A DNA stretch of 64,000 nucleotides from Mesoflavibacter profundi (GTDB taxonomy: Bacteria; Bacteroidota; Bacteroidia; Flavobacteriales; Flavobacteriaceae), in the NCBI RefSeq assembly GCF_014764305.1, contig NZ_CP061703.1, positions 881,501-945,500 of the forward strand. Direction: 5' to 3'. The notes under the pieces were generated by a model. It saw only the letters and a list, made by a program, of their open reading frames with translations. It was not told the origin of the DNA and searched no databases. Positions 1 through 64,000 of this stretch are shown piece after piece (positions within the stretch are counted from its first letter, which is position 1; every line of letters begins with the position of its first letter). A program made the translations under genes and the position numbers.

Positions 1-141
1 GGCGGAATGGGTATTACTGGAGAATACAGCATTATGCGTCATATGATGAATTTAGAAAGCGTAATTACTTACGAAGGTACGCACGACATTCATTTATTAA
101 TCACAGGTTTAGACGTCACTGGATTAAACGCTTTTAAATAA
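1..141 (+). CDS. Glutaryl-CoA / acyl-CoA dehydrogenase, C-terminal end (partial)
   Basis: The window opens inside a gene whose last 46 codons are visible, ending in TAA. The residues match the C-terminus of the glutaryl-CoA dehydrogenase branch of the acyl-CoA dehydrogenase family. The segment YEGTHDIH carries the glutamate that serves as catalytic base in this family. These FAD enzymes oxidise and decarboxylate glutaryl-CoA to crotonyl-CoA in lysine and tryptophan breakdown. The start lies outside the window. A strong terminator follows. A lysine-catabolic role would fit the saccharopine dehydrogenase near 23 kb, but that link is inference. Confidence 0.85.
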
Positions 142-183
142 AAACTATAGATTTTATATAAATCTAAATAGTTAATAAATATG

Positions 184-219
184 AAATGCATCTTTTTTTA
201 AAGATGCATTTTTTATTTT
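184..219 (+). terminator. Rho-independent terminator after the acyl-CoA dehydrogenase gene
   Basis: A perfect 12-bp stem (184-195 with 200-211, loop TTTT) contains GCATCTTT/AAAGATGC and is followed by a T-rich run to 219. It ends the dehydrogenase transcript. Confidence 0.85.
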
Positions 220-221
220 TG
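214..221 (+). promoter_or_regulatory. Bacteroidota-type -7 promoter box
   Basis: TATTTTTG matches TAnnTTTG exactly. It overlaps the T-tract of the preceding terminator and ends 7 bases before the ATG at 228, so the transcript of the DUF3050 gene would be leaderless or nearly so. Confidence 0.5.
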
Positions 222-227
222 TAAAAA

Positions 228-1028
228 ATGAAAAAGAAAATGTCTATAAAGAACGTAAAAGAAAAAATTGCTCCGCTTCAAAATCAATTATTAAATCATA
301 GTTTATACCAAAACATAACAACAAATATAGATTTAGAGATATTCTTAAAGCATCATGTATTTGCTGTTTGGGATTTTATGTCACTTCTTAAAGCCTTGCA
401 AAACAAATTAACTTGCACGACTTTACCATGGATACCAACAAAACATCCAGAAACAAGGTATTTAATAAACGAAATTGTTTTAGCCGAAGAAACAGATGTA
501 GATATAAACGGTAATCACAAAAGCCATTACGAGATGTATCTAGACGCTATGAAAACTTATGGCGTATCAACCAATCAAATAGAACTATTCTTAGAATCTT
601 CTTTAAGCTTAGGAAACATATTTGTTGCTATAAGAAACAGCAAATTACCTCAATCACTACAAGACTTTTTAGAATTTACGTTTAACGTTGCTATCGAAGG
701 TCAACCACATCAAATTGCTGCTGCATTTACCTTTGGTCGCGAAGATTTAATCCCGAATATGTTTACAGAAATTTTAAAGAATTTTCAGCAAAATTTCCCT
801 GAAAAAGACCTTTCTAAATTAGTGTATTACTTTGAAAGACATATCGAATTAGACGCAGACGAACATGGTCCTATGGCGTTGCAAATGATTGAAGAGCTTT
901 GCGAAAATGACCAAAGAAAATGGAAAGAAGTAGAAGAAACATCTATACTAGCTCTAGAAAAGCGTATCGCACTTTGGAATGGTATAGAAAGTGAAATTTT
1001 AGAAAGTAAAGAAGTAGTATCTTTATAG
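228..1028 (+). CDS. DUF3050 family protein (heme-oxygenase-like fold)
   Basis: A soluble 266-residue protein with no signal peptide. It has the N-terminal pattern (IAPLQNQLLNHSLY), the HHVFAVWDFMSL segment near residues 42-55 and the late HIELDADEHGP segment of DUF3050. The family is predicted to have the all-helical heme-oxygenase-like fold, and the conserved His/Asp/Glu residues could bind metal. No reaction can be assigned from sequence. A second ATG at 240 (protein MSIKNV...) fits homologues better and would leave a 12-base leader after the promoter box; the ATG at 228 implies leaderless translation. The stop is followed after one base by the next gene, so the two are probably co-transcribed. 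Confidence 0.85.
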   Translation: MKKKMSIKNVKEKIAPLQNQLLNHSLYQNITTNIDLEIFLKHHVFAVWDFMSLLKALQNKLTCTTLPWIPTKHPETRYLINEIVLAEETDVDINGNHKSHYEMYLDAMKTYGVSTNQIELFLESSLSLGNIFVAIRNSKLPQSLQDFLEFTFNVAIEGQPHQIAAAFTFGREDLIPNMFTEILKNFQQNFPEKDLSKLVYYFERHIELDADEHGPMALQMIEELCENDQRKWKEVEETSILALEKRIALWNGIESEILESKEVVSL

Positions 1029-1029
1029 T

Positions 1030-1725
1030 ATGAAATTTCTATTTTATCTTTTTAGTATTGCAGTAATTCTATTGCTTAGTTGTACATCAACTAATAAAGT
1101 TTTAAAGAACGAAGCCAAATCGCAAAATAACAATTATAATATACTATCTCTTGGTGACAGCTACACCATTGGAGAAAGTGTTTGCGAAACGTGCAGATTT
1201 CCAGAGCAACTCAAAGACAGTTTGAGTAACAATACAAAAGACACTTCTTTCAATTTAAAGATTGTAGCAACAACAGGCTGGACTACGACCAATTTATTAA
1301 ACGGAATTAGCAATGAAAATCTACCAAACAACTACGATTTAGTCACCTTATTAATTGGTGTAAACAATCAATATCAAGGAAAAGATTTTTCAATTTATGA
1401 AAAAGAATTTCCAGAACTTGTAGACATAGCTATAACTAAAGCGAAAGGCGATAAAAAAAGAGTTATTGTCGTTTCAATTCCTGATTATACTTACACTCCT
1501 TTTGGAAAAGAAAACACAACTATTTCTTCAGAAATTGATACTTATAACGCTTTCGCGGAAAATTATTGCAACGCTAATAACATTACTTTTGTAAACATTA
1601 CAGATATTACTAGAAATGGATTAGAAGATACAGATTTGGTCGCTTCTGATGGTTTACATCCTTCCAAAAAAGCCTATAGTTTATTTGTTGAACGTTTATT
1701 ACCTTACGCTTTAGAAAAACTTTAG
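1030..1725 (+). CDS. SGNH/GDSL-hydrolase lipoprotein
   Basis: The 231-residue protein begins with a lipoprotein signal peptide whose lipobox is LLSC (Cys18), so it should be lipid-anchored in the envelope. The mature part starts the SGNH hydrolase fold with LSLGDSYTIGES (nucleophile Ser in GDS), has the block III segment LLIGVNNQ and ends with the Asp/His motif SDGLHPS. These enzymes are esterases, lipases or carbohydrate deacetylases; the substrate cannot be read here. The gene starts one base after the stop of the DUF3050 gene and lies 9 bases before the phosphoesterase gene, which suggests a three-gene operon. Confidence 0.85.
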   Translation: MKFLFYLFSIAVILLLSCTSTNKVLKNEAKSQNNNYNILSLGDSYTIGESVCETCRFPEQLKDSLSNNTKDTSFNLKIVATTGWTTTNLLNGISNENLPNNYDLVTLLIGVNNQYQGKDFSIYEKEFPELVDIAITKAKGDKKRVIVVSIPDYTYTPFGKENTTISSEIDTYNAFAENYCNANNITFVNITDITRNGLEDTDLVASDGLHPSKKAYSLFVERLLPYALEKL

Positions 1726-1734
1726 CGTAAGATT

Positions 1735-2628
1735 ATGTTTTCAGCAAAGAAAAGATTAGACAAAGCTTATCAAAATGCTCACGTTGTTCCTTTTGATGAC
1801 AACTCCAAATTTATACTATTTAGCGATTGTCATCGAGGCGATAATAGTTTTGCAGACGATTTTGCCAATAACCGAAACATCTATTACCACGCATTAAAAC
1901 ACTACTACGTAGAAGGTTTTAATTATGCCGAACTAGGCGATGGTGATGAGCTTTGGGAAAACATATCTTTCTCTTCAATTTTAAACGCACATAAAAACGT
2001 TTATGAATTAATGCAACTATTTCACAAAAAGAATCGTTTGCATATGATTTGGGGAAATCATGATATGGTGTATCGTAATCCTGATACGGTTAAGAAAAAT
2101 CTATCCACTTATTTTGACCCAAAAGTTGGCGAAGAAGTAGAACTTTTTGGCGATATTAAATATCATGAAGCTATAGTTTTAAAACACAAAGACACTAATC
2201 AAGAGATCTTTTTAACACATGGTCATCAAGCAGATTGGTGGAATTACAATTTCTGGAAATGGAGTCGGTTTTTAGTTAGAATTTTATGGAAACCATTAAA
2301 TGTTATGGGAATAGCAGATCCAACAAGTCCTGCAAAAAACTACAAAGAACTAATTAAAGTAGAACGTCGTACCAAAAAATGGATTACAGACAACAATAAT
2401 CTAATGACCATTGTTGGTCATACACATAGACCGCGTTTTCCAGAACCTGGTGACATTGCTTTTTTTAACGATGGTAGTTGCGTACATCCTAGAAGCATCA
2501 CTGGTATTGAAATAGAAAACGGTTCAATCTCTTTAATAAAATGGCAAATTGCTACCAAAGAAGATGGCACACTTCAAATTGTTAGAGTATTGCTAGAAGG
2601 ACCAAGAAGATTGATAGATTATAGATAA
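1735..2628 (+). CDS. Calcineurin-like metallophosphoesterase
   Basis: This 297-residue cytoplasmic protein shows the dimetal phosphoesterase motifs in order: FSDCHRGD near residue 30, LGDGDELWE near 66, WGNHDMV near 106, the middle His in LTHGHQADWW near 162, and VGHTHRPRFPEPG near 230. The first block has C in place of the more usual D-x-H spacing (SDCHRG), which still keeps the Asp and His ligands. The family hydrolyses phosphomonoesters or phosphodiesters; the YXXXH-like lipid A precursor hydrolase LpxH is a related branch, but this sequence is too distant to call it that. It is the last gene of the operon starting at 228. Confidence 0.85.
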   Translation: MFSAKKRLDKAYQNAHVVPFDDNSKFILFSDCHRGDNSFADDFANNRNIYYHALKHYYVEGFNYAELGDGDELWENISFSSILNAHKNVYELMQLFHKKNRLHMIWGNHDMVYRNPDTVKKNLSTYFDPKVGEEVELFGDIKYHEAIVLKHKDTNQEIFLTHGHQADWWNYNFWKWSRFLVRILWKPLNVMGIADPTSPAKNYKELIKVERRTKKWITDNNNLMTIVGHTHRPRFPEPGDIAFFNDGSCVHPRSITGIEIENGSISLIKWQIATKEDGTLQIVRVLLEGPRRLIDYR

Positions 2629-2632
2629 AAAA

Positions 2633-2657
2633 ATTCCTGCATAAAGCAGGAATCTAT
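2633..2657. terminator. Hairpin terminator between convergent genes
   Basis: ATTCCTGC (2633-2640) and GCAGGAAT (2646-2653) form an 8-bp stem with loop ATAAA between the convergent phosphoesterase and ferredoxin genes. It is flanked by A and T runs and could act on both strands. The same ATTCCTG/CAGGAAT arms recur at 40186-40226. Confidence 0.6.
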
Positions 2658-2685
2658 TTTATAATTTTGAATCTCAAATAAGTAT

Positions 2686-3018
2686 TTAACTTTCAGGAGC
2701 CAATTCTACTTCTAAGCCTTCTAATTCTGGCGTGATTTGTATTTGACAACCTAATCTTGAGTTATCTTTTACGTAAAAAGCTTCACTTAGCATTGCCTCT
2801 TCATCATCTTGCATTTCTGGTAATTCGGTATCACTTAAAACATAACATTGACAACTAGCACACATTGCCATACCACCACAAACACCAATAGTTCCTTCTG
2901 GAGCAAGCTCGTAACTACGTACAACTTCCATTAAATTCATAGCCATGTCTGTTGGCGCAACCACTTCGTGTGTAACACCATCACGATCAGTAATTTTAAT
3001 ATTTATGTCCTGTTCCAT
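2686..3018 (-). CDS. 2Fe-2S ferredoxin (adrenodoxin-type)
   Basis: A 110-residue electron-transfer protein. The cluster ligands are visible as C-x5-C-x2-C (CGGMAMCASC, Cys47, Cys53, Cys56) and a distal Cys91 in RLGCQI, the pattern of vertebrate-type/adrenodoxin ferredoxins. The start is set at the ATG at 3018, one base after the stop of the reductase gene; a TTG nine bases further upstream would overlap that gene and is less likely. Its immediate partner is the ferredoxin-NADP reductase encoded just upstream, so the pair probably moves electrons from NADPH to an oxygenase, desaturase or Fe-S assembly step not encoded here. Confidence 0.9.
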   Translation of the reverse strand: MEQDINIKITDRDGVTHEVVAPTDMAMNLMEVVRSYELAPEGTIGVCGGMAMCASCQCYVLSDTELPEMQDDEEAMLSEAFYVKDNSRLGCQIQITPELEGLEVELAPES

Positions 3019-3019
3019 T

Positions 3020-4072
3020 TTATTCAATCTTTTTTACTACTGCTTTAGGTGCTTCTTTACGTGAACCATCAAAACCATCTACACCAGCAACAGTAGTATA
3101 TTTTAATACATAACGTTTACCTGGATTAATAATTTGATAAGCAGATTGACACATTAAAGTAGCTTCATGGAAACCACAAAGTATTAACTTTAATTTACCT
3201 GGATATGTGTTTACATCACCAATAGCATATATCCCAGGAATGTTAGTTTGATAATCTAACGCATTGTTTACTTTAATGGCATTTTTTTCTATTTCTAATC
3301 CCCAATTTGCAATTGGTCCAAGTTTAGGAGACAAACCAAATAAAGGCACAAAATGATCACATTCTTTATTGTAAGTTTTTGCGTCTTGTTTGATGGTTAC
3401 CGCTTCTACTTTACCGTTACCTTCTATGCCAATCACTTCTGCTGGAGTAATTAGATTAATTTTTCCTGCAGATTTTAATTCTTGTACTTTTTCTACTGAA
3501 TCTAAATGACCTCTAAACTCATTACGTCTATGTATTAACGTAACTTCTTCGGCAACATCACTTAAAAAGATACTCCAATCTAAAGCAGAGTCGCCGCCTC
3601 CAGCAATAACTACTTTTTTACCACGATAGATTTCTGGTTCTTTAATCATGTACTCTACACCTTTATCTTCGTAATCTGCTAGATTATCAATTAAAGGTTT
3701 ACGTGGCTCAAAACTACCTAATCCACCAGCAATAGCAACTACTGGCGCATGGTGTTTTGTGCCTTTATTTGTGGTAACAATAAATGAACCGTCGTCTTGT
3801 TTTTCTATGGTATCTGCTCGCTCACCTAACGTAAATCCTGGTTCAAACTGCTTACATTGTTCCATTAATTTATGCGTTAAATCTCCTGCTAAAATTTCTG
3901 GATACGCTGGTATATCATAGATTGGTTTTTTGGGATAAATCTCTGAACATTGTCCACCTGGTTGTGGTAATGCGTCTATTAAATGACATTTTAGTTTTAG
4001 TAATCCTGCTTCAAAGACTGCAAAAAGTCCTGTTGGTCCTGCGCCTATGATTAGTATATCTGTTTTAATCAT
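3020..4072 (-). CDS. Ferredoxin--NADP+ reductase, thioredoxin-reductase-like (type 2)
   Basis: A 350-residue flavoprotein with two dinucleotide-binding folds: the FAD motif IIGAGPTGLFA at residues 7-17 and the NADPH motif VIAGGGDSALDW near 155. It also has the PGGQCSEIYP segment typical of YumC-type reductases. It lacks the redox-active CxxC of thioredoxin reductase, which places it with ferredoxin/flavodoxin-NADP reductases. The stop precedes the ferredoxin ATG by one base, so the two should be translated together. The upstream gap contains one copy of the GCGTTA repeat element. Confidence 0.9.
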   Translation of the reverse strand: MIKTDILIIGAGPTGLFAVFEAGLLKLKCHLIDALPQPGGQCSEIYPKKPIYDIPAYPEILAGDLTHKLMEQCKQFEPGFTLGERADTIEKQDDGSFIVTTNKGTKHHAPVVAIAGGLGSFEPRKPLIDNLADYEDKGVEYMIKEPEIYRGKKVVIAGGGDSALDWSIFLSDVAEEVTLIHRRNEFRGHLDSVEKVQELKSAGKINLITPAEVIGIEGNGKVEAVTIKQDAKTYNKECDHFVPLFGLSPKLGPIANWGLEIEKNAIKVNNALDYQTNIPGIYAIGDVNTYPGKLKLILCGFHEATLMCQSAYQIINPGKRYVLKYTTVAGVDGFDGSRKEAPKAVVKKIE

Positions 4073-4145
4073 CTTTTAAAATTGTTTTACACAAATGTAA
4101 AAGGTTAATCTGTTGTGGCTTATGATTTTTGTCAGCTTTACGCCT

Positions 4146-4255
4146 GCGTTAGCGATAGTAGTGGCATCCTTTTTTTGCTTCTAAAAATTTGATTGTCGTA
4201 CAAATCTATTTGCAAAAAAAGATATAACGAATAGCGCGACCCTTGTGGTAACGCC
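4146..4255 (+). repeat. GCGTTA/TAACGCC intergenic element, copy A
   Basis: A 110-bp element starting GCGTTAGCGAT and ending GACCCTTGTGGTAACGCC, with inverted GCGTTA/TAACGC termini. An internal inverted repeat pairs TTTTTTTGC with GCAAAAAAA. Over its right 40 bases it is nearly identical to copy B at 7561. It abuts the stop codon of the NifU gene at 4256 and lies between that gene and the ferredoxin reductase gene. Confidence 0.8.
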
Positions 4256-4495
4256 TTAAGCACTAATATTTGTAACTTTTTCTATTTGAGGCGCGTATTT
4301 TTTTATTGTCATTTCTACACCAGACTTTAATGTCATTTGGTTGACACTACATGAGATACATGCGCCTTGTAGTTGCACTGTAACTTCGTTGTTTTCTATG
4401 GAAATTAATTCTATATCGCCACCATCATTTTGTAAAAAAGGACGGATTTCTTCTAATGCTTTTTCTACGTTTAGTCTTAACTCTTGTGTTGTCAT
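4256..4495 (-). CDS. NifU-like Fe-S scaffold/carrier protein
   Basis: A 79-residue protein consisting only of the NifU C-terminal domain (Nfu type). The N-terminal helix and IRPFLQNDGGDIELI segment are followed by the cluster-binding CxxC, Cys46-Ile-Ser-Cys49, in GACISCSVNQMTLKSGVE. Nfu proteins carry a [4Fe-4S] or [2Fe-2S] cluster between subunits and hand it to target enzymes. The ATG directly follows the stop of the Mrp gene with no spacing, which indicates one transcript and a shared role in Fe-S maturation. Confidence 0.92.
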   Translation of the reverse strand: MTTQELRLNVEKALEEIRPFLQNDGGDIELISIENNEVTVQLQGACISCSVNQMTLKSGVEMTIKKYAPQIEKVTNISA

Positions 4496-5635
4496 CTATT
4501 TTTTATTTACTGCAGAGCAGCCTGCCATAGTTGTTATTTTAATTGCTTCGGTTTCTGGTAAATTTTCGTTACGATTTACCACTTCTTGCACCACATTTTG
4601 CGTTAATTTTTCAAAAGCTTTCTCTGTTGGTGTTGCTACTTGCATTGCTGCTGGACGACCAACATCACCTGCTTCTCTAATGCTTTGTACTAAAGGAATT
4701 TCTCCTAGTAAAGGCACTTGTAAATCTTCTGCTAAATGTTTTGCGCCTTCTTTACCAAAGATATAATATTTATTATTTGGAAGTTCTTCTGGAGTAAAAT
4801 AAGCCATGTTCTCTATAATTCCTAAAACTGGAACATTAATACTGTCTTGTTGGAACATTGCCACTCCTTTTTTAGCATCTGCTAAAGCTACGTTTTGTGG
4901 CGTACTTACTACAACTGCTCCTGTTATTGGTAAGGATTGCATGATACTTAAGTGAATATCTCCTGTACCTGGTGGCAAGTCTAAAAGTAAGAAATCTAAT
5001 TCTCCCCAAGCGGCATCAAAAATCATTTGATTTAAGGCTTTTGCAGCCATAGGTCCACGCCATATTACTGCTTGATCTGGTTTTGTAAAAAAGCCTATAG
5101 ATAATATTTTTACACCGTAATTTTCTACAGGTTTCATTTTAGATTTACCGTCAACTGTAACAGATAATGGTTTTTCCATTTCTACATCAAACATAATTGG
5201 CATTGATGGTCCATAAATATCTGCATCTAAAACTCCAACTTTAAAGCCCATTTTTGCTAACATTATTGCTAGGTTAGCGGTAACTGTAGATTTTCCTACG
5301 CCACCTTTTCCTGACGCTACTGCTACAATGTTTTGTATTCCTGGAATTGGCTTTCCTTTTATTGTATTTGCTTGCGGCTTTTCTGGCGCATCTACTTTAA
5401 CATTAACTTTAATTTTTGCTTTTTCATAAACGTGTTTATGAATAGCTTGTAGTATTTCTACTTCTGTTTTTTTACGTGCTTGTAAGGATGGATTTTTAAT
5501 GGTTATGTCTACTATAACCTCATCACCAAATGTTACAATATTTTTTACAGCGCCACTTTCGACCATATTTTGTCCTTCTCCTGGTACTGTAATTGTTTCT
5601 AATGCTTTAAGTATATCTTTTTTTTCTAATTTCAT
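4496..5635 (-). CDS. Mrp/ApbC-family Fe-S carrier ATPase
   Basis: A 379-residue P-loop ATPase. Residues 1-90 form a MIP18/DUF59 domain, followed by a deviant Walker A motif, VASGKGGVGKSTVTANLA, near residues 107-124, a switch-like DADIYGPSMP segment and DLPPGTGD. Mrp/NBP35 proteins bind and transfer [4Fe-4S] clusters with ATP use. The CxxC normally found after the ENM(S/A) segment is absent (ENMAYFTPEELPNN); the only C-terminal cysteine is in MAGCSAV. It is directly followed by the NifU-like gene. Confidence 0.9.
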   Translation of the reverse strand: MKLEKKDILKALETITVPGEGQNMVESGAVKNIVTFGDEVIVDITIKNPSLQARKKTEVEILQAIHKHVYEKAKIKVNVKVDAPEKPQANTIKGKPIPGIQNIVAVASGKGGVGKSTVTANLAIMLAKMGFKVGVLDADIYGPSMPIMFDVEMEKPLSVTVDGKSKMKPVENYGVKILSIGFFTKPDQAVIWRGPMAAKALNQMIFDAAWGELDFLLLDLPPGTGDIHLSIMQSLPITGAVVVSTPQNVALADAKKGVAMFQQDSINVPVLGIIENMAYFTPEELPNNKYYIFGKEGAKHLAEDLQVPLLGEIPLVQSIREAGDVGRPAAMQVATPTEKAFEKLTQNVVQEVVNRNENLPETEAIKITTMAGCSAVNKK

Positions 5636-5842
5636 AAGTCTATTTTATCGTCTTACGATTTTGTATGATTATTAAGTCGGAATTTATCTTAAAGATTTAC
5701 TTTTCTTATTAGATTTTATAAATATTAATCTAAAAACCAGCTTATTAGTTTCTAATTTTATTTAGACTGCAAATATACTACTTATTGAGTGAAGATAAAT
5801 ACTAGTTTAAAAGAAGTTTTTTTATTGCCATATAAGCAATTT

Positions 5843-6172
5843 TTATAGGTGTTTTTGTGGATCCCAAAAGACTGTTTCAAAATCTCGAATTTGGTTTTCT
5901 TTTACCTTTATACCTTCACTTTCTAACAGCTGCTGCATTAGGTTTGTGCCTTCAAAATGATGTTTTCCTGTAAGTAATCCTTTTCTATTAACTACACGAT
6001 GTGCTGGCACGTCTTTGTTGTGTGATCCATTCATGGCATAACCTACTAATCTTGCACTTCTTTTTGCGCCTAAGTAGCTTGCTATTGCACCGTAAGATGT
6101 TACTCTACCATAAGGTATTAATCTTGCGACCTCATAAACCTTTTCGTAAAAACTTAAGGTTTCTGGTTTCAT
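5843..6172 (-). CDS. Alkyltransferase-like protein (ATL, MGMT family without the active Cys)
   Basis: A 109-residue DNA-binding domain of the O6-alkylguanine transferase family. The helix-turn-helix part IPYGRVTSYGAIASYLG and the arginine-finger segment RLVGYAMNGSHN are present. In active transferases the motif is PCHRV; here it reads VPAHRVVNRKG, with Ala replacing the methyl-acceptor Cys. ATL proteins bind O6-alkylguanine without repairing it and recruit nucleotide excision repair. The start overlaps the end of the LysE gene by four bases (ATGA-type coupling). It cannot transfer alkyl groups by the standard mechanism. Confidence 0.9.
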   Translation of the reverse strand: MKPETLSFYEKVYEVARLIPYGRVTSYGAIASYLGAKRSARLVGYAMNGSHNKDVPAHRVVNRKGLLTGKHHFEGTNLMQQLLESEGIKVKENQIRDFETVFWDPQKHL

Positions 6173-6798
6173 AAATCTTTTAAAATATTGATTAGTGTTA
6201 CTATAGCTATAATTGCTGTTATTGCTCCTATGCTATAATTCATGTTTTTTTGTGATTTTATTTTTTTACTTTTTATTTTTTCGAATAAAAACACATACAC
6301 ATATAGCATTACAAATGTACCTGTAGCTGCGCCTGCTACGTAAGAAGTGATACCTATATTATTAAAATTAAGCCAACCAAAACCTGCTAAAGTTAAACTC
6401 ATATATGCTTGATATGGTATTGGAAACACATTTAATGCAGATAACAACATGCCATAAAAAAACCTACTTTGCTTACTACGTTTTGATTGTTCTATTTTTG
6501 GTTGTGGTTTTTTCTTTGCCAGTACAAAAAAATAAATTGCTATTAGAACAAATAATACAAATGCAACACGTTGCAGCACTTTAATTACCTCTGGATGCAT
6601 GCTTAAGTATCTAGCAAATATTACAGCTATTAATGTTTGAAAAATAACGACAATACAAACTCCTAAAGAGAAAATTAATCCACGACTATATCCTTCTTTC
6701 AGGCTTATTTTAGCTGCTGTCATGTTAAGTAATCCTGGCGGAATTACACCAACTAATGCGATTAGAAGACTTAAAAAAAATGTGATAGTAAGGTCCAA
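6169..6798 (-). CDS. LysE-family amino-acid exporter
   Basis: A 209-residue inner-membrane protein with about six hydrophobic segments and the N-terminal family motif VGVIPPGLLNMTAAK. LysE/RhtB-type proteins export amino acids or other small compounds; the substrate is unknown. The start is a TTG codon at 6798: an in-frame stop lies one codon upstream and the next ATG falls inside the conserved N-terminal motif, so no other start is possible. It sits three bases after trmB and overlaps the ATL gene, giving a trmB-lysE-ATL operon. Confidence 0.82.
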   Translation of the reverse strand: MDLTITFFLSLLIALVGVIPPGLLNMTAAKISLKEGYSRGLIFSLGVCIVVIFQTLIAVIFARYLSMHPEVIKVLQRVAFVLFVLIAIYFFVLAKKKPQPKIEQSKRSKQSRFFYGMLLSALNVFPIPYQAYMSLTLAGFGWLNFNNIGITSYVAGAATGTFVMLYVYVFLFEKIKSKKIKSQKNMNYSIGAITAIIAIVTLINILKDL

Positions 6799-6801
6799 AG
6801 G

Positions 6802-7476
6802 TTAATTAATTTTGAATCTAATATACGTAATTGGTTTGTTTTGTTCTAAATATTGACTCTCATAAAAGGTTTGTATCGCTGTAACTTCTTCTGGACTTCC
6901 TTCTTGTCTATACACATCGTTGTTAGCATATAAAACTTCATGACCTTCGCCATGTAATAGACCTAAGGTGTAACCGTGCATAAATTCGGAATCTGTTTTT
7001 AAATTCATTATACCGTCTGGTTTTAAAACATTTTTATAACGCTGTAAAAAAGCCGAATTTGTCATACGATGTTTTGTACGTTTATATTTTATTTGAGGAT
7101 CTGGAAATGTTATCCAAATTTCGTCTACTTCATTTTTTGCAAAAACGTATTCTATTAATTCTATTTGTGTACGTATAAAGGCAACGTTAGGAATATTTTC
7201 TTCTACTGCGGTTTTTGCGCCTCGCCAAAAACGTGCTCCTTTTATATCTATTCCTATAAAGTTTTTATTTGGGAATTTTTGTGCTAATGCTACACTATAC
7301 TCGCCTTTACCACAACCAAGCTCTAAAACTATTGGATTATTATTTTTAAAAACTTTTTCGTTCCAAAATCCTTTATACTGGTAGGTTTGATCTACTAACT
7401 CTGATCTTGTTGGTTGAAATACATTTGAAAAGGTTTCGTTTTCTTTAAATCGTTTTAGTTTATTCTTGCTTCCCAC
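6802..7476 (-). CDS. trmB: tRNA (guanine-N7-)-methyltransferase
   Basis: A 224-residue SAM-dependent methyltransferase that makes m7G46 in tRNA variable loops. The SAM site ELGCGKGEYSVALA lies near residues 51-65, followed by the family-specific FPDPQIKYKRTKHRM near 123-138, and the C-terminal TYIRFKI strand. The start is GTG at 7476, giving the usual MGSKNKLKRF N-terminus. It is first in an operon with the LysE and ATL genes. Copy B of the GCGTTA element lies upstream in the divergent promoter region. Confidence 0.95.
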   Translation of the reverse strand: MGSKNKLKRFKENETFSNVFQPTRSELVDQTYQYKGFWNEKVFKNNNPIVLELGCGKGEYSVALAQKFPNKNFIGIDIKGARFWRGAKTAVEENIPNVAFIRTQIELIEYVFAKNEVDEIWITFPDPQIKYKRTKHRMTNSAFLQRYKNVLKPDGIMNLKTDSEFMHGYTLGLLHGEGHEVLYANNDVYRQEGSPEEVTAIQTFYESQYLEQNKPITYIRFKIN

Positions 7477-7560
7477 TTTTTAACTATTTGTTATTTATGG
7501 CGTAAAATTAAGGAAATATACCTTAGCAGTATTATACTTATCTTTGAAATTAGTCTTTTT

Positions 7561-7649
7561 GCGTTAAGGATGGTAGTGACATCCTTTTTTTGCTTCGATA
7601 AATGGCAAAAAAAGATATAACGAACAGCCTGACCCTTGTGGTAACGCCC
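7561..7649 (+). repeat. GCGTTA/TAACGCC intergenic element, copy B
   Basis: An 89-bp copy beginning GCGTTAAGGATGG and ending CCTTGTGGTAACGCCC. The first stem pairs GGATG with CATCC, and a second pairs TTTTTTTGC with GCAAAAAAA. It lies in the gap between the divergent trmB and glycosyltransferase genes, 12 bases before the latter's ATG. Confidence 0.85.
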
Positions 7650-7660
7650 AAATTTTTATA

Positions 7661-8716
7661 ATGAAGAAAAAAATTCTTGTTGCACCTTTAAATTGGGGAA
7701 TTGGTCATGCGACGCGTTGCATACCTATTATTAATGCACTTATTGATCAAAATTTTGAACCTATTATTGCTAGTGATGGCGCTGCTTTAAATTTGCTTAA
7801 AAAAGAATTTAATGCTTTAAAATTTATTGAGTTACCTAGTTACAATGTTACTTACAGTAAAACTAAAAATAGCTTTAAATGGCGCTTATTTAGGCAATTA
7901 CCTAAAATAAAATCTGCTATATATAAAGAACAAAAAGTTGTTGACACCATTGTTAAAGAGCTTTGTATTGATGGTATAATAACTGATAACAGAATGGGTG
8001 TTTTTAGTAAATCTGTCCCTTCTGTTTTTATGACGCATCAATTAAATGTTCTTAGCGGTAATACTACAAAATTAAGCACATCTTTACATGATTATTATTT
8101 AAAGAAGTTTGACGAGTGTTGGGTCCCGGATTTTGAAAACTCACCTAATTTAAGCGGAAAACTTGGTCACGACTTTAATAAAAAAGTGTTGCCTATAAAA
8201 TATATTGGCGTTTTAAGTAGACTTGAAAAAGAACGTTTAAATTCTGAATTTGATATTATGGTTTTACTTTCTGGTCCTGAGCCACAACGCGGATTATTAG
8301 AGAAGAAATTATTTGAAGAGTTAACTAATTTTGAAGGTAATATCTTATTTGTTAAAGGTAAAATTGAAGATAAGCAACAGATTGAAAAAAAACAGCAGTT
8401 TACTATTTATAATTTTATGACTTCCGTTGATTTGCAACACGCTTTAAATTGTTGTGATTTAGTTATATCACGCTCTGGATACACTACTGTGATGGATCTA
8501 GCCAAGTTGGGTAAAAAAGCATTTTTTATACCTACACCTGGACAATTTGAACAAGAATATTTAGCTGAAAATTTAGAAAAGCAAGGCATTATACCTAGTT
8601 GTAATCAAAAAGACTTTTCTTTAAAACAACTTGATAGGCTTAATAATTTTACTGGTTTTAATGCTTTAGATTGTAATACAGACTTTGAGAGTTTGTTTAA
8701 GCTTTTTCTAAAGTAA
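7661..8716 (+). CDS. GT-B glycosyltransferase, family-28/MurG-like
   Basis: A 351-residue protein with the glycine-rich N-terminal motif of GT-B enzymes (LNWGIGHATRCIPI) and a C-terminal nucleotide-sugar site (SRSGYTTVMDLAKLGKKAFFIPTPGQFEQEYLAE) resembling the UDP-GlcNAc transferase MurG and other family-28 enzymes. It lacks clear membrane segments. It likely transfers a sugar to a lipid or cell-surface acceptor, but neither donor nor acceptor can be stated. Its last 20 bases overlap the 3' end of the convergent histidine kinase gene. Confidence 0.8.
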   Translation: MKKKILVAPLNWGIGHATRCIPIINALIDQNFEPIIASDGAALNLLKKEFNALKFIELPSYNVTYSKTKNSFKWRLFRQLPKIKSAIYKEQKVVDTIVKELCIDGIITDNRMGVFSKSVPSVFMTHQLNVLSGNTTKLSTSLHDYYLKKFDECWVPDFENSPNLSGKLGHDFNKKVLPIKYIGVLSRLEKERLNSEFDIMVLLSGPEPQRGLLEKKLFEELTNFEGNILFVKGKIEDKQQIEKKQQFTIYNFMTSVDLQHALNCCDLVISRSGYTTVMDLAKLGKKAFFIPTPGQFEQEYLAENLEKQGIIPSCNQKDFSLKQLDRLNNFTGFNALDCNTDFESLFKLFLK

Positions 8717-9731
8717 AAGAAAATTCGCTACCAACGTTTACTTCACTTTCTACATAAATTTTTTCGTCGTGTGCTTCTATAATATGTTTTACTATAGAAA
8801 GCCCTAAACCAGATCCGCCTTCTTTACGCGATCCACTTTTGTCTACACGATAAAAACGCTCGAATAATCTAGGCAAATGCTCTTTGCCAATACCTTCACC
8901 ATTATCGGTTACTCTAACAATTACTTTGTTTTTTATTAGCTTTTCAATACTTATTTCAGTCGTTCCATTTTGAAAACCGTATTTAATAGAATTTACAACC
9001 AAATTAGTTAATACTTGCTGAATCCTTTCTTCATCACCTTTTACTAATATTGGCTGCTTGTAATCCATATCAAACGTTAGTGTGATTTTTTTCTTAGCAG
9101 CTTTCATCTCTAGTAGATCAAATACGCTTTTTACGAGCTCTACAATATCAAAGGTCGAAATATTTAATCTTAAATCACCAACTTCTAACTTGGTAATCAT
9201 GTCTAAATCTTTAACTATATAGATTAACCGTTCTACACCTTTATTGGCTCTTTCAAGATATTTTTCGGCAACTTTTTTATCCTTTATCGCGCCATCAAGT
9301 AATGTTTCTATATAACCTTGAACAGTAAAAAGTGGTGTTTTTAATTCGTGCGAAACGTTACCTATAAATTCTTTACGATATTCTTCTCGTACTTTTAAAG
9401 TCTCTATTTCTAACTTTTTATCTTTTGCGTACTGATCTATTTGTTTAGTAAGCGTTGCCATATCTGTAGTTATACTATGTTTTCTAAAACTAGCAGACTC
9501 TAAAAGCGTTAAATCTTTATATATTTTGTTTATACGTTTGTATATAAATTTTTCTACTCTATATTGAATGATTAAGAAAGAAAATCCGTAAGTAAATATT
9601 GCAAAAAACAGTAAATGCTTAAAGTTTATTGTATAGAAGATATACAAAAAAACACTCATTAAGAGCGTTAAAAAAATGGTGATTAAAAACGATGTTTTTA
9701 ATGCAAATTTGTATGTTTTTTTAAGTTTCAA
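8697..9731 (-). CDS. Sensor histidine kinase, PhoR-like
   Basis: A 344-residue membrane kinase with two adjacent N-terminal transmembrane segments (about 12-34 and 38-56) and almost no periplasmic loop. The dimerisation/phosphorylation box is NVSHELKTPL with His128. The ATPase domain shows the N box (LTNLVVNSIKYG), DNGEGIG, and GGSGLGLSIVKHI. The start is TTG at 9731 because no upstream ATG exists and the next Met lies inside the first membrane segment. It follows the response regulator gene by 11 bases; the pair resembles PhoB/PhoR phosphate-type systems, though the signal is unknown. Confidence 0.88.
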   Translation of the reverse strand: MKLKKTYKFALKTSFLITIFLTLLMSVFLYIFYTINFKHLLFFAIFTYGFSFLIIQYRVEKFIYKRINKIYKDLTLLESASFRKHSITTDMATLTKQIDQYAKDKKLEIETLKVREEYRKEFIGNVSHELKTPLFTVQGYIETLLDGAIKDKKVAEKYLERANKGVERLIYIVKDLDMITKLEVGDLRLNISTFDIVELVKSVFDLLEMKAAKKKITLTFDMDYKQPILVKGDEERIQQVLTNLVVNSIKYGFQNGTTEISIEKLIKNKVIVRVTDNGEGIGKEHLPRLFERFYRVDKSGSRKEGGSGLGLSIVKHIIEAHDEKIYVESEVNVGSEFSFTLEKA

Positions 9732-9742
9732 ATAAAAATATT

Positions 9743-10426
9743 TTATTCGACAAATTTATAACCAACACCTTTTACAGTTTTAAAGCTATCATCGCCTATT
9801 TTTTCTCTTAGTTTTCTTATGTGAACATCTATAGTACGTCCTCCAACGACTACTTCGTTACCCCAAACACGGTCTAAAATATCTTCTCTTTTAAATACTT
9901 TTCCTGGTTTTGAGGCTAGCAAAGATAAGAGTTCAAATTCTTTTCTTGGTAAAATAATTTCGTCTGTACCAAGTATAACTTTGTACTCGTCTCTATTAAT
10001 AGTTAATTTTCCTATTTTAAGGATAGATTTGTTTGCCTCGTCTGGCTTTAATCGTCTTAATAATGCCTTTACTTTACTAATTAGTACTTTTGGTTTTATT
10101 GGCTTTGTAATATAATCATCTGCACCAGCATCAAACCCAGCTACTTGAGAATAATCTTCACCTCTTGCTGTTAAAAAAGTAATAATAGTACTGCTTAACT
10201 CTGGTACTTTTCTAATAGCTTCACAAGCTTCAATACCATCCATTTCTGGCATCATAACGTCTAATATGATAAGTTGCGGTTTTTCTTTTTTAGCTTTTTT
10301 TATGGCTTGTACACCATTTTCGGCAGTTACAACTTGGTAACCTTCTGCACTTAAATTATATCCAACGATTTCTAAAATATCTGGTTCGTCATCGACTAAT
10401 AAGATTTTTATGTCCTTTTTATTCAT
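9743..10426 (-). CDS. Response regulator, OmpR/PhoB family
   Basis: A 227-residue two-domain regulator. The receiver domain has the acidic pair DD12-13, phosphoacceptor Asp56 in LILDVMMPEMDG and the Lys in DDYITKPIKPK. The C-terminal winged helix ends with RTIDVHIRKLREKIG and VKGVGYKFVE. It is the first gene of the two-component operon; a near-consensus TATCTTTA lies about 30 bases upstream on the minus strand. It should be phosphorylated by the adjacent kinase and act as a DNA-binding transcription factor. Confidence 0.92.
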   Translation of the reverse strand: MNKKDIKILLVDDEPDILEIVGYNLSAEGYQVVTAENGVQAIKKAKKEKPQLIILDVMMPEMDGIEACEAIRKVPELSSTIITFLTARGEDYSQVAGFDAGADDYITKPIKPKVLISKVKALLRRLKPDEANKSILKIGKLTINRDEYKVILGTDEIILPRKEFELLSLLASKPGKVFKREDILDRVWGNEVVVGGRTIDVHIRKLREKIGDDSFKTVKGVGYKFVE

Positions 10427-10665
10427 TAGAATAGTATTGAGATTGAAAATTTTAACGTAAAGATAAAATTATTAATATTAAAAGCTGTTTTTTAATCATT
10501 GATAACAATAAAATAACATATATAAAACAACTTAATACAGTTTCAAGTTTTTAATAAACAGAAATATACAATATTTTACTAACCAATAAGTTAAGATTTA
10601 ATGTTATATAATTGTAAAAAGTGTTATAGTCTTCACAAATGTTACTGCTATGCCAAAAAACTATG

Positions 10666-10673
10666 TATATTTG
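10666..10673 (+). promoter_or_regulatory. -7 promoter box of the T9SS cargo gene
   Basis: TATATTTG is an exact TAnnTTTG match, 25 bases before the ATG at 10699. It shows that transcription starts downstream of the in-frame ATG at 10639 and so sets the true start at 10699. The 239 bases before it (10427-10665) are AT-rich and hold nothing recognisable. Confidence 0.65.
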
Positions 10674-10698
10674 TAGTTCTAATTTTACAATTATAATT

Positions 10699-13026
10699 AT
10701 GAAAAAACTTTACTTTTTATTATTAACATTAATATCTTTTAGCTTTGCTAATGCGCAAGGATTAGAAGATTTTACCAACAGTAACGCGACATCAAGTTAT
10801 GCTGATAACAACTTTGTTGGAAATAACGGTATCACTTGGACTTATGTAGCTTCAAGAGATGGTAATAACGATACTAATGGATCTGGAATTAACTTACCTG
10901 CTCTTATGTTAAGAAGAGTTTCTGACGGTAGTAAAATAACTTCAAGTTCTATATCTGGAGGAATTGGTGATTTTTCTGTTAAACTTTATAAAGGATTTAC
11001 TGGTGCTGGAGACAGACAAGTAGAATTATTTGTAAATGGAGTTTCTCAAGGATTATCTACTCCTTTTGATGATTTTAATGAACAAACTTTTACAGTAACT
11101 GGTATAAACATTGCTGGTAATGTTGTTATTGAAATTGCTAACGTTACTTCTAGACAAGTTATTATAGATGATATTTCTTGGACTGGATTTTCTACAGCTT
11201 GTGGAATCACTTTAGGAACATCTTCATATACATGTAACTCTAATACTGTTGGAGACAATAATGATGGCGTAACTATTAACATACCTTACACAGGTGTAGA
11301 CGCTGCAATTACTGCTGTTACTACAACATCTGCTGGAACTGTTGGTGGAGATGATCCATCTACTGTATCTAATGGAACAATAACAATTTCAGGTTTATCT
11401 GAAGGTGATGCATGGGATATTAACTTTACAGGTGGAGATTGTGGTGCAATATCTACATCAGGAACTGTACCTGCTGCAGAATGTGATCCAATTCCTAATA
11501 CTTGTTTCGATTTAAGTGCTGGTGCTGAATTATTTGAATTAGTTGCTGTTACTACAAATACAAGTAGTAATAATAATGGTACTTGGTCTGAATCTGCAGG
11601 AACTTATTCTGCTAACGCATATTGTGGTGGTGGATGTACAGAACCAGTAGAAAGCTGGTTAATCTTCGGTCCTTTAGATATGACAGGTGTAACAGATTTA
11701 GCTTTAGCTTTTGATGCTGCTGAAAGTTTTGGTATTACAGATTTAAATGTAGCTTATACTGCTGCTTATTCTGGTTGTCCTACAGGATCAACTTGGACTA
11801 CAGCTCAAACTATATCTACTGCTGGATCTTACAGTGTAGATTTATCTGCTGCTACTGGTACAGATGTTTTTGTAGGAATACAATACTTAGATGATGGTAC
11901 AGATGGATACTCTGGATGGAGTCTTTCTAACGTAGCTTTAGAAGCATTTGGTGCTTGCCCAACTTTAGGAACAAGACCTACATCTACATGTGCTGTTTGT
12001 GATGTAACTTTAGGTACTGAAAACTATGTATGTTTAGGTAACACTACTGGAGCTGGAAACGATATGGTAACTGTAGAAATTCCTTATGCTGGTGTTGAAG
12101 GAACAATTACTTCATTATCTACTACTTCTGCAGGAACAATTGGAGGAGATGATCCTGCTACAATTGCAGATGGTACAATTACTATTACAGGTCTTGGAGA
12201 AGGTGATTCTTGGGATTTAACAATTAATGGTGGTGATTGTGACGGAACTACAATTTCTGGAACAATTGCAGCTACAAACTGTGACCCTTCATTTTTAGTA
12301 ATAAATGAAATTTTAGCAGATCCTGATGCTACAACTGGTGATGCTAACGGAGATGGTACTGTAAGTACTTCTCAAGATGAATTTATAGAACTTTACAACA
12401 TTGGTGCTGCAGATATTGATTTAACAGATTATGTAATCGCTGATGGTGCTTCAGATAGACACGTTTTCCCTGCTGGAACAATTTTAGCTCCTAATACATT
12501 TATAACTGTATTTGGTGGTGGTACTCCAACTGGAATAGATTTTATGACTCAAGTAGCTTCTACTGGTGGATTAGGTTTAAACAATGGTGGTGACACTGTT
12601 ACTATTAGAAATGCTAGTGGTGTAACTGCTGCAACTTACACTTATGGTAGCGAAGCTGGAAACAATCAATCTATTGCGAGAGAACCAGATTATACTGGTG
12701 CTTTTGTACCTCACTTATCTCATACTACTAATCCTGTACAATTTACTCCAGGAGCAGCAAATGATGGAAGTACTTTATCTAATGTAGAATTCAATAAAGC
12801 TAACTTCAGCATTTACCCTAACCCAACAAATACAGGTGTAGTTAACATTGTTACTACTTCTAATGAAGCTGTAAACGTAACAGTATTTGATTTATTAGGT
12901 AAAAAAGTAATCACTAAAACATTAAGCAACAACACATTAAATGTATCTAGCTTAAAGTCTGGTGTATACTTATTAAACATCGAACAAAACGGAGCTTCAA
13001 CTACTAAGAAATTAGTTATTGAATAA
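10699..13026 (+). CDS. T9SS-secreted multidomain protein with lamin-tail domain and type A sorting domain
   Basis: A 775-residue exported protein. It starts with a signal peptide (MKKLYFLLLTLISFSFANAQ). Residues about 20-165 look like a beta-sandwich; a ~93-residue module (CGITLGTSSYTC...AAECDP) follows and recurs later as CDVTLGTENYVC...ATNCDP, with a second jelly-roll-like domain between the copies. A lamin-tail domain (LVINEILADPDATTGD..., near 533-660) is next. The C-terminal 75 residues (FSIYPNPTNTGVVNIV... SGVYLLNIEQNG...KKLVIE) are a type A sorting signal for type IX secretion. No nuclease or protease motif is visible. It probably ends up on the cell surface or is released. Confidence 0.85.
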   Translation: MKKLYFLLLTLISFSFANAQGLEDFTNSNATSSYADNNFVGNNGITWTYVASRDGNNDTNGSGINLPALMLRRVSDGSKITSSSISGGIGDFSVKLYKGFTGAGDRQVELFVNGVSQGLSTPFDDFNEQTFTVTGINIAGNVVIEIANVTSRQVIIDDISWTGFSTACGITLGTSSYTCNSNTVGDNNDGVTINIPYTGVDAAITAVTTTSAGTVGGDDPSTVSNGTITISGLSEGDAWDINFTGGDCGAISTSGTVPAAECDPIPNTCFDLSAGAELFELVAVTTNTSSNNNGTWSESAGTYSANAYCGGGCTEPVESWLIFGPLDMTGVTDLALAFDAAESFGITDLNVAYTAAYSGCPTGSTWTTAQTISTAGSYSVDLSAATGTDVFVGIQYLDDGTDGYSGWSLSNVALEAFGACPTLGTRPTSTCAVCDVTLGTENYVCLGNTTGAGNDMVTVEIPYAGVEGTITSLSTTSAGTIGGDDPATIADGTITITGLGEGDSWDLTINGGDCDGTTISGTIAATNCDPSFLVINEILADPDATTGDANGDGTVSTSQDEFIELYNIGAADIDLTDYVIADGASDRHVFPAGTILAPNTFITVFGGGTPTGIDFMTQVASTGGLGLNNGGDTVTIRNASGVTAATYTYGSEAGNNQSIAREPDYTGAFVPHLSHTTNPVQFTPGAANDGSTLSNVEFNKANFSIYPNPTNTGVVNIVTTSNEAVNVTVFDLLGKKVITKTLSNNTLNVSSLKSGVYLLNIEQNGASTTKKLVIE

Positions 13027-13046
13027 TCTTTATTAGATATAAATTT

Positions 13047-13078
13047 AAAAAGCGTTGCTAGTAGCAACGCTTTTTTAT
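13047..13078 (+). terminator. Rho-independent terminator
   Basis: AAAAAGCGTTGC (13047-13058) pairs with GCAACGCTTTTT (13064-13075), loop TAGTA, followed by T residues. It ends the T9SS cargo transcript. Confidence 0.9.
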
Positions 13079-13084
13079 TTTACA

Positions 13085-13092
13085 TACTTTTG
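13085..13092 (+). promoter_or_regulatory. -7 promoter box, leaderless configuration
   Basis: TACTTTTG matches TAnnTTTG and ends 8 bases before the ATG at 13100. It follows directly after the terminator of the previous gene. Confidence 0.6.
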
Positions 13093-13099
13093 TATTCCT

Positions 13100-14080
13100 A
13101 TGAATCTCACAAAAGACATTTTTAACATTACTACAGAAGAAGCTTTTAAAACACAAGCATTAAACGTGTTTAAATTTCAATATGAAAATAATAGCGTCTA
13201 TCGTTCTTTTTGTGATTTATTGTATAAAAATCCAAGTGATGTTAACCAATTACATCAAATACCGTTTTTACCTATTCAGTTTTTTAAATCTCGTGAGGTA
13301 ATAAGTAGTAAAGCGCCAACTGAAATTACTTTTTCTAGCAGTGGTACAACAGGACAAATTACCAGTAAACATCATGTGACCGATTTAAAAATTTACGAAG
13401 ACAGCTTTAAAAAAGGATTCTCTCATTTTTATGGTAATGTAGAAGAATATACCATCTTAGCATTATTACCTAATTATTTACAGCGCGAAGGCTCTTCTTT
13501 AGTCTACATGGTTGACCATTTAATTAAAGACTCTAAACAGCCTAAAAGTGGATTTTATTTAAACAATTTAGATGAATTAAAAGACACTTTACTTCAACTT
13601 GAAAATGAAGGTAAAAAGACGCTACTAATTGGCGTGTCTTTTGCGCTTTTAGATTTGATTGAACGTTATCAATTCAACTTAAAAAACACCATTATTATGG
13701 AAACTGGTGGCATGAAAGGTAAACGAAAAGAATTGATAAGAGAAGAATTACATCAACTACTAAAAACTGGTTTTGGAGTTGATCAAATACATAGTGAATA
13801 TGGTATGACCGAACTTTTAAGCCAAGCCTATTCTAAAGGCAATGGTGTTTTTACTTGTCCACCTTGGATGAAAACTTTAACAAGAGATACCGAAGATGCG
13901 CTTACTGTGCATCACACCAAAAGAACTGGTGGAATAAATGTTATTGACTTAGCAAATATTAACTCCTGTTCGTTTATTGCGACACAAGATTTAGGAAGAC
14001 TACTAACAGACTCCGATTTTGAAATTATTGGTCGTTTTGATAATAGTGATATAAGAGGTTGTAATCTTATGGTTTTATAA
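13100..14080 (+). CDS. LuxE/PaaK-family acyl-protein synthetase-like enzyme
   Basis: A 326-residue protein of the LuxE acyl-protein synthetase family, related to acyl-activating (ANL) enzymes. The nucleotide-binding signature TFSSSGTTGQ is near residue 90, and the late HSEYGMTELLSQAYS matches the A5-type motif. LuxE proteins activate fatty acids as acyl-AMP and transfer them to Cys or CoA; no luxCD genes are present here, so the partner is unknown. The ATG at 13100 is chosen because the promoter box at 13085-13092 excludes the longer TTG-initiated frame inside the terminator. In flavobacteria such genes have been linked to envelope or pigment clusters, but nothing nearby supports that. Confidence 0.8.
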   Translation: MNLTKDIFNITTEEAFKTQALNVFKFQYENNSVYRSFCDLLYKNPSDVNQLHQIPFLPIQFFKSREVISSKAPTEITFSSSGTTGQITSKHHVTDLKIYEDSFKKGFSHFYGNVEEYTILALLPNYLQREGSSLVYMVDHLIKDSKQPKSGFYLNNLDELKDTLLQLENEGKKTLLIGVSFALLDLIERYQFNLKNTIIMETGGMKGKRKELIREELHQLLKTGFGVDQIHSEYGMTELLSQAYSKGNGVFTCPPWMKTLTRDTEDALTVHHTKRTGGINVIDLANINSCSFIATQDLGRLLTDSDFEIIGRFDNSDIRGCNLMVL

Positions 14081-14081
14081 T

Positions 14082-14114
14082 AAAAAAAGGCTTGTGTAAA
14101 CAAGCCTTTTTTTT
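14082..14114. terminator. Bidirectional terminator between LuxE-like gene and tyrS
   Basis: AAAAAAAGGCTTG (14082-14094) and CAAGCCTTTTTTT (14101-14113) form a 13-bp stem with A- and T-tracts on either side, shared by the two convergent genes. The last bases overlap the tyrS stop codon. Confidence 0.9.
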
Positions 14115-15423
14115 ATACAATCTTAATAATAAATGTTTTTTTCTTACCTCTATTAATGACAACATATTTATCATTAATCAAGTCTTCTGTGGTTATCACA
14201 TAATCTTCACCAACTTTGTCTTTATTTACAGATACCGAGTTTTCTTTTAAAGCACGACGTGCTTCACCATTACTTGCTAAAAAGTTAGTCTCGGCAGACA
14301 GCGCAGCAATCATGTCTAATCCTGCTTCAATTTTATCTTTACCAACTTCGGCTTGTGGCACACCTTCAAAAACCTCTAAGAATAAATTTTCATTTAATTG
14401 CTTAATTTCATTTTTAAAGTCTTTACTAAAAAGGATTTGTGATGCTTTTACTGCATTTTCATATTCCTCTTTACTATGTACAAACGTTGTTACTTCTTCG
14501 GCTAATTTTTTCTGTAAAGCTCTAAAACCTGGATTCTCTTTATGTTCTGCAATTAACGTATCGATTGTGTCTTTATCTAAAAATGTAAAGATTTTGATAT
14601 ACTTTTCTGCATCTTCATCTGTTGTGTTTAACCAGAATTGGTAGAATTTGTAAACGCTAGTTTTATCGGCATCTAACCATACGTTACCACCTTCACTTTT
14701 ACCAAATTTAGATCCGTCTGCTTTTGTAATTAACGGGCAAGTCATAGCGTAAGCTTTTGCTGTATCATCACCAACATTCATACGTCTTACCAGTTCTGTT
14801 CCTGTAGTTATGTTTCCCCATTGATCACTTCCTCCCATTTGTAATTTACAATTCATGGATTTATGCAAGTGGTAAAAATCATATCCTTGTATTAATTGGT
14901 AGGTAAACTCGGTAAAACTCATACCAACGCTACCTTCATCTCCGCTTAAACGTTTTTTTACAGAGTCTTTTGCCATCATGTAATTAACGGTAATACGCTT
15001 TCCTACATCACGAGCAAAATCTATAAAACTAAAGTTTTTCATCCAGTCGTAGTTATTCACTAAAACTGGTGCGTTTTTTTCATCTGAATTAAAATCTAAA
15101 AATCTTGACAATACGTTTTTTATACCAGCAACATTATGATTTAAAGTTGCTTCGTCTAACAAATTACGCTCATCACTTTTACCAGAAGGATCTCCAATCA
15201 TACCTGTTGCGCCACCAACTAAAGCTATTGGTTTGTGACCTGCTTTTTGTAAATGCACTAATAAAATTATAGGCACTAAACTACCAATATGTAAAGAGTC
15301 TGATGTTGGATCAAATCCAATATAAGCAGTGGTCATTTCTTTATCAAGTTGCTCTTCTGTACCAGGCATGATATCGTGTACCATTCCTCTCCAACGTAAT
15401 TCTTCTACAAATGCGTTTGCCAT
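14113..15423 (-). CDS. tyrS: Tyrosyl-tRNA synthetase
   Basis: A 436-residue class I synthetase that charges tRNA-Tyr. The HIGH-type motif is HIGS at residues 45-48 ([16 protein letters not shown]) and the KMSKS-type motif is KFGKS within [12 protein letters not shown]. The tyrosine-binding QGYDFYHL and GGSDQWGN segments are intact. A C-terminal S4-like RNA-binding domain ([13 protein letters not shown]) completes the bacterial form. Length and domain order are normal. A consensus promoter box lies 27 bases upstream of the ATG. Confidence 0.97.
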
Positions 15424-15449
15424 TTTAATTCATTTTAATAGTGAATTCG

Positions 15450-15457
15450 CAAAGATA
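15450..15457 (-). promoter_or_regulatory. -7 promoter box of tyrS
   Basis: On the minus strand TATCTTTG matches TAnnTTTG, 27 bases before the tyrS ATG. Confidence 0.55.
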
Positions 15458-15509
15458 AAAATAGTGTTATAAAAAGTGTACAATATCTTATATTTATTAC
15501 TTTAGTAGC

Positions 15510-16514
15510 ATGATTTTAGTCACTGGAGGAACAGGATTAGTTGGCGCGCATTTGTTATTTCATTTATTAAATGAAAACCAATCTGTACGCGCTATTTACA
15601 GAAGCACTTCTAAATTTGAAAACGTTAAACGCATCTTTAGTTATTATACCAAAAATGTAGATGCTTTATTTGATAAAATTGAATGGGTTGAAGCCGACTT
15701 AAATAACATACCTCAACTTACAGAAGCTTTTAAAGATATCACCTACGTTTACCACTGTGCTGCATTGGTTAGTTTTGATCCAAATATGTTTGATTTACTT
15801 AAAAAAACTAACATTAAAGGTACTGCTAATATTGTAAATTTTTGCATTAGTAATAAGGTAGAAAAATTATGTTATGTAAGTTCTATTGCTGCATTAGGTG
15901 ACACAGGAACTTCTAAAATTGTTACAGAAGATAACGATTGGAATAAAGAATTAGACCATAGCGGTTATGCCATTACTAAATACGGTGCAGAATTAGAGGT
16001 TTGGCGTGGTACACAAGAAGGTTTAAACGCAGTAATTGTTAATCCTGGAGTAATTATTGGTCCTGGTATTTGGCAAGAAGGTAGCGGATCTTTAATTTCT
16101 AAAACTTATAACGGATTAAAATTTTACACAACAGGCACAACAGCTTTTGTAGATGTTAATGACGTCGTTTATTCTATGGTAACTTTAATGAAAAGCGAGA
16201 TTGTTAATCAACGGTTTATTGTAGTTGCAGAGCATTTATCTTTTAAAGATTTTTTTACAAAAACAGCAAATGTATTAGGTGTAAAACCACCAACTATAGA
16301 AGCAAAAAAATGGTTATTACAACTAGCTTGGCGATTGGATTGGTTATTAGGTAAATTGATAAATAAAAGAAGAATACTTTCTAGGCAAACCGCAAATAGC
16401 GCTGTATCTATCTCTAACTATAGCAATGCAAAACTTAAAGAATCTATTGATATATCTTTTAAACCTATAGATAAAAGTTTAGAGCTTACTTGTAATTTTT
16501 TTCTTAGTAATTAA
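15510..16514 (+). CDS. NAD-dependent epimerase/dehydratase (extended SDR)
   Basis: A 334-residue Rossmann-fold enzyme. The cofactor motif TGGTGLVGAHL is at residues 5-15; the active site shows VSSIAALG and the catalytic pair Tyr/Lys in GYAITKYGAELEV. Extended SDRs of this kind act on nucleotide sugars, sterol-like or dihydroflavonol-type substrates; the specific substrate is not evident. A near-consensus TACTTTAG ends 5 bases before the ATG, again implying a very short leader. The 3' end overlaps the convergent DUF4296 gene by 36 bases. Confidence 0.85.
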   Translation: MILVTGGTGLVGAHLLFHLLNENQSVRAIYRSTSKFENVKRIFSYYTKNVDALFDKIEWVEADLNNIPQLTEAFKDITYVYHCAALVSFDPNMFDLLKKTNIKGTANIVNFCISNKVEKLCYVSSIAALGDTGTSKIVTEDNDWNKELDHSGYAITKYGAELEVWRGTQEGLNAVIVNPGVIIGPGIWQEGSGSLISKTYNGLKFYTTGTTAFVDVNDVVYSMVTLMKSEIVNQRFIVVAEHLSFKDFFTKTANVLGVKPPTIEAKKWLLQLAWRLDWLLGKLINKRRILSRQTANSAVSISNYSNAKLKESIDISFKPIDKSLELTCNFFLSN

Positions 16515-16952
16515 AGAAGAGTCTTTAATAAACCTAGGTCTTTTCTCTTTGCTTGTTTTATTATTTTGTTTGCCTTTATTTTTAGCCTTTTGTTTGTCTT
16601 CTTTTTTCTGCTGTTCTTTGTATTTATCTCTTAATAAAGTTAGACTATCTTTTACTTTGCTGTAGATATTATCAAAAGTTTCTATATCGTAAGCATAGTA
16701 ATTATTGCTGTTTACAAATTGAAGACTATCTATATTATGCTTTTTGTAAATAAATGCAACAGGAGTTATCCCTTTATTTTCTAGCGTTCTTTTGTTTATT
16801 CCTTTTCCTGCAGAAACAATTGCAATTTCTACTAGAACATCTACCATTTTATCTTCTGGTATTAAATTATCAGGTTTTTTAGGCTTTTCTATACCATAAC
16901 AACCCAATAATATTAATGAGAGTAAACAGAAAACAACTAATTTAATTTTCAT
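16479..16952 (-). CDS. DUF4296 lipoprotein
   Basis: A 157-residue protein with a lipoprotein signal peptide (LILLGC, Cys18) and the DUF4296 core (LIPEDKMVDVLVEIAIVSAGKG ... YYAYDIETFDNIYSKVKDSL). The last 45 residues are rich in Lys and Gln and likely disordered. The family is restricted to Bacteroidota and has no known role. It begins two bases after the dihydroorotase stop and is the third gene of an operon that starts with the polyprenol-sugar synthase. Confidence 0.85.
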   Translation of the reverse strand: MKIKLVVFCLLSLILLGCYGIEKPKKPDNLIPEDKMVDVLVEIAIVSAGKGINKRTLENKGITPVAFIYKKHNIDSLQFVNSNNYYAYDIETFDNIYSKVKDSLTLLRDKYKEQQKKEDKQKAKNKGKQNNKTSKEKRPRFIKDSSLITKKKITSKL

Positions 16953-16954
16953 GA

Positions 16955-18304
16955 CTAATCTCTATCAAAAGTTAAACGTTTTGCATATCTAGTATCATAA
17001 AACTTAAAGTTTTTATAAGCTAATCCTCCATTTACAAATGTATGCGTTATTCTTGACTTAAAAGTGGTTCCTTCAAATGGTGACCAACCACATTTATAAA
17101 GTATATTATCTTTATTTACAGTCCATGGATTATTTAAATTTACCATAACTAAATCTGCATAATAGCCTTCTTTTATAAATCCTCGTTTTTCTATTTCAAA
17201 AAGAATTGCTGGATTATGACAAAATTTTTCAACAATTTTTTCTATTGAAATATCGCCGTCATGGTACATTTCTAATAACGCAGGTAAAGCATGTTGTACC
17301 AATGGTCCGCCAGATGGCGCTTTAGTGTAAACGTTAGATTTCTCTTCAAAAGTATGCGGAGCATGATCTGTTGCTATTACATCTATTTTATCATCTAGTA
17401 ACGCTTTAAGTAATTGATCACGATCTTTTTCTGTTTTAACTGCAGGATTCCATTTTATTAACGTGCCTTTATTTTCGTAATCTTTATCGCTAAACCAAAG
17501 GTGATGTATACATACTTCGGCTGTTATTTTTTTATCTTTTAATGGTGTTTTGTTATCAAAAAGCTGAGTTTCTTTACCTGTAGATAAATGAAAAACATGT
17601 AGTCTTGCTCCTGTTTTTTTAGCTAATTCTATTGCTTTAGAAGACGAAATATAACAAGCATCTTCACTTCTAATTATAGGATGAAAATGCACAGGAATAT
17701 CATCTCCATAACGTTCTTTATAAATTTCAAGATTTGCTTTTATTGTAGCCTCATCTTCGCAATGCACAGAGATTAAAAGATCTGTGCTTTTAAATATTTT
17801 TTCTAAAACTTCTGGATTATCTACCAGCATATTTCCTGTAGAAGACCCTAAAAATAGTTTTAATCCTGCAACGTCTTTTTTATCTATTTTTAAAATTTCA
17901 TCTAGATTATCGTTTGTACCACCAAACATAAACGAATAGTTTGCCCAAGCTGTTTTAGATGCTCGATCAAACTTATCGTTTAAAGCTTCTACTGTTGTAG
18001 TTTGAGGATTTGTATTTGGCATCTCGATAAACGATGTAATTCCACCAGCAATAGCTGCTCTAGACTCGGTTTCTATGTTTGCTTTGTGTGTTAATCCTGG
18101 TTCTCTAAAATGAACTTGATCGTCTATTGCGCCAGGTAATACGTATTGTCCTTCTGCATCAAAAACATTTACATCTGCAGATTTTGGGCTTATAGATTCG
18201 GCAATTTTTGATATATACTCGCCTTCTATTAGAATATCGCCATTAACAATTTTACCTTCGTTAACAATTTTTGCATTCTTAATTAAAGTGGTTTTTTGGT
18301 ACAT
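16955..18304 (-). CDS. pyrC: Dihydroorotase (amidohydrolase family)
   Basis: A 449-residue type I-like dihydroorotase that cyclises carbamoyl aspartate in pyrimidine synthesis. Visible metal-site segments are DDQVHFREPG near residue 61, GLKLFLGSSTGNM (bridging Lys), HCEDE, LHVFHLST and ATDHAPHTFEEK. The first His of the usual H-x-H pair is Gln here (Q-V-H), which may alter the binuclear site. The gene follows the polyprenol-sugar synthase gene by six bases and precedes the DUF4296 gene by two. Confidence 0.9.
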   Translation of the reverse strand: MYQKTTLIKNAKIVNEGKIVNGDILIEGEYISKIAESISPKSADVNVFDAEGQYVLPGAIDDQVHFREPGLTHKANIETESRAAIAGGITSFIEMPNTNPQTTTVEALNDKFDRASKTAWANYSFMFGGTNDNLDEILKIDKKDVAGLKLFLGSSTGNMLVDNPEVLEKIFKSTDLLISVHCEDEATIKANLEIYKERYGDDIPVHFHPIIRSEDACYISSSKAIELAKKTGARLHVFHLSTGKETQLFDNKTPLKDKKITAEVCIHHLWFSDKDYENKGTLIKWNPAVKTEKDRDQLLKALLDDKIDVIATDHAPHTFEEKSNVYTKAPSGGPLVQHALPALLEMYHDGDISIEKIVEKFCHNPAILFEIEKRGFIKEGYYADLVMVNLNNPWTVNKDNILYKCGWSPFEGTTFKSRITHTFVNGGLAYKNFKFYDTRYAKRLTFDRD

Positions 18305-18310
18305 ACTGCC

Positions 18311-19036
18311 TTATTTCTTATTAAATATACTTTTTAATTTCATTGTTATTACTCCAAAAATAGCTTCGGATATTATTCTTGAGCTAAGTTTGGATTCACC
18401 TTTTGTTCTATCTACAAAAATCACAGGTACTTCTACAATTTTAAAACGTTTTAGATAGGCTTTAAATTTCATTTCAATTTGAAATGCATAACCAACAAAC
18501 CTAATATCTTCTAGATCTAAAGTTTCTAAAACTTTTCTTTTATAGCAAACAAATCCTGCGGTCGCGTCTTTAATTCGCATTCCTGTAATTAATCGCACGT
18601 AAAATGATGCGCCATAGGATAAAATTATTCTACCTAAAGGCCAATTCACAACATTAACACCTTTAACGTATCTAGAACCTATTGCTATATCTGCACCGTT
18701 ATTGTGACAGGCTTGGTACAGTTTTTCTAAATCATTTGGGTTATGAGAAAAATCTGCATCCATTTCAAAAATATATTGATACTCTTTTTCTAAGCTCCAA
18801 TAAAACCCATGTATATATGCTGTACCCAAACCAAACTTCTCTTTTCTTACCGTTAAAAAAAGTCGATCTTTATAAAGCTGTTGTAAATCTTTAACTTTTG
18901 CTGCTGTCCCGTCTGGCGAATTATCGTCCACTACTAAAACATGAAATTGTTTTGGTAAATTAAAAACAGCTTTTAAAATAGCTTCTATGTTTTCAATCTC
19001 ATTGTAAGTAGGGATAATGACAATTGCGTCCTGCAT
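18311..19036 (-). CDS. Polyprenol-phosphate mannosyl/glycosyl synthase (GT2, Dpm1-like)
   Basis: A 241-residue family-2 glycosyltransferase with IIPTYNEIENI at the N-terminus, the nucleotide-binding VVDDNSPDGT and the metal-binding EMDADFSHNP. It has no clear C-terminal membrane anchor, as in the soluble Dpm1 form. It would transfer a sugar from a nucleotide donor to a polyprenyl phosphate at the inner face of the membrane. It is first in the operon with pyrC and the DUF4296 gene and has its own promoter box at 19058-19065. Confidence 0.87.
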   Translation of the reverse strand: MQDAIVIIPTYNEIENIEAILKAVFNLPKQFHVLVVDDNSPDGTAAKVKDLQQLYKDRLFLTVRKEKFGLGTAYIHGFYWSLEKEYQYIFEMDADFSHNPNDLEKLYQACHNNGADIAIGSRYVKGVNVVNWPLGRIILSYGASFYVRLITGMRIKDATAGFVCYKRKVLETLDLEDIRFVGYAFQIEMKFKAYLKRFKIVEVPVIFVDRTKGESKLSSRIISEAIFGVITMKLKSIFNKK

Positions 19037-19057
19037 TAATAGCTTTTAATTTTTTAG

Positions 19058-19065
19058 CAAATGTA
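19058..19065 (-). promoter_or_regulatory. -7 promoter box of the Dpm1-pyrC-DUF4296 operon
   Basis: Minus-strand TACATTTG matches TAnnTTTG and lies 22 bases before the ATG at 19036. Confidence 0.55.
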
Positions 19066-19143
19066 CATTTTATAGCCTTAAATGTTTATAAAAAAACCTT
19101 AATAATTAATTATTTTACCTATTAAATATAATAATTTTACCGC

Positions 19144-19788
19144 ATGCTAAGACAAATTAATAATACAGATATTATTACAGCAATTTTTATTGCTTGTCTT
19201 TTATGTATTGCCATAAGTAAATTACTTTTTGGGAAACGCTTTGATATATTTTCTAATCTTATACTAACTAATCGATATATTAAAGCCTATATTAAAGAAC
19301 AACACTTTTTTGAAACCTTTGACGCTTTACTATTTATAAACCTAATACTTAATGGCGGTATTTTTATTTATATAATTCAAAAAGCTTTGTCTAGCACTGT
19401 TTTAAGTCAACTTTTAATATTAAAATACGCTATTTTACTAGGTTCTTTTTTTATTGTTAAAGTATTAATTGAAAGATTGTTAGCTAGTGTTTTTAAAATA
19501 GACCATTTAATTAACAGCTACTTATTTAATAAAATTAGCTACAGAAATTATTTAGGACTTATCCTATTACCTGTTAATGCCATATTAATCTATTACGTTG
19601 ACTATAGCGCAAATCTGCTATATATTTTAGGAATAAGCGTATTAGCGATTTACACAATTATTTTGTTAACATACTATAGCAAAAATCTTAATCTACTTAA
19701 GCAAAGCTTGTTTTATTTTATTTTGTATCTTTGCGCTCTCGAAATTGCACCATACATTATTGTTTATCAATTTATAGCAATAAAGTAG
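19144..19788 (+). CDS. DUF4271 integral membrane protein
   Basis: A 214-residue membrane protein with about five or six hydrophobic segments and the DUF4271 pattern, including the LFGKRFDIFSNL segment after the first helix and the KIDHLINSYLFNKI loop. The family is typical of Bacteroidota and its function is unknown. It precedes the uroporphyrinogen-III synthase-like gene by 22 bases, an arrangement I recognise from other flavobacteria. Confidence 0.82.
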   Translation: MLRQINNTDIITAIFIACLLCIAISKLLFGKRFDIFSNLILTNRYIKAYIKEQHFFETFDALLFINLILNGGIFIYIIQKALSSTVLSQLLILKYAILLGSFFIVKVLIERLLASVFKIDHLINSYLFNKISYRNYLGLILLPVNAILIYYVDYSANLLYILGISVLAIYTIILLTYYSKNLNLLKQSLFYFILYLCALEIAPYIIVYQFIAIK

Positions 19789-19810
19789 GTCTAAATAAAT
19801 GATACGCTAT

Positions 19811-20560
19811 ATGAAAGTGAAAACAATTTTAGTCTCACAACCAGAACCTAAAATAGAAAATTCGCCTTATTTTGATCTTTCAGAAAAACAGAAAGTAAAA
19901 ATCGACTTTAGACCTTTTATTCACGTAGAAGGTGTGTCATCAAAAGAAATTAGACAGCAAAAAGTAGATTTAAACAACTATACCGCTATTATCTTAACCA
20001 GTAGAAATGCTGTAGATCACTTTTTTAGAGTTGCAGAAGAAATGCGCTTTAAAGTTCCAGATACAATGAAGTATTTTTGTCAATCTGAAGCTGTTGCTTT
20101 TTACCTTCAAAAATACGTAGTTTACAGAAAACGTAAAATTTATGTTGGTAAACGTACTTTTGCTGAACTTTCTCCACTGATTAAAAAATATAAAGACGAG
20201 AAATTTTTATTACCAACTACAGATAAATTAAAACCAGAAGTACCAGAAACTTTAAACGGACTTGGTGTTAACTGGAAAGAAGCTATTTTTTATAGAACTG
20301 TAATTAGTGATTTATCTGATTTAGCAGATGTGTATTATGACATTTTAGTGTTTTTTAGTCCTTCTGGAATCGAATCTTTATTCCATAATTTTCCAGACTT
20401 TAAACAAAACAACACTAGGATTGCTGTGTTTGGAAATACCACAATAAAAGCTGTAGAAGCTAAAGGTTTAAGAGTAGATATTTCTGCTCCAACACCAGAA
20501 ACTCCTTCTATGACTATGGCTTTAGAAAAATATATTAAAGAAGTAAATAAAGGAAAGTAA
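19811..20560 (+). CDS. Uroporphyrinogen-III synthase family protein
   Basis: A 249-residue protein of the HemD fold: two alpha/beta domains with the segments LTSRNAVDHFF near residue 65, a mid-protein LLPTTDKLKPEVPETL and FFSPSGIESLF near 185, then IAVFGNTTIKAVEAKGL. HemD cyclises hydroxymethylbilane to uroporphyrinogen III. The sequence is divergent and sits away from other heme genes, so the enzymatic role is probable but not certain. The second ATG at 19811 matches the usual MKVKTILVSQPEP N-terminus; the ATG at 19799 would add four residues. Confidence 0.78.
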   Translation: MKVKTILVSQPEPKIENSPYFDLSEKQKVKIDFRPFIHVEGVSSKEIRQQKVDLNNYTAIILTSRNAVDHFFRVAEEMRFKVPDTMKYFCQSEAVAFYLQKYVVYRKRKIYVGKRTFAELSPLIKKYKDEKFLLPTTDKLKPEVPETLNGLGVNWKEAIFYRTVISDLSDLADVYYDILVFFSPSGIESLFHNFPDFKQNNTRIAVFGNTTIKAVEAKGLRVDISAPTPETPSMTMALEKYIKEVNKGK

Positions 20561-20580
20561 TTACCTTTTTAAAATAAATT

Positions 20581-20617
20581 AAAAAGCGCTATCTAAAATT
20601 ATTAGATAGCGCTTTTT
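20581..20617. terminator. Strong bidirectional terminator
   Basis: AAAAAGCGCTATCTAA (20581-20596) and TTAGATAGCGCTTTTT (20602-20617) form a 16-bp stem with loop AATTA between the convergent uroporphyrinogen-III synthase and pckA genes. Confidence 0.92.
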
Positions 20618-20637
20618 GTTTAACACTTTATTTATTA

Positions 20638-22254
20638 CTATTCAGCATAACGTTGCGGTCCGCCACGTCTTATTTCTTCGCTAGCATAAGATTCAAATTT
20701 CTCAAAATTTGATCTAAATGCATTAGCTAATTTAAAGGCTGTTTTGTAATATTCTTTATCATTATTCCAAGTTGCTCTTGGACTTAAAACTTCTGTTGGT
20801 ACACCTGGACAACTTCTAGGTTGCGCTACACCAAATACAGAATGTATGTGATAATCGTTGTAATTATATAATCCTAAATCACCATTTAATACAGCATTAA
20901 TCATAGCTCTGGTGTATTTTAGTTTTATTCTGCTTCCTACACCATAAGATCCGCCAGTCCATCCAGTATTAACTAACCAAACGTTTACGCCAGCTTCTTT
21001 CATCTTTTTGCTTAACATCTCTGCATATTTTGTAGGATGTAAAGGCATAAATGGTGCACCAAAACAAGCAGAAAAACTTGGTACAGGCTCTGTAATTCCA
21101 GCTTCTGTTCCAGCTACTTTAGCTGTATAACCAGAAATAAAATGGTATGCCGCTTGTGCTGGTGTTAGTTTAGAAATTGGAGGCAGAACTCCAAAAGCAT
21201 CTGCAGTTAAGAAAAATATATTTTTTGGGTTTTTACCAATAGACGGTTTTTGGATGTTATCAATATGATAAATTGGATAACTAACACGTGTGTTTTGAGT
21301 AATTGAAGTATTTTCAAAATCTACAACGCCTTCATCGTCCATGATTACATTTTCCAGGATTGCGCCTCTTTTTATTGCTCTAAAAATATCTGGTTCTTTT
21401 TCTTCAGATAGATCAATTACTTTAGCATAACAACCACCTTCAAAGTTAAATACAGAGTTTTCTGATGTCCAACCATGCTCATCATCACCAATTAATTTTC
21501 TATTTGGATCTGCAGATAAAGTGGTTTTTCCTGTACCAGATAAACCAAAGAAAATTGCTGTTTCTCCATTCTCTCCTACATTTGCACTACAGTGCATTGG
21601 CAACGTGTTTTTAAATACCGGAAGTATGAAATTTAAAGCAGAAAATATTCCTTTTTTGATTTCGCCAGTATAACCTGTTCCGCCAATTAAAGCTATTTTA
21701 CGTGTAAAATCTAAAATTGCAAAGTTATGTTGGCGTGTTCCATCTACTTCTGGATCTGCCATAAAACCTGGAGCATTTACAATGGTCCATTCTGGAGAAA
21801 AGTTAGATAATTCTTCTTCAGTTGGACGTAAAAACATGTTATAAGCAAACATATTACTCCAAGGATACTCGTTTATCACACGGATGTTTAATTTATAATT
21901 ATCATCTGCACAAGCATAAGCATCTCTTACAAATACTTCTTTACCAGATAAATAATTAGTGACTTTGTCGTAAAGCTTTTGAAATTTATCAGAATCAAAC
22001 GGAATGTTAATATTTCCCCACCAAACTTTATCTTCAGTAATACTATCTTTTACTATAAATCGGTCTTTAGGAGATCTTCCAGTAAATTCTCCTGTGTTTA
22101 CAGCTAGTGCACCAGAAGACGCTTCTACACCTTGACCTTTTTCAATGGTTACGTCGTGTAATTGATCTGGAGACAGTTGATAATTAACTTGAGCATCTTT
22201 GATTCCGTATTGTTCTAACGAAATCGTTTTCGTAGATTGTGTATGGTTTACCAT
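20638..22254 (-). CDS. pckA: Phosphoenolpyruvate carboxykinase (ATP)
   Basis: A 538-residue enzyme that converts oxaloacetate and ATP to phosphoenolpyruvate, the entry step of gluconeogenesis. The kinase-1a P-loop FGLSGTGKTTLSADP lies near residues 235-250, followed by the metal-binding GDDEHGW and, earlier, FTGRSPKDRFIVKD for substrate binding. The start is placed at ATG 22254 (MVNHTQSTKTI): the promoter box at 22279-22286 overlaps the ATG nine codons further upstream and excludes it. Length fits the ATP-dependent family. Confidence 0.97.
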   Translation of the reverse strand: MVNHTQSTKTISLEQYGIKDAQVNYQLSPDQLHDVTIEKGQGVEASSGALAVNTGEFTGRSPKDRFIVKDSITEDKVWWGNINIPFDSDKFQKLYDKVTNYLSGKEVFVRDAYACADDNYKLNIRVINEYPWSNMFAYNMFLRPTEEELSNFSPEWTIVNAPGFMADPEVDGTRQHNFAILDFTRKIALIGGTGYTGEIKKGIFSALNFILPVFKNTLPMHCSANVGENGETAIFFGLSGTGKTTLSADPNRKLIGDDEHGWTSENSVFNFEGGCYAKVIDLSEEKEPDIFRAIKRGAILENVIMDDEGVVDFENTSITQNTRVSYPIYHIDNIQKPSIGKNPKNIFFLTADAFGVLPPISKLTPAQAAYHFISGYTAKVAGTEAGITEPVPSFSACFGAPFMPLHPTKYAEMLSKKMKEAGVNVWLVNTGWTGGSYGVGSRIKLKYTRAMINAVLNGDLGLYNYNDYHIHSVFGVAQPRSCPGVPTEVLSPRATWNNDKEYYKTAFKLANAFRSNFEKFESYASEEIRRGGPQRYAE

Positions 22255-22278
22255 AATTTGTTTGTGTTGTTTAAAGTG

Positions 22279-22286
22279 CAAAGGTA
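22279..22286 (-). promoter_or_regulatory. -7 promoter box of pckA
   Basis: Minus-strand TACCTTTG matches TAnnTTTG and ends 24 bases before the pckA ATG at 22254. Confidence 0.65.
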
Positions 22287-22317
22287 AAATTTAATATAAA
22301 TTAACGCTAACTAAAAG

Positions 22318-22710
22318 CTATTTATTCTCTTTTAGTTTAAAAAAATTAAGTAAAATTATTATCCAAGAAGCAATTAATAAGCTACCACCAATAGGAGTTA
22401 TAAAAGCTATTTTTTTGAAATCAAATCCTGTTAAATCATTTGTAGCAAGACCATAAATCGAACCTGAGAAAAAGATAACACCAACAAGTATTAAATAAAA
22501 TATTGCTGATTTTGCTTTTAGTGTAATCTTATCTGTTAGTCCTATAAACAATAAAAATAAAGCATGATACATTTGGTAGCGTACACCAACCTCAAAGGTT
22601 TGTAATTGATCCGCATTTAATACTTGTTTTAATCCATGAGCACCAAAAGCACCAATAATTACACTAGTTAGTCCTAAAATAGCAGCAAGTATTAAAATTC
22701 TTTTATTCAT
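22318..22710 (-). CDS. DUF423 small membrane protein
   Basis: A 130-residue inner-membrane protein with four hydrophobic segments. The N-terminal half has the family signature GAFGAHGLKQVL and RYQMYHALFLL, and the C-terminal half has TPIGGSLLIASW. The family (YwdK/YgdD type) has no established function. It is preceded by its own TATTTTTG box (22729-22736) and lies 63 bases upstream of the pckA start, transcribed in the same direction. Confidence 0.9.
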   Translation of the reverse strand: MNKRILILAAILGLTSVIIGAFGAHGLKQVLNADQLQTFEVGVRYQMYHALFLLFIGLTDKITLKAKSAIFYLILVGVIFFSGSIYGLATNDLTGFDFKKIAFITPIGGSLLIASWIIILLNFFKLKENK

Positions 22711-22728
22711 AATTACTTAATCTTAACG

Positions 22729-22736
22729 CAAAAATA
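22729..22736 (-). promoter_or_regulatory. -7 promoter box of the DUF423 gene
   Basis: Minus-strand TATTTTTG matches TAnnTTTG, 19 bases before the ATG at 22710. Confidence 0.5.
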
Positions 22737-22820
22737 CGGTAAGTATTTATTAAATTCGTATTAAAATACTATTTACTTTAAAAATAATTTACAAAAAATT
22801 ACAATACAGTTTTTCTACAT

Positions 22821-24185
22821 ATGCGACATATTTTAGTTATAGGTTCCGGTAAATCAACCTCTTACTTATTTAAATATCTTTTGGATAAATCTGATTCTGA
22901 AAATTTACACATAACAGTTGGTGATTTGGATCTAGATAATGCAAAAAAAATGATTGGCAATCACCAAAATGCTACAGCAATAACGTTAGATGTTTTTGAT
23001 AAAACCTCTAGAGAAAATGCTGTTAAAAATGCAGATATCGTTATCTCTATGTTACCTGCTAGATTTCATATAGAAGTAGCAAAAGATTGTTTGACTTACG
23101 GTAAAAATATGGTTACAGCATCTTATATAAGTGATGAGATGCAAGCACTAGACCAACAAGCTAAAGATAAAGGCTTAGTATTTATGAACGAAATTGGTGT
23201 AGATCCTGGTATTGATCATATGAGTGCTATGCAAGTTATAGATCGTATTCGTGATAATGGCGGAAAAATGATACTGTTTGAGTCCTTTTGTGGCGGACTT
23301 GTAGCACCAGAAAGTGATAACAATCTTTGGAACTACAAATTTACTTGGAATCCAAGAAACGTAGTTGTTGCAGGACAAGGTGGCGCAGCAAAATTTTTAC
23401 AAGAAAACACCTATAAATATATTCCTTACCACAGACTATTTAGACGTACAGAGTTTTTAGATGTTGAAGGCTTTGGACGTTTTGAAGCTTATGCTAACCG
23501 CGATTCTTTAAAATATCAAAGCGTTTACGGATTAGACAATATTAGAACATTATACAGAGGTACAATGCGTCGTGTAGGTTTTTCTCGTGCTTGGCAAGCA
23601 TTTGTTTTATTAGGTATGACAGACGATAGCTACACTATAGATGATAGCGAAAACATGAGTTATCGTGACTTTGTAAATTCTTTTTTACCATATAGTCCAA
23701 CAGATTCTGTAGAGCTAAAATTTAGACATGCGTTAAAGATTGATCAAGATGATATTGTTTGGGATAAATTTGTAGAACTTGATATTTTTAACCCAAATAA
23801 AATGGTACAACTTAAAAAAGCAACACCAGCGCAAATCCTACAGAAGATTTTAATGGATAGTTGGACATTAGCACAAGAAGATAAAGATATGCTTGTGATG
23901 TACCACAAATTTGGTTACGAATTAGATGGTAAAAAACACCAAATAGACGCCACTATGGTTTGTGTAGGCGAAGACCAAACCTATACCGCTATGGCTAAAA
24001 CCGTTGGTTTACCAGTAGCTATCGCAACATTAGCCATTTTGAATAAAAAAATTACAACACCAGGTGTACAATTACCAATACATAAAGAGGTATACACACC
24101 AATTTTAAAAGAATTAGAAGATTACGGTATTATTTTTAAAGAAACCAAAGTTCCTTATTTAGGTTACAACCCTTTAAATATCTAA
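22821..24185 (+). CDS. Saccharopine dehydrogenase family oxidoreductase
   Basis: A 454-residue protein with an N-terminal Rossmann motif (VIGSGKSTSYLFKYL) and the saccharopine reductase/dehydrogenase C-terminal domain, including the family segment NEIGVDPGIDHMSAM near residues 130-145 and ESFCGGLVAPESDNNLWNYKFTWNPRN. These enzymes interconvert saccharopine with aminoadipate semialdehyde plus glutamate. In bacteria this usually means lysine catabolism. A glutaryl-CoA dehydrogenase at the window start and an Lrp-type regulator immediately downstream fit that reading, although they are not in one operon. Confidence 0.85.
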   Translation: MRHILVIGSGKSTSYLFKYLLDKSDSENLHITVGDLDLDNAKKMIGNHQNATAITLDVFDKTSRENAVKNADIVISMLPARFHIEVAKDCLTYGKNMVTASYISDEMQALDQQAKDKGLVFMNEIGVDPGIDHMSAMQVIDRIRDNGGKMILFESFCGGLVAPESDNNLWNYKFTWNPRNVVVAGQGGAAKFLQENTYKYIPYHRLFRRTEFLDVEGFGRFEAYANRDSLKYQSVYGLDNIRTLYRGTMRRVGFSRAWQAFVLLGMTDDSYTIDDSENMSYRDFVNSFLPYSPTDSVELKFRHALKIDQDDIVWDKFVELDIFNPNKMVQLKKATPAQILQKILMDSWTLAQEDKDMLVMYHKFGYELDGKKHQIDATMVCVGEDQTYTAMAKTVGLPVAIATLAILNKKITTPGVQLPIHKEVYTPILKELEDYGIIFKETKVPYLGYNPLNI

Positions 24186-24195
24186 AATTATTATA

Positions 24196-24290
24196 GCGTT
24201 ACCGTACCGAACAAATCGGTACGGTCGGGCTATTCTTTACAATTCCTCGCTCTTACCTCGCTGTGGGATTTTCAATACTATCCCTAACGC
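24196..24290 (-). repeat. GCGTTA/TAACGCC intergenic element, copy C (inverted)
   Basis: A 95-bp copy in reverse orientation, ending in TAACGC at 24285-24290 on the plus strand. Its terminal variable hairpin is a perfect 10-bp stem, ACCGTACCGA/TCGGTACGGT (24201-24210 and 24216-24225). The other stem pairs GGGAT with ATCCC. It lies between the saccharopine dehydrogenase and Lrp genes. Confidence 0.75.
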
Positions 24291-24376
24291 GCTTGCCAAA
24301 GGTAATTACACAAAATAAAGTTTTAGTTTAAAACAAAATACTTACTTTTATCTTTTAAACTATAAGCTTAACTCTT

Positions 24377-24847
24377 TTGAAAACTTCAAATAACAACCTT
24401 ATTATAGACGGTATTGATAAAAAAATACTTCGTGCACTAATGGAAGATGCGCGTACACCAGTATTAGAAATTGCTAGACAAGTTGGTATTTCTGGTGCAG
24501 CAATACACCAACGTTTGCGTAAGCTAGAAAAATCTAAACTTATTGCAGGCTCTAAGTTTGTTATTAATCCGAAAGTTTTAGGCTATACTACTATGGCGTT
24601 TGTTGGAATTTATTTAGATAAAGCTATTAGTAATCCGCAAGCCGTAAAACAATTACAAAAAATACCAGAAGTATTAGAGTGCCACTACACAACGGGTAAC
24701 TGGAGTATTTTAATTAAAATCCTTTGTAAAGACAACTCGCATTTAATGCATTTATTAAATAGTCAAATTCAATCTATAGAAGGTGTATCTAGAACCGAAA
24801 CATTTATTTCTTTAGATCAACAGATTGAAAGACAAATTAAAATCTAA
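24377..24847 (+). CDS. Lrp/AsnC family transcriptional regulator
   Basis: A 156-residue regulator: an N-terminal helix-turn-helix (DGIDKKILRALMEDARTPVLEIARQVGISGAAIHQRLRKLEKSKLI) and a C-terminal RAM ligand-binding domain ending VSRTETFISLDQ. The start is TTG at 24377; the next in-frame ATG lies inside the HTH. Lrp-type proteins sense amino acids; the neighbouring saccharopine dehydrogenase makes lysine metabolism a reasonable guess. Copies C and D of the GCGTTA element flank this gene in opposite orientation. Confidence 0.92.
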   Translation: MKTSNNNLIIDGIDKKILRALMEDARTPVLEIARQVGISGAAIHQRLRKLEKSKLIAGSKFVINPKVLGYTTMAFVGIYLDKAISNPQAVKQLQKIPEVLECHYTTGNWSILIKILCKDNSHLMHLLNSQIQSIEGVSRTETFISLDQQIERQIKI

Positions 24848-24875
24848 AACGATACAATTTTAGAATAAATCGAAT

Positions 24876-24917
24876 AAAAAAACACCTCAAAATTTTAATA
24901 TTTTGAGGTGTTTTTTT
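24876..24917 (+). terminator. Terminator of the Lrp gene
   Basis: AACACCTCAAAAT (24881-24893) pairs with ATTTTGAGGTGTT (24900-24912), followed by a T run to 24917. Repeat copy D starts at the very next base. Confidence 0.9.
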
Positions 24918-25014
24918 GCGTTAAGGATTGAGCAACTGTCGGAGCACATCTTTGATTGCGACTTGCGAAAGCCTGACTCACTTTTGCCATTAAAAGCAAA
25001 AGTGGGTAACGCCC
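24918..25014 (+). repeat. GCGTTA/TAACGCC intergenic element, copy D
   Basis: A 97-bp copy, GCGTTAAGGATTG ... GTGGGTAACGCCC. Its variable hairpin pairs ACTCACTTTTG with CAAAAGTGGGT, with G-T wobble. It directly follows the Lrp terminator and ends 10 bases before the stop codon of the Bax-inhibitor-1-like gene. Confidence 0.8.
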
Positions 25015-25024
25015 AAATTGTAAT

Positions 25025-25750
25025 CTAGTCTCTTGACATAAATATTCTTAAAATGTACCAGAATAGTAACATTAATGAGGCAAATAAGCCTAATGCTGCT
25101 GGTATATAATCTTCGGTTGTGTATTTATTTACAATTTCTGAAGTTTGATACAGGATTGATCCACCTGCTAATAAACACATACCTACAGAGAACCATAATC
25201 CTAAATCAAAACCAAAAATCATTCCTGCAATAATTAATCCTAAAGCAATAAAAAATCCAATGGTTAATCCTGCTCTTAAAAACGAAAAGTCTTTTTTTGT
25301 TAATAAGACTACTGCAGATAATCCTGTAAATAAGGATAAGGTTACTAAAGCTGCTTGTTGTAATATTTGAGCGCCAGTTTCCATATAAAAAGCTGCAATA
25401 TATATCATAGGAATAAAGATAATAGCTTGCGCTAATATGTATAAGCCATACATTAAATACTGTTTGTTTTTATCGGCAGTTTTCATTGCTGTACTTTCGG
25501 CATAGGTAGTAATTAACATAAATCCTCCAAGTACTAATAGCCATTTGTATCCATCTATCATAGATAACATAAATTCTACAATGGCGTCACTTTGTAATAG
25601 TAAATACTCAAAAAGTATAAATACTAAAACGCCACCTGCAACATGACTGTAAGTTTTCTTGTAAAATGCTACGCGATCTACTTCTGAAGCAGCACTAACC
25701 AATGCTCTACTTTCAAATTGGTTAAACGGACTTTCTTGATTGTTTTCCAT
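25025..25750 (-). CDS. Bax inhibitor-1 (BI-1/YccA) family membrane protein
   Basis: A 241-residue protein with about seven hydrophobic segments and the BI-1 hallmarks: the N-terminal RVAFYKKTYSHVAGGVLVF, the central LTGLSAVVLLTKKDFSF and the C-terminal acidic pair region YTTEDYIPAALGLFASLMLLF. Family members are pH-sensitive calcium-leak or protease-modulating membrane proteins. A hairpin separates it from the protease gene upstream, so the two may be transcribed independently. Confidence 0.87.
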   Translation of the reverse strand: MENNQESPFNQFESRALVSAASEVDRVAFYKKTYSHVAGGVLVFILFEYLLLQSDAIVEFMLSMIDGYKWLLVLGGFMLITTYAESTAMKTADKNKQYLMYGLYILAQAIIFIPMIYIAAFYMETGAQILQQAALVTLSLFTGLSAVVLLTKKDFSFLRAGLTIGFFIALGLIIAGMIFGFDLGLWFSVGMCLLAGGSILYQTSEIVNKYTTEDYIPAALGLFASLMLLFWYILRIFMSRD

Positions 25751-25785
25751 AAAATTATAGTTTGATTGTTAGTTTAAAAGTAAAC

Positions 25786-25824
25786 AAATAAGCCGAACAA
25801 AAAAGTATTTTATTCGGCTTATTT
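25786..25824. terminator. Hairpin terminator after the YugP-like gene
   Basis: AAATAAGCCGAA (25786-25797) pairs with TTCGGCTTATTT (25813-25824). On the minus strand it lies between the protease gene and the BI-1 gene. Confidence 0.65.
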
Positions 25825-25846
25825 ATAACTATTTTATTTTAGAATT

Positions 25847-26557
25847 CTAATCTCGACTTCCAAATACTTGTAAAGCCCAATACAATAGCGATGCTAAAGC
25901 ACCAATAGCTGCAACTAAATAGGTTCTTGCTGCCCATTTTAAAGCATCTTCACTACCTGCATATTCTTCTGGTGTTACCATGTTTTTTGCTTTTAACCAT
26001 GCTAATGCACGATTACTTGCATCATACTCTACTGGTAAAGTGATAAAACTAAATAGCGTTGCAAATCCCATCATAACAAGTCCTGCTATTGCTACATAAA
26101 AACCGCTACCACCTAAAGCGTTAGAAGCCATTAATGCTATACCACCAATAATAACCCATTGTGACATACTTGAAGTTACTTGCACAACTGGTACTAATTT
26201 AGATCGCATTGTTAAATATTGATATGCTGTTGCATGTTGTACAGCATGACCAACTTCGTGCGCTGCAACTGCTGCAGCTGCAGCATTGGCATGATTGTAA
26301 ACCACTTCACTTAAATTAACGGTTTTATCTACCGGATTGTAATGGTCTGTTAACTGACCTCTTGTAGAAATTACTTTTACGTCTTGTATACCATGATCGG
26401 CTAACATTTTTTCTGCTATTTGAGCGCCTGTCATCCCATTACGTAAGTGCACTTTAGAGTAATGTGCGAATTTTCGTTTTAACTGGCTACTTACCATACC
26501 ACTTACTAAAGCAATAACACCTATTAGTATGTAGTAACCCATATATCCTGTAAACAT
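25847..26557 (-). CDS. YugP-like zinc metallopeptidase (membrane)
   Basis: A 236-residue membrane protein of the YugP family. An N-terminal hydrophobic segment precedes the zinc site HEVGHAVQHA near residues 105-114 (HExxH), and two or three further membrane segments follow, with VEYDASNRALAWL near 185 providing a likely third ligand. The family is predicted to be a neutral zinc protease of the inner membrane; substrates are unknown. Confidence 0.88.
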   Translation of the reverse strand: MFTGYMGYYILIGVIALVSGMVSSQLKRKFAHYSKVHLRNGMTGAQIAEKMLADHGIQDVKVISTRGQLTDHYNPVDKTVNLSEVVYNHANAAAAAVAAHEVGHAVQHATAYQYLTMRSKLVPVVQVTSSMSQWVIIGGIALMASNALGGSGFYVAIAGLVMMGFATLFSFITLPVEYDASNRALAWLKAKNMVTPEEYAGSEDALKWAARTYLVAAIGALASLLYWALQVFGSRD

Positions 26558-26679
26558 GATTTTTAAATTTTATATTTAGAATTTAAATATAACAAAAAGT
26601 AAGCCAATTTAGTGTTAGGTAATTTTGTCAGATTAGTATTTGATTAATTTTACTTTGCGGACAACCATAATAGGAAAGC

Positions 26680-26717
26680 TTGTCACTTCAAGTGAATTAT
26701 TGTATCTATAAGTTTTT
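26680..26717 (+). repeat. Decayed fragment of the TTCTCGATACAA palindromic repeat
   Basis: TGTCACTTCAAGTGA followed by ATTGTATCTATAAGTTTTT resembles the right half of the full repeat copies with an internal deletion. It lies 24 bases before copy 1. The 26558-26679 stretch before it is AT-rich and holds nothing else recognisable. Confidence 0.55.
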
Positions 26718-26740
26718 AGGTTGCCTCAACTATTGCGGAA

Positions 26741-26852
26741 AGTTCTCGATACAACGCTCCTTATGTCGCGTCACTCGAACTGACGTATTGGAATTAAAAC
26801 TACCGTCACTTCGAGTGATTTGTGAGACACGAACAAATTGTATCGAGAAGTT
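26741..26852 (+). repeat. 107-bp nested palindromic repeat, copy 1
   Basis: Core 26743-26849. Outer arms TTCTCGATACAA (26743-26754) and TTGTATCGAGAA (26838-26849) are perfectly inverted; inner arms TCACTCGAACTGACG (26771-26785) and CGTCACTTCGAGTGA (26804-26818) are inverted with one mismatch. It ends about 16 bases before the ATG of the GIY-YIG gene. Confidence 0.9.
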
Positions 26853-26867
26853 TCATATCTTTTATAC

Positions 26868-27158
26868 ATGAAAATCTCTTATGTATATATTTTAAAATGT
26901 TCTGATAATACCTACTATACAGGAATTACTTCTAATTTAGAACAACGGATTACAGAACATAAGCTTGGAAAACATATTGAAAGTTATACCTATAAACGAA
27001 GACCTATCGAACTTAAGTTTTATGCTGAATTCTCCGATATAAGTATAGCAATTCAAACAGAAAAGCAAATTAAAAAATGGTCTAAAGCTAAAAAAGAAGC
27101 ATTGATTAATGATGAATTTGAAAAGCTTCCTAATTTGGCTAAAAAGAAATTTAAATAA
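26868..27158 (+). CDS. Small GIY-YIG endonuclease
   Basis: A 96-residue single-domain protein of the GIY-YIG nuclease family (UvrC N-terminal-like, YhbQ type). The two-part signature is YVY (residues 5-7) and YTG (17-19), followed by Arg27, His31 and catalytic Glu65 in QTEKQIKKW. Such proteins cut DNA using one metal ion; small stand-alone members have unclear roles in repair or mobility. The ATG at 26868 gives the canonical N-terminus MKISYVYILKC; a longer frame would start with a TTG inside the repeat. The gene is squeezed between repeat copies 1 and 2, and a near-consensus TATCTTTT box lies in the short 5' gap. Confidence 0.9.
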   Translation: MKISYVYILKCSDNTYYTGITSNLEQRITEHKLGKHIESYTYKRRPIELKFYAEFSDISIAIQTEKQIKKWSKAKKEALINDEFEKLPNLAKKKFK

Positions 27159-27160
27159 AT

Positions 27161-27272
27161 AGTTCTCGATACAACGCTCCTTATGTCGCGTCACTCGAAC
27201 TGACGTATTGGAATTAAACCTACCGTCACTTCGAGTGATTTGTGAGGTACGAGCAAATTGTATCGAGAAGTT
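27161..27272 (+). repeat. 107-bp nested palindromic repeat, copy 2
   Basis: Core 27163-27269. It differs from copy 1 at four positions (A/C in the apical loop, and AC/GT plus A/G near the right arm) while both outer arms are identical. It begins four bases after the stop codon of the GIY-YIG gene. Confidence 0.9.
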
Positions 27273-27311
27273 TTATGACTTAAATATTTAAATAGTTTTA
27301 TCCACTACAAA

Positions 27312-27421
27312 AGTTCTCTACACAACGCTCCTTAGGTCGCGCCACTCGAACTGACGTATTGGGATTAAATCTATCGTCACTTCGAAAGATTTATGAGACA
27401 CGAACAAATTGTATCGAGAAG
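27312..27421 (+). repeat. 107-bp nested palindromic repeat, copy 3 (diverged)
   Basis: Core 27314-27420, also exactly 107 bp. The left arm has changed to TTCTCTACACAA while the right arm keeps TTGTATCGAGAA, and scattered substitutions occur inside. It lies 44 bases after copy 2. Together with copy 2 it fills most of the 326-base gap before the leuS terminator. Confidence 0.88.
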
Positions 27422-27426
27422 CAAAA

Positions 27427-27458
27427 AAAAGCCTTCAAAAATTGTTGAAGGCTTTTCT
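27427..27458. terminator. Terminator downstream of leuS
   Basis: AAAAGCCTTCAA (27427-27438) pairs with TTGAAGGCTTTT (27445-27456). On the minus strand it follows the leuS stop and is backed by an A/T run. Confidence 0.85.
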
Positions 27459-27484
27459 TTATAAAATGTTATTTTATTTAGGTT

Positions 27485-30400
27485 TTATCCTACGATATTC
27501 ACAATTTTACCTGGCACAATAATTACTTTTTTAGGTGTACGACCTTGTAATTGTTCTTGTGTTTTTTCGTGAGCCATAACGGTTTTTTCTATTTCGTCTT
27601 TGCTCATATCTAACTGTAATTCTAGTGTAAAACGCATTTTACCGTTAAATGAAATTGGATAATTCTTACTACTTTCTACTAAATGTTTTTCTTCAAAAAC
27701 TGGGAAAGGCGCTGTAGAAATTGACATTTCATTACCTAATTGGTGCCATAACTCTTCTGCTATATGTGGCGCGTATGGCGATACTAAAATTAGTAATGGT
27801 TGTAAAATATCACGACTTGTACATTTTTGCGCTGTTAGCTCGTTAACTGCAATCATAAAAGTAGATACCGATGTATTGAAAGAGAAATTCTCAATATCTT
27901 CTTCTACCTTTTTAATGGTTTTATGTAAGGTTTTCAGGTTGTCTTTTGTAGGTTCTGCATCGGTAATTTTTAAACCATTATCGTCTACGTATAACTTCCA
28001 TAATTTTTTAAGGAAACCATGCACACCTGTAATACCAGCAGTATTCCAAGGTTTTGCTTGCTCTAACGGACCTAAAAACATCTCATACAAACGTAGGCTA
28101 TCTGCACCGTAATCTTCACAGATTTGATCTGGATTAACCACGTTGTATTTTGATTTAGACATTTTTTCGACTTCGCGAGCAGCTATGTTTGTTAAAATTT
28201 TTGAATTAGAATTTTCTGGGTTCCAATTAAAATATTTTTCAAAATCTATTTCATTAGAAGAATTCACATATTCGACTGGAATTGGAATTTTTCTTAGGTC
28301 TTCCTTGGTAATTTCAGCATATTGAACTCCGTAATCTTTGAATAAATCGTGAAATTTTTCGTCGTTTTCCGTAATTTTCACAATATCTTCCTTAGTATAA
28401 TTTCCTGATATTAATTTATTATATAATTCTTCTGATATTATATAAGTGTTTTTAACACCTAACTTTTTAAGCTTGTTGAAGTAATCTGATTTTTGCATTA
28501 ATTCACTTACATCATGAACATCATTTGCTTGAAAATTAACACCTCTTTTTAAAACAAATGCATATGCACTAGTCCCAAGTATCATTCCTTGGTTTATTAG
28601 CTTTTTAAAAGGTTCATCTACGTTTACAAAATGTCTATCTTTTAAAAACTTAGTCCAAAAACGTGCATATAATAAATGTCCTGTCGCGTGCTCACTTCCG
28701 CCAATGTATAAATCTACATTTTCCCAGTAGTTAAGTGCATCTTCGGTTGCAAATGCATTACCACGATTAGCTTGTTCTTCCATATATCTAAAGAAATACC
28801 AAGAACTTCCTGCCCAACCTGGCATGGTGTTAAGCTCTAAAGGAAATACCGTTTTATCATCTATTTTATCGTTGCTAACCACTTGGTTTAATTGCGTATC
28901 CCAAGCCCAAACATCTGCACGACCTAATGGTGGCTCGCCAGTTTCGGTTGGTAGATATTTTTCTACTTCTGGTAAGGTAATTGGCAAATGTTTTTGGTCT
29001 ATCATTTGTGGCATACCATTAACATAATACACTGGGAAAGGTTCTCCCCAATAACGCTGACGACTAAATACTGCGTCACGTAAACGGTAGTTGGTTTTTC
29101 CTTGTCCTTGTCCAATTTGTTCTAGCTCAAAAATAGCACGTTTGGTTGCTTTTTTATAGTTCATTCCGTTAAGGAAATCGCTATTAGCAATCACGGTTTT
29201 TTCTTTATCTGCAAACGCTGCTTCGCTTATATCTACACCTTCAAAAATATTTGGGATTTCGATATTAAAATGTTTTGCAAAATCGTAATCACGTTGGTCG
29301 CCACAAGGTACAGCCATTACTGCTCCAGTACCATAACTAGCTAGTACGTAATCTCCAATCCAAATTGGGACTGGTTCTTTAGTAAACGGATGCTCTGCAT
29401 ACGCGCCTGTAAATGCACCAGAAATGGTTTTTACATCTGCCATACGGTCGCGTTCGCTACGTTTTGCAGTTGCTTCGATGTAGGCATTTACCTCATCTTT
29501 TTGTTCTGGTGTTGTAATTTTTGAAACCAAATCGTGCTCTGGCGCTAAAGTCATAAAACTTACACCAAAAATAGTATCTGGTCTTGTGGTGAATACTTCG
29601 ATTGTTTCGTTATGATCTTTTACGTTGAAAGTTACTGATGCTCCAACCGATTTACCAATCCAATTACGCTGACTTTCTTTTAACGCATCTGTCCAATCTA
29701 TGCCATCTAAACCTTGTAATAATCGTTCTGCATAAGCCGAAATACGCATAGACCATTGTGTCATTTTTTTACGCACAACAGGATGACCGCCACGTTCTGA
29801 GACGCCATTTACAATCTCGTCGTTAGCTAAAACGGTTCCTAAAGCCGGACACCAATTTACTTCGGTTTCTGCTAAATACGTTAATCTGTATTTTAATAAT
29901 ATGTCTTGTTGTTTTTCAGATGAAAAGGCTTGCCATTCTTCAGCAGAAAATGTTTCAACTGTTTCGTCACAAACAGCGTTAACTGTTGCATTTCCTTCCG
30001 AAGAAAAAAGCGCTTCTAATGTTGAAATGTCTTCAGCTTGATCTGAATCTACATTATACCAAGAGTTGAACAGTTGAATGAAAATCCACTGCGTCCATTT
30101 GTAATATTCTGGATTACTGGTACGTACTTCTCTGCTCCAATCAAAAGAAAACCCAATTTTATCTAACTGTTTTCTGTACGTAGCAATATTGGTTTTTGTA
30201 GTAATTGCAGGATGTTGTCCTGTTTGGATTGCATACTGTTCAGCCGGTAACCCAAAGCTATCATAACCTTGCGGATGCAATACATTAAAACCCTTATGGC
30301 GTTTGTAGCGCGCATAAATATCACTAGCAATATACCCTAACGGATGTCCAACGTGTAATCCTGCTCCAGATGGATAAGGAAACATGTCTAACACGTAATA

Positions 30401-30496
30401 TTTAGGTTTTTCGCTGTTGTTTTCGGCTTTAAAAGTTTCGTTTTTGGCCCAATACTGTTGCCAATGGTCTTCTATCTTTTTAAAATCGTATTGCAT
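27485..30496 (-). CDS. leuS: Leucyl-tRNA synthetase
   Basis: A 1003-residue class I synthetase for tRNA-Leu. The HIGH motif is HVGH in PYPSGAGLHVGHPLGYIASD near residue 50; the KMSKS motif is intact near residue 779 (EVEKMSKSKYNVVNPD). A CP1 editing domain with the TTRPDTIFGVSF segment is present, as is the Bacteroidota insert carrying NAVCDETVETFSAEEW. The stretch before KMSKS (about residues 642-775, FVLKRGVNF... to NIAARE) is the leucine-specific region and looks unusually long and divergent. The start is ATG 30496; a promoter box at 30524-30531 excludes the frame's earlier start at 30526. Confidence 0.96.
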   Translation of the reverse strand: MQYDFKKIEDHWQQYWAKNETFKAENNSEKPKYYVLDMFPYPSGAGLHVGHPLGYIASDIYARYKRHKGFNVLHPQGYDSFGLPAEQYAIQTGQHPAITTKTNIATYRKQLDKIGFSFDWSREVRTSNPEYYKWTQWIFIQLFNSWYNVDSDQAEDISTLEALFSSEGNATVNAVCDETVETFSAEEWQAFSSEKQQDILLKYRLTYLAETEVNWCPALGTVLANDEIVNGVSERGGHPVVRKKMTQWSMRISAYAERLLQGLDGIDWTDALKESQRNWIGKSVGASVTFNVKDHNETIEVFTTRPDTIFGVSFMTLAPEHDLVSKITTPEQKDEVNAYIEATAKRSERDRMADVKTISGAFTGAYAEHPFTKEPVPIWIGDYVLASYGTGAVMAVPCGDQRDYDFAKHFNIEIPNIFEGVDISEAAFADKEKTVIANSDFLNGMNYKKATKRAIFELEQIGQGQGKTNYRLRDAVFSRQRYWGEPFPVYYVNGMPQMIDQKHLPITLPEVEKYLPTETGEPPLGRADVWAWDTQLNQVVSNDKIDDKTVFPLELNTMPGWAGSSWYFFRYMEEQANRGNAFATEDALNYWENVDLYIGGSEHATGHLLYARFWTKFLKDRHFVNVDEPFKKLINQGMILGTSAYAFVLKRGVNFQANDVHDVSELMQKSDYFNKLKKLGVKNTYIISEELYNKLISGNYTKEDIVKITENDEKFHDLFKDYGVQYAEITKEDLRKIPIPVEYVNSSNEIDFEKYFNWNPENSNSKILTNIAAREVEKMSKSKYNVVNPDQICEDYGADSLRLYEMFLGPLEQAKPWNTAGITGVHGFLKKLWKLYVDDNGLKITDAEPTKDNLKTLHKTIKKVEEDIENFSFNTSVSTFMIAVNELTAQKCTSRDILQPLLILVSPYAPHIAEELWHQLGNEMSISTAPFPVFEEKHLVESSKNYPISFNGKMRFTLELQLDMSKDEIEKTVMAHEKTQEQLQGRTPKKVIIVPGKIVNIVG

Positions 30497-30523
30497 CTTG
30501 TTGTTTTTCGGCTTATAAAAGCG

Positions 30524-30531
30524 CAAATTTA
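30524..30531 (-). promoter_or_regulatory. -7 promoter box of leuS
   Basis: Minus-strand TAAATTTG matches TAnnTTTG and ends 27 bases before the leuS ATG. Confidence 0.6.
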
Positions 30532-30623
30532 AACTTATTATAACAATGTTGAAAGTTTAAACCTTGTAAACATTAAGCAATCCAAAATATTTATATTTTT
30601 ACGGTATAATCTAACATCGTTTT

Positions 30624-31499
30624 ATGAGTTCATCTTTTGACAGATATCAAAAAAGACGTTTAATTTCGTCTTACTTTTCAGTTGTAATTAGCATCGCTTT
30701 AGTACTTTTTCTATTGGGAATTGTTGGCTTTTTATTGCTTAACGCGAAAAAAGTAACCGATTTTATGAAAGAAAACGTAAACGTAACAGTTTATTTAAAA
30801 GATACTGCTAAAGATGTTGAAATTAAACAACTTGAAAAAAGTCTAGCGCTTGCAGATTATGTAAAAACAACCGATTTTGTATCTAAAGACGACGCTGCAG
30901 AAGCAATGAAATCTGAATTTGGTGACGATTTTATGGATCTTGTTGGTTATAATCCTTTACAAAATAGTATTGATGTAAAGTTGAAAGCCGATTTTTTAAC
31001 TAATGAAAAATTAGAAGAATTAACTGCTTTAGCACAAGAAAAAAGCTTTGTAGACGAAGTTAAATACGACGAAAGTCTTGTTGAACTTATTAATAGCAAC
31101 GTAAAAAAAATAAGCTTTTGGGTATTATTACTTAGTGCTATCTTCACTTTAATTGCTGTGCTTTTAATTAATAGTTCTATTAGATTATCTGTTTACTCAA
31201 AACGATTTACGATTAAAACTATGCAAATGGTTGGCGCTACAAAAAGCTTTATACGCAGACCTTTTGTTTGGAAAAGCATAAAACTTGGTATTCTTGGTGC
31301 AATTGTCGCGTTAATAGGACTTGGTTTTGTAGTGTATTACGTAGATAAAATGTTTCCGGAATTAGCACTTAGACAAAGTTTAATATTAATTGGCGGATTG
31401 TTTTTAGCGGTTTTCCTTTTAGGTATTATTATTACTTGGATAAGTACACACTTTGCTACACAGCGTTTTTTAAACTTAAAAACAGACCAGTTGTATTAA
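30624..31499 (+). CDS. ftsX: Cell-division permease-like protein FtsX
   Basis: A 291-residue membrane protein with the FtsX layout: one N-terminal transmembrane segment (about 20-42), an extracytoplasmic domain of about 120 residues (VTVYLKDTAKDVEIKQL...), then three C-terminal segments with the conserved TIKTMQMVGATKSFIRRPFVWKS loop. FtsX pairs with the ATPase FtsE to activate peptidoglycan hydrolases during division; ftsE is not in the window. It heads a run of co-oriented genes (small protein, DUF3098, uppP, truB). Confidence 0.92.
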   Translation: MSSSFDRYQKRRLISSYFSVVISIALVLFLLGIVGFLLLNAKKVTDFMKENVNVTVYLKDTAKDVEIKQLEKSLALADYVKTTDFVSKDDAAEAMKSEFGDDFMDLVGYNPLQNSIDVKLKADFLTNEKLEELTALAQEKSFVDEVKYDESLVELINSNVKKISFWVLLLSAIFTLIAVLLINSSIRLSVYSKRFTIKTMQMVGATKSFIRRPFVWKSIKLGILGAIVALIGLGFVVYYVDKMFPELALRQSLILIGGLFLAVFLLGIIITWISTHFATQRFLNLKTDQLY

Positions 31500-31632
31500 A
31501 TAACTTTAACACCTTTTAACGTTAGCGTTAACAATACTTCACACTTTAGCACGTTATATTTACTTAACCAAAAAAATTAAGTGCGACTGACCAAACCATT
31601 ACTTTAAAAAGTTTAATTAATCCCAAAAACTA

Positions 31633-31782
31633 ATGATTATGAAACGAGTAACGTTTGTATTAATAGGTCTTATAGCAATTATAATATATATAGCTAAAAC
31701 AAAACCAGAGCTAGATAATGAAGTAGCACAAGTTGAAAAGGTTAGTCCAAAAAAACATACCTTAAAACATATTTACGATTAA
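31633..31782 (+). CDS. Small single-pass membrane protein (49 residues), hypothetical
   Basis: A short frame from ATG 31633 (or ATG 31639) to TAA encodes a basic N-terminus, one hydrophobic stretch (VLIGLIAIIIYIA) and a charged C-terminal tail (about 49 residues). I recognise no family. It lies in the gap between ftsX and the DUF3098 gene on the same strand, and its topology is that of a small inner-membrane protein. The coding status rests on frame, composition and position only. Confidence 0.5.
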   Translation: MIMKRVTFVLIGLIAIIIYIAKTKPELDNEVAQVEKVSPKKHTLKHIYD

Positions 31783-31794
31783 TTTAAAAAAGTT

Positions 31795-31802
31795 TAAATT
31801 TG
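31795..31802 (+). promoter_or_regulatory. -7 promoter box before the DUF3098 gene
   Basis: TAAATTTG matches TAnnTTTG, 28 bases before the GTG start at 31831. Confidence 0.5.
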
Positions 31803-31830
31803 TCGTATCAACTTTAATTTAAACACCATC

Positions 31831-32091
31831 GTGAGCGAAAGTAAACACAAGAGTAAAAACAATCTTAAAACCGAATTAGTTTTTAAAAAACATAATTACA
31901 AGTTTATGTTTATAGGTCTTGCACTTATGGCTCTTGGTTTTATACTTATGTCTGGTGGCGGAAGTGACGATCCCAATGTTTTTAATCCTCAAATATTTAA
32001 TTGGCAACGTATAAGACTTGCTCCTGCATTAATAATTGTTGGGCTTGGCGTACAGGTTTATGCCATATTATCTAAACCCAAAAAAGACTAA
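31831..32091 (+). CDS. DUF3098 small membrane protein
   Basis: An 86-residue protein with two hydrophobic segments (MFIGLALMALGFILMSGG and LAPALIIVGLGVQVYAIL) separated by a short loop containing DDPNVFNPQIFNWQRIRLAP, the DUF3098 signature. It starts with GTG at 31831; no ATG is available before the first membrane segment. The family is found in Bacteroidota between ftsX and uppP genes, as here, suggesting a cell-envelope role, but no function is known. Confidence 0.88.
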   Translation: MSESKHKSKNNLKTELVFKKHNYKFMFIGLALMALGFILMSGGGSDDPNVFNPQIFNWQRIRLAPALIIVGLGVQVYAILSKPKKD

Positions 32092-32147
32092 TTACCTTAC
32101 TTTCTAATTTTATGAAGTAATTTATCAAATTGGTAAATGGTATTTTA

Positions 32148-32155
32148 TACATTTG
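32148..32155 (+). promoter_or_regulatory. -7 promoter box of uppP, leaderless configuration
   Basis: TACATTTG matches TAnnTTTG and ends five bases before the ATG at 32160, so transcription should begin at or next to the start codon. Confidence 0.6.
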
Positions 32156-32159
32156 CTTC

Positions 32160-32954
32160 ATGGATATATTAGATTCGATTTTATTAGGAATTATACAAGG
32201 TTTAACCGAGTTTTTACCAGTATCTTCTAGTGGTCATTTAGAACTTGGAAAAGCTATTTTGGGTGATAAAAGTATTCCTGAAGAAAGCTTATTATTTACC
32301 GTTGTACTTCATTTTGCTACTGGTTTAAGTACCATTGTTGTGTTTAGAAAAGACATTTGGTTACTTATAAAAGGAATTTTAAAATTTGAATGGAACGACG
32401 ATCTGCAATTTGCTTCAAAAATTGTAATATCTATGATTCCTGCTGTAATTGTTGGTTTGTTTTTTGAAGAACAATTAGAACAACTTTTTGGAGGAAACAT
32501 CTTATTAGTTGGCTTTATGTTATTAGTTACAGCTATCCTTTTATTTTTTGCAGACAAAGCCAAAAACACAAATAAAAATGTATCGTTTAGTAATGCTTTT
32601 ATCATTGGTGTTTCTCAAGCAATTGCAATGCTTCCAGGTATTTCGCGAAGCGGCGCAACAATATCTACATCTGTATTATTGGGTAATGATAAAACCAAAG
32701 CTGCACGTTTTTCGTTTTTAATGGTTGTACCTTTAATTTTTGGTAAAATTGCTAAAGATGTTTTAAGTGGCGATTTAAGTTTTGAATCTCAAAACATTAC
32801 GACGCTTTCAATAGGTTTTATAGCTGCATTTATTTCTGGATTATTTGCTTGTACTTGGATGATAAGTCTTGTTAAAAAAAGTAAACTATCTTACTTCTCT
32901 ATCTACTGTGCTATTGTAGGTTTAATTGCAATAATTTATTCAATTTTAAATTAA
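32160..32954 (+). CDS. uppP: Undecaprenyl-diphosphatase (BacA type)
   Basis: A 264-residue polytopic membrane enzyme that converts undecaprenyl diphosphate to the monophosphate carrier used for peptidoglycan and surface polysaccharides. The two catalytic inverted motifs are visible: GLTEFLPVSSSGHLELG near residues 14-30 and AMLPGISRSGATIS near 158-171. Start at ATG 32160 (MDILDSILLGIIQG) is fixed by the promoter box at 32148-32155, which lies downstream of an in-frame ATG at 32130. truB follows after three bases. Confidence 0.95.
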   Translation: MDILDSILLGIIQGLTEFLPVSSSGHLELGKAILGDKSIPEESLLFTVVLHFATGLSTIVVFRKDIWLLIKGILKFEWNDDLQFASKIVISMIPAVIVGLFFEEQLEQLFGGNILLVGFMLLVTAILLFFADKAKNTNKNVSFSNAFIIGVSQAIAMLPGISRSGATISTSVLLGNDKTKAARFSFLMVVPLIFGKIAKDVLSGDLSFESQNITTLSIGFIAAFISGLFACTWMISLVKKSKLSYFSIYCAIVGLIAIIYSILN

Positions 32955-32957
32955 AAA

Positions 32958-33653
32958 ATGACTGCAGAAGACTATAAAAACGGACAAGTCTTATTAATAG
33001 ACAAACCTTTAACATGGACCTCTTTTCAAGCTGTAAATAAACTAAGATGGGAAATAAGGCAAGCTTACAACATAAAAAAAATTAAAGTTGGTCATGCTGG
33101 TACTTTAGACCCTTTGGCAACTGGTTTATTAGTAATTTGCACAGGAAAAATGACTAAACAAATTAATGTTTTTCAAGGTCAGATTAAAGAATATACAGGC
33201 ACTTTTGTTTTAGGTAGTACAACACCGTCTTTTGATTTAGAAACCGAAATTGATAACACCTATCCTACAGATCATATTACCGAAGCATTAATACACGAAA
33301 CAACCAAACAATTTATTGGCGAAATTGATCAATATCCGCCAGTATTTTCTGCGATAAAAAAGGATGGAAAACGTCTTTATGAGTTTGCTCGTGCTGGAGA
33401 AGACGTAGAAATCAAACCTAGAAAAGTGACCATTCAAGCTTTTGAAATCACTAAAATTGACGGTTTAAACCTAGATTTTAGAGTTGTTTGTAGTAAAGGA
33501 ACCTACATTAGATCTTTAGCAAATGACTTTGGAAAAGCGTTAAATTCTGGTGCTCATCTTTCAGTTTTACGACGCACAAAAATTGGTGATTTTGATGTGA
33601 AAAATGCACTTTCTATCGAAGATTTTATTAAAAAATTGCCAAAAAAGGACTAA
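32958..33653 (+). CDS. truB: tRNA pseudouridine(55) synthase
   Basis: A 231-residue pseudouridine synthase for U55 in the T-loop of tRNAs. The catalytic aspartate is Asp51 in VGHAGTLDPLATGLL, followed by RLYEFARAGEDVE and CSKGTYIRSLANDFG. The C-terminal PUA-like region is short, as in many Bacteroidota. It starts three bases after uppP and should be co-transcribed with it. Confidence 0.95.
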   Translation: MTAEDYKNGQVLLIDKPLTWTSFQAVNKLRWEIRQAYNIKKIKVGHAGTLDPLATGLLVICTGKMTKQINVFQGQIKEYTGTFVLGSTTPSFDLETEIDNTYPTDHITEALIHETTKQFIGEIDQYPPVFSAIKKDGKRLYEFARAGEDVEIKPRKVTIQAFEITKIDGLNLDFRVVCSKGTYIRSLANDFGKALNSGAHLSVLRRTKIGDFDVKNALSIEDFIKKLPKKD

Positions 33654-33717
33654 AACACAACTTTTTATCGTTTTGTAATCGTATATAGATTAAACATAAA
33701 TTAGCCTTTTCTATTAC

Positions 33718-34434
33718 ATGACTTTTAATAATTCTCATAAAGCGGTAGCAATAACGTTTTTAATAATTTCAACCTTAGTTTTAACCTTGTTAAATGCTAC
33801 AGTTTTTAAAATTGAAACTGTTACAGAAGCAGATTATTATCAAGTTGAAACTATTGAAGAATTAGAGGAAGACATTGCTAAACATGAAGAACAAATAAAA
33901 ACTTCAAAATCTACAAATCAAGCTTATAACAACACCGAAAATTATAAACATTTTGCCCAAGCCTACAAACCTATTACGCCACCAAAGGATTATGCCAATC
34001 CAAAATTAGAAACGTATAAAAAGGACATTGTTAAAGAAACGACCTCTTCTAAAAGTGATGGTAATTCTTCCATTTCTGAAGAAACAATGACTAGTTACAA
34101 CAGTATTAATAGTGTTTTAGCAAAACGAAGTCAAAATCAAAGTGCAGCACAAAGCAACGTTGCAAATACCAATAGTACTGTTTACTATTCTTTAAAAGAG
34201 CGAACAGACCAATACTTGCCAATTCCTATTTACTTATGCGATGCAACTGGTAAAATTGTAGTAAACATTACGGTTAACCAAAACGGAACTGTAATTAAGA
34301 CAAGCTTAAATTCGGCTTCTACATCTTCAAATGGTTGTTTAGAAGAACACGCTTTAAAGTACGCCAAAAAAGCTAGGTTTGATCGCTCAAAGTTAGCGTC
34401 TCAAATTGGTACGATTACTTTTGAATTTCAATAA
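33718..34434 (+). CDS. Membrane-anchored protein with TonB-like C-terminal domain
   Basis: A 238-residue protein with an N-terminal transmembrane segment (residues about 10-29), a low-complexity acidic/Ser/Asn-rich middle containing a likely coiled segment (ETIEELEEDIAKHEEQIKTS), and a C-terminal domain GKIVVNITVNQNGTVIKTSLNSAST ... KYAKKARFDRS resembling the TonB C-terminal fold. It lacks the classical proline-rich spacer. Flavobacteria encode many such TonB-like proteins; whether it energises a receptor is uncertain. It stands 64 bases after truB. Confidence 0.65.
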   Translation: MTFNNSHKAVAITFLIISTLVLTLLNATVFKIETVTEADYYQVETIEELEEDIAKHEEQIKTSKSTNQAYNNTENYKHFAQAYKPITPPKDYANPKLETYKKDIVKETTSSKSDGNSSISEETMTSYNSINSVLAKRSQNQSAAQSNVANTNSTVYYSLKERTDQYLPIPIYLCDATGKIVVNITVNQNGTVIKTSLNSASTSSNGCLEEHALKYAKKARFDRSKLASQIGTITFEFQ

Positions 34435-34435
34435 A

Positions 34436-34484
34436 AGTTCTTAATACAATTTTTATTACCACAAAATCAATCAAACTGACGTTT
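34436..34484 (+). repeat. Decayed left half of the TTCTCGATACAA repeat
   Basis: AGTTCTTAATACAA followed after 19 bases by TCAAACTGACGTTTTTAAT parallels the left half of the full copies near 26.7-27.4 kb (AGTTCTCGATACAA ... TCGAACTGACGTATTGGAAT). It fills the gap between two convergent genes. Confidence 0.5.
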
Positions 34485-35099
34485 TTAATCGATCAATTCA
34501 ATTAAATCTTTAATGACGTTTTGTCCTTTATCTTTATTGTACCAACGCTGAAGATCTTCTTTAAATTCGGCAGTTAATGTACCATGTTCTGCCTTAAAAT
34601 TGTTGACCATTTTTGTAGCTTCAGTTGGTCTTGGACCGTAACTATTTAAAACCGTTTTTGAAGCATTATCAAATTGAATTAATTTAGGTATAGATTTACC
34701 ACCATTGGTTAAGAATAAATCCATTAACTGCTCATTTTCATCTCTCATCACCAATCTTAAATCTATTCCAGGATGTAATTCAGCTACTTTATTTATCACC
34801 GGTATAACATGTGCTGCGTCGCCACACCAACTTTCGGTAAGTACAATCCACGTTTGATTAACGGTTGTGTTTGTAATAGCTATTTTATCGGTTTCATTAA
34901 TTTTTACTGTTTTATCCCAACGCTTCATACGTTTATCGTTAAGCATGGTGTAATTTATTAACGATTTTGATTGATTAGGTCCAGTTGTAGATTTATCTGC
35001 TACAAGCTTACTAACTAAAGCTCTATAACTTTGATAATTCAGGCTATTTTCCAGACTTTTTTCTATGATAGTGTTTATATCTATTTGTGTTGTTTCCAT
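34485..35099 (-). CDS. Thioredoxin-fold protein with single active-site Cys
   Basis: A 204-residue cytoplasmic protein of the Thioredoxin_9/BrxC-like group. The active-site segment is VLTESWCGDAAHVIPVINK near residue 95; only the first cysteine of the usual CxxC is kept (WCGDAA). The later cis-proline region SIPKLIQFD is present, and an N-terminal helical extension of about 80 residues precedes the fold. It probably acts as a monothiol disulfide oxidoreductase or bacilliredoxin-like protein. It stands alone between convergent and divergent neighbours. Confidence 0.8.
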   Translation of the reverse strand: METTQIDINTIIEKSLENSLNYQSYRALVSKLVADKSTTGPNQSKSLINYTMLNDKRMKRWDKTVKINETDKIAITNTTVNQTWIVLTESWCGDAAHVIPVINKVAELHPGIDLRLVMRDENEQLMDLFLTNGGKSIPKLIQFDNASKTVLNSYGPRPTEATKMVNNFKAEHGTLTAEFKEDLQRWYNKDKGQNVIKDLIELID

Positions 35100-35176
35100 A
35101 CTATAAATTTACTGCAACCTTTAGGAATTTTTAGTAACAGTTGTTACATTAGTAGGATAATTTTTTAATCCTTACA

Positions 35177-35740
35177 ATGACTAAACACAGATGCGGTTGG
35201 TGTGTTGGCGATGCACTTTACGAAGCTTACCATGACCAAGAATGGGGAAAACCTGTTTACGATGACGATACCATTTTTGAATTTTTAATTCTTGAAACGT
35301 TTCAAGCTGGATTAAGTTGGATTACTGTGTTGCGTAAACGCGAAAATTTTAAAGCAGCTTTAGATGCTTTTGATTACAAAAAAATAGCCTCTTATGACGA
35401 AAAGAAGCTTGAAGAATTAATGCAAAACGAAGGTATTATTCGCAATAAACTAAAGATTAAAGCTACAGTTACCAATGCACAAGCGTTTATGAAAGTGCAA
35501 GAAGAATTTGGTACGTTTAGTAAATATATTTGGGCTTTTGTAGATGGAAAACCTATAAAAAATAAAGTAAAAAACTACAAAGAAGCTCCAGCAAATACAC
35601 CTATAAGTGATGCTTTAAGTAAAGATTTAAAAAAACGTGGATTTAAATTTGTAGGTAGCACAGTAATGTATGCGCATATGCAAGCAACCGGAATGGTTAA
35701 CGATCATGAGGTTGATTGTTTTAGGTATAATGAAGTGTAA
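35177..35740 (+). CDS. tag: DNA-3-methyladenine glycosylase I
   Basis: A 187-residue base-excision repair enzyme that removes 3-methyladenine. The zinc ligands Cys6, His19, His177 and Cys181 are in place (RCGWC, AYHDQEWG, NDHEVDCFR), and the base-recognition Glu40 and Trp48 lie in LETFQAGLSWITVL. Length is normal. Together with the ATL gene at 5.8 kb and mutY at 60 kb it is one of three base-damage repair genes in the window. Confidence 0.95.
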   Translation: MTKHRCGWCVGDALYEAYHDQEWGKPVYDDDTIFEFLILETFQAGLSWITVLRKRENFKAALDAFDYKKIASYDEKKLEELMQNEGIIRNKLKIKATVTNAQAFMKVQEEFGTFSKYIWAFVDGKPIKNKVKNYKEAPANTPISDALSKDLKKRGFKFVGSTVMYAHMQATGMVNDHEVDCFRYNEV

Positions 35741-35743
35741 TTC

Positions 35744-35971
35744 ATGAATGAAATAGTTGGAATTATATTCTACTTTTTAATTAATATAATTGGAGCAATT
35801 ATACGATGGATCGTTGGAAGCATCATTAGGTTTCTTTTTAAAATGAATACTTATAACTTTAAAAACTACTTTTCTGGATCAAAAAGTTTTTATAACAGTG
35901 AGAAGACACAATTTTACAATGTGATTTTAGGGTTAATTTTTACAATAATATTTTTTGCCACAATAACTTAA
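35744..35971 (+). CDS. Small membrane protein (75 residues), hypothetical
   Basis: Starts three bases after the tag stop codon. It has two hydrophobic stretches, one at the N-terminus (IVGIIFYFLINIIGAIIRWIVG) and one at the C-terminus (NVILGLIFTIIFFATIT), with a polar Asn/Lys/Phe-rich middle. I do not recognise a family. Tight spacing to tag suggests co-transcription, but no functional link is evident. It is followed by the convergent aat gene after three bases. Confidence 0.6.
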   Translation: MNEIVGIIFYFLINIIGAIIRWIVGSIIRFLFKMNTYNFKNYFSGSKSFYNSEKTQFYNVILGLIFTIIFFATIT

Positions 35972-35974
35972 AAC

Positions 35975-36598
35975 TTATAAATACTTTAAAAACTCATCTC
36001 TAGAAATATCTTCAGCGCCTAAACTTTCTAAGTGATTGGTATAAACTTGACAATCTATTAATTTGTAATTACTGTTTTGAATAAAGGTGATAAAGCCTGC
36101 TTTACTAGCATTACTAACTTTGGTAAACATACTTTCGCCACAAAACACACCATTATTTAAATCGATACCATATAAGCCTGCAACAAGTTTTTGGTCTTGC
36201 CAAACCTCAACAGATTTTGCGAATCCCAATTGATGTAGTGTATTATAGGCTTTTATCATTCCGTTGGTAATCCAAGTGCTATCTTGTCCAGATCGTTTTG
36301 ATTTAGCACATTCGGTGATCACTGCATTAAAATCTTTATTTACGGTTACTTCAAAATCACAATTACGCAACACTTGTTTCATACTTTTAGATACTTTTAA
36401 CCTAGAAGGAAATAAAACAAATCTTGGATCTGGTGACCACCATAAAATGGTATTATCATCTTCAAACCAAGGAAAAATTCCGTTTTGGTAAGCTGCTAAT
36501 AATCGTTCTGGACTTAAATCACCACCAATTGCTAATAATCCATCTTCTGTAGCTTGATTTACAGGAGGAAAAAATTGATGTTGATTAATATATTTCAT
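35975..36598 (-). CDS. aat: Leucyl/phenylalanyl-tRNA--protein transferase
   Basis: A 207-residue enzyme that adds Leu or Phe from aminoacyl-tRNA to proteins with N-terminal Arg or Lys, marking them for ClpS/ClpAP degradation. The signature FFPPVNQATEDGLLAIGGDLSPERLLAAYQNGIFPWF and WWSPDPRFVLFP are complete, as are the later GRQDSTWI-like (SGQDSTWIT) and ES-MF (GESMFTKVSNASK) segments. The gene has the usual length. Confidence 0.95.
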   Translation of the reverse strand: MKYINQHQFFPPVNQATEDGLLAIGGDLSPERLLAAYQNGIFPWFEDDNTILWWSPDPRFVLFPSRLKVSKSMKQVLRNCDFEVTVNKDFNAVITECAKSKRSGQDSTWITNGMIKAYNTLHQLGFAKSVEVWQDQKLVAGLYGIDLNNGVFCGESMFTKVSNASKAGFITFIQNSNYKLIDCQVYTNHLESLGAEDISRDEFLKYL

Positions 36599-36823
36599 TT
36601 ATAAAATTTTAGATATAATTTAAAGATTTATTGTGAAAATGACAAAAAAGTGATTTTCCGAAAACGTTTTAGTTAATTTATTGCATTAAATCTCAATACT
36701 TTACTTTGTTTTTAGCAATATTAATTTGAAATTTAGGAAGGTCTTTTTTTAAAAGATAATTAGTTGAAAAATTTCTTGTTTAAAATTTGTTTGTAGAGAC
36801 CTATGCTAAAACCACTAAAACTT

Positions 36824-36856
36824 AAAAACCTCAAAACAGTTGTTTTGAGGTTTTTT
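36824..36856. terminator. Terminator downstream of the DUF3127 gene
   Basis: AAAAACCTCAAAAC (36824-36837) pairs with GTTTTGAGGTTTTT (36842-36855), loop AGTT. It lies downstream of the minus-strand DUF3127 gene. The rest of the 281-base gap (36599-36823) is AT-rich and shows no gene or clear regulatory site. Confidence 0.85.
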
Positions 36857-36879
36857 GTGTCTTTAAATGTCTTTATAAA

Positions 36880-37254
36880 TTAAAACGGTAAATCGTCGTG
36901 ATCGTCTTCGTTTACATTTGTAGCAGGCTCAAAAGCTTGAGCTGGTGGCACATCTGGCATACCTTGTGGCGCTCCAGTTTGTACAGCTTCTATACGCCAT
37001 CCTTGAATAGAGTTAAAATATTTAGTTTCTCCTTGTGGATTAACCCATTCTCTACCGCGTAAGTTTATGTTTACTTTTACATCTTGACCTACTTGATAGT
37101 TATCTAATAAATCTGTTTTATCTTGAACAAACTCTATCATGATATGTTGTGGATACTGCTCTTCTGTAGTTACAACAATTTCTCTCTTTCTAAATCCGTT
37201 ACTTCCAAAAGTTTGAGTTGCTCCTATTAACTTTACTTTTCCTTGTACTTCCAT
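36880..37254 (-). CDS. DUF3127 protein with SSB-like acidic tail
   Basis: A 124-residue protein. Residues 1-90 are the DUF3127 domain (MEVQGKVKLIGATQTFGSNGFRKREIVVTTEEQYP...), beta-rich and OB-like. After a short Gln/Pro-rich linker the protein ends DDHDDLPF, almost the same tip as the single-strand DNA-binding protein encoded at 58.9 kb (VDDDLPF). In SSB that tip docks repair and replication enzymes. The family is of unknown function; the tail suggests a role on single-stranded DNA or in the same protein network. Confidence 0.88.
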   Translation of the reverse strand: MEVQGKVKLIGATQTFGSNGFRKREIVVTTEEQYPQHIMIEFVQDKTDLLDNYQVGQDVKVNINLRGREWVNPQGETKYFNSIQGWRIEAVQTGAPQGMPDVPPAQAFEPATNVNEDDHDDLPF

Positions 37255-37300
37255 TTCTCTATATAATTATTAAATATTCGTCGTTTTTATTTGAATTAAT

Positions 37301-38155
37301 TTACAATAATAGTGTTTTCCAAGCACTTAGCACATCATTATAACTTAAAAAGTCGTGTGCTTTTTTATGCTTTTGCTCTTCTGTTAAATTCTGTAAATTA
37401 TGTTTTATTTTAAATTCGGCTATTTGATTTGGTTCTGGTAAAGTTTCTACATTACCTAACAATCCTAAATCATTTCCTGTTAATATGTGGCTATTTTTTA
37501 CATGATCTGGTAATGCATCTACACCTATTCCTAATGTGCTTAACGGTTTAGGAATTTCAAAAAAACCAGATTTTGCTCTACTATAATAACTACCGCCAGC
37601 TCTAGATACTAAATCTAATTTAACTTGATCTATGCTTTCGTTTTCATCTAATACATCTTTATTAATATGCATTTTAACGACCTCGCATATTACTAAATTA
37701 CCTGCGCCACCTTGATCGCCTAATGTAACAACCTCGTTTACTTTACATTCCATTTGAATAGGACTTTCAGCAACACGAAATGGTTTTACAATATCAGATT
37801 TTAGCATGGTTAATCCTGCTTTATCAAATTCGTTTACACCTTCAGGATACTCTGTACTACTTAAAGACATTTGTTGTACAATATCATAATTAACAACATT
37901 TATAACAACTTCTTTTACCTGCTGTACGTTTTCTAAAGTATGCTTTGTTGTATTATCTCTTACACGTCTTGCAGGAGAAAATATTAAAATTGGCGGATTA
38001 GCACTAAATACATTAAAAAAACTAAAAGGCGATAAATTAGGTTGACCTTTATCATCTATTGTACTAGCAAATGCAATTGGTCTTGGCGCTACTGCACTTA
38101 ACAAATAACTATGAAGTTTTGGAGTTGCTAAATCTGATGGCAAAAAGGATAACAT
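37301..38155 (-). CDS. Flavin reductase-like / FMN-binding split-barrel protein
   Basis: A 284-residue protein of the flavin reductase-like family. The FMN-binding region covers HSYLLSAVAPRPIAFASTID near residues 15-34 and NLSPFSFFNVFSANPPILIFSP, followed by TKHTLENVQQVKEVVINV. Members reduce flavins with NAD(P)H for oxygenase partners or bind FMN without known activity. The start is placed at ATG 38155 (MLSFLPSDLATPK): an upstream TTG at 38176 is itself the last triplet of the promoter box. Confidence 0.85.
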   Translation of the reverse strand: MLSFLPSDLATPKLHSYLLSAVAPRPIAFASTIDDKGQPNLSPFSFFNVFSANPPILIFSPARRVRDNTTKHTLENVQQVKEVVINVVNYDIVQQMSLSSTEYPEGVNEFDKAGLTMLKSDIVKPFRVAESPIQMECKVNEVVTLGDQGGAGNLVICEVVKMHINKDVLDENESIDQVKLDLVSRAGGSYYSRAKSGFFEIPKPLSTLGIGVDALPDHVKNSHILTGNDLGLLGNVETLPEPNQIAEFKIKHNLQNLTEEQKHKKAHDFLSYNDVLSAWKTLLL

Positions 38156-38173
38156 ATCTTGAGTAATTTTAGG

Positions 38174-38181
38174 CAAAAGTA
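38174..38181 (-). promoter_or_regulatory. -7 promoter box of the flavin reductase-like gene
   Basis: Minus-strand TACTTTTG matches TAnnTTTG and ends 18 bases before the ATG at 38155, which excludes the upstream TTG start. Confidence 0.6.
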
Positions 38182-38274
38182 CATAATCTTAAAACCAACT
38201 AAAAGCAATTTAATACCTATCTCTAACAATATTATTAACAGAATTGCATTATATTAACAACAAAAAAATATACT

Positions 38275-39426
38275 ATGTTTTTTACAAAACATCGTCAACT
38301 TATACGTTGGATTATTATAATTGCGTCTTTTGGAATAATCTCTTTAATACTTTGGAATACCTATGTGTTTTTTCAAAAGTTTAAAGCCGAAGAACGTATA
38401 AAAATGCAAAATTGGTCTTTTGCACAACAAGACATCATTCAAAATATGGATTTAAATGGTGACATTGGTAATTTGCCATTAAAAATTCTTGAAAGTAATA
38501 CTACTACTCCAATGATTAAACTTAATGAAGATGGTAGTATGGATTACAATAATATAGATGAAAAAAAAGCAAAAGACAACGCCTATTTAAAACAGCTAAT
38601 AGAACAATTTAAAAATGAAAATAAACCAATAGAGATTGTTTACGATGGTAAAGTTTTATCAACCTTATATTATGGTAATTCTCCGCTTTTAAAAAAGTTA
38701 AAATTTTATCCACTAGCTTTACTACTAATTATCCTGTTATTTGGTGCAGTGGTTTACTTTTTTTATAGAAGCAGTAAAATTGCTACACAGAATAAGTTAT
38801 GGTCTGGAATGGCAAAAGAAACTGCACATCAAATTGGCACACCGTTATCTTCTTTAATTGGCTGGACAGAAATATTAAAATCTGAAAACACCAATCCAGA
38901 ATATATCCTAGAAATTGAAAAAGATATTAATAGATTACAAACTATTACCGAGCGTTTTAGCAAAATAGGCTCTTTACCTACTTTAGAAAAACATGATATT
39001 GTAAAAGAAACTATAGACGCTTATAGTTATTTAAAATCAAGATCTTCTAAGCTAATAAACTTTAGTATAGATGCTCCAGATAATAGCATTTACGTTAATC
39101 TAAACAAGCAACTTTATGGTTGGACTATAGAAAATTTAGTAAAAAATGCTATAGATGCTATGAAGGGAAAAGGCAATTTAAAAATCCAAATATTACCCAA
39201 AGATAAATTTGTAGAAATTACTGTAAGTGATACAGGAAAAGGTATCTCTAAAAAAGAATTTAATAGTATTTTTGAACCTGGATTTACTACAAAAAAACGT
39301 GGTTGGGGATTAGGTTTATCTTTAGCAAAACGAATTGTAGAAGATTTTCATGAAGGAAAAATAAAAGTTCAGTTTTCTGAGATTGGTGTTGGCACTACCA
39401 TGTTAATCACCTTAAAAACCGTTTAA
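38275..39426 (+). CDS. Orphan sensor histidine kinase
   Basis: A 383-residue membrane kinase: transmembrane segment at about 10-32, a periplasmic region of about 110 residues, a second segment near 145-164, then the phosphorylation box KETAHQIGTPLSSLIGW with His185. This HQ(I)GTPL variant differs from the common HELRTPL box and is common in Bacteroidota. The ATPase domain has LVKNAIDAM, SDTGKGIS and RGWGLGLSLAKRI. No response regulator is adjacent; the next gene is a small membrane zinc-ribbon-like protein one base after the stop. Confidence 0.88.
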   Translation: MFFTKHRQLIRWIIIIASFGIISLILWNTYVFFQKFKAEERIKMQNWSFAQQDIIQNMDLNGDIGNLPLKILESNTTTPMIKLNEDGSMDYNNIDEKKAKDNAYLKQLIEQFKNENKPIEIVYDGKVLSTLYYGNSPLLKKLKFYPLALLLIILLFGAVVYFFYRSSKIATQNKLWSGMAKETAHQIGTPLSSLIGWTEILKSENTNPEYILEIEKDINRLQTITERFSKIGSLPTLEKHDIVKETIDAYSYLKSRSSKLINFSIDAPDNSIYVNLNKQLYGWTIENLVKNAIDAMKGKGNLKIQILPKDKFVEITVSDTGKGISKKEFNSIFEPGFTTKKRGWGLGLSLAKRIVEDFHEGKIKVQFSEIGVGTTMLITLKTV

Positions 39427-39427
39427 A

Positions 39428-39772
39428 ATGCACAAACAATATCTAACCATAAAGGAAGTAAGCTTAAACAACAATTGTCCAGAATGCTATAGCAAAACCG
39501 GATTACAATTAACTTTTAAACAAGAGTTTATTGAAACCAAATTGCATAAAACTTTGACACAAAATGTTAGGACAAGTTTGCGTTGTGACACTTGTAATAC
39601 CGAGATTTTTCCTGTAAGATGGACAGAAGATATAGAACGTGTTTACGATTACCAAATGCGTGCTTTTAAACCTAAACGTAGTTATTTAAAACTAAAACCT
39701 TTAACCTTTATCCTGCTATTAATTGGTATAGCTGTAATTGCAGCAATAGTTACTTTTTTGCTTTATAGGTAA
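39428..39772 (+). CDS. Zinc-ribbon-like protein with C-terminal membrane anchor, hypothetical
   Basis: A 114-residue protein. Two CxxC pairs (NCPECYSK near residue 17 and CDTCNTE near 53) look like a zinc ribbon, and a single C-terminal hydrophobic segment (FILLLIGIAVIAAIVTFLLY) would anchor it with the ribbon in the cytoplasm. It starts one base after the histidine kinase stop, so it is probably co-expressed with that kinase. Function unknown. The end overlaps the convergent HIT gene by 10 bases. Confidence 0.7.
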   Translation: MHKQYLTIKEVSLNNNCPECYSKTGLQLTFKQEFIETKLHKTLTQNVRTSLRCDTCNTEIFPVRWTEDIERVYDYQMRAFKPKRSYLKLKPLTFILLLIGIAVIAAIVTFLLYR

Positions 39773-40152
39773 GATTGAATTGCTTTAGCTGTAGCTTCAA
39801 AGTCTTCTTTAGTTAAGGTTTCTTTTCTAATAAATCGTGCATCTTCCATAGTATTTAGCGGTATTAAATGCACATGCACATGTGGTACTTCTAGACCAAT
39901 TACACTAACACCAACACGTTTGCAAGGTATTGCTTTTTCTATAGCTATTGCTACTTTACGTGAAAACTGCATTAAGCCCGTATATGTAGCTTCGTCTAAA
40001 TCAAAAATTTTATCGACTTCTTTTTTTGGTATACATAATGTATGTCCTTTTGCGTTAGGATTAATATCTAAAAACGCAAAAAAATCTTCGGTTTCGGCAA
40101 TTTTATAGCATGGTATTTCACCATTGATAATTTTTGTAAATATGGAAGCCAT
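39763..40152 (-). CDS. HIT-family nucleotide hydrolase/transferase
   Basis: A 129-residue histidine-triad protein with the active-site motif HVHVHL (His91, His93, His95) and the N-terminal FTKIINGEIPCYKI typical of HinT-type enzymes. HinT-like proteins hydrolyse adenosine phosphoramidates and related nucleotides. It lies downstream of greA on the same strand, separated by a 109-base gap containing hairpins. Confidence 0.93.
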   Translation of the reverse strand: MASIFTKIINGEIPCYKIAETEDFFAFLDINPNAKGHTLCIPKKEVDKIFDLDEATYTGLMQFSRKVAIAIEKAIPCKRVGVSVIGLEVPHVHVHLIPLNTMEDARFIRKETLTKEDFEATAKAIQSYL

Positions 40153-40182
40153 ACTGAAAGAATTTATGATTTAAATATAAAA

Positions 40183-40256
40183 AAGATTCCTGCTAAACTG
40201 AAAATTTTTTCAGAATAAACAGGAATAAATATTTAGACGTTTCCGCGAAAGCGAAA
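40183..40256. repeat. Small hairpins between greA and the HIT gene
   Basis: ATTCCTG (40186-40192) pairs with CAGGAAT (40220-40226), enclosing CTGAAAA/TTTTCAG (40198-40204 with 40207-40213). Next, CGCGAAAGCG (40244-40253) forms a 3-bp stem with GAAA loop flanked by TTT/AAA. The first hairpin uses the same arms as the terminator at 2633. Probably a terminator for greA plus a short palindromic repeat. Confidence 0.55.
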
Positions 40257-40261
40257 ATTTA

Positions 40262-40735
40262 TTATCGTGATATTTCTATGATATCAAATTTCATAATACC
40301 ACTTGGCACTTGTATCTCGGCAACATCGCCAACAGATTTACCTAATAAGCCTTTACCAATTGGACTGTTTACAGATATTTTTCCTGATGCCAAATCTGCT
40401 TCTCCATCTGCTACTAAAGTGTACACCATTTCCATACCATTGGTTTGGTTTTTTATTTTTACTTTAGATAGCACTAAAGCTTTTGATGTGTCTAATTGTG
40501 ACTCGTCAATTATTCTGGCATTGGATAAGGTTTCTTCTAGTTTAGAAATTTTCATCTCTAATAATCCTTGAGCTTCTTTTGCAGCATCATATTCTGCATT
40601 TTCACTCAAATCACCTTTATCTCTAGCTTCTGCAATTGCTTGCGATGCTCTTGGTCGCTCTACATCTTTTAAGTGATTTAATTCATCACGTAATTTTTTT
40701 AGTCCTTCGGCTGTATAATAAGATACTTTACTCAT
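40262..40735 (-). CDS. greA: Transcription elongation factor GreA
   Basis: A 157-residue protein that rescues backtracked RNA polymerase by stimulating transcript cleavage. The N-terminal coiled coil (LKKLRDELNHLKDVERPRASQAIAEARDKGDLSENAEYDAAKEAQGLLE) carries the tip acidic residues, here the DLSENAEYDAA segment. The C-terminal FKBP-like domain holds SPIGKGLLGKSVGDVAEIQVP. Normal length and spacing. On the opposite strand a lipoprotein gene diverges. Confidence 0.97.
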   Translation of the reverse strand: MSKVSYYTAEGLKKLRDELNHLKDVERPRASQAIAEARDKGDLSENAEYDAAKEAQGLLEMKISKLEETLSNARIIDESQLDTSKALVLSKVKIKNQTNGMEMVYTLVADGEADLASGKISVNSPIGKGLLGKSVGDVAEIQVPSGIMKFDIIEISR

Positions 40736-40795
40736 AATAATTTCGTTTTAAATAAAAAGACGCCGAAATTTAAAATACTTTCAGCGTAAAACGCA

Positions 40796-40819
40796 AAAAT
40801 CTCGCAGACACGAGATTTT
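40796..40819. other. Perfect hairpin in the greA/lipoprotein divergent region
   Basis: AAAATCTCG (40796-40804) pairs with CGAGATTTT (40811-40819), loop CAGACA. A weaker inverted repeat, ACGCCGAAA/TTTCAGCGT, lies just before it (40760-40787). No T-run follows, so a protein-binding site or leader structure is as likely as a terminator. Confidence 0.45.
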
Positions 40820-40864
40820 GTTCTACAAATATATAAAATATTTATTTCAACTAGGTTATTGTTG

Positions 40865-40872
40865 TAAATTTG
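40865..40872 (+). promoter_or_regulatory. -7 promoter box of the Asp/Asn-rich lipoprotein gene
   Basis: TAAATTTG matches TAnnTTTG and lies 26 bases before the ATG at 40899, setting that start over the in-frame ATG at 40818. Confidence 0.6.
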
Positions 40873-40898
40873 CTATTGAAAAACATTTTTTATTGCTA

Positions 40899-41342
40899 AT
40901 GAAAATCAAGTTATTACCACTTTTAGTTTTTATTTTATTAATATTCTCTTGTGATAAAGATGATGATAATAATAACAACAATTATATTCCAGATATTGTT
41001 TTTGACACGCAAAACTCTATAGACACGTCTTTACCGCAGTATAACGATTTACAGTTTGATGGTAATCACTTAGTATTAAATGCTTTTGGTTACAATGCTA
41101 TTGTAATTTACAATGTTGGAAACGGAAATTATGTGTCTTTTGAATTAACAGATCCTAACCATGCACCTTCTAACTGTTCTAGATTATCTGTAGATGGTAT
41201 TACTGCCTCTTGTAATTGTGATGATAATAACAGCTATAATATTGTTAATGGTGGCGCTTTTGATGGTACAACCGGAAACTTTAGCCTTAAGCAATATTTT
41301 GTAGAAGTTAACGGTAGTGTTATACGTGTGTATAACAATTAA
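40899..41342 (+). CDS. Small lipoprotein, hypothetical
   Basis: A 147-residue exported lipoprotein. The signal peptide ends in a lipobox (LLIFSC, Cys17) followed by a run of Asp and Asn (DKDDDNNNNN), the sort of acidic linker that in Bacteroidota favours export to the cell surface. The rest is beta-rich with four further cysteines (NCSRLSVDGITASCNCDD). I recognise no domain. It has its own promoter and terminator and so is a monocistronic gene. Confidence 0.75.
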   Translation: MKIKLLPLLVFILLIFSCDKDDDNNNNNYIPDIVFDTQNSIDTSLPQYNDLQFDGNHLVLNAFGYNAIVIYNVGNGNYVSFELTDPNHAPSNCSRLSVDGITASCNCDDNNSYNIVNGGAFDGTTGNFSLKQYFVEVNGSVIRVYNN

Positions 41343-41356
41343 TTGATTTTGAAATA

Positions 41357-41389
41357 AAAAAAAGCATCACAAAAAGTGATGCTTTTTTT
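41357..41389. terminator. Bidirectional terminator
   Basis: AAAAAAAGCATCAC (41357-41370) pairs with GTGATGCTTTTTTT (41376-41389), loop AAAAA, between the convergent lipoprotein and TonB-dependent receptor genes. Confidence 0.92.
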
Positions 41390-41407
41390 ATTAACTTTTT
41401 CTACACT

Positions 41408-43537
41408 TTAAAATTTTAAAGTAAGCCCTAATAAAAAGTTAGTTGTTGCTTGAGGATAATATCCTGCATAATCTAATGTTGTTGTTTCTCCTGGAACAGA
41501 CCAAGTATCATCATAAGTACCATAGTAACCATTAGACACATATTTTTTATTAAATACATTATTTACTAATCCAGATACTATTATTGATTTAAATATTTTA
41601 TTAGGATTAATTTGATAGTTGATATTGAAATCGTTTACAAAGTAACTATCTAATTTAGAACTTTTTCTATCTATATTACCCATATATTGCTCACCAACAT
41701 ATTTACTTAAAAATGAAAGCTGTAAATTTTCTGTAGGCATAAAATTAATAGCATTACCTATAACTAACTCTGGAGAGAAAGAAATATTTGTATCTCCAAG
41801 ATTTACAAATTCTCCGTCAAGTGACGCTGTAAAATCTTGATTTTTATTTTGGCTAACAGCTACGTTTAAAGAGGTACTAAACATTTTACTAAAAGCAATG
41901 TTTGCATCAACCTCTAGTCCTAATCTGTAACTTTTTCCGCTAGTTGCTCTTATTGGGCTACCAACATCATCTAATTCTCCTGTTAACACTAACTGGTTTT
42001 GGTAAAACATGTAATATAAATTAGTGCTAACATTTACTTTATTACTTGCATAACGCCAACCTAATTCTATATCGTTTAAAGTTTCATTTTCTGTTACACC
42101 AGCTTTAAAGTCGTCACGATTTGGCTCACGATTAGCTCTTGCGTAAGAAACGTAGTAGCTATTTTTTTCTGAAGATTTATAAGTTAACCCTAATTTAGGA
42201 TTGAAAAAACTAAAGTCTGCATCGGTTACAAATTCATTTAAATCTGAATTGATTCCGTTTGTTTTATAGCTTACAAAACGTCCTTGTAAATCTACAAATC
42301 CTGTTAGTTTAGGAACAATATTAAATGTTGCTTTAGAGAATATACTAAAGTCGTTTTTAGTTGCATCTCCATCGTAATAACGATCTCTTATTTGTGTGTT
42401 TGGTGCTAAATCGCTTCCCCAAATTACTTCTCCAAAGTGATCACTTGTATAAGTGTTATAAGATAATCCTGTGACTAATTCTAAATTCGTATTTTGATAA
42501 ACCACGTTAGCATTTAAAACATAAAAATCGTTATCTAACCAACGACGGACAATTACATCAGAATCGTCTTCGATTAAATTAGAAAAATCTGCAGCAGATT
42601 CTCCTTCTTTAAATTGCTCAAAGTATCCTTTTCCTTTTGTATAATTTAACCCTAAGTTAGTAGACCAATTGTTATTAAATCGCTGATTCCAGTGTAATTG
42701 ATAATGATCTTGCCAGTAATTATCTGTTTCGTTATCATAAGTATATGGGTTTTGACGACGATCTTCTTTTAATTGATCTTCGGTTAAACCATACCAAGAT
42801 TGATATGTACGCTCATAATTACCAAAAGTTAAGGCTTTTATTAAAGTGTTATTATTTTTATAAACACCTTGTAAAAAGTAAGATTTTAAATCTGTAAATG
42901 CTCTATCTACATAACCATCTGAATCTATTTTAGAGAATCTTCCTGATACTTCAAAGTGATCGTTTAGCAATCCAGAACTTACCTTTACTGTATGTTTTCT
43001 TGTATTATAACTACCAAAGCTGTTAGATATTTCAGCCATAGCTTCTTCAGAAAACACGTCTGTTAATAAATTTAAACTTGCACCAAAAGCACCAGAACCA
43101 TTGGTAGATGTACCAACACCACGTTGTAATTGGATACTTTCTGTAGAGGACGCAAAATCACCTAAATTAACCCAAAATGTACCTTGACTTTCTGGGTCAT
43201 TATAAGGTATTCCATTAATAGTTACATTAACTCTAGTTGCATCTGTACCACGTACTCTAATCCCTGTGTAACCAATACCAGCTCCAGCATCACTTGTTGT
43301 TACAACAGACGGTAAATAATTAAGTAAAATTGGAATATCTTGACCTAAATTACGCTTTTGAATTTCTGCTTTGTCTACATTACTATGTGTAATAGGCGAA
43401 TCTGCATCTACACGTACTGCTTTTACTAAAACTTCGTCTAATTTTTGAATTTTTGTAGTGTCTTGCTGCTTGTCTTCTTGAGCATTAACACTGACTGACA
43501 ACACTAATAGTGTTAAAAAAAGAAATAAATTTTTCAT
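41408..43537 (-). CDS. TonB-dependent outer-membrane receptor, probably for thiamine
   Basis: A 709-residue outer-membrane protein: signal peptide (MKNLFLFLTLLVLSVSVNAQ), a TonB-box-like segment (KLDEVLVKAVRV), plug domain with VVTTSDAGAGIGYTGIRVRG and INGIPYNDPESQG, then a beta-barrel ending in LGLTLKF with the terminal Phe expected for BAM substrates. It lacks the N-terminal CarboxypepD_reg domain of SusC proteins. A TPP riboswitch lies in its 5' leader, so thiamine or a precursor is the likely cargo. A homologous arrangement in Bacteroidota was predicted in earlier comparative work on thiamine regulation (receptor Omr1); the assignment here is by analogy. Confidence 0.88.
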   Translation of the reverse strand: MKNLFLFLTLLVLSVSVNAQEDKQQDTTKIQKLDEVLVKAVRVDADSPITHSNVDKAEIQKRNLGQDIPILLNYLPSVVTTSDAGAGIGYTGIRVRGTDATRVNVTINGIPYNDPESQGTFWVNLGDFASSTESIQLQRGVGTSTNGSGAFGASLNLLTDVFSEEAMAEISNSFGSYNTRKHTVKVSSGLLNDHFEVSGRFSKIDSDGYVDRAFTDLKSYFLQGVYKNNNTLIKALTFGNYERTYQSWYGLTEDQLKEDRRQNPYTYDNETDNYWQDHYQLHWNQRFNNNWSTNLGLNYTKGKGYFEQFKEGESAADFSNLIEDDSDVIVRRWLDNDFYVLNANVVYQNTNLELVTGLSYNTYTSDHFGEVIWGSDLAPNTQIRDRYYDGDATKNDFSIFSKATFNIVPKLTGFVDLQGRFVSYKTNGINSDLNEFVTDADFSFFNPKLGLTYKSSEKNSYYVSYARANREPNRDDFKAGVTENETLNDIELGWRYASNKVNVSTNLYYMFYQNQLVLTGELDDVGSPIRATSGKSYRLGLEVDANIAFSKMFSTSLNVAVSQNKNQDFTASLDGEFVNLGDTNISFSPELVIGNAINFMPTENLQLSFLSKYVGEQYMGNIDRKSSKLDSYFVNDFNINYQINPNKIFKSIIVSGLVNNVFNKKYVSNGYYGTYDDTWSVPGETTTLDYAGYYPQATTNFLLGLTLKF

Positions 43538-43539
43538 TA

Positions 43540-43560
43540 CGATTATGAAATTTATAATCG
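43540..43560 (-). promoter_or_regulatory. Hairpin directly before the receptor start codon
   Basis: CGATTAT and ATAATCG form a 7-bp stem with a 7-base loop ending two bases before the ATG at 43537. It could mask the start codon and serve as the expression platform of the riboswitch; this is inference. Confidence 0.45.
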
Positions 43561-43640
43561 AATAAAAAGAGGTAATTATTCTTTACTATTTATAATTAAT
43601 TTGTTGAATGTCAATCATACATTTTTACTTGTAAAACTGT

Positions 43641-43757
43641 CCATTCTTTGTCCCTAAACAGCATTACCTGTTCTAGGTTCGTTGGGTATGATCTCAGCCT
43701 GTAAGATTTAAGTTGACTAGTATATCTTAAATCAAAAAAAGCACCCCTTTTTTGAGA
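43641..43757 (-). ncRNA. TPP (THI-element) riboswitch
   Basis: Read on the minus strand the leader contains the conserved blocks in order: GGGGTGC (43747-43741), a variable P3 arm with ATTTAAG/CTTAAAT, GGCTGAGATCATACCC (43699-43684), GAACCTAGAACAGGTAATGC (about 43680-43661), and TTTAGGGA (43658-43651). GGGGT pairs with ACCC as P2, and CTGAGA and the ACAGGTAATGCTGT arm are thi-box hallmarks. The promoter box just upstream would start the RNA at the 5' edge of this aptamer. It should reduce expression of the receptor gene when thiamine pyrophosphate is plentiful. Confidence 0.93.
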
Positions 43758-43763
43758 ACGGTG

Positions 43764-43792
43764 CAAAGATAAATATGATTTTTTAGAATCAA
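43764..43792 (-). promoter_or_regulatory. Promoter of the riboswitch-receptor transcript (-33 and -7)
   Basis: Minus-strand TATCTTTG (43771-43764) matches TAnnTTTG, and TTG (43792-43790) lies 18 bases upstream as a -33 element. The expected transcription start near 43760-43757 coincides with the aptamer's 5' edge. The remaining part of the 325-base gap, 43793-43862, is plain AT-rich DNA. Confidence 0.65.
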
Positions 43793-43862
43793 ATTGAATT
43801 CCTAAAAAAATAACATTCTAAATTAACCTGCAAAAATAACATTGCTAAACTACGATTAATAA

Positions 43863-44270
43863 CTAATTTATATCAGGTTTACGTCTATTGGCTTTTTTTT
43901 CTGAATTTAGACGTTTAGATTTTAATCGTTTTTTTATGACTGCTTTTGGGATTTTTGTTGGTTTTCTCTCTGGATTTATAACTAAAGCTTCCTCAATAAT
44001 TGATATTGCTTTTTGTATTGCAATTCTTTTATTTTTTAATTGACTTCTTGTTTCGCTACATTGTATAATTAACACATTTTCTTTTGTTAGTCTTTTTGCT
44101 AATTTGTCAATGATTATCTCTTTTTGCTCTTGTGTTAAAGACTGTGATAATTCTACATTAAAACTTAATTCAATTTTTGTAGCAACTTTATTTACATGTT
44201 GTCCACCACTTCCAGAACTGCGAATGGCTTTTAAATTAAACTCTTTTTCAATCTCTTTATCTAACAACAT
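43863..44270 (-). CDS. arfB: Alternative ribosome-rescue factor / peptidyl-tRNA hydrolase (ArfB type)
   Basis: A 135-residue class I release-factor-like protein. The catalytic GGQ (residues 22-24) sits in RSSGSGGQHVNKVATKIEL, and the C-terminus is a long basic tail (KKRLKSKRLNSEKKANRRK) that in ArfB/YaeJ inserts into the empty mRNA channel. Codon-recognition domains of true release factors are absent. It hydrolyses peptidyl-tRNA on stalled ribosomes. Its ATG shares one base with the stop of the DUF4301 gene, so they are translationally coupled. Confidence 0.92.
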   Translation of the reverse strand: MLLDKEIEKEFNLKAIRSSGSGGQHVNKVATKIELSFNVELSQSLTQEQKEIIIDKLAKRLTKENVLIIQCSETRSQLKNKRIAIQKAISIIEEALVINPERKPTKIPKAVIKKRLKSKRLNSEKKANRRKPDIN

Positions 44271-45826
44271 TAATTGGTTTGGTGACTAGGTTTTAATAAA
44301 TCGTTTACATTTTTAACCGGATTAAAAGTTGCTAATGGAACTTCTACAAAAACAGTATTCCAGTTAGACATACTACCATTCCATAAACCAGGTAACTCCA
44401 ATGCTTTTATAGATTTACCGTCTATTGTTTTTTGTGTTATAAAAGCTGCTTTTGGATCTAAAAACTGTTGTAAATCATACACTTCGCCTCTATGATTTTT
44501 TATGCTACAAACAATATCTACAGGATTAAAGTGCGTTGCTTTTTTTAGGATTTTTTTCTGTGATTTTGCTTTAGTATCTATTTGAGCTGATTCTACAATT
44601 TGAAGTGAAATGTTTGCAGCTTCATCTTTTACCCAAAATGGTCCGCCTCCAGGTTCACCTTCGTTTTTTACCATTCCGCAAACTCTAATTGGACGGTTTA
44701 ATTTTTTCTTTAAATATTCTATTTGATACTTCTTTGCATATTTTTCAAATTCTGCAGAAATCACAACATTTAACTTATTTTGCAAGAAGGTTGCTATTTG
44801 AATGAGTTGGGCTTCATTTAAATCTTTTTCATCTAAATCTTTTGCATGCTTAAACGCTGTGTTTTTTATATCTATTAATAATCCTGCAAGAATTTTCTTA
44901 TGTTTTCCTACTGTTTTTTTATACTTAGACACGACTACATTATCTATGTTCTTAATAAATATTAGGTCCGCATTTAAGTCGTTAAGATTAGACAATAAGG
45001 CGCCATGTCCAGAAGGTCTAAAATAAATGTCGCCTGTGTTAGTTCTTACAATTTCGTCTTTATTTGTTACCGCTATTGTATCTGTAGATTGTTTTTGAAA
45101 TGAAAATGAAATATCAAAACTAGTCTGTGTTTTTTCTTCTACAGCAGATTTTATTTTATTAAATTCTTCTTCAAAAAGTGTCTTATGCTGATCTGAAATG
45201 GTAAAATGGATTTTTGCATTATCCTTTGAAGCCGAATACATTGCTGCTTCATATAAATGTTCTTCAAATGCACTTGCAGTATGTGTTTTATAGTTATGAA
45301 ATGGTAAAATCCCTTTTGGATAAAAACTGTAATTTAATTGATCTTCTTCTAAAAGTGCTGTTATAAACAATATTCTTTTTTCTTCTAAACTTAATTCTGA
45401 ATAATTAGAATGTTTCTCTTTTAAATAACTAATTACTTTGGTGAAAAAAGGTAATTTTTCTAGTCCTATAAAAAAGATTGAAAGATCTAACGCTTTTTTA
45501 CGATTAATATAAGCATTTATGCTTTCTTCTTTAGATCGAAAAGAATCTAAAAACTGAAACAAAAATTTAAACATCCTTGTTGCTGCTCCAGAAGCTGGCA
45601 CAAATTTAACAATGTCTATGTTTTCTTTTTCATTATCATACAGCTTAATATATTCATTTTCTTCTTTAGCAGTAAGTTTTATTATACCATCGTCTACAGT
45701 AGCTGCACGCTTTAGGTTTATAAAAGGTAATCCATTTTTAAACAATTGCATTTGTTGATCTATTGTTTGTTTTGAGATTCCTTTTTTTTCAAGTAAATCT
45801 AGATCTTTATCACTTAACTTCATCAT
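44270..45826 (-). CDS. DUF4301 family protein
   Basis: A 518-residue cytoplasmic protein matching DUF4301, a Bacteroidota family. Visible features are the N-terminal DLDLLEKKGISKQTIDQQMQ, the glycine-rich VPASGAATRMFKFLFQFL near residue 95, DIYFRPSGHGALLSNLNDL near 270 and RVCGMVKNEGEPGGGPFWV near 380. The last two segments suggest a nucleotidyl- or sugar-binding fold, but no reaction is known. It starts inside the end of the upstream kinase gene (17-base overlap). Confidence 0.85.
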   Translation of the reverse strand: MMKLSDKDLDLLEKKGISKQTIDQQMQLFKNGLPFINLKRAATVDDGIIKLTAKEENEYIKLYDNEKENIDIVKFVPASGAATRMFKFLFQFLDSFRSKEESINAYINRKKALDLSIFFIGLEKLPFFTKVISYLKEKHSNYSELSLEEKRILFITALLEEDQLNYSFYPKGILPFHNYKTHTASAFEEHLYEAAMYSASKDNAKIHFTISDQHKTLFEEEFNKIKSAVEEKTQTSFDISFSFQKQSTDTIAVTNKDEIVRTNTGDIYFRPSGHGALLSNLNDLNADLIFIKNIDNVVVSKYKKTVGKHKKILAGLLIDIKNTAFKHAKDLDEKDLNEAQLIQIATFLQNKLNVVISAEFEKYAKKYQIEYLKKKLNRPIRVCGMVKNEGEPGGGPFWVKDEAANISLQIVESAQIDTKAKSQKKILKKATHFNPVDIVCSIKNHRGEVYDLQQFLDPKAAFITQKTIDGKSIKALELPGLWNGSMSNWNTVFVEVPLATFNPVKNVNDLLKPSHQTN

Positions 45827-46388
45827 TCTTCTCTAGTAGTTGATTAATATGTTTGGTAGCAGTTGCTAACCTTGTTTTTTTATCGCCTTTTAATAAGACA
45901 AATGGTCTTTTATATTTAATTAAAGCTGCTTTAAACGCTTCAAACATTTCTTGTCTTTCTTCAGGCTTATCTCTTAAATCATCTGCTTCCCAAGGTGTAT
46001 CAATATAAGTTAAAAAGTACAAATCATATGTATTTTTTAAAGCATATTTTTCTAATAATGAATCGCATGTCCCAGAATAATATTCTTCTGAATACACTTT
46101 AGTTTCTAACAAATCTGTATCACAAATTAAAACTGAATCTGTTTTTTGGGCTAGTGTGTTTTCTAATTCCATTTGACCAATAGCTATTGGCAAAAGGTCT
46201 TTAGGCTCGCAAGTTTTACGCTCGTTATTCCATTTATTTTGAAGGTAATCGCGTGCATATTCTGGTACCCAAACCGAATTATAATATCGTGCTAACTGAA
46301 TAGATAGTGTTGTTTTACCAGTGCTTTCTGGTCCAAAAAGCACAACTTTTATACAGTTACTTGGTTGTTGTTTAAGAGCTTCTTCCAT
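45810..46388 (-). CDS. NadR-like P-loop kinase (ribosylnicotinamide kinase type)
   Basis: A 192-residue P-loop protein. Walker A is FGPESTGKTTLSIQLA near residues 18-33, followed by VPEYARDYLQ, a Walker B-like VLICDTDLLETKVY and a LID-like segment RDKPEERQEMFEAF. This matches the kinase domain of NadR, which phosphorylates nicotinamide riboside; the adenylyltransferase domain of NadR is missing. It overlaps the PnuC-family gene by 40 bases. Given the thiamine-related genes next to it, a thiamine kinase role is an alternative. Confidence 0.83.
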   Translation of the reverse strand: MEEALKQQPSNCIKVVLFGPESTGKTTLSIQLARYYNSVWVPEYARDYLQNKWNNERKTCEPKDLLPIAIGQMELENTLAQKTDSVLICDTDLLETKVYSEEYYSGTCDSLLEKYALKNTYDLYFLTYIDTPWEADDLRDKPEERQEMFEAFKAALIKYKRPFVLLKGDKKTRLATATKHINQLLEKNDEVK

Positions 46389-46981
46389 GCTAAATATCCA
46401 TAAATTGCTATTACCGTAAACCCTAAATATTGAAAACTGGTAAACGTAAACCCTTTATAGAAATATAAAGGTACAGAAATGATATCTCCGATAATCCAAA
46501 AAATCCAATTTTCAATTTTTCGTTTTGCCATTAACCACATTCCAACAAAGAAAATTGCAGTTGTTAATGCATCTACATAAGCAACCCAACTTGTCCATTT
46601 ATCAAAGGTTTTATAAACAGCAAAAACAAAAATTAAAGTTGCTATAAATATAGCAACACTAGCTTGTTTTTCTTTAGTGGTTGTTGTAGAAATTGGCGTT
46701 ACATGAGTTTGATCTACCTTTTTTGTCCAAAAATACCATCCATAAACACTCATTATAAAATAATAAGCGTTAATCATCATATCGCCTAAAAGTTCCCATT
46801 TAAGCAATAGATACACAAAAATTATTGTGCTAATCATACCTGTAGGAAATACAAGAACTTTATTTTGTTTAGAATACCAAACAGATAAAAAACCAAAGAT
46901 TACAGCAATAATTTCTAAAACAACATCTATGGTATTATAAGTTGCATATTGACCAAAAAAGAAATCAAAAATGTGGCTCAT
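46349..46981 (-). CDS. PnuC-family vitamin transporter (nicotinamide riboside or thiamine, PnuT)
   Basis: A 210-residue inner-membrane permease with about seven membrane segments and PnuC-family motifs: FGFLSVWYSKQNKVLVFPTGMIST, INAYYFIMSVYGWYFWTKK and WIFWIIGDIISVPLYFYKG. The family includes nicotinamide riboside (PnuC), riboflavin (PnuX) and thiamine (PnuT) carriers, which move substrate by facilitated diffusion and rely on intracellular phosphorylation to trap it. The kinase gene overlapping its end would do that. The neighbouring thiamine-binding-type protein and TPP riboswitch favour thiamine. Confidence 0.88.
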   Translation of the reverse strand: MSHIFDFFFGQYATYNTIDVVLEIIAVIFGFLSVWYSKQNKVLVFPTGMISTIIFVYLLLKWELLGDMMINAYYFIMSVYGWYFWTKKVDQTHVTPISTTTTKEKQASVAIFIATLIFVFAVYKTFDKWTSWVAYVDALTTAIFFVGMWLMAKRKIENWIFWIIGDIISVPLYFYKGFTFTSFQYLGFTVIAIYGYLAWKKLLNNNQVTV

Positions 46982-47225
46982 AATCGCTTCTGTTAGTTTT
47001 TACAACCTTCATGGTTAACACACTAATATCTGCATTTTCAAAAGACGTTTTGATAGCTTGATTTAAAAATGGCATAAGCGTTTCAAAATCTCCAAATATT
47101 TGCGTGCTTAAAGGGTTTTCAAGCACTTTAAATTCAGAATTTCTTAGTGTTTTAATAAAGTCTATAATATGTGCCTCATAATCGTTTTGTAACGGAGACA
47201 AGGTTAAATCTACTGAAATTTGCAT
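46965..47225 (-). CDS. Thiamine-binding protein (YkoF/MTH1187 type)
   Basis: An 86-residue ferredoxin-like fold protein with the family pattern SVDLTLSPLQNDYEAHIIDFIKTL and NPLSTQIFGDFETLMPFL. Members of the MTH1187/YkoF group bind thiamine or hydroxymethylpyrimidine and are often next to thiamine transporters. It overlaps the PnuC-family gene by 17 bases and follows the prenylglyceryl phosphate synthase gene by one base. It is the strongest protein-level hint that this cluster handles thiamine. Confidence 0.83.
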   Translation of the reverse strand: MQISVDLTLSPLQNDYEAHIIDFIKTLRNSEFKVLENPLSTQIFGDFETLMPFLNQAIKTSFENADISVLTMKVVKTNRSDYEPHF

Positions 47226-47226
47226 A

Positions 47227-47949
47227 CTAATGTTTTAATTGTTCAAAAAACTGTTGGTCTTCTTCAAAAGCAGTACCAATAACTACCAAATCTGCACCTG
47301 CAATAAAAGCGTTTTCTATTTGTCTTTTTGTTCTAATGCCGCCACCAACAATTAACGGAATATCTATTTTATTTTTTACTGAAGAAATTACCTCAGCTGG
47401 CACTTCATAAGTTGCGCCGCTACCAGCTTCTAAATAAATCAGCTTTTTACCTAGTAATTCTCCTGCTTTTGCTGTGTTTGTTATAGCATCTACGTCTGTT
47501 CTATTTAGAGGCAACGTATTTGTAACGCGTTGTACAGCTGTTGTTTTACCAGATTCTATTAAAATATATCCTGTTGAAATAACTTCTAATTGTGTTTTTT
47601 CTAATAATGGTACAGCTTGCACTTGCTTATCTATTAAATAGTCTGGATTACGACCAGAAAGTAAAGACAGAAACAGAATAGCATCGGCATCTTTTGAAAT
47701 TTGAGTCACATCACCAGGAAATAAAACTATTGGCAAATCGGTTAGCATTTTTATAACCTCAACTAATTGTTGGGTTACGTTTTGCCCTACTTCACTACCG
47801 CCAATAAAAATATGTGTTATTATAGATTTATTGACTTTATCTATAAATTGCAATGCATTTTTAAGCTGAAACTTGTCCGGATCTATTAAGACTGCTAATA
47901 GTTTATTTCCGTCGTTTTTAGCTTGTAATATATGGTTGTAAATGTTCAT
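47227..47949 (-). CDS. Geranylgeranylglyceryl/heptaprenylglyceryl phosphate synthase
   Basis: A 240-residue TIM-barrel enzyme of the GGGPS/PcrB family. The glycerol phosphate-binding end is intact: LLAVLIDPDKF near residue 17, IFIGGSEVG near 48, YLEAGSGATYEVP near 171 and PLIVGGGIRTKRQIENAFIAGADLVVIGTAFEE near 198-231. In archaea it makes the first ether bond of membrane lipids; Bacteroidota carry a group II version with the same activity in vitro but unclear product use. It starts where the phosphopantetheinyl transferase gene ends (one shared base). Confidence 0.93.
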   Translation of the reverse strand: MNIYNHILQAKNDGNKLLAVLIDPDKFQLKNALQFIDKVNKSIITHIFIGGSEVGQNVTQQLVEVIKMLTDLPIVLFPGDVTQISKDADAILFLSLLSGRNPDYLIDKQVQAVPLLEKTQLEVISTGYILIESGKTTAVQRVTNTLPLNRTDVDAITNTAKAGELLGKKLIYLEAGSGATYEVPAEVISSVKNKIDIPLIVGGGIRTKRQIENAFIAGADLVVIGTAFEEDQQFFEQLKH

Positions 47950-48575
47950 TATTCAATAACGTATGCGCAAGTAAATCCTTCAAATTCTAAGAAGTGCGAG
48001 TTGTATCTTTTTTTAAGTCCATTGTAATCAATCCAACACACAGTTTCTTCATCTTTAATAGAAAAAGGAATAACTAAAAAGTGTTCTCTAAACAACATTC
48101 CTGGTGTTGCAAATAATTTATATAAAGATTCTTTTATGCCCCAAACTACGGTTAGTTTATTAATATAATCTTCAGCTTCTGTATCTAAATACTCAAACTC
48201 GTATTCGACAAATTTCTTAGCGATTTTAGCTATTTTTTCGCGCTGCATTTCTATATCAATACCAACTTCATTATCACTAATAATAACTCCAGAAAACGTA
48301 AAACTATGGGTTATAGAAATATGCTTTCCGTCTTTTAAATGAGGTTTACCGTTTTCATCATAAAACAAATCTTGATCGGTGTAACCAAACTCACGTAACA
48401 AATGTCTAACACTTAAAAAACCACGTTGATGCAACTCGCTTTTCATTCCTAAAACTCTACTTAAACTTTCTGTTTTTAAGTCTAAAGGCGCAATTAAATC
48501 ATCGTAAGATTCTTCAATTTTCCAAATTTTAACAACAGTTTGGCTATTAGCAGTAATGGATTTATAAAGAGGCAT
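47949..48575 (-). CDS. 4'-phosphopantetheinyl transferase superfamily protein
   Basis: A 208-residue Sfp/AcpT-type enzyme that loads the phosphopantetheine arm of CoA onto carrier proteins. Metal and CoA sites are visible as ISITHSFTFSGVIIS, VGIDIEMQREKIAKIAKKF and VVWGIKESLYKLF. Length fits the two-pseudodomain Sfp group. It is the first gene of the minus-strand cluster ending at the TPP riboswitch locus, and lies divergent to ahcY with about 130 bases between them. Confidence 0.9.
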   Translation of the reverse strand: MPLYKSITANSQTVVKIWKIEESYDDLIAPLDLKTESLSRVLGMKSELHQRGFLSVRHLLREFGYTDQDLFYDENGKPHLKDGKHISITHSFTFSGVIISDNEVGIDIEMQREKIAKIAKKFVEYEFEYLDTEAEDYINKLTVVWGIKESLYKLFATPGMLFREHFLVIPFSIKDEETVCWIDYNGLKKRYNSHFLEFEGFTCAYVIE

Positions 48576-48598
48576 TTAATATTCTAAATGTTATTAGT

Positions 48599-48606
48599 TA
48601 TCTTTG
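48599..48606 (+). promoter_or_regulatory. -7 promoter box of ahcY
   Basis: TATCTTTG matches TAnnTTTG. It gives ahcY a leader of about 100 bases, long for this genome, holding a weak ATAAGC/GCTTAT hairpin near 48664-48683 and no SAH-riboswitch motif that I can recognise. Confidence 0.55.
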
Positions 48607-48707
48607 CAGCGCTTAAGGCTATTTGGATTTTTTTACAATAGCGAATGTAATTAAATTTTAAGTATAAGCCTATTTTAGCTTATTAATAAAAATTGAAACA
48701 AAAATAT

Positions 48708-50024
48708 ATGAGTACAAAAACAGTCCCATACGTTCCTAATAAAGTAAAAGATATGTCTCTTGCAGATTGGGGAAGAAAAGAAATTGAATTAGCCGAAGCA
48801 GAAATGCCAGGTTTAATGAGCTTACGTGAAGAGTATAAAGACGAACAACCTTTAAAAGGTGCACGTATCGCTGGATGTTTACATATGACGATTCAAACTG
48901 CAGTTTTAATCGAAACTTTACAAGCTTTAGGTGCAGAAGTTACTTGGAGTTCTTGTAACATTTTCTCTACTCAAGATCAAGCTGCTGCTGCTATTGCTGC
49001 TGCAGGAACTGCTGTTTATGCTTGGAAGGATATGACTGAAGAAGAATTTGACTGGTGTATCGAGCAAACTTTATTTTTTGGTGAAGATCGTAAACCATTA
49101 AACATGATTCTTGATGATGGTGGAGATTTAACTAATATGGTTTTAGATAAATATCCAGAATTGGCTTCTGGTATTAAAGGTTTATCTGAAGAAACTACAA
49201 CTGGTGTACACCGTTTATACGAGCGTGTTAAAAACGGAACATTGCCAATGCCTGCTATAAACGTAAACGACTCTGTAACAAAATCTAAATTTGATAATAA
49301 ATACGGTTGTCGCGAAAGTGCTGTAGATGCTATACGTCGTGCAACAGATGTGATGTTAGCTGGAAAGCGCGTTGTTGTTTGTGGTTACGGAGATGTTGGT
49401 AAAGGTACTGCTGCATCATTTAAAGGTGCTGGAAGTATCGTAACAGTAACTGAAATTGACCCAATTTGTGCGTTACAAGCTGCAATGGACGGTTTTGAAG
49501 TTAAAAAATTAGAAACTGTAGTTAGTAATGCAGATATCGTAATTACTACAACTGGTAACAAAGACATTGTACGTGCAGAGCACTTTAAAGCAATGAAAGA
49601 TAAAACCATAGTATGTAACATTGGTCATTTTGATAACGAAATACAAATGGCTTGGTTAAACGAAAACTACGGTAATACTAAAAACACGATTAAACCTCAA
49701 GTAGATAAATATACTATTGATGGTAATGATATTATCATTTTAGCAGAAGGACGTTTAGTAAACTTAGGTTGTGCAACTGGTCATCCAAGTTTTGTAATGA
49801 GTAATTCTTTTACTAACCAAACGTTAGCACAAATAGAGCTTTGGAATCATTCTGATAAGTATGAAAACGAAGTATATATGCTACCAAAACATTTAGATGA
49901 AAAAGTAGCAGCATTACACTTAGAAAAAATTGGTGTTGAACTTACTGAGCTTAAACAAGATCAAGCTGAATATATTGGTGTAACAGTTGAAGGTCCATTT
50001 AAACCTGAACACTATAGATATTAA
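48708..50024 (+). CDS. ahcY: Adenosylhomocysteinase (S-adenosyl-L-homocysteine hydrolase)
   Basis: A 438-residue NAD-dependent enzyme that splits S-adenosylhomocysteine to adenosine and homocysteine, closing the methyl cycle. The NAD motif [20 protein letters not shown] lies near residues 220-240; substrate-site segments include [30 protein letters not shown] and the C-terminal KPEHYRY signature. The start is ATG 48708 ([12 protein letters not shown]); a TTG five codons upstream is less likely. Length matches the bacterial family. Confidence 0.97.
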
Positions 50025-50080
50025 AAACAGAGCGAAAAGTTTCTAATGTTTTTAGTAAGCTTTGCTTTTATAACATTCAA

Positions 50081-50110
50081 AAAATCCCAAACTATAGTTT
50101 GGGATTTTTA
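50081..50110 (+). terminator. Terminator of ahcY
   Basis: AAAATCCCAAAC (50081-50092) pairs with GTTTGGGATTTT (50097-50108), loop TATA, followed by T residues. Confidence 0.88.
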
Positions 50111-50134
50111 TTTTCTATGCTAAACTAAAACAAT

Positions 50135-50170
50135 AAAAAAAGCACTTTCTAAAGAAAGTGCTTTTTTTTT
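50135..50170. terminator. Terminator of rpmA (bidirectional)
   Basis: AAAAAAAGCACTTTC (50135-50149) pairs with GAAAGTGCTTTTTTT (50154-50168), loop TAAA, between ahcY and the convergent rpmA. Confidence 0.9.
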
Positions 50171-50191
50171 ATTTAAATAATAAGTTGCTTC

Positions 50192-50452
50192 TTAAGCTTT
50201 AAAAGGCTCTATAGAAACATAAGACTTGTTATCTTTTTTCTTTGTAAACTGTACAATACCATCTACTTGAGCGTGTAATGTATGGTCTTTACCTTGGTAT
50301 ACATTTTCACCTGGATGATGTGTGTTACCTCTTTGTCTAACGATAATATTACCTGCAATAGCAGCTTGACCACCAAAAATCTTAACACCTAATCGTTTCG
50401 ATTCTGATTCTCTACCGTTTTTAGAACTACCAACTCCTTTTTTATGAGCCAT
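50192..50452 (-). CDS. rpmA: 50S ribosomal protein L27
   Basis: An 86-residue ribosomal protein. The N-terminus [24 protein letters not shown] and [24 protein letters not shown] are canonical; the N-terminal tail reaches the peptidyl-transferase centre. There is no extra N-terminal peptide of the Firmicutes type that needs cleavage. It follows rplU by 38 bases in the usual rplU-rpmA order. Confidence 0.98.
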
Positions 50453-50490
50453 GATCTTATGGTTTTATATTGTTATACTTAAGTGATAAA

Positions 50491-51135
50491 TTATGCTTTA
50501 CCACCATCTAATTCGTCTTGCCATTTCTTTAATTCATCCCACTTACCTTCAGCAGCTAATTCAGCTTGCTTTGGCCAAGTATCTGTAACGTGGTTACCAC
50601 GAACACCAGAGATAATTTCAGAAATTTTAGCAGCATCCGTTTTTGCTAATTCAGCAAAAGTTGAAATTCCTGCTTCTACTAATGTAGATGCGATTTTAGG
50701 TCCAATACCTTCAATCTTTTTTAAATCGTCTGCCTTTCCAGTAGATTTTACTGCTTTAGCTTCAGATTTTTTTTCTTCTTTTTTTGGAGCCGCTTTTTCA
50801 GCTTTCTTAGCTGGTTTAGCTCCAGAAGTTACGATGTTTTCAATAACAATTTCAGAAAGGTATTGTCTGTGTCCATTCTTTACACGGTAACCTTTTCTTC
50901 TTTTCTTTTTGAAAACAATAACTTTATCACCTTTAAGGTGCTTTAAGACTTTTGCACTAACTTGTGCTCCGCCTATAGCTGGGGCGCCAACAGTTACATC
51001 GCTACCATCTGCAATTAAAAGAACGTTATCAAATTCTACTTTGTCTCCTTCTTCTACTGCTAAACGGTTAACAAAAACTTTTTGGTCTTTCTCAACTTTA
51101 AATTGATGCCCTGCTATCTCTACAATTGCGTACAT
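50491..51135 (-). CDS. rplU: 50S ribosomal protein L21 with C-terminal helix-hairpin-helix extension
   Basis: A 214-residue protein, twice the length of ordinary L21. Residues 1-103 are L21 (MYAIVEIAGHQFKVEKDQ..., KKKRRKGYRVKNGHRQ). A Lys/Ala/Glu-rich linker (residues about 105-135) leads to a helix-hairpin-helix-like domain, DDLKKIEGIGPKIASTLVEAGISTFAELAKT, and a C-terminal helix ending DELDGGKA. The HhH part resembles nucleic-acid-binding modules and may contact rRNA or another factor at the ribosome surface. Its own promoter box is at 51197-51204. Confidence 0.95.
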   Translation of the reverse strand: MYAIVEIAGHQFKVEKDQKVFVNRLAVEEGDKVEFDNVLLIADGSDVTVGAPAIGGAQVSAKVLKHLKGDKVIVFKKKRRKGYRVKNGHRQYLSEIVIENIVTSGAKPAKKAEKAAPKKEEKKSEAKAVKSTGKADDLKKIEGIGPKIASTLVEAGISTFAELAKTDAAKISEIISGVRGNHVTDTWPKQAELAAEGKWDELKKWQDELDGGKA

Positions 51136-51196
51136 AGCGTAACGTTTTTATTAAATTAATTTAACTTTTTGCTTCCAAATTCTTAGAAAGCGGATG

Positions 51197-51204
51197 CAAA
51201 TATA
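51197..51204 (-). promoter_or_regulatory. -7 promoter box of rplU-rpmA
   Basis: Minus-strand TATATTTG matches TAnnTTTG, about 60 bases before the rplU ATG, leaving a 5' leader that could carry autoregulatory structure. Confidence 0.6.
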
Positions 51205-51231
51205 CTTCTAATTAATTAATCTACAAACGTT

Positions 51232-51684
51232 TTAAGCATTTTGAAGCATATTTCTACTTTTTTTAAACACTTGCATACAGGTTAATGTTAAAACTACTGT
51301 TGTTGCAAAACCCATTATGGCAACAACAAAAGACACTAATCCTATGTGTACATTATAGTCGTTAGCAAAAACCGTTAGTAATTGTTCTAAAAAATTCGGA
51401 TTAATTTCTGTAGCATAAAAAGTAAAAAATATTGTAAATAAAATTGCTGCTATAAACCCGGAAACAATACCTACGGTAAATCCACCGGTGTAACTAAAGG
51501 TATGTCCTTTTTCGTCTTTATAATGTTTTATTGCTTCATATATACCAAAACCAGTTATAAATCCATTAAATAAACTAAAAAATGGATTTGTGTGCCATCC
51601 AAAAGCTGCTAGTAGTAAAAAATAAGCGATTAAACCTGCTGTTATATACAGCCCATATTTTATGGGTAAAGAGATATTTTTCAT
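51232..51684 (-). CDS. DUF4199 membrane protein
   Basis: A 150-residue protein with four hydrophobic segments. The pattern (GLYITAGLIAYFLLLAAFG; FITGFGIYEAIKHYKDEKGHTFSYTGGFTVGIVSGFIAAILF) matches DUF4199, common in Bacteroidota and of unknown function. It is transcribed toward rplU and diverges from the M16 peptidase pair; no operon partner is evident. The 187-base upstream gap is AT-rich without a clear consensus promoter. Confidence 0.82.
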   Translation of the reverse strand: MKNISLPIKYGLYITAGLIAYFLLLAAFGWHTNPFFSLFNGFITGFGIYEAIKHYKDEKGHTFSYTGGFTVGIVSGFIAAILFTIFFTFYATEINPNFLEQLLTVFANDYNVHIGLVSFVVAIMGFATTVVLTLTCMQVFKKSRNMLQNA

Positions 51685-51871
51685 AGTTTTTTTATTTTAT
51701 TGGTTATCAACATTATAAGTTCGTGATTTTCTTTTAAAATTTTAAATATTTGGTGTTAATTTTTTCTCAAAACTTAAAACAACTAGTTACTATTATTATT
51801 TTTGTTAAAAAGTGTAACAAAATTTATTTTTTGATACATATACCTTAAACTGATAATAAAATAATTTAAAC

Positions 51872-53197
51872 ATGAAAAAAAGTTTATTTTCATTAGCTGC
51901 TTTGGTATTAGCTGGTTTTACTACTAATGCACAAGAAGTTAAGTATGAAGAGTATGATTTAGATAACGGTATGCACGTTATTTTACATCAAGACAATTCT
52001 GCTCCTGTGGTAACTACATCTGTAATGTATCACGTAGGTGCAAAAGACGAAAATCCAGAACGTACTGGTTTTGCCCATTTTTTTGAGCACCTTTTATTTG
52101 AAGGCACAGAAAACATTGCTCGTGGCGAATGGTTTACTATTGTGACTTCTCAAGGAGGAAGCAACAATGCAAACACAACCGATGATAGAACTTATTATTA
52201 CGAAGTTTTCCCTTCTAACAGTGTCGAATTAGGACTATGGATGGAATCTGAAAGACTTTTACATCCTGTTATTAATCAAGATGGTGTAGATACACAAAAC
52301 GAAGTAGTTAAAGAAGAAAAACGTTTACGTGTAGACAATTCTCCTTACGGTAAATTCTTTGAAAACGTAAAGAAGAACATGTTTAAAAAGCATCCTTACC
52401 GTTGGACTACAATTGGTGAAATGGAACATTTAGATGCTGCAACATTAGAAGAGTTTCAAGCATTCAACAAAAAATTCTATGTACCTAATAACGCTGTTCT
52501 AGTTGTTGCTGGAGATATTAATGTACCAGAGGTTAAAAAAATGATCAAAGATTACTTTGGACCAATTCCAAGAGGTGAAGAAGTAACAAGAAACTTTCCT
52601 AAAGAAGATCCTATAACGCAGCCTATTACTGCTACTGCTTACGATGCAAACATACAAATACCTGCAATTGTAGCTGCTTACCGTACGCCTTCTATGAAAG
52701 ATAGAGATGCTTATGTTTTAGACATGTTATCTACTTACTTAAGTAGCGGAAAATCTTCAGTATTATATAAAAAATTAGTTGACGAGAAAAAAATGGCTTT
52801 ACAAGTAGGTGCATTTAATAACAGTCAAGAAGATTACGGGACTTACATTTTATTTGGTCTTCCTTTAGGTGAAACTAAACTTGAAGATATAATGAAAGAA
52901 ATTGATGAAGAAATAGTTAAAGTACAAAACGAGTTAATTTCTGAAAGAGATTATCAAAAACTACAAAACATCTTCGAAAATCAATTTGTAAACTCAAATT
53001 CTAGCGTAGAAGGAATTGCTAGCTCTTTAGCAACTTACTACATGTTATATGGTAACACAGATTTAATTAATACTGAAATTGACATCTACAGATCAATTAC
53101 AAGAGAAGAAATTAAAGAAGTAGCAAAAAAATACTTAAATCCTAATCAAAGATTACTTTTAGAGTATTTACCAGAATCTGAAAAAGCTAGCGAATAA
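51872..53197 (+). CDS. M16 family zinc peptidase (catalytic member)
   Basis: A 441-residue exported protein with a signal peptide (MKKSLFSLAALVLAGFTTNA). The inverted zinc motif HFFEH has ligands His69 and His73 and catalytic Glu72, and a downstream Glu ligand lies in NEVVKEEKRLR. This is a pitrilysin/insulinase-type peptidase with the two-domain layout. The next gene, 44 bases later, encodes a second M16 protein without the motif, matching the catalytic/non-catalytic pairs known in this family. It should act in the periplasm on peptides. Confidence 0.92.
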   Translation: MKKSLFSLAALVLAGFTTNAQEVKYEEYDLDNGMHVILHQDNSAPVVTTSVMYHVGAKDENPERTGFAHFFEHLLFEGTENIARGEWFTIVTSQGGSNNANTTDDRTYYYEVFPSNSVELGLWMESERLLHPVINQDGVDTQNEVVKEEKRLRVDNSPYGKFFENVKKNMFKKHPYRWTTIGEMEHLDAATLEEFQAFNKKFYVPNNAVLVVAGDINVPEVKKMIKDYFGPIPRGEEVTRNFPKEDPITQPITATAYDANIQIPAIVAAYRTPSMKDRDAYVLDMLSTYLSSGKSSVLYKKLVDEKKMALQVGAFNNSQEDYGTYILFGLPLGETKLEDIMKEIDEEIVKVQNELISERDYQKLQNIFENQFVNSNSSVEGIASSLATYYMLYGNTDLINTEIDIYRSITREEIKEVAKKYLNPNQRLLLEYLPESEKASE

Positions 53198-53241
53198 TTG
53201 ACATAAATTAGTTTAGGCTATTTTACAAAATATAAAAACAC

Positions 53242-55323
53242 ATGAAAACAAAAATAACAGCACTATTAGCCGTATTGTTCATATCAATTACTGCAACAGC
53301 TCAAATTGATAGATCTGTACAACCTAAACCAGGTCCAGCACCAAGTATTACACTTGAAGTTCCTGGAGAATTTGAATTAAAAAATGGACTTAAAGTTTTA
53401 GTTGTAGAAAACCATAAATTACCTCGCGTTTCTTACTCTTTAACAATAGACAATAAACCTATTGTAGAAGGTGACAAAGCTGGAGTTTCTAGTATGCTTG
53501 GCGCTTTACTTGGTAACGGTACAACATCAATCTCTAAAGATCAATTTAACGAAGAAATAGATTTTTTAGGAGCTAGATTAAGCTTTGGATCAAGTAATGC
53601 TTACGCGTCGTCGTTATCTAAATACTCAGAGCGTATTTTAGAATTAATGGCAGATGCTGCAATCAATCCTTTATTTTCTGAAGAAGAATTTCAGAAAGAA
53701 AAAGATAAGATGATTGAAAACATTAAAAGCTCTGATAAAAGTGTAGATGCTATAGCAGGTCGTGTTGGAACCGCTTTATCTTACGGTAAAAAACATCCTT
53801 ACGGCGAGTTTGTTACAGAAGAAACAATAAATAATATCACATTAGATAATGTTAGAGCTTTTTATCAAAAGTACTTTAATCCAAACAACGCATATTTAGT
53901 TGTTGTTGGTGATGTAGATTTTAAAACAGTAGAAAAGCAAGTAAAAAAATACTTTAAAAACTGGGAAAAAGGAATAGACTTTACAACTAACCTAATTAAC
54001 CCAAGTCCAAATGTACCGTCAACTCAGATTAATTTTGTTGACATGCCAAACGCTGTACAATCTAACATTTCTCTTACAAATAATGCTGATTTAAAAATGA
54101 ATGATGAAGATTATCATGCAGTTTTAATCGCTAACAAAATTTTAGGAGGTGGATTTAACAGCTACCTTAACATGAATTTACGTGAAGAGCATGGTTATAC
54201 TTATGGTGCAAGATCTAGCGTAGGCACATCGCGTTATGGCGCTTCAAGATTTACTGCTGGAGCAGCTGTAAGAAATATGGTTACAGATAGCGCGGTTGTG
54301 CAAACATTAAAAGAAATTAAAAGAATAAAAACAGAACCTGTAACTGCACAAGAGTTAAAAAATGCTAAATCTAAATACGTAGGTGATTTTGTATTAGCTT
54401 TAGAAAGTCCGCAAACTATAGCTAGATACGCTTTAAACATTAAGTTAAACAACTTACCTAAAGACTTTTACAAAACCTATTTAGAAAAAATAAATGCTGT
54501 AACTGCAGAAGATGTAAATCGTGTTGCAAACAAGTATTTTAAACCAGAAAATGCAAGAATTGTAATTGTAGGTAAAGGAAGTGACGTAATTTCTAATTTA
54601 GAAAAAACAGGTTTACCAATTAAATATTTTGACACTTATGCAAATCCAGTAGAAAAACCAGTGTTTTCTAAACCAATTCCAGAAGGTGTTACTGCGCAAA
54701 GCGTAATAGATAATTACATTAAAGCTATTGGAGGAAAATCAAACTTAGATGCTGTTAAAACAGTATTAATGTCTGGAGATGTTAAAATAGATGGTGTACC
54801 AATTCCTTTAACTGCTGAAGTTAAATACATGATTGCTTCAAATAAAGAATCTGTAGAAATTAATGCAGAAGGTATGGGAACAATCATGAAACAAAAGTGG
54901 AATGGAACTACTGGTTATGCAGAGCAACAAGGTATGAAAAGACCTTTAACTGAAGATCAAATTGCTGAGAAAAAAGCAGAACCAGGTTTATTTGCCGAAA
55001 CTAAATTTGACATGAATAATGTACAATTAGAAAGCATAGTAGATATTAATGGTAAAGACCACTATAAAGTAAAAGTAATAATAGGAGAAGATAACGTTTA
55101 CAGGTTTTATGATGTAGAAACTGGATTACTAACTCAAGTAGAGAGCAGTAAAGAAGTACAAGGTCAAGAAATTAAATCTGTGGTTACTTACAACAATTAC
55201 TCTCCAGTAAATGGTGTACAAATCCCTTATGGACAAACTGTAGTTACTGGACCACAAACTATTGCAATGAATTTTAAAGCTATTAAAGTAAACGAAGGTG
55301 TTACAGACGCAGACTTTGAATAA
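53242..55323 (+). CDS. M16 family protein, non-catalytic subunit with C-terminal extra domain
   Basis: A 693-residue exported protein (signal MKTKITALLAVLFISITATA). Residues 35-465 are two M16 domains; the HxxEH position is replaced by SSMLGALLGNGT, so it is not catalytic, but it keeps the NEEIDFLGARLSFGS and REEHGYTYGARSSV segments used for substrate binding. Residues about 480-693 (VIDNYIKAIGGKSNLDAVKTVLMSGDVK...) form an extra beta-rich domain resembling outer-membrane lipoprotein/LolA-like carriers. It probably pairs with the preceding peptidase. Confidence 0.9.
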   Translation: MKTKITALLAVLFISITATAQIDRSVQPKPGPAPSITLEVPGEFELKNGLKVLVVENHKLPRVSYSLTIDNKPIVEGDKAGVSSMLGALLGNGTTSISKDQFNEEIDFLGARLSFGSSNAYASSLSKYSERILELMADAAINPLFSEEEFQKEKDKMIENIKSSDKSVDAIAGRVGTALSYGKKHPYGEFVTEETINNITLDNVRAFYQKYFNPNNAYLVVVGDVDFKTVEKQVKKYFKNWEKGIDFTTNLINPSPNVPSTQINFVDMPNAVQSNISLTNNADLKMNDEDYHAVLIANKILGGGFNSYLNMNLREEHGYTYGARSSVGTSRYGASRFTAGAAVRNMVTDSAVVQTLKEIKRIKTEPVTAQELKNAKSKYVGDFVLALESPQTIARYALNIKLNNLPKDFYKTYLEKINAVTAEDVNRVANKYFKPENARIVIVGKGSDVISNLEKTGLPIKYFDTYANPVEKPVFSKPIPEGVTAQSVIDNYIKAIGGKSNLDAVKTVLMSGDVKIDGVPIPLTAEVKYMIASNKESVEINAEGMGTIMKQKWNGTTGYAEQQGMKRPLTEDQIAEKKAEPGLFAETKFDMNNVQLESIVDINGKDHYKVKVIIGEDNVYRFYDVETGLLTQVESSKEVQGQEIKSVVTYNNYSPVNGVQIPYGQTVVTGPQTIAMNFKAIKVNEGVTDADFE

Positions 55324-55344
55324 AAATTGTTTTTAATCAGTATT

Positions 55345-55378
55345 AAAAATCCGGAGTTTTTAACTTCGGATTTTTTTT
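55345..55378. terminator. Terminator between M16 operon and DMT transporter gene
   Basis: AAAAATCCGGAG (55345-55356) pairs with CTTCGGATTTTT (55364-55375) with one wobble pair, followed by T residues that run into the convergent gene's end. Confidence 0.85.
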
Positions 55379-56253
55379 GGCTTTTTATTAGCTAAATATA
55401 CACCTAATAAAATTATAATTGTACCCAAACCTTGTGTCCAACTAAAGGTTTCATTATCTAAAAGTCCCCAAAATAAAGCAACAATAGGCATAATATATGT
55501 CACAGAAGACGCAAAAACAGGCGTAGACATTTGTACTAACTTATTAAATAAAACCTTAGCCAAAGCTGTCCCAAAAAAGGATAAAACAGCAACAAATCCT
55601 ATAGACGTTAAAAATGTATTGTTTTTAAAATTTTCTACTTTAAAAAAATCTGTAAAAGCCAAGATTACTAAAGCAGGTAAAAATATTACAACATAATTTC
55701 CTGTAGCGATACTTAGCGGCTTAACATCTTGTAAATATTTTTTAATAATATTTACATTTATTGCATACATAATCGTGCTTAAAATAACAAAAGTCGCATA
55801 CAAATAATTTTGATTTGGGTTAAGCTCTGCGCCTTTCATTATTAAAATAGATGTACCAATAAAACCTATAATTACACCCAAAACTTGTCTGGTATTTGTA
55901 GCTATTTTAAAAATAGCAGCGCCAAGTAACACTGTATTTAATGGCACTAAACTGTTTAAAATAGAAGCAACTGCACTATCAATTTCGGTTTCTGCGATTG
56001 CGAAAAAAAACGAAGGAAAGAAAGAACCCATAAATCCAGATAAAGCTATCCATTTCCAAGATTCCTTTTTAATAGATTTTATAGATTTAAATCCAGCAAT
56101 AAACAAAAATAAACCTGTAATTATGGTGCGCAATGCTCCTAATTGATAAGCATTTAAACCTAATAAAGACTTTTTAATTAAAATAAAAGATGTGCCCCAA
56201 ATTAAAGAAAGTAGTATTAAATAAACCCATTTTAAGCCGTTAGTTGTTTTCAT
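55360..56253 (-). CDS. EamA/DMT-superfamily transporter
   Basis: A 297-residue inner-membrane protein with ten hydrophobic segments in two EamA repeats; the first begins LILLSLIWGTSFILIKKSLLG and the second LYATFVILSTIMYAINVNIIKKYL, and the C-terminus is lysine-rich. These drug/metabolite transporters export amino acids, nucleotides or other metabolites; the substrate here is unknown. Stand-alone gene between convergent M16 genes and the divergent HMA lipoprotein. Confidence 0.88.
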   Translation of the reverse strand: MKTTNGLKWVYLILLSLIWGTSFILIKKSLLGLNAYQLGALRTIITGLFLFIAGFKSIKSIKKESWKWIALSGFMGSFFPSFFFAIAETEIDSAVASILNSLVPLNTVLLGAAIFKIATNTRQVLGVIIGFIGTSILIMKGAELNPNQNYLYATFVILSTIMYAINVNIIKKYLQDVKPLSIATGNYVVIFLPALVILAFTDFFKVENFKNNTFLTSIGFVAVLSFFGTALAKVLFNKLVQMSTPVFASSVTYIMPIVALFWGLLDNETFSWTQGLGTIIILLGVYLANKKPKKIRS

Positions 56254-56310
56254 AGTTAGTTATTACGGCACAAAAATCGGACTTAAATACAAATAAAGAA
56301 ACATATTTAT

Positions 56311-56318
56311 TAGTTTTG
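56311..56318 (+). promoter_or_regulatory. -7 promoter box of the HMA lipoprotein gene
   Basis: TAGTTTTG matches TAnnTTTG, 33 bases before the ATG at 56352. Confidence 0.5.
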
Positions 56319-56351
56319 TATTTATCAATTTATAAATAAATACTATTTAAT

Positions 56352-56921
56352 ATGAAATCTTTAAAAACTATAGTAACCGTTTTTACTATTATGCTTTTTG
56401 CTTTTAGTTGTAAAAAAGAAACTCAACCAGAAGTTGTTACATCTCCAAATAGCGAGGTTAGCACAGCTACAGAAGTTGCTAAATTAGATACAAATGCTAC
56501 TTATGCAAAAGCTGAATTTACTATCGAAGGTATGACTTGCGCAATGGGTTGTGCAAAAACTATCGAAAAGAAAATGGCTAAAATGGAAGGTGTAAAATCT
56601 GCAAAAGTAGACTTTGACAAGAAATTAGCTATGGTAGAGTATGATGAAGCTAAAGTTAATACTACTAGCTTAGAAAACACTGTTACAAGTGTTGCAGATC
56701 AATACAAAGTTACAGACATGAAAACTGTAGAAAACTTCTCTTCAGATAAAAAAGAATGTACTGCAAAATGTAAATCAGACTGTACTAAAAAAGATTGTAG
56801 CGATTGTGCTGCAAAAAAAGCGGCATGTAAAGAAAAATGCGCTAACAAAACAGAAGCAGAAAAAATGGCTTGCGCTAAAGATTGTAAAAAAGCGTGTTGT
56901 GCAAAAGTTGAAAAAGCATAA
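56352..56921 (+). CDS. Heavy-metal-associated (HMA) lipoprotein with Cys-rich tail
   Basis: A 189-residue exported lipoprotein (lipobox LFAFSC, Cys20). Residues about 50-120 are an HMA metal-binding domain with EGMTCAMGCAKTIEKKMAKMEGV, where the usual CxxC is spaced as C-A-M-G-C. The last 55 residues hold 11 cysteines in a Lys-rich, repetitive context (KECTAKCKSDCTKKDC, AKDCKKACC) resembling a metallothionein. It likely binds copper or zinc at the cell envelope. It has its own promoter and terminator. Confidence 0.88.
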   Translation: MKSLKTIVTVFTIMLFAFSCKKETQPEVVTSPNSEVSTATEVAKLDTNATYAKAEFTIEGMTCAMGCAKTIEKKMAKMEGVKSAKVDFDKKLAMVEYDEAKVNTTSLENTVTSVADQYKVTDMKTVENFSSDKKECTAKCKSDCTKKDCSDCAAKKAACKEKCANKTEAEKMACAKDCKKACCAKVEKA

Positions 56922-56940
56922 TAAACAACTTATAATCATA

Positions 56941-56972
56941 AAAAAAGCCTCGAGACATCGAGGCTTTTTTTA
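56941..56972. terminator. Bidirectional terminator
   Basis: AAAAAAGCCTCGA (56941-56953) pairs with TCGAGGCTTTTTT (56958-56970), loop GACA, shared by the HMA lipoprotein gene and convergent gldD; it overlaps the gldD stop codon. Confidence 0.92.
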
Positions 56973-57554
56973 TTTCCATTCTATGGTTTCCATAATATGT
57001 TTTATGTCCTTTTGCAAATAGTGTGCAGCTGGTAAAATTGAGTCGTAATTTGGTTTAGCATAAAAGTATAAAGAACCTGTTAAGAAATGTTTTATACTAT
57101 CTGTTACATAAAATTGCGATTGGCTAGCAGCATTACCGCCAACTTCATAAAACATTCCGTAAACACGTCTTTCTTTGTTTTCGTAAACTTGTTCTGTAAT
57201 TTCGTCTGCTTTTCTTGTATGCTCTTGTGTAAAGTTTTGAGCATCTTTTAAAAACTTAGTAAGTTGTTCTTTACTATTTACTGTCTTATAGGTTAAATAA
57301 ATAGTTCCTTTAAGTTTACTGTATTCTAAATTTAATCCAAAACTTGTAGGATCGTTAGGTATTCTTTTAATTTTTACCGTATCACTTATTTGGTTTTTTT
57401 CAAAAGTAAACGGTAATTGCTTGATGTATTTAGTATAGTTTGCTTCAGGATATTCTAATCTTAAATATCCTTTTGGTTTAGGTATTGGATCGCTACCGCA
57501 ACCCATAAATGTTAGAATTAGTATCGCAAATAAACAAACGTTTTTAATTTTCAT
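56970..57554 (-). CDS. gldD: Gliding motility lipoprotein GldD
   Basis: A 194-residue lipoprotein (LTFMGC, Cys19 from the ATG at 57554) required for gliding and type IX secretion in Flavobacterium johnsoniae. Diagnostic segments are PKPKGYLRLEYPEANYTKY at the mature N-terminus and YEVGGNAASQSQFYVTDSIKHFLTGSLYF. An alternative ATG at 57572 overlaps the gldE stop as TAATG and would add six residues by coupled translation; the 57554 start gives the more typical signal peptide. Part of mutY-ssb-gldE-gldD. Confidence 0.93.
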   Translation of the reverse strand: MKIKNVCLFAILILTFMGCGSDPIPKPKGYLRLEYPEANYTKYIKQLPFTFEKNQISDTVKIKRIPNDPTSFGLNLEYSKLKGTIYLTYKTVNSKEQLTKFLKDAQNFTQEHTRKADEITEQVYENKERRVYGMFYEVGGNAASQSQFYVTDSIKHFLTGSLYFYAKPNYDSILPAAHYLQKDIKHIMETIEWK

Positions 57555-57571
57555 TTTAATAAGTAAATGCA

Positions 57572-58876
57572 TTAAGGCAAGGTAACCTTAACTCGTTTAA
57601 TTCTTTTTTTATCTAAAGACTCTATGGTAAAAACGTAATTTTCAAATTTTATTTTACTATTTCTTTTAGGAAATCCACCTGAGTTTTCTAGAATGAATCC
57701 TGCTAAAGTTTCGGCTTCTCCTTTATTGTCTTCAAAAATAGATTCGTCTTCGAGCTTAACTATTTTATAAAAGTCTTTTAATGCTGTTTTTCCTTCAAAA
57801 ACATAATTGTTGTTGTCAAGTTTAGAGAATATTAGATCTTCATCATCAAACTCGTCACTAATATCACCAACAATTTCTTCTATAATATCTTCTAAAGACA
57901 CTACACCAGACGTGCCTCCATACTCGTCTACCACAACAGCTAAATGCACTTTTTTCTCTTGAAACTCTGACATTAAATCGTCTAATTTTTTGTTCTCTGG
58001 CACAAAAAATGGATCGCGTAATAAAGATGTCCAATTAAAATCTGTTTCGTTTATATGTGGCAATAGATCTTTTACATATAAAATCCCTTTTATATTATCC
58101 ATATTGTCTTGATAAACCGGAATACGCGAATATCCATTATTTACTATATCGTCAACAATATCTTTATAGGGCAATTCTATATTTAATGCAAACACATCTA
58201 TTCTAGGTTGCATAACTTGTTTGGTATCTGTATTACCAAAACTTACAATACCTTGTAATATTTTTTGTTCTTCTTTTGTGGTATCATCTTCACTTGTTAA
58301 TTCTAATGCTTGTGATAATTGGTCGATACTTAAATTAGATTTTTGTTTCCCTAATTTGTTGTGTATTCCAATAGTTATACTTCGCATTGGCAAACTTAAT
58401 GGTGAAAATACAACGTCTAAAACACGTAGCGGATACGCCATAAAAGTGGCAAATTTTAAATTATTACGACTTGCGTAAATTTTAGGTAAAATCTCTCCAA
58501 ATAGAAGAATTAAAAAGGTAACAACTACAACGTCTAATATAAATTTTACAATAGCAGAAGATATACCTGCAAACATAAACTCACTTAAAAAAGCAAACAG
58601 TATTACTATACCTATGTTTATAAAATTATTTGCGACAAGAATTGTTGCTAATAACTTTTTAGGTCTTTCTAAAAGCTTTGTTATAATTTTTATTTGATTT
58701 TTTGCAGCTAGATCTTCGTCTTCAAGATCTGTTCTTGTTAAAGAAAACATTGCTACTTCTGCGCCAGAAATTAATGCAGAACCAATTAAAAGAACTACTA
58801 ATAGTGCAAAACCAAGCGCAATATTAATATTATCGCTGGTATTTAATAAAATTAGGCACAAGGGTTCAGGATCCAT
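57572..58876 (-). CDS. gldE: Gliding motility-associated membrane protein GldE (CNNM/HlyC family)
   Basis: A 434-residue protein. An N-terminal CNNM/DUF21 membrane domain (about residues 18-200, three or four segments; LISGAEVAMFSLTRTDLED) is followed by a CBS pair (residues about 210-330, PRIDVFALN... VHLAVVVDEYGGTSGVVSLEDIIEEIVGDISDEFDDED) and a CorC/HlyC domain at the C-terminus. It is a relative of magnesium-efflux proteins that in flavobacteria supports GldD function. It lies 15 bases downstream of ssb. Confidence 0.93.
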   Translation of the reverse strand: MDPEPLCLILLNTSDNINIALGFALLVVLLIGSALISGAEVAMFSLTRTDLEDEDLAAKNQIKIITKLLERPKKLLATILVANNFINIGIVILFAFLSEFMFAGISSAIVKFILDVVVVTFLILLFGEILPKIYASRNNLKFATFMAYPLRVLDVVFSPLSLPMRSITIGIHNKLGKQKSNLSIDQLSQALELTSEDDTTKEEQKILQGIVSFGNTDTKQVMQPRIDVFALNIELPYKDIVDDIVNNGYSRIPVYQDNMDNIKGILYVKDLLPHINETDFNWTSLLRDPFFVPENKKLDDLMSEFQEKKVHLAVVVDEYGGTSGVVSLEDIIEEIVGDISDEFDDEDLIFSKLDNNNYVFEGKTALKDFYKIVKLEDESIFEDNKGEAETLAGFILENSGGFPKRNSKIKFENYVFTIESLDKKRIKRVKVTLP

Positions 58877-58891
58877 ATATTATTTTAATGC

Positions 58892-59335
58892 TTAAAATGG
58901 AAGATCATCGTCTACTTCCGGTTGTTGTGTTTGTTGTGGTGTAGGATTGGTACTTACTGTTTTGTTTTGTGCATTTGCTGCATTGGTTTCAGATTCTTTT
59001 TTTGTACTTAAAAATGTAAAATCTGTTACTTGGATTTCAGTACTATATCTATCATTTCCAGTTTCGTCTTGCCACTTTCTAGTTTTAATACGTCCTTCTA
59101 CATACACCTTATCTCCTTTTGTAAGGTATTTTTCGCAAATTTCAGCAGCTTTATTTCTTACAACTATATTATGCCATTCTGTATTTGTAACACGCTCGTT
59201 AGTTTGCTTATTTGTGTAAGTTTCGTTAGTTGCAAGGGGAAAACGTCCTACACAACCACCACCTTCAAAATAGTGCATTTTTACTTCATCTCCCAAATGC
59301 CCAATAAGCATAACTTTATTTAGTGTTCCAGACAT
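58892..59335 (-). CDS. ssb: Single-stranded DNA-binding protein
   Basis: A 147-residue SSB. The OB fold starts TLNKVMLIGHLGDEVKMHYFEGG and contains TEWHNIVVRNKAAEICEKYLTKGDKVYVEGRIKTRKW. A Gln/Asn/Thr-rich linker leads to the acidic tip VDDDLPF, which recruits replication and repair enzymes. Its promoter box (59355-59362) lies 20 bases upstream. Order mutY-ssb-gldE-gldD is the flavobacterial standard. Confidence 0.96.
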   Translation of the reverse strand: MSGTLNKVMLIGHLGDEVKMHYFEGGGCVGRFPLATNETYTNKQTNERVTNTEWHNIVVRNKAAEICEKYLTKGDKVYVEGRIKTRKWQDETGNDRYSTEIQVTDFTFLSTKKESETNAANAQNKTVSTNPTPQQTQQPEVDDDLPF

Positions 59336-59354
59336 AGTATTATTGTATTAAGAC

Positions 59355-59362
59355 ACAAAATT
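59355..59362 (-). promoter_or_regulatory. -7 promoter box of ssb-gldE-gldD
   Basis: Minus-strand TAATTTTG matches TAnnTTTG, 20 bases before the ssb ATG. Confidence 0.55.
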
Positions 59363-59425
59363 AAAGATTTGTGCTTCACTGTTACTAAAATTAATAATTT
59401 TTTTTAAAGTGATTGTATTTAGATT

Positions 59426-60466
59426 TTAAAAATCAAACTTTTCAATAAAATTACTTATTAAAATTGGTACAGGAAAGTCATGTAATTTAGTTGTAGAAAT
59501 TGCATTTTTTAGCGATTGCTGTGTTGTTACAATCCAAAATTTAGTATGTAAATGCTGGTGTGAAAGTTTATGTATAATATCTTCTGTATTATATAAACTT
59601 ATCTCGAAATCATTATTAGGTATTACGCCCAAATCATTTATTTTTTTGGTAATTTCTTGCTCGTTAACAGCTGCTTTAGTTTCTATTAACGGGAATTGAT
59701 ATAAATTTTGCCAAATTCCATTTCCTTTTCTTTGCTCTAAAATCGTATAACTGTTGTTTGCAAGTACTACTATAAAATTAAAGTACTTAATAGACACTTT
59801 AGTTTTTTTAAGTTTTACAGGTAATACATCTACTTTGTTAGAAATTAATGCTTGACAATTTTGATTAAATGTACAACTATTGCAATCTGGATTTTTAGGT
59901 TTACAATGCCTAGCGCCAAACTCCATTATAGCTTGATTAAAAATTGCAGGACGATTAGGATCTATCAAATCTTGAGCTAATTGTTTAAATTGTTTTTGAC
60001 CTTGTGTACTATTTATAGGAGTTTCTATCCCAAAATACCTTGACAAAACTCTATACACATTACCATCTACAACAGCTGTTACTTCATTAAAGCAAATAGA
60101 CGCTATTGCGCTTGCGGTATAATCACCAACACCTTTTAACTTCAAAATCTCTTTATACGTGTTAGGAAATTCACCGTTTAACTCCTCGACGATATATTTT
60201 GCAGACCAATGCAAGTTTCTAGCTCTTGAATAATAACCTAAGCCTTGCCATAATTTTAAAACTTCGTCTTCTTTAGCATTTGCAAGATCAAAAACAGAAG
60301 GAAAATTAGTTGTAAAAGCATGGTAATACGGTGTACCTTGAATAACTTGAGTTTGCTGTAAAATAATTTCTGAAAGCCAAATATAATAAGGGTTAGATGT
60401 ATTACGCCAAGGTAAATCGCGTTTGTTTACTGTATACCAATTAATTAACTTTGCAGAGAAATTCAT
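59426..60466 (-). CDS. mutY: A/G-specific adenine DNA glycosylase
   Basis: A 346-residue base-excision enzyme that removes A paired with 8-oxoguanine. Catalytic Glu33 sits in SEIILQQTQV; the helix-hairpin-helix and GVGDYTASAIASI precede the catalytic Asp in VVDGNVYRVLSRYFG. The 4Fe-4S ligands are visible as C-x6-C-x2-C-x5-C in CKPKNPDCNSCTFNQNC. A NUDIX-like C-terminal domain (KYFNFIVVLANN..., YQFPLIE) recognises 8-oxoG. Own promoter at 60490-60497; 90 bases upstream of ssb. Confidence 0.95.
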   Translation of the reverse strand: MNFSAKLINWYTVNKRDLPWRNTSNPYYIWLSEIILQQTQVIQGTPYYHAFTTNFPSVFDLANAKEDEVLKLWQGLGYYSRARNLHWSAKYIVEELNGEFPNTYKEILKLKGVGDYTASAIASICFNEVTAVVDGNVYRVLSRYFGIETPINSTQGQKQFKQLAQDLIDPNRPAIFNQAIMEFGARHCKPKNPDCNSCTFNQNCQALISNKVDVLPVKLKKTKVSIKYFNFIVVLANNSYTILEQRKGNGIWQNLYQFPLIETKAAVNEQEITKKINDLGVIPNNDFEISLYNTEDIIHKLSHQHLHTKFWIVTTQQSLKNAISTTKLHDFPVPILISNFIEKFDF

Positions 60467-60489
60467 AGGGTTAAAAAAATAAAGAAATG

Positions 60490-60497
60490 CAAAAGTA
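60490..60497 (-). promoter_or_regulatory. -7 promoter box of mutY
   Basis: Minus-strand TACTTTTG matches TAnnTTTG, 24 bases before the mutY ATG. Confidence 0.55.
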
Positions 60498-60529
60498 AAG
60501 TTTATAGCATTAAATTTTAATGAATTAGG

Positions 60530-60562
60530 TTTGAAATATTGAATATTAAATGCCTATATTTG
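60530..60562 (+). promoter_or_regulatory. Full -33/-7 promoter of the HU gene
   Basis: TTTG (60530-60533) lies 21 bases before TATATTTG (60555-60562), matching both halves of the Bacteroidota promoter; the HU ATG is 43 bases downstream of the -7 box. Confidence 0.65.
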
Positions 60563-60604
60563 CCAACCCTAATAAAAAATTAATAACACAAACAATAAAA
60601 GAAA

Positions 60605-60895
60605 ATGACTAAAGCTGATTTAGTAGCAAGAATTTCTGAGAAATTAGGAATTGAAAAAGGTGATGTACAAGCAACTGTTGAAACTTTTATGGAAGAAGTA
60701 AAGACATCTTTAGAAAGCGGAGACAACGTATATTTAAGAGGTTTCGGTAGCTTCATCATTAAAACTAGAGCTGAAAAAACTGGAAGAAATATTTCTAAAA
60801 ACACAACAATAAAGATTCCAGCTCACAATATTCCAGCATTTAAACCTGCTAAAGTATTTGTAGAAGGTGTTAAAACAAATGTTGACGTAAAGTAA
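60605..60895 (+). CDS. HU/IHF-family DNA-binding protein
   Basis: A 96-residue histone-like protein. It follows the HU fold: helices MTKADLVARISEKLGIEKGDVQATVETFMEEV, then LRGFGSFIIKTRAEKTGRNISKNTTIKIPAHNIPAFKPAK, which is the conserved beta-arm signature. It bends and compacts DNA. It heads the HU - small basic protein - rng set on the plus strand, next to mutY, an order seen in other Bacteroidota. Confidence 0.96.
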   Translation: MTKADLVARISEKLGIEKGDVQATVETFMEEVKTSLESGDNVYLRGFGSFIIKTRAEKTGRNISKNTTIKIPAHNIPAFKPAKVFVEGVKTNVDVK

Positions 60896-60931
60896 AATTT
60901 AAACGAATTATTAATTAAAAAACATTAACCT

Positions 60932-61024
60932 ATGCCAAGTGGTAAAAAACGTAAAAGACACAAGGTTGCTACGCATAAGCGTAAAAAACGTAGACGCGCT
61001 AACCGTCACAAAAAGAAAAAATAA
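60932..61024 (+). CDS. 30-residue highly basic protein, probable ribosomal or rRNA-binding
   Basis: A short frame from ATG 60932 to TAA encodes 30 residues, 20 of them Lys, Arg or His, starting MPSGKKRKRHK and ending RHKKKK. It sits 36 bases after the HU gene and is followed at once by a strong terminator. The composition is that of tiny ribosomal proteins such as THX. A Bacteroidota-specific large-subunit protein, bL38, was reported from a Flavobacterium ribosome structure; I cannot confirm that this is the same protein. Confidence 0.75.
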   Translation: MPSGKKRKRHKVATHKRKKRRRANRHKKKK

Positions 61025-61026
61025 TT

Positions 61027-61060
61027 CCAAAAAGTAGTTTTTTAACTACTTTTTTGGTTT
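61027..61060 (+). terminator. Terminator after the small basic protein gene
   Basis: CCAAAAAGTAGTT (61027-61039) pairs with AACTACTTTTTTGG (61044-61057), loop TTTT, followed by T residues. It separates HU and the small gene from rng. Confidence 0.88.
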
Positions 61061-61082
61061 TTTAAAATTTCGTTCTTTGAAA

Positions 61083-61134
61083 ACTAAGCTTAACAACTAA
61101 TTACGTATAACCTTGCGTAATTACTAAGCTTAAC
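61083..61134 (+). repeat. Direct repeat enclosing an inverted repeat upstream of rng
   Basis: ACTAAGCTTAAC occurs at 61083-61094 and again at 61123-61134, enclosing TAATTACG/CGTAATTA (61098-61105 and 61116-61123), 83 bases before the RNase G start. Confidence 0.6.
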
Positions 61135-61205
61135 CGGATTTAAAAATCCTGTGAAAAAATGTATAATCCATCTATACTTAATTGTATGGATAAAAATTAA
61201 CCTTA

Positions 61206-62750
61206 ATGGATAAAGAATTAATCATTAGATCTAGTCCAGATGCTGTTGATTTTGCCTTATTAAAAGATGGAAAATTGATTGAATTACATAAAGATGAAGA
61301 CGATAACAAGTTTTCTGTTGGCGATGTGTTTATTGCCAAAATAAGGAAAGCTGTTCCAGGACTAAATGCTGCTTTTGTAAATGTTGGGTACGAAAAAGAT
61401 GCCTTTTTACATTATCATGATTTAGGTCCTAAAATATCTTCTCTTTTAAAATTCACAAAAAGTGTAAGCACAGGTAAACTAAAGGATTTTTCTTTAAAAA
61501 ATTACCCATTTGAAAAAGACATTGATAAAGACGGTAAAATTACAGACGTCTTAAAATCAAATCAGTCTATTTTAGTACAAATTGTTAAAGAACCTATATC
61601 TACAAAAGGTCCTAGAATAAGCTCTGAGCTTTCTATTGCTGGTAGATATATTGTTTTAGTCCCGTTTTCTGATCGTATTTCAATTTCTCAAAAAATAGAA
61701 AATAAAGAAGAAAAAGATAGATTAAAACGCTTGGTAAAAAGCATAACACCGCCAGGTTTTGGCGTTATTGTACGAACAGTAGCTGAAGGCAAAAAAGTAG
61801 CCGAACTAGATAAAGATTTACAACACTTATTAAGTCGTTGGAACACAATGTGTAAAAAGTTACACAAAGCCCATCATCCAACCAAAGTTTTAGGAGAATT
61901 AAATAAAGCCTCTTCAATATTAAGAGATATATTTAACGATACCTTTACAGGAATACATGTAGATGATGAAGAACTATTTTTTCAAATAAAAGATTACTTG
62001 CAAGAAATTGCACCAAACAAAGAATCAATTGTCAAACTCTATCAATCTAATGTTCCAATTTTTGAAAAATTTGGAATAGAGCGACAAATAAAAACTTCTT
62101 TTGGTAAAACTGTATCTATGGCTAAAGGAGCTTACTTAGTTATAGAACATACAGAAGCCTTACACGTAATAGATGTAAATAGTGGTAATAGATCTAATAA
62201 ATCAAACTCTCAAGAAGATACTGCTCTAGAAGTAAATTTAATTTCTGCAAAAGAAGTTGCAAGACAATTAAGACTACGAGATATGGGTGGAATTATTGTT
62301 GTGGATTTTATAGATTTAAATTCTGCTGAAAACAGAAAAACACTGTACAATTATTTACGTGAAGAAATGAAAGATGATAGAGCCAAACATAAAATATTAC
62401 CTCCTAGTAAGTTTGGATTGGTTCAAATTACACGTCAAAGAGTTAGACCAGAAATGAATATTAAAACCAGAGAGGAAAATCCTAATGGTAATAATGGAGA
62501 AGAGGTTGAAGCACCAATAGTTTTAGTGCAAAAAATAACTCATGACCTGGAACAATTATTTAAAAAAGACTATAAGAAGGTGACTTTAAACACACATCCT
62601 TTTATAGCAGCCTTTTTAACAAAAGGTTTTCCATCTATTCGTTCAAAATGGTTTTTTGAACACAAAAAATGGGTTAAAATACAACCTAGAGATGCTTACA
62701 CTTATTTAGAATATCATTTTTACGATAAAAATGGTAAGCTAATAAAATAA
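61206..62750 (+). CDS. rng: Ribonuclease G (RNase E/G family)
   Basis: A 514-residue endoribonuclease for rRNA and mRNA processing. An N-terminal S1-like part (VGDVFIAKIRKAVPGLNAAFVNVGYEKDAFLHYHD) precedes the 5'-sensor (ISTKGPRISSELSIAGRYIVLVP) and the DNase I-like catalytic domain, with the metal-binding Asp residues in IDVNSGNRSNKS and VVDFIDLNSAEN. The CPxC zinc-link that joins subunits in E. coli RNase E/G is missing; the region reads KTREENPNGNNGEEVEAP. Length is typical of RNase G, without the RNase E scaffold. Confidence 0.94.
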   Translation: MDKELIIRSSPDAVDFALLKDGKLIELHKDEDDNKFSVGDVFIAKIRKAVPGLNAAFVNVGYEKDAFLHYHDLGPKISSLLKFTKSVSTGKLKDFSLKNYPFEKDIDKDGKITDVLKSNQSILVQIVKEPISTKGPRISSELSIAGRYIVLVPFSDRISISQKIENKEEKDRLKRLVKSITPPGFGVIVRTVAEGKKVAELDKDLQHLLSRWNTMCKKLHKAHHPTKVLGELNKASSILRDIFNDTFTGIHVDDEELFFQIKDYLQEIAPNKESIVKLYQSNVPIFEKFGIERQIKTSFGKTVSMAKGAYLVIEHTEALHVIDVNSGNRSNKSNSQEDTALEVNLISAKEVARQLRLRDMGGIIVVDFIDLNSAENRKTLYNYLREEMKDDRAKHKILPPSKFGLVQITRQRVRPEMNIKTREENPNGNNGEEVEAPIVLVQKITHDLEQLFKKDYKKVTLNTHPFIAAFLTKGFPSIRSKWFFEHKKWVKIQPRDAYTYLEYHFYDKNGKLIK

Positions 62751-62755
62751 AACAT

Positions 62756-62789
62756 AAAGCCTTGTTATCTAATAGCAAGGCTTTTTTTT
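62756..62789 (+). terminator. Terminator of rng
   Basis: AAAGCCTTG (62756-62764) pairs with CAAGGCTTT (62776-62784), extended inward by TAT/ATA, followed by a T run to 62789. Confidence 0.88.
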
Positions 62790-62793
62790 GTAC

Positions 62794-62825
62794 AAAAAAA
62801 GCAGCTAGTTATAGCTGCTTTTTTA
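62794..62825. terminator. Terminator of the OmpA-family gene
   Basis: AAAAAAAGCAGCTA (62794-62807) pairs with TAGCTGCTTTTTT (62812-62824), loop GTTA, downstream of the minus-strand OmpA gene. Confidence 0.88.
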
Positions 62826-62851
62826 ATTAACACATTGTATTTTGAATAGTT

Positions 62852-64000
62852 TTACATATTCTTAGGGTTACCACTAACGATTAAGAATTGGCTTCTTCTG
62901 TTAAGTTGGTGTTGTTCTTTACTACAAGGGTTACAGTCTACAGCTGGTTGCGATTCTCCTTTACCAGAAGCAGATATTCTGCTAGCATCAATACCTTTAG
63001 ATATAATGTACTGTCTAGTGGTTTGTGCACGTCTTTCTGATAATCCTTGGTTATAACGATCAGATCCTCTAAAATCTGTGTGTGACGTTGCTTCTATTAC
63101 CATATCAGGGTATTTGTTCATTACTTGTACTAAGTTATCTAATTCAAACGCTGCTTTTGCAGTGATGTTTGATTTATCAAACTCGAAGTAAATTGGGTTT
63201 AATACCACTTCTATTGGTGTAATTATTTCTTCTATTGGTGTTAATGGTACTTCTACTGCGACTTCTTCTTCATTTGTACCTTCTACAGTAACTTTATTAC
63301 TTTCGTAACCATCCATAGTTACTTGTAATTCTGTATCTGTTTCACATTCTACAATATACTCTACAACACCTTCTGCGTTGGTTGTTTTTGTTGCTAATAT
63401 GTTTCCATTAGCATCTGCTAAACTTGTTGTTGCTCCTGCTAATACGTCTCCTGTTTTTTCGTCTACTACAGTTCCTGTAATTAACACATCGCATAATGGT
63501 TGTAGCTTTTTAATCGCATAGATATCATCATTTCCTTTTCCTCCTTGACGGTTAGATGATATAAATCCTTCGCCTGTTGCTTCGTTCATTCTAAATGCAA
63601 AATCGTCTCCGTTACTATTTATTGGAATTCCTGCATTTCGGATTGGTGCCATTTTTCCGTCTATTTCTTTAGTATGGAATACATCCATTCCTCCAAGTCC
63701 TAAATGTCCTGTTGACGAAAAGTATAGTGTGTTATTATCACTAATATATGGGAACATTTCTTGTCCTTCTGTGTTTACCTTTTGTCCCATGTTTACTGGC
63801 GCTGTTAATGTACCGTCTGTATTTATGGTTGCTTTGTAGATATCAAATTTACCGTATCCTCCTGGCATATCACTAGCGAAGTATATCGTGCTTCCATCTG
63901 CACTTACACTTGGGTTTTTTATAGAATAGTTTGGACTGTTTATTGCTAAGGCTTCTACTTTACTAAAATCGTCTCCTGTTTTTGTTGCTTTAAATAGGTG
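62852..64000 (-). CDS. PorE-like OmpA family protein (partial, 5' end outside the window)
   Basis: The frame is open to the window edge; about 382 C-terminal residues are visible. From the N-terminal side: beta-propeller PD40 repeats (KNPSVSADGSTIYFASDMPGG, MFPYISDNNTLYFSSTGH), a carboxypeptidase-regulatory-like domain (LITGTVVDEKTGDVLAGATTSL...), a Glu/Pro/Ile linker, and an OmpA peptidoglycan-binding domain (IYFEFDKSNITAKAAFELDNLV... SHTDFRGSDRYNQGLSERRA). This is the architecture of PorE, which tethers the type IX secretion machine to peptidoglycan, and of its many flavobacterial paralogues. The paralogue cannot be decided without the N-terminus. Confidence 0.88.
   Translation of the reverse strand, partial: HLFKATKTGDDFSKVEALAINSPNYSIKNPSVSADGSTIYFASDMPGGYGKFDIYKATINTDGTLTAPVNMGQKVNTEGQEMFPYISDNNTLYFSSTGHLGLGGMDVFHTKEIDGKMAPIRNAGIPINSNGDDFAFRMNEATGEGFISSNRQGGKGNDDIYAIKKLQPLCDVLITGTVVDEKTGDVLAGATTSLADANGNILATKTTNAEGVVEYIVECETDTELQVTMDGYESNKVTVEGTNEEEVAVEVPLTPIEEIITPIEVVLNPIYFEFDKSNITAKAAFELDNLVQVMNKYPDMVIEATSHTDFRGSDRYNQGLSERRAQTTRQYIISKGIDASRISASGKGESQPAVDCNPCSKEQHQLNRRSQFLIVSGNPKNM

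Follow-up and report, generated by a model that had tools for sequence, protein, structure and literature searches.

In REP-RAYT/REPIN systems, REPs with a GTAG tag are paired with a dedicated enzyme, the HUH tyrosine transposase TnpA-REP (RAYT); the enzyme gene is flanked by its own repeat family, whose members form inverted doublets, are specific to enzyme clades and also occur as dispersed solo repeats. CGTC-tagged REPs consist of a CGTC tag (often TGTC or CCTC), an 8–9 bp stem, a 4–5 nt loop and a CCA tail, are mostly arranged as intergenic head-to-head dimers and occur in five phyla, including Proteobacteria and Bacteroidetes (Di Nocera, De Gregorio and Rocco, 2013; PMC3733652). They "apparently lack a dedicated transposase," and "GIY" is absent from the text of that study (PMC3733652); nuclease, transposase and RAYT go unmentioned in a 2025 survey of REPs (PMC12306157).

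The locus described here lies in a 64,000-nucleotide stretch (the window) of the Mesoflavibacter profundi genome (3.09 Mb, one contig). It is best read as a REP and dedicated-enzyme system analogous to REP-RAYT, with which it shares the single flanked enzyme gene, the inverted doublets, the clade-specific repeats and the dispersed solo repeats, but from which it differs in tag (CGTC/TGTC instead of GTAG) and in its enzyme, an unrelated GIY-YIG nuclease expected to act hydrolytically. An earlier note on this DNA had described two near-identical 107-bp palindromes tightly bracketing a GIY-YIG gene. Both are real, each 107 nt long and together 96% identical, and the bracketing is as close as claimed: the open reading frame starts 18 nt past the first copy and its stop codon ends 4 nt ahead of the second (Table 1). 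The count did not stand, as a third copy (91% identical) had been missed, nor did the 107-mer as the repeating unit. It is composed of a minus-strand unit, an 18-nt conserved spacer and a plus-strand unit, the GTCA end of each unit pointing inward. The half of about 45 nt forms the basic unit: half-units occur singly in the genome (several of its 11 matches to the 107-mer cover one half only), and minimal loci carry one unit per side.

Table 1. Positions in the window of the GIY-YIG gene, the repeats around it and the neighboring genes.
Feature	Position	Strand	Remarks
Upstream neighbor	25847–26557		Read as zinc metallopeptidase
107-mer, copy 1	26743–26849
REP-like unit A, copy 1	26741–26785	−	CGTCA-GTTC-GAG...CGA-GAAC-T; sequence and strict unit match
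REP-like unit B, copy 1	26804–26851	+	CGTCA-CTTC-GAG...CGA-GAAG-T; ends 16 nt ahead of ATG; sequence and strict unit match
Single-domain GIY-YIG nuclease gene, 96 aa	26868–27158	+	UPF0213/YhbQ-like fold; Pfam PF01541, E = 7e-17
107-mer, copy 2	27163–27269
REP-like unit A, copy 2	27161–27205	−	Starts 3 nt past stop codon; sequence and strict unit match
REP-like unit B, copy 2	27224–27271	+	Sequence and strict unit match
107-mer, copy 3	27314–27420
REP-like unit A, copy 3	27312–27356	−	Degenerate
REP-like unit B, copy 3	27375–27422	+	Degenerate; abuts leuS terminator
leuS	27485–30526

Units in the window follow the frame CGTCA-(C/G)TTC-GAG-(variable hairpin)-CGA-GAA(G/C), and the basic unit derived from minimal flavobacterial loci is (C/T)GTCA-(C/G)TTC-GAG-TG-(variable small hairpin)-TAT-CGA-GAA(G/C). 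One unit commonly ends 10–20 nt ahead of the start codon, and an inverted unit starts 0–10 nt past the stop. CG or TG precedes TCA in most units, the window units opening with CGTCA; GAG and CGA are nearly invariant and, placed opposite each other, would allow tandem G-A pairs beside the stem. The first stem base is complementary to its partner in 349 of 358 distinct units (G-C in 185, C-G in 159), compared with a mean of 171 and a maximum of 198 after shuffling, and the inner hairpin has 5.51 of 6 positions paired, against 4.18 when arms are swapped; this covariation and pairing indicate that the fold itself, and not the sequence alone, is under selection. Covariation was used in place of single-unit folding because nearest-neighbor energies may undervalue tandem G-A steps: folded as single-stranded DNA, the 107-mer gave z = −4.9, and the window's own single units, folded as DNA, gave no significant z.

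The protein encoded between the repeats carries the features of the GIY-YIG superfamily (two tyrosines, an arginine, a histidine and a metal-binding glutamate), according to its Pfam match, its fold matches and the residues Y7, Y17, G19, R27, H31, and E65, which are invariant in 26 homologues. Its AlphaFold model (pLDDT 84) has its best PDB matches in 1zg2 and 1ywl (UPF0213) and a weaker one in Slx1; an NCBIfam profile search with the 96-residue protein gave no match. No HUH tyrosine transposase was detected at the locus, where Pfam and fold searches return GIY-YIG only. For this fold, cleavage should be hydrolytic and proceed without a covalent protein-DNA intermediate, unlike cleavage by RAYTs. 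UPF0213/YhbQ/YazA proteins have the same fold and size, but flanking repeats of this type are absent from E. coli yhbQ and from two homologues on Legionella plasmids.

The association of gene and repeat was followed in 80 flavobacterial homologues of the 96-residue protein, taken with their flanking DNA. At 78 of these loci the repeat arm (TTCTCGATAC/GTATCGAGAA, at most one mismatch) is found on each side of the gene no farther than 200 bp away, and at the other two it is found on one side; the first outcome that the earlier note had named as refuting its reading, a general lack of palindromes beside homologues, is thus not what is seen. Arms number 7.7/kb near the gene, falling to 0.38/kb beyond 1 kb. 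The pattern is not due to chance: units matching a strict structural pattern occur at 4.77/kb beside the homologues, at 0.31/kb beyond 700 bp and at 0.004/kb once the flanks are shuffled. These raw densities set intergenic against partly coding DNA; non-coding DNA far from the gene has at most 3.0/kb (vs. 4.8/kb near the gene). The repeats also track the gene across 149 genomes of the family, with units in all 20 that encode the subfamily and in 42 of the 129 that do not (Fisher, 2.9e-9), and the excess in genomes with the gene persists after four flanking units per genome are subtracted (Mann-Whitney, 1.5e-5); the second refuting outcome named in the note, equal abundance in gene-free genomes, is thus not seen either. 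The congener G068, which has no gene of the subfamily, holds 19 units; the persistence of units in gene-free genomes implies that the nuclease, if it spreads them, is not needed for keeping them.

Because CGTC REPs had been reported without a dedicated enzyme, proteobacterial GIY-YIG genes were inspected as well. In regions from a plasmid collection, textbook or near-textbook CGTC REPs lie on both sides of the GIY-YIG gene in 13 of 15, a count that includes Novosphingobium and Spirosoma, whose variants fall outside the search pattern and were judged by eye. GIY-YIG genes with textbook CGTC REPs around them occur in Rhizobium (CGTCATCCCAGGGCTTGACCCTGGGATCCA), Shinella and Sinorhizobium (S. meliloti; both CGTCATCCTCGGGCTTGACCCGAGGATCCA), Azospirillum (CGTCATCCCCGCGAAGGCGGGGATCCA), Sphingobium, Aeromonas, and Neisseria (dRS3; CGTCATTCCCGCGCAGGCGGGAATCTA in Neisseria gonorrhoeae), and a GIY-YIG gene on a plasmid of the cyanobacterium Planktothrix carries GTCA-TTCT-GAGTGAAACGA-AGAA. 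Overall, considerably more than a hundred bacterial genes show the pairing, and they come from three phyla or more. The three other small GIY-YIG genes of the M. profundi genome (L013–L015) had been intended as repeat-free controls, for which the initial pattern was blank, yet CGTC/TGTC-tagged hairpins adjoin them, on both sides of one and upstream of two. On plasmid p1 of Planktothrix agardhii, the GIY-YIG gene and its GTCATTCTGAG repeats have an MmeI-like restriction-modification gene on one side and, on the other, drmA from a DISARM defense locus; the N. gonorrhoeae gene lies inside a dRS3 cluster of NZ_CP119140.1 (2.17 Mb), a record that, like CP090106.1, looks like a chromosome filed as a plasmid.

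The reading given in the earlier note is amended in that the repeats belong to, or derive from, the CGTC REP superfamily. The window units share with CGTC REPs the CGTC/TGTC end tag, a palindromic stem, the head-to-head dimer (the 107-mer) and an intergenic location, but they depart from the classical form (an uninterrupted 8–9 bp stem, a 4–5 nt loop and a CCA tail): their stem has 4–5 bp and is followed by a GA/AG step and a hairpin that is long and variable, for which reason they are classed as a derived variant and not as members. Repeats flanking the genes of Rhizobiaceae, Azospirillum, and Neisseria have the classical form, as approximately do those of the three M. profundi paralogues. 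The recurrence of the pairing makes the GIY-YIG nuclease a strong candidate for the enzyme that CGTC-tagged REPs were reported to lack. In the open-access papers searched, no paper linking GIY-YIG proteins with REPs was found, and searches by repeat sequence returned primers and unrelated matches only; since most subscription papers and bioRxiv preprints lie outside that coverage, priority cannot be claimed.

The stem of the unit follows the clade of the nuclease. Loci scoring at least 135 bits have a (C/G)TTC-type stem and a long hairpin, with a unit at 102 of 105 loci (both sides at 89) and with TC (185) or TT (6) as the final two stem bases; in the next score band, the short core GAGCGCAGTCGA goes with stems that are chiefly NNCT or NNTC. 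More distant homologues of the same family and phylum keep the unit frame with other 4-bp stems, such as GTCA-GGCT-GAGCGCAGTCGA-AGCC, GTCA-CCTC-GAGCGCAGTCGA-GAGG, GTCA-GTCT...AGAC, and GTCATT-GAG...CGA-AATGAC. When stem class is mapped on a nuclease tree of 167 rows, built on 100 columns and with many forks unresolved, it requires 30 changes, against 72.8 with shuffled labels (0 of 200 shuffles as low). Label shuffling tests clustering only, which near-copies inflate, so the greatest weight is given to genomes in which two subfamilies each have their own stem: TTC vs. CACT in G132, TTC vs. GTCT/CACT in G138, TTC vs. GGCT in G013, and TTC vs. GGTC in G120.

This matching, which holds within single genomes, bears on the proposal that REP clusters are simply tolerant intergenic spots in which small genes lodge, the association being non-functional. 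REPs are intergenic by nature, and the density contrast given above, which sets intergenic against partly coding DNA, would also suit such a reading; it does not account for the clade-matched stems, nor for the recurrence of the pairing across phyla. In a control of three alphaproteobacterial regions (141 kb), only 2 of 114 genes had a repeat on either side at 150 bp or less, and each of the two was the GIY-YIG gene of its region; in the third region, the downstream repeat of the GIY-YIG gene lies just past 150 bp or outside the pattern. On the strength of the stem-clade matching and the 114-gene control, chance and passenger status were rejected, the latter being judged highly improbable. The pairing is real and broad, and it is probably functional.

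Cassettes are present and absent at orthologous sites. In Azospirillum lipoferum 4B, a cassette of REP dimer, gene and REP dimer splits sufB from sufC, and three relatives with 95–98% identical flanks have neither gene nor REPs between sufB and sufC; further Azospirillum records match the site by two flanks only, and at the cassette junctions the intergenic sequence is too diverged for a target-site duplication to be read. In G068, the single congener compared (peptidase 97% identical), the leuS end holds one 107-mer, corresponding to copy 3 of the window, and no gene. Empty sites thus exist in relatives in both cases. Between the single 107-mer of G068 and the peptidase, at the position of the GIY-YIG cassette in the window, lies an alanine-dehydrogenase-like gene; since this gene also differs, loss by recombination is as possible at that site as gain. 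Unit sites are mostly shared between M. profundi and G068; one lacks the unit in G068 but has unclean ends, another differs by an insertion within the unit loop. Comparison of the two genomes revealed no case in which a unit alone had inserted with clean ends or with a duplicated target.

A homing-type cassette would also produce presence and absence at orthologous sites: the nuclease would cut cassette-free alleles or lone REPs, homologous repair would copy the cassette in with the REPs as homology arms, and solo REPs would spread by other means. GIY-YIG enzymes are classical homing nucleases, with the same catalytic domain, and the single 107-mer of G068, set against 107-mer, gene and 107-mer in the window, is what would be expected if a cassette had homed into a REP pair or had been lost from one by recombination. 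The empty Azospirillum site, however, holds no REP, so that REP homology was not needed there, and homing leaves unexplained why solo units carry the address of the nuclease clade. Such a cassette is accordingly thought improbable, if somewhat less so than passenger status. The loci described here also differ from GIY-YIG homing endonucleases in having neither introns nor inteins, in lacking a DNA-binding domain apart from the nuclease, and in the hairpin repeats that flank the gene.

The 105 close-homologue loci (some mutual duplicates) span at least 47 gene contexts, and tandem cassettes and copies with internal stop codons occur. Some subfamily loci keep conserved neighbors, which implies that mobility is slow or old there. 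Internal stops were seen in homologues from G107, G108, G075, G010, G124, and G123, as would be expected if the gene had decayed repeatedly and left its repeats behind. In matches on Sinorhizobium medicae plasmids, only the first ~30 nuclease residues align, which suggests decayed remnants common to strains.

The long-conserved neighbors at some loci would also agree with a host-serving role, in which a domesticated structure-specific (Slx1- or UvrC-like) enzyme trims or resolves REP hairpins or cruciforms without spreading them. The modeled fold, nearest to UPF0213 and more distantly to the branched-DNA nuclease Slx1, is compatible with such a role, as is the annotation of E. coli YhbQ, a nuclease of the DNA-damage response; but the presence and absence of cassettes, the variety of contexts and the tandem and decayed copies look like those of a selfish element, and a housekeeping enzyme need neither adjoin its substrate nor shift its address with its clade. 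Maintenance is thus considered unlikely, though the least so of the three alternatives.

It is instead regarded as likely that the small GIY-YIG nuclease and its hairpin-repeat family constitute one widespread system, in which the nuclease would cut its own unit and repair would spread it; the REP-RAYT-like arrangement with an unrelated enzyme proposed in the earlier note is upheld by the flanking of homologues, the distribution across genomes and the empty sites. Each nuclease clade is flanked by units that set its own stem in a shared frame composed of a CGTC/TGTC tag, the clade stem, GAG...CGA (in classical CGTC REPs, the uninterrupted stem) and the complementary stem. A unit, when single-stranded, would extrude as a hairpin or cruciform; the nuclease would recognize tag and stem and introduce a hydrolytic nick or break there, with no covalent protein-DNA intermediate expected for the fold; host repair would then copy the unit, or the whole cassette of repeat, gene and repeat, into new places and multiply it in tandem, so that cutting would drive the spread. 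The analysis establishes the association and how broad it is, the match of stem to clade, the selection on pairing and the cassette differences at orthologous sites; recognition, cutting and copying are inferred. A wider proposal, favored on balance and with less assurance, is that CGTC REPs as a superfamily, neisserial dRS3 among them, have the GIY-YIG nuclease as their dedicated enzyme, and that the two form a pan-bacterial hairpin mobile element in which the stem is an address co-evolving with the nuclease. CGTC REPs occur in many phyla, and a clade-matched nuclease offers a specific, testable candidate for their spread; if this is true, it would define a class of hairpin mobile elements whose enzyme fold and chemistry are unlike those of the known REP transposase, and it suggests two separate origins of REPs paired with an enzyme, the enzymes being unrelated. 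The protein would also be a compact natural nuclease that seems to choose its target by a short stem.

Elsewhere in the M. profundi genome (L228, about 1550–1610), a unit loop contains another small palindrome, ATCAAAATATATTTTGAT, close to GAAGATA, which may be a nested mini-element. It is missing from the orthologous unit in G068 (L215), and a similar sequence lies inside units of other flavobacteria (flanks of L116 and L126).
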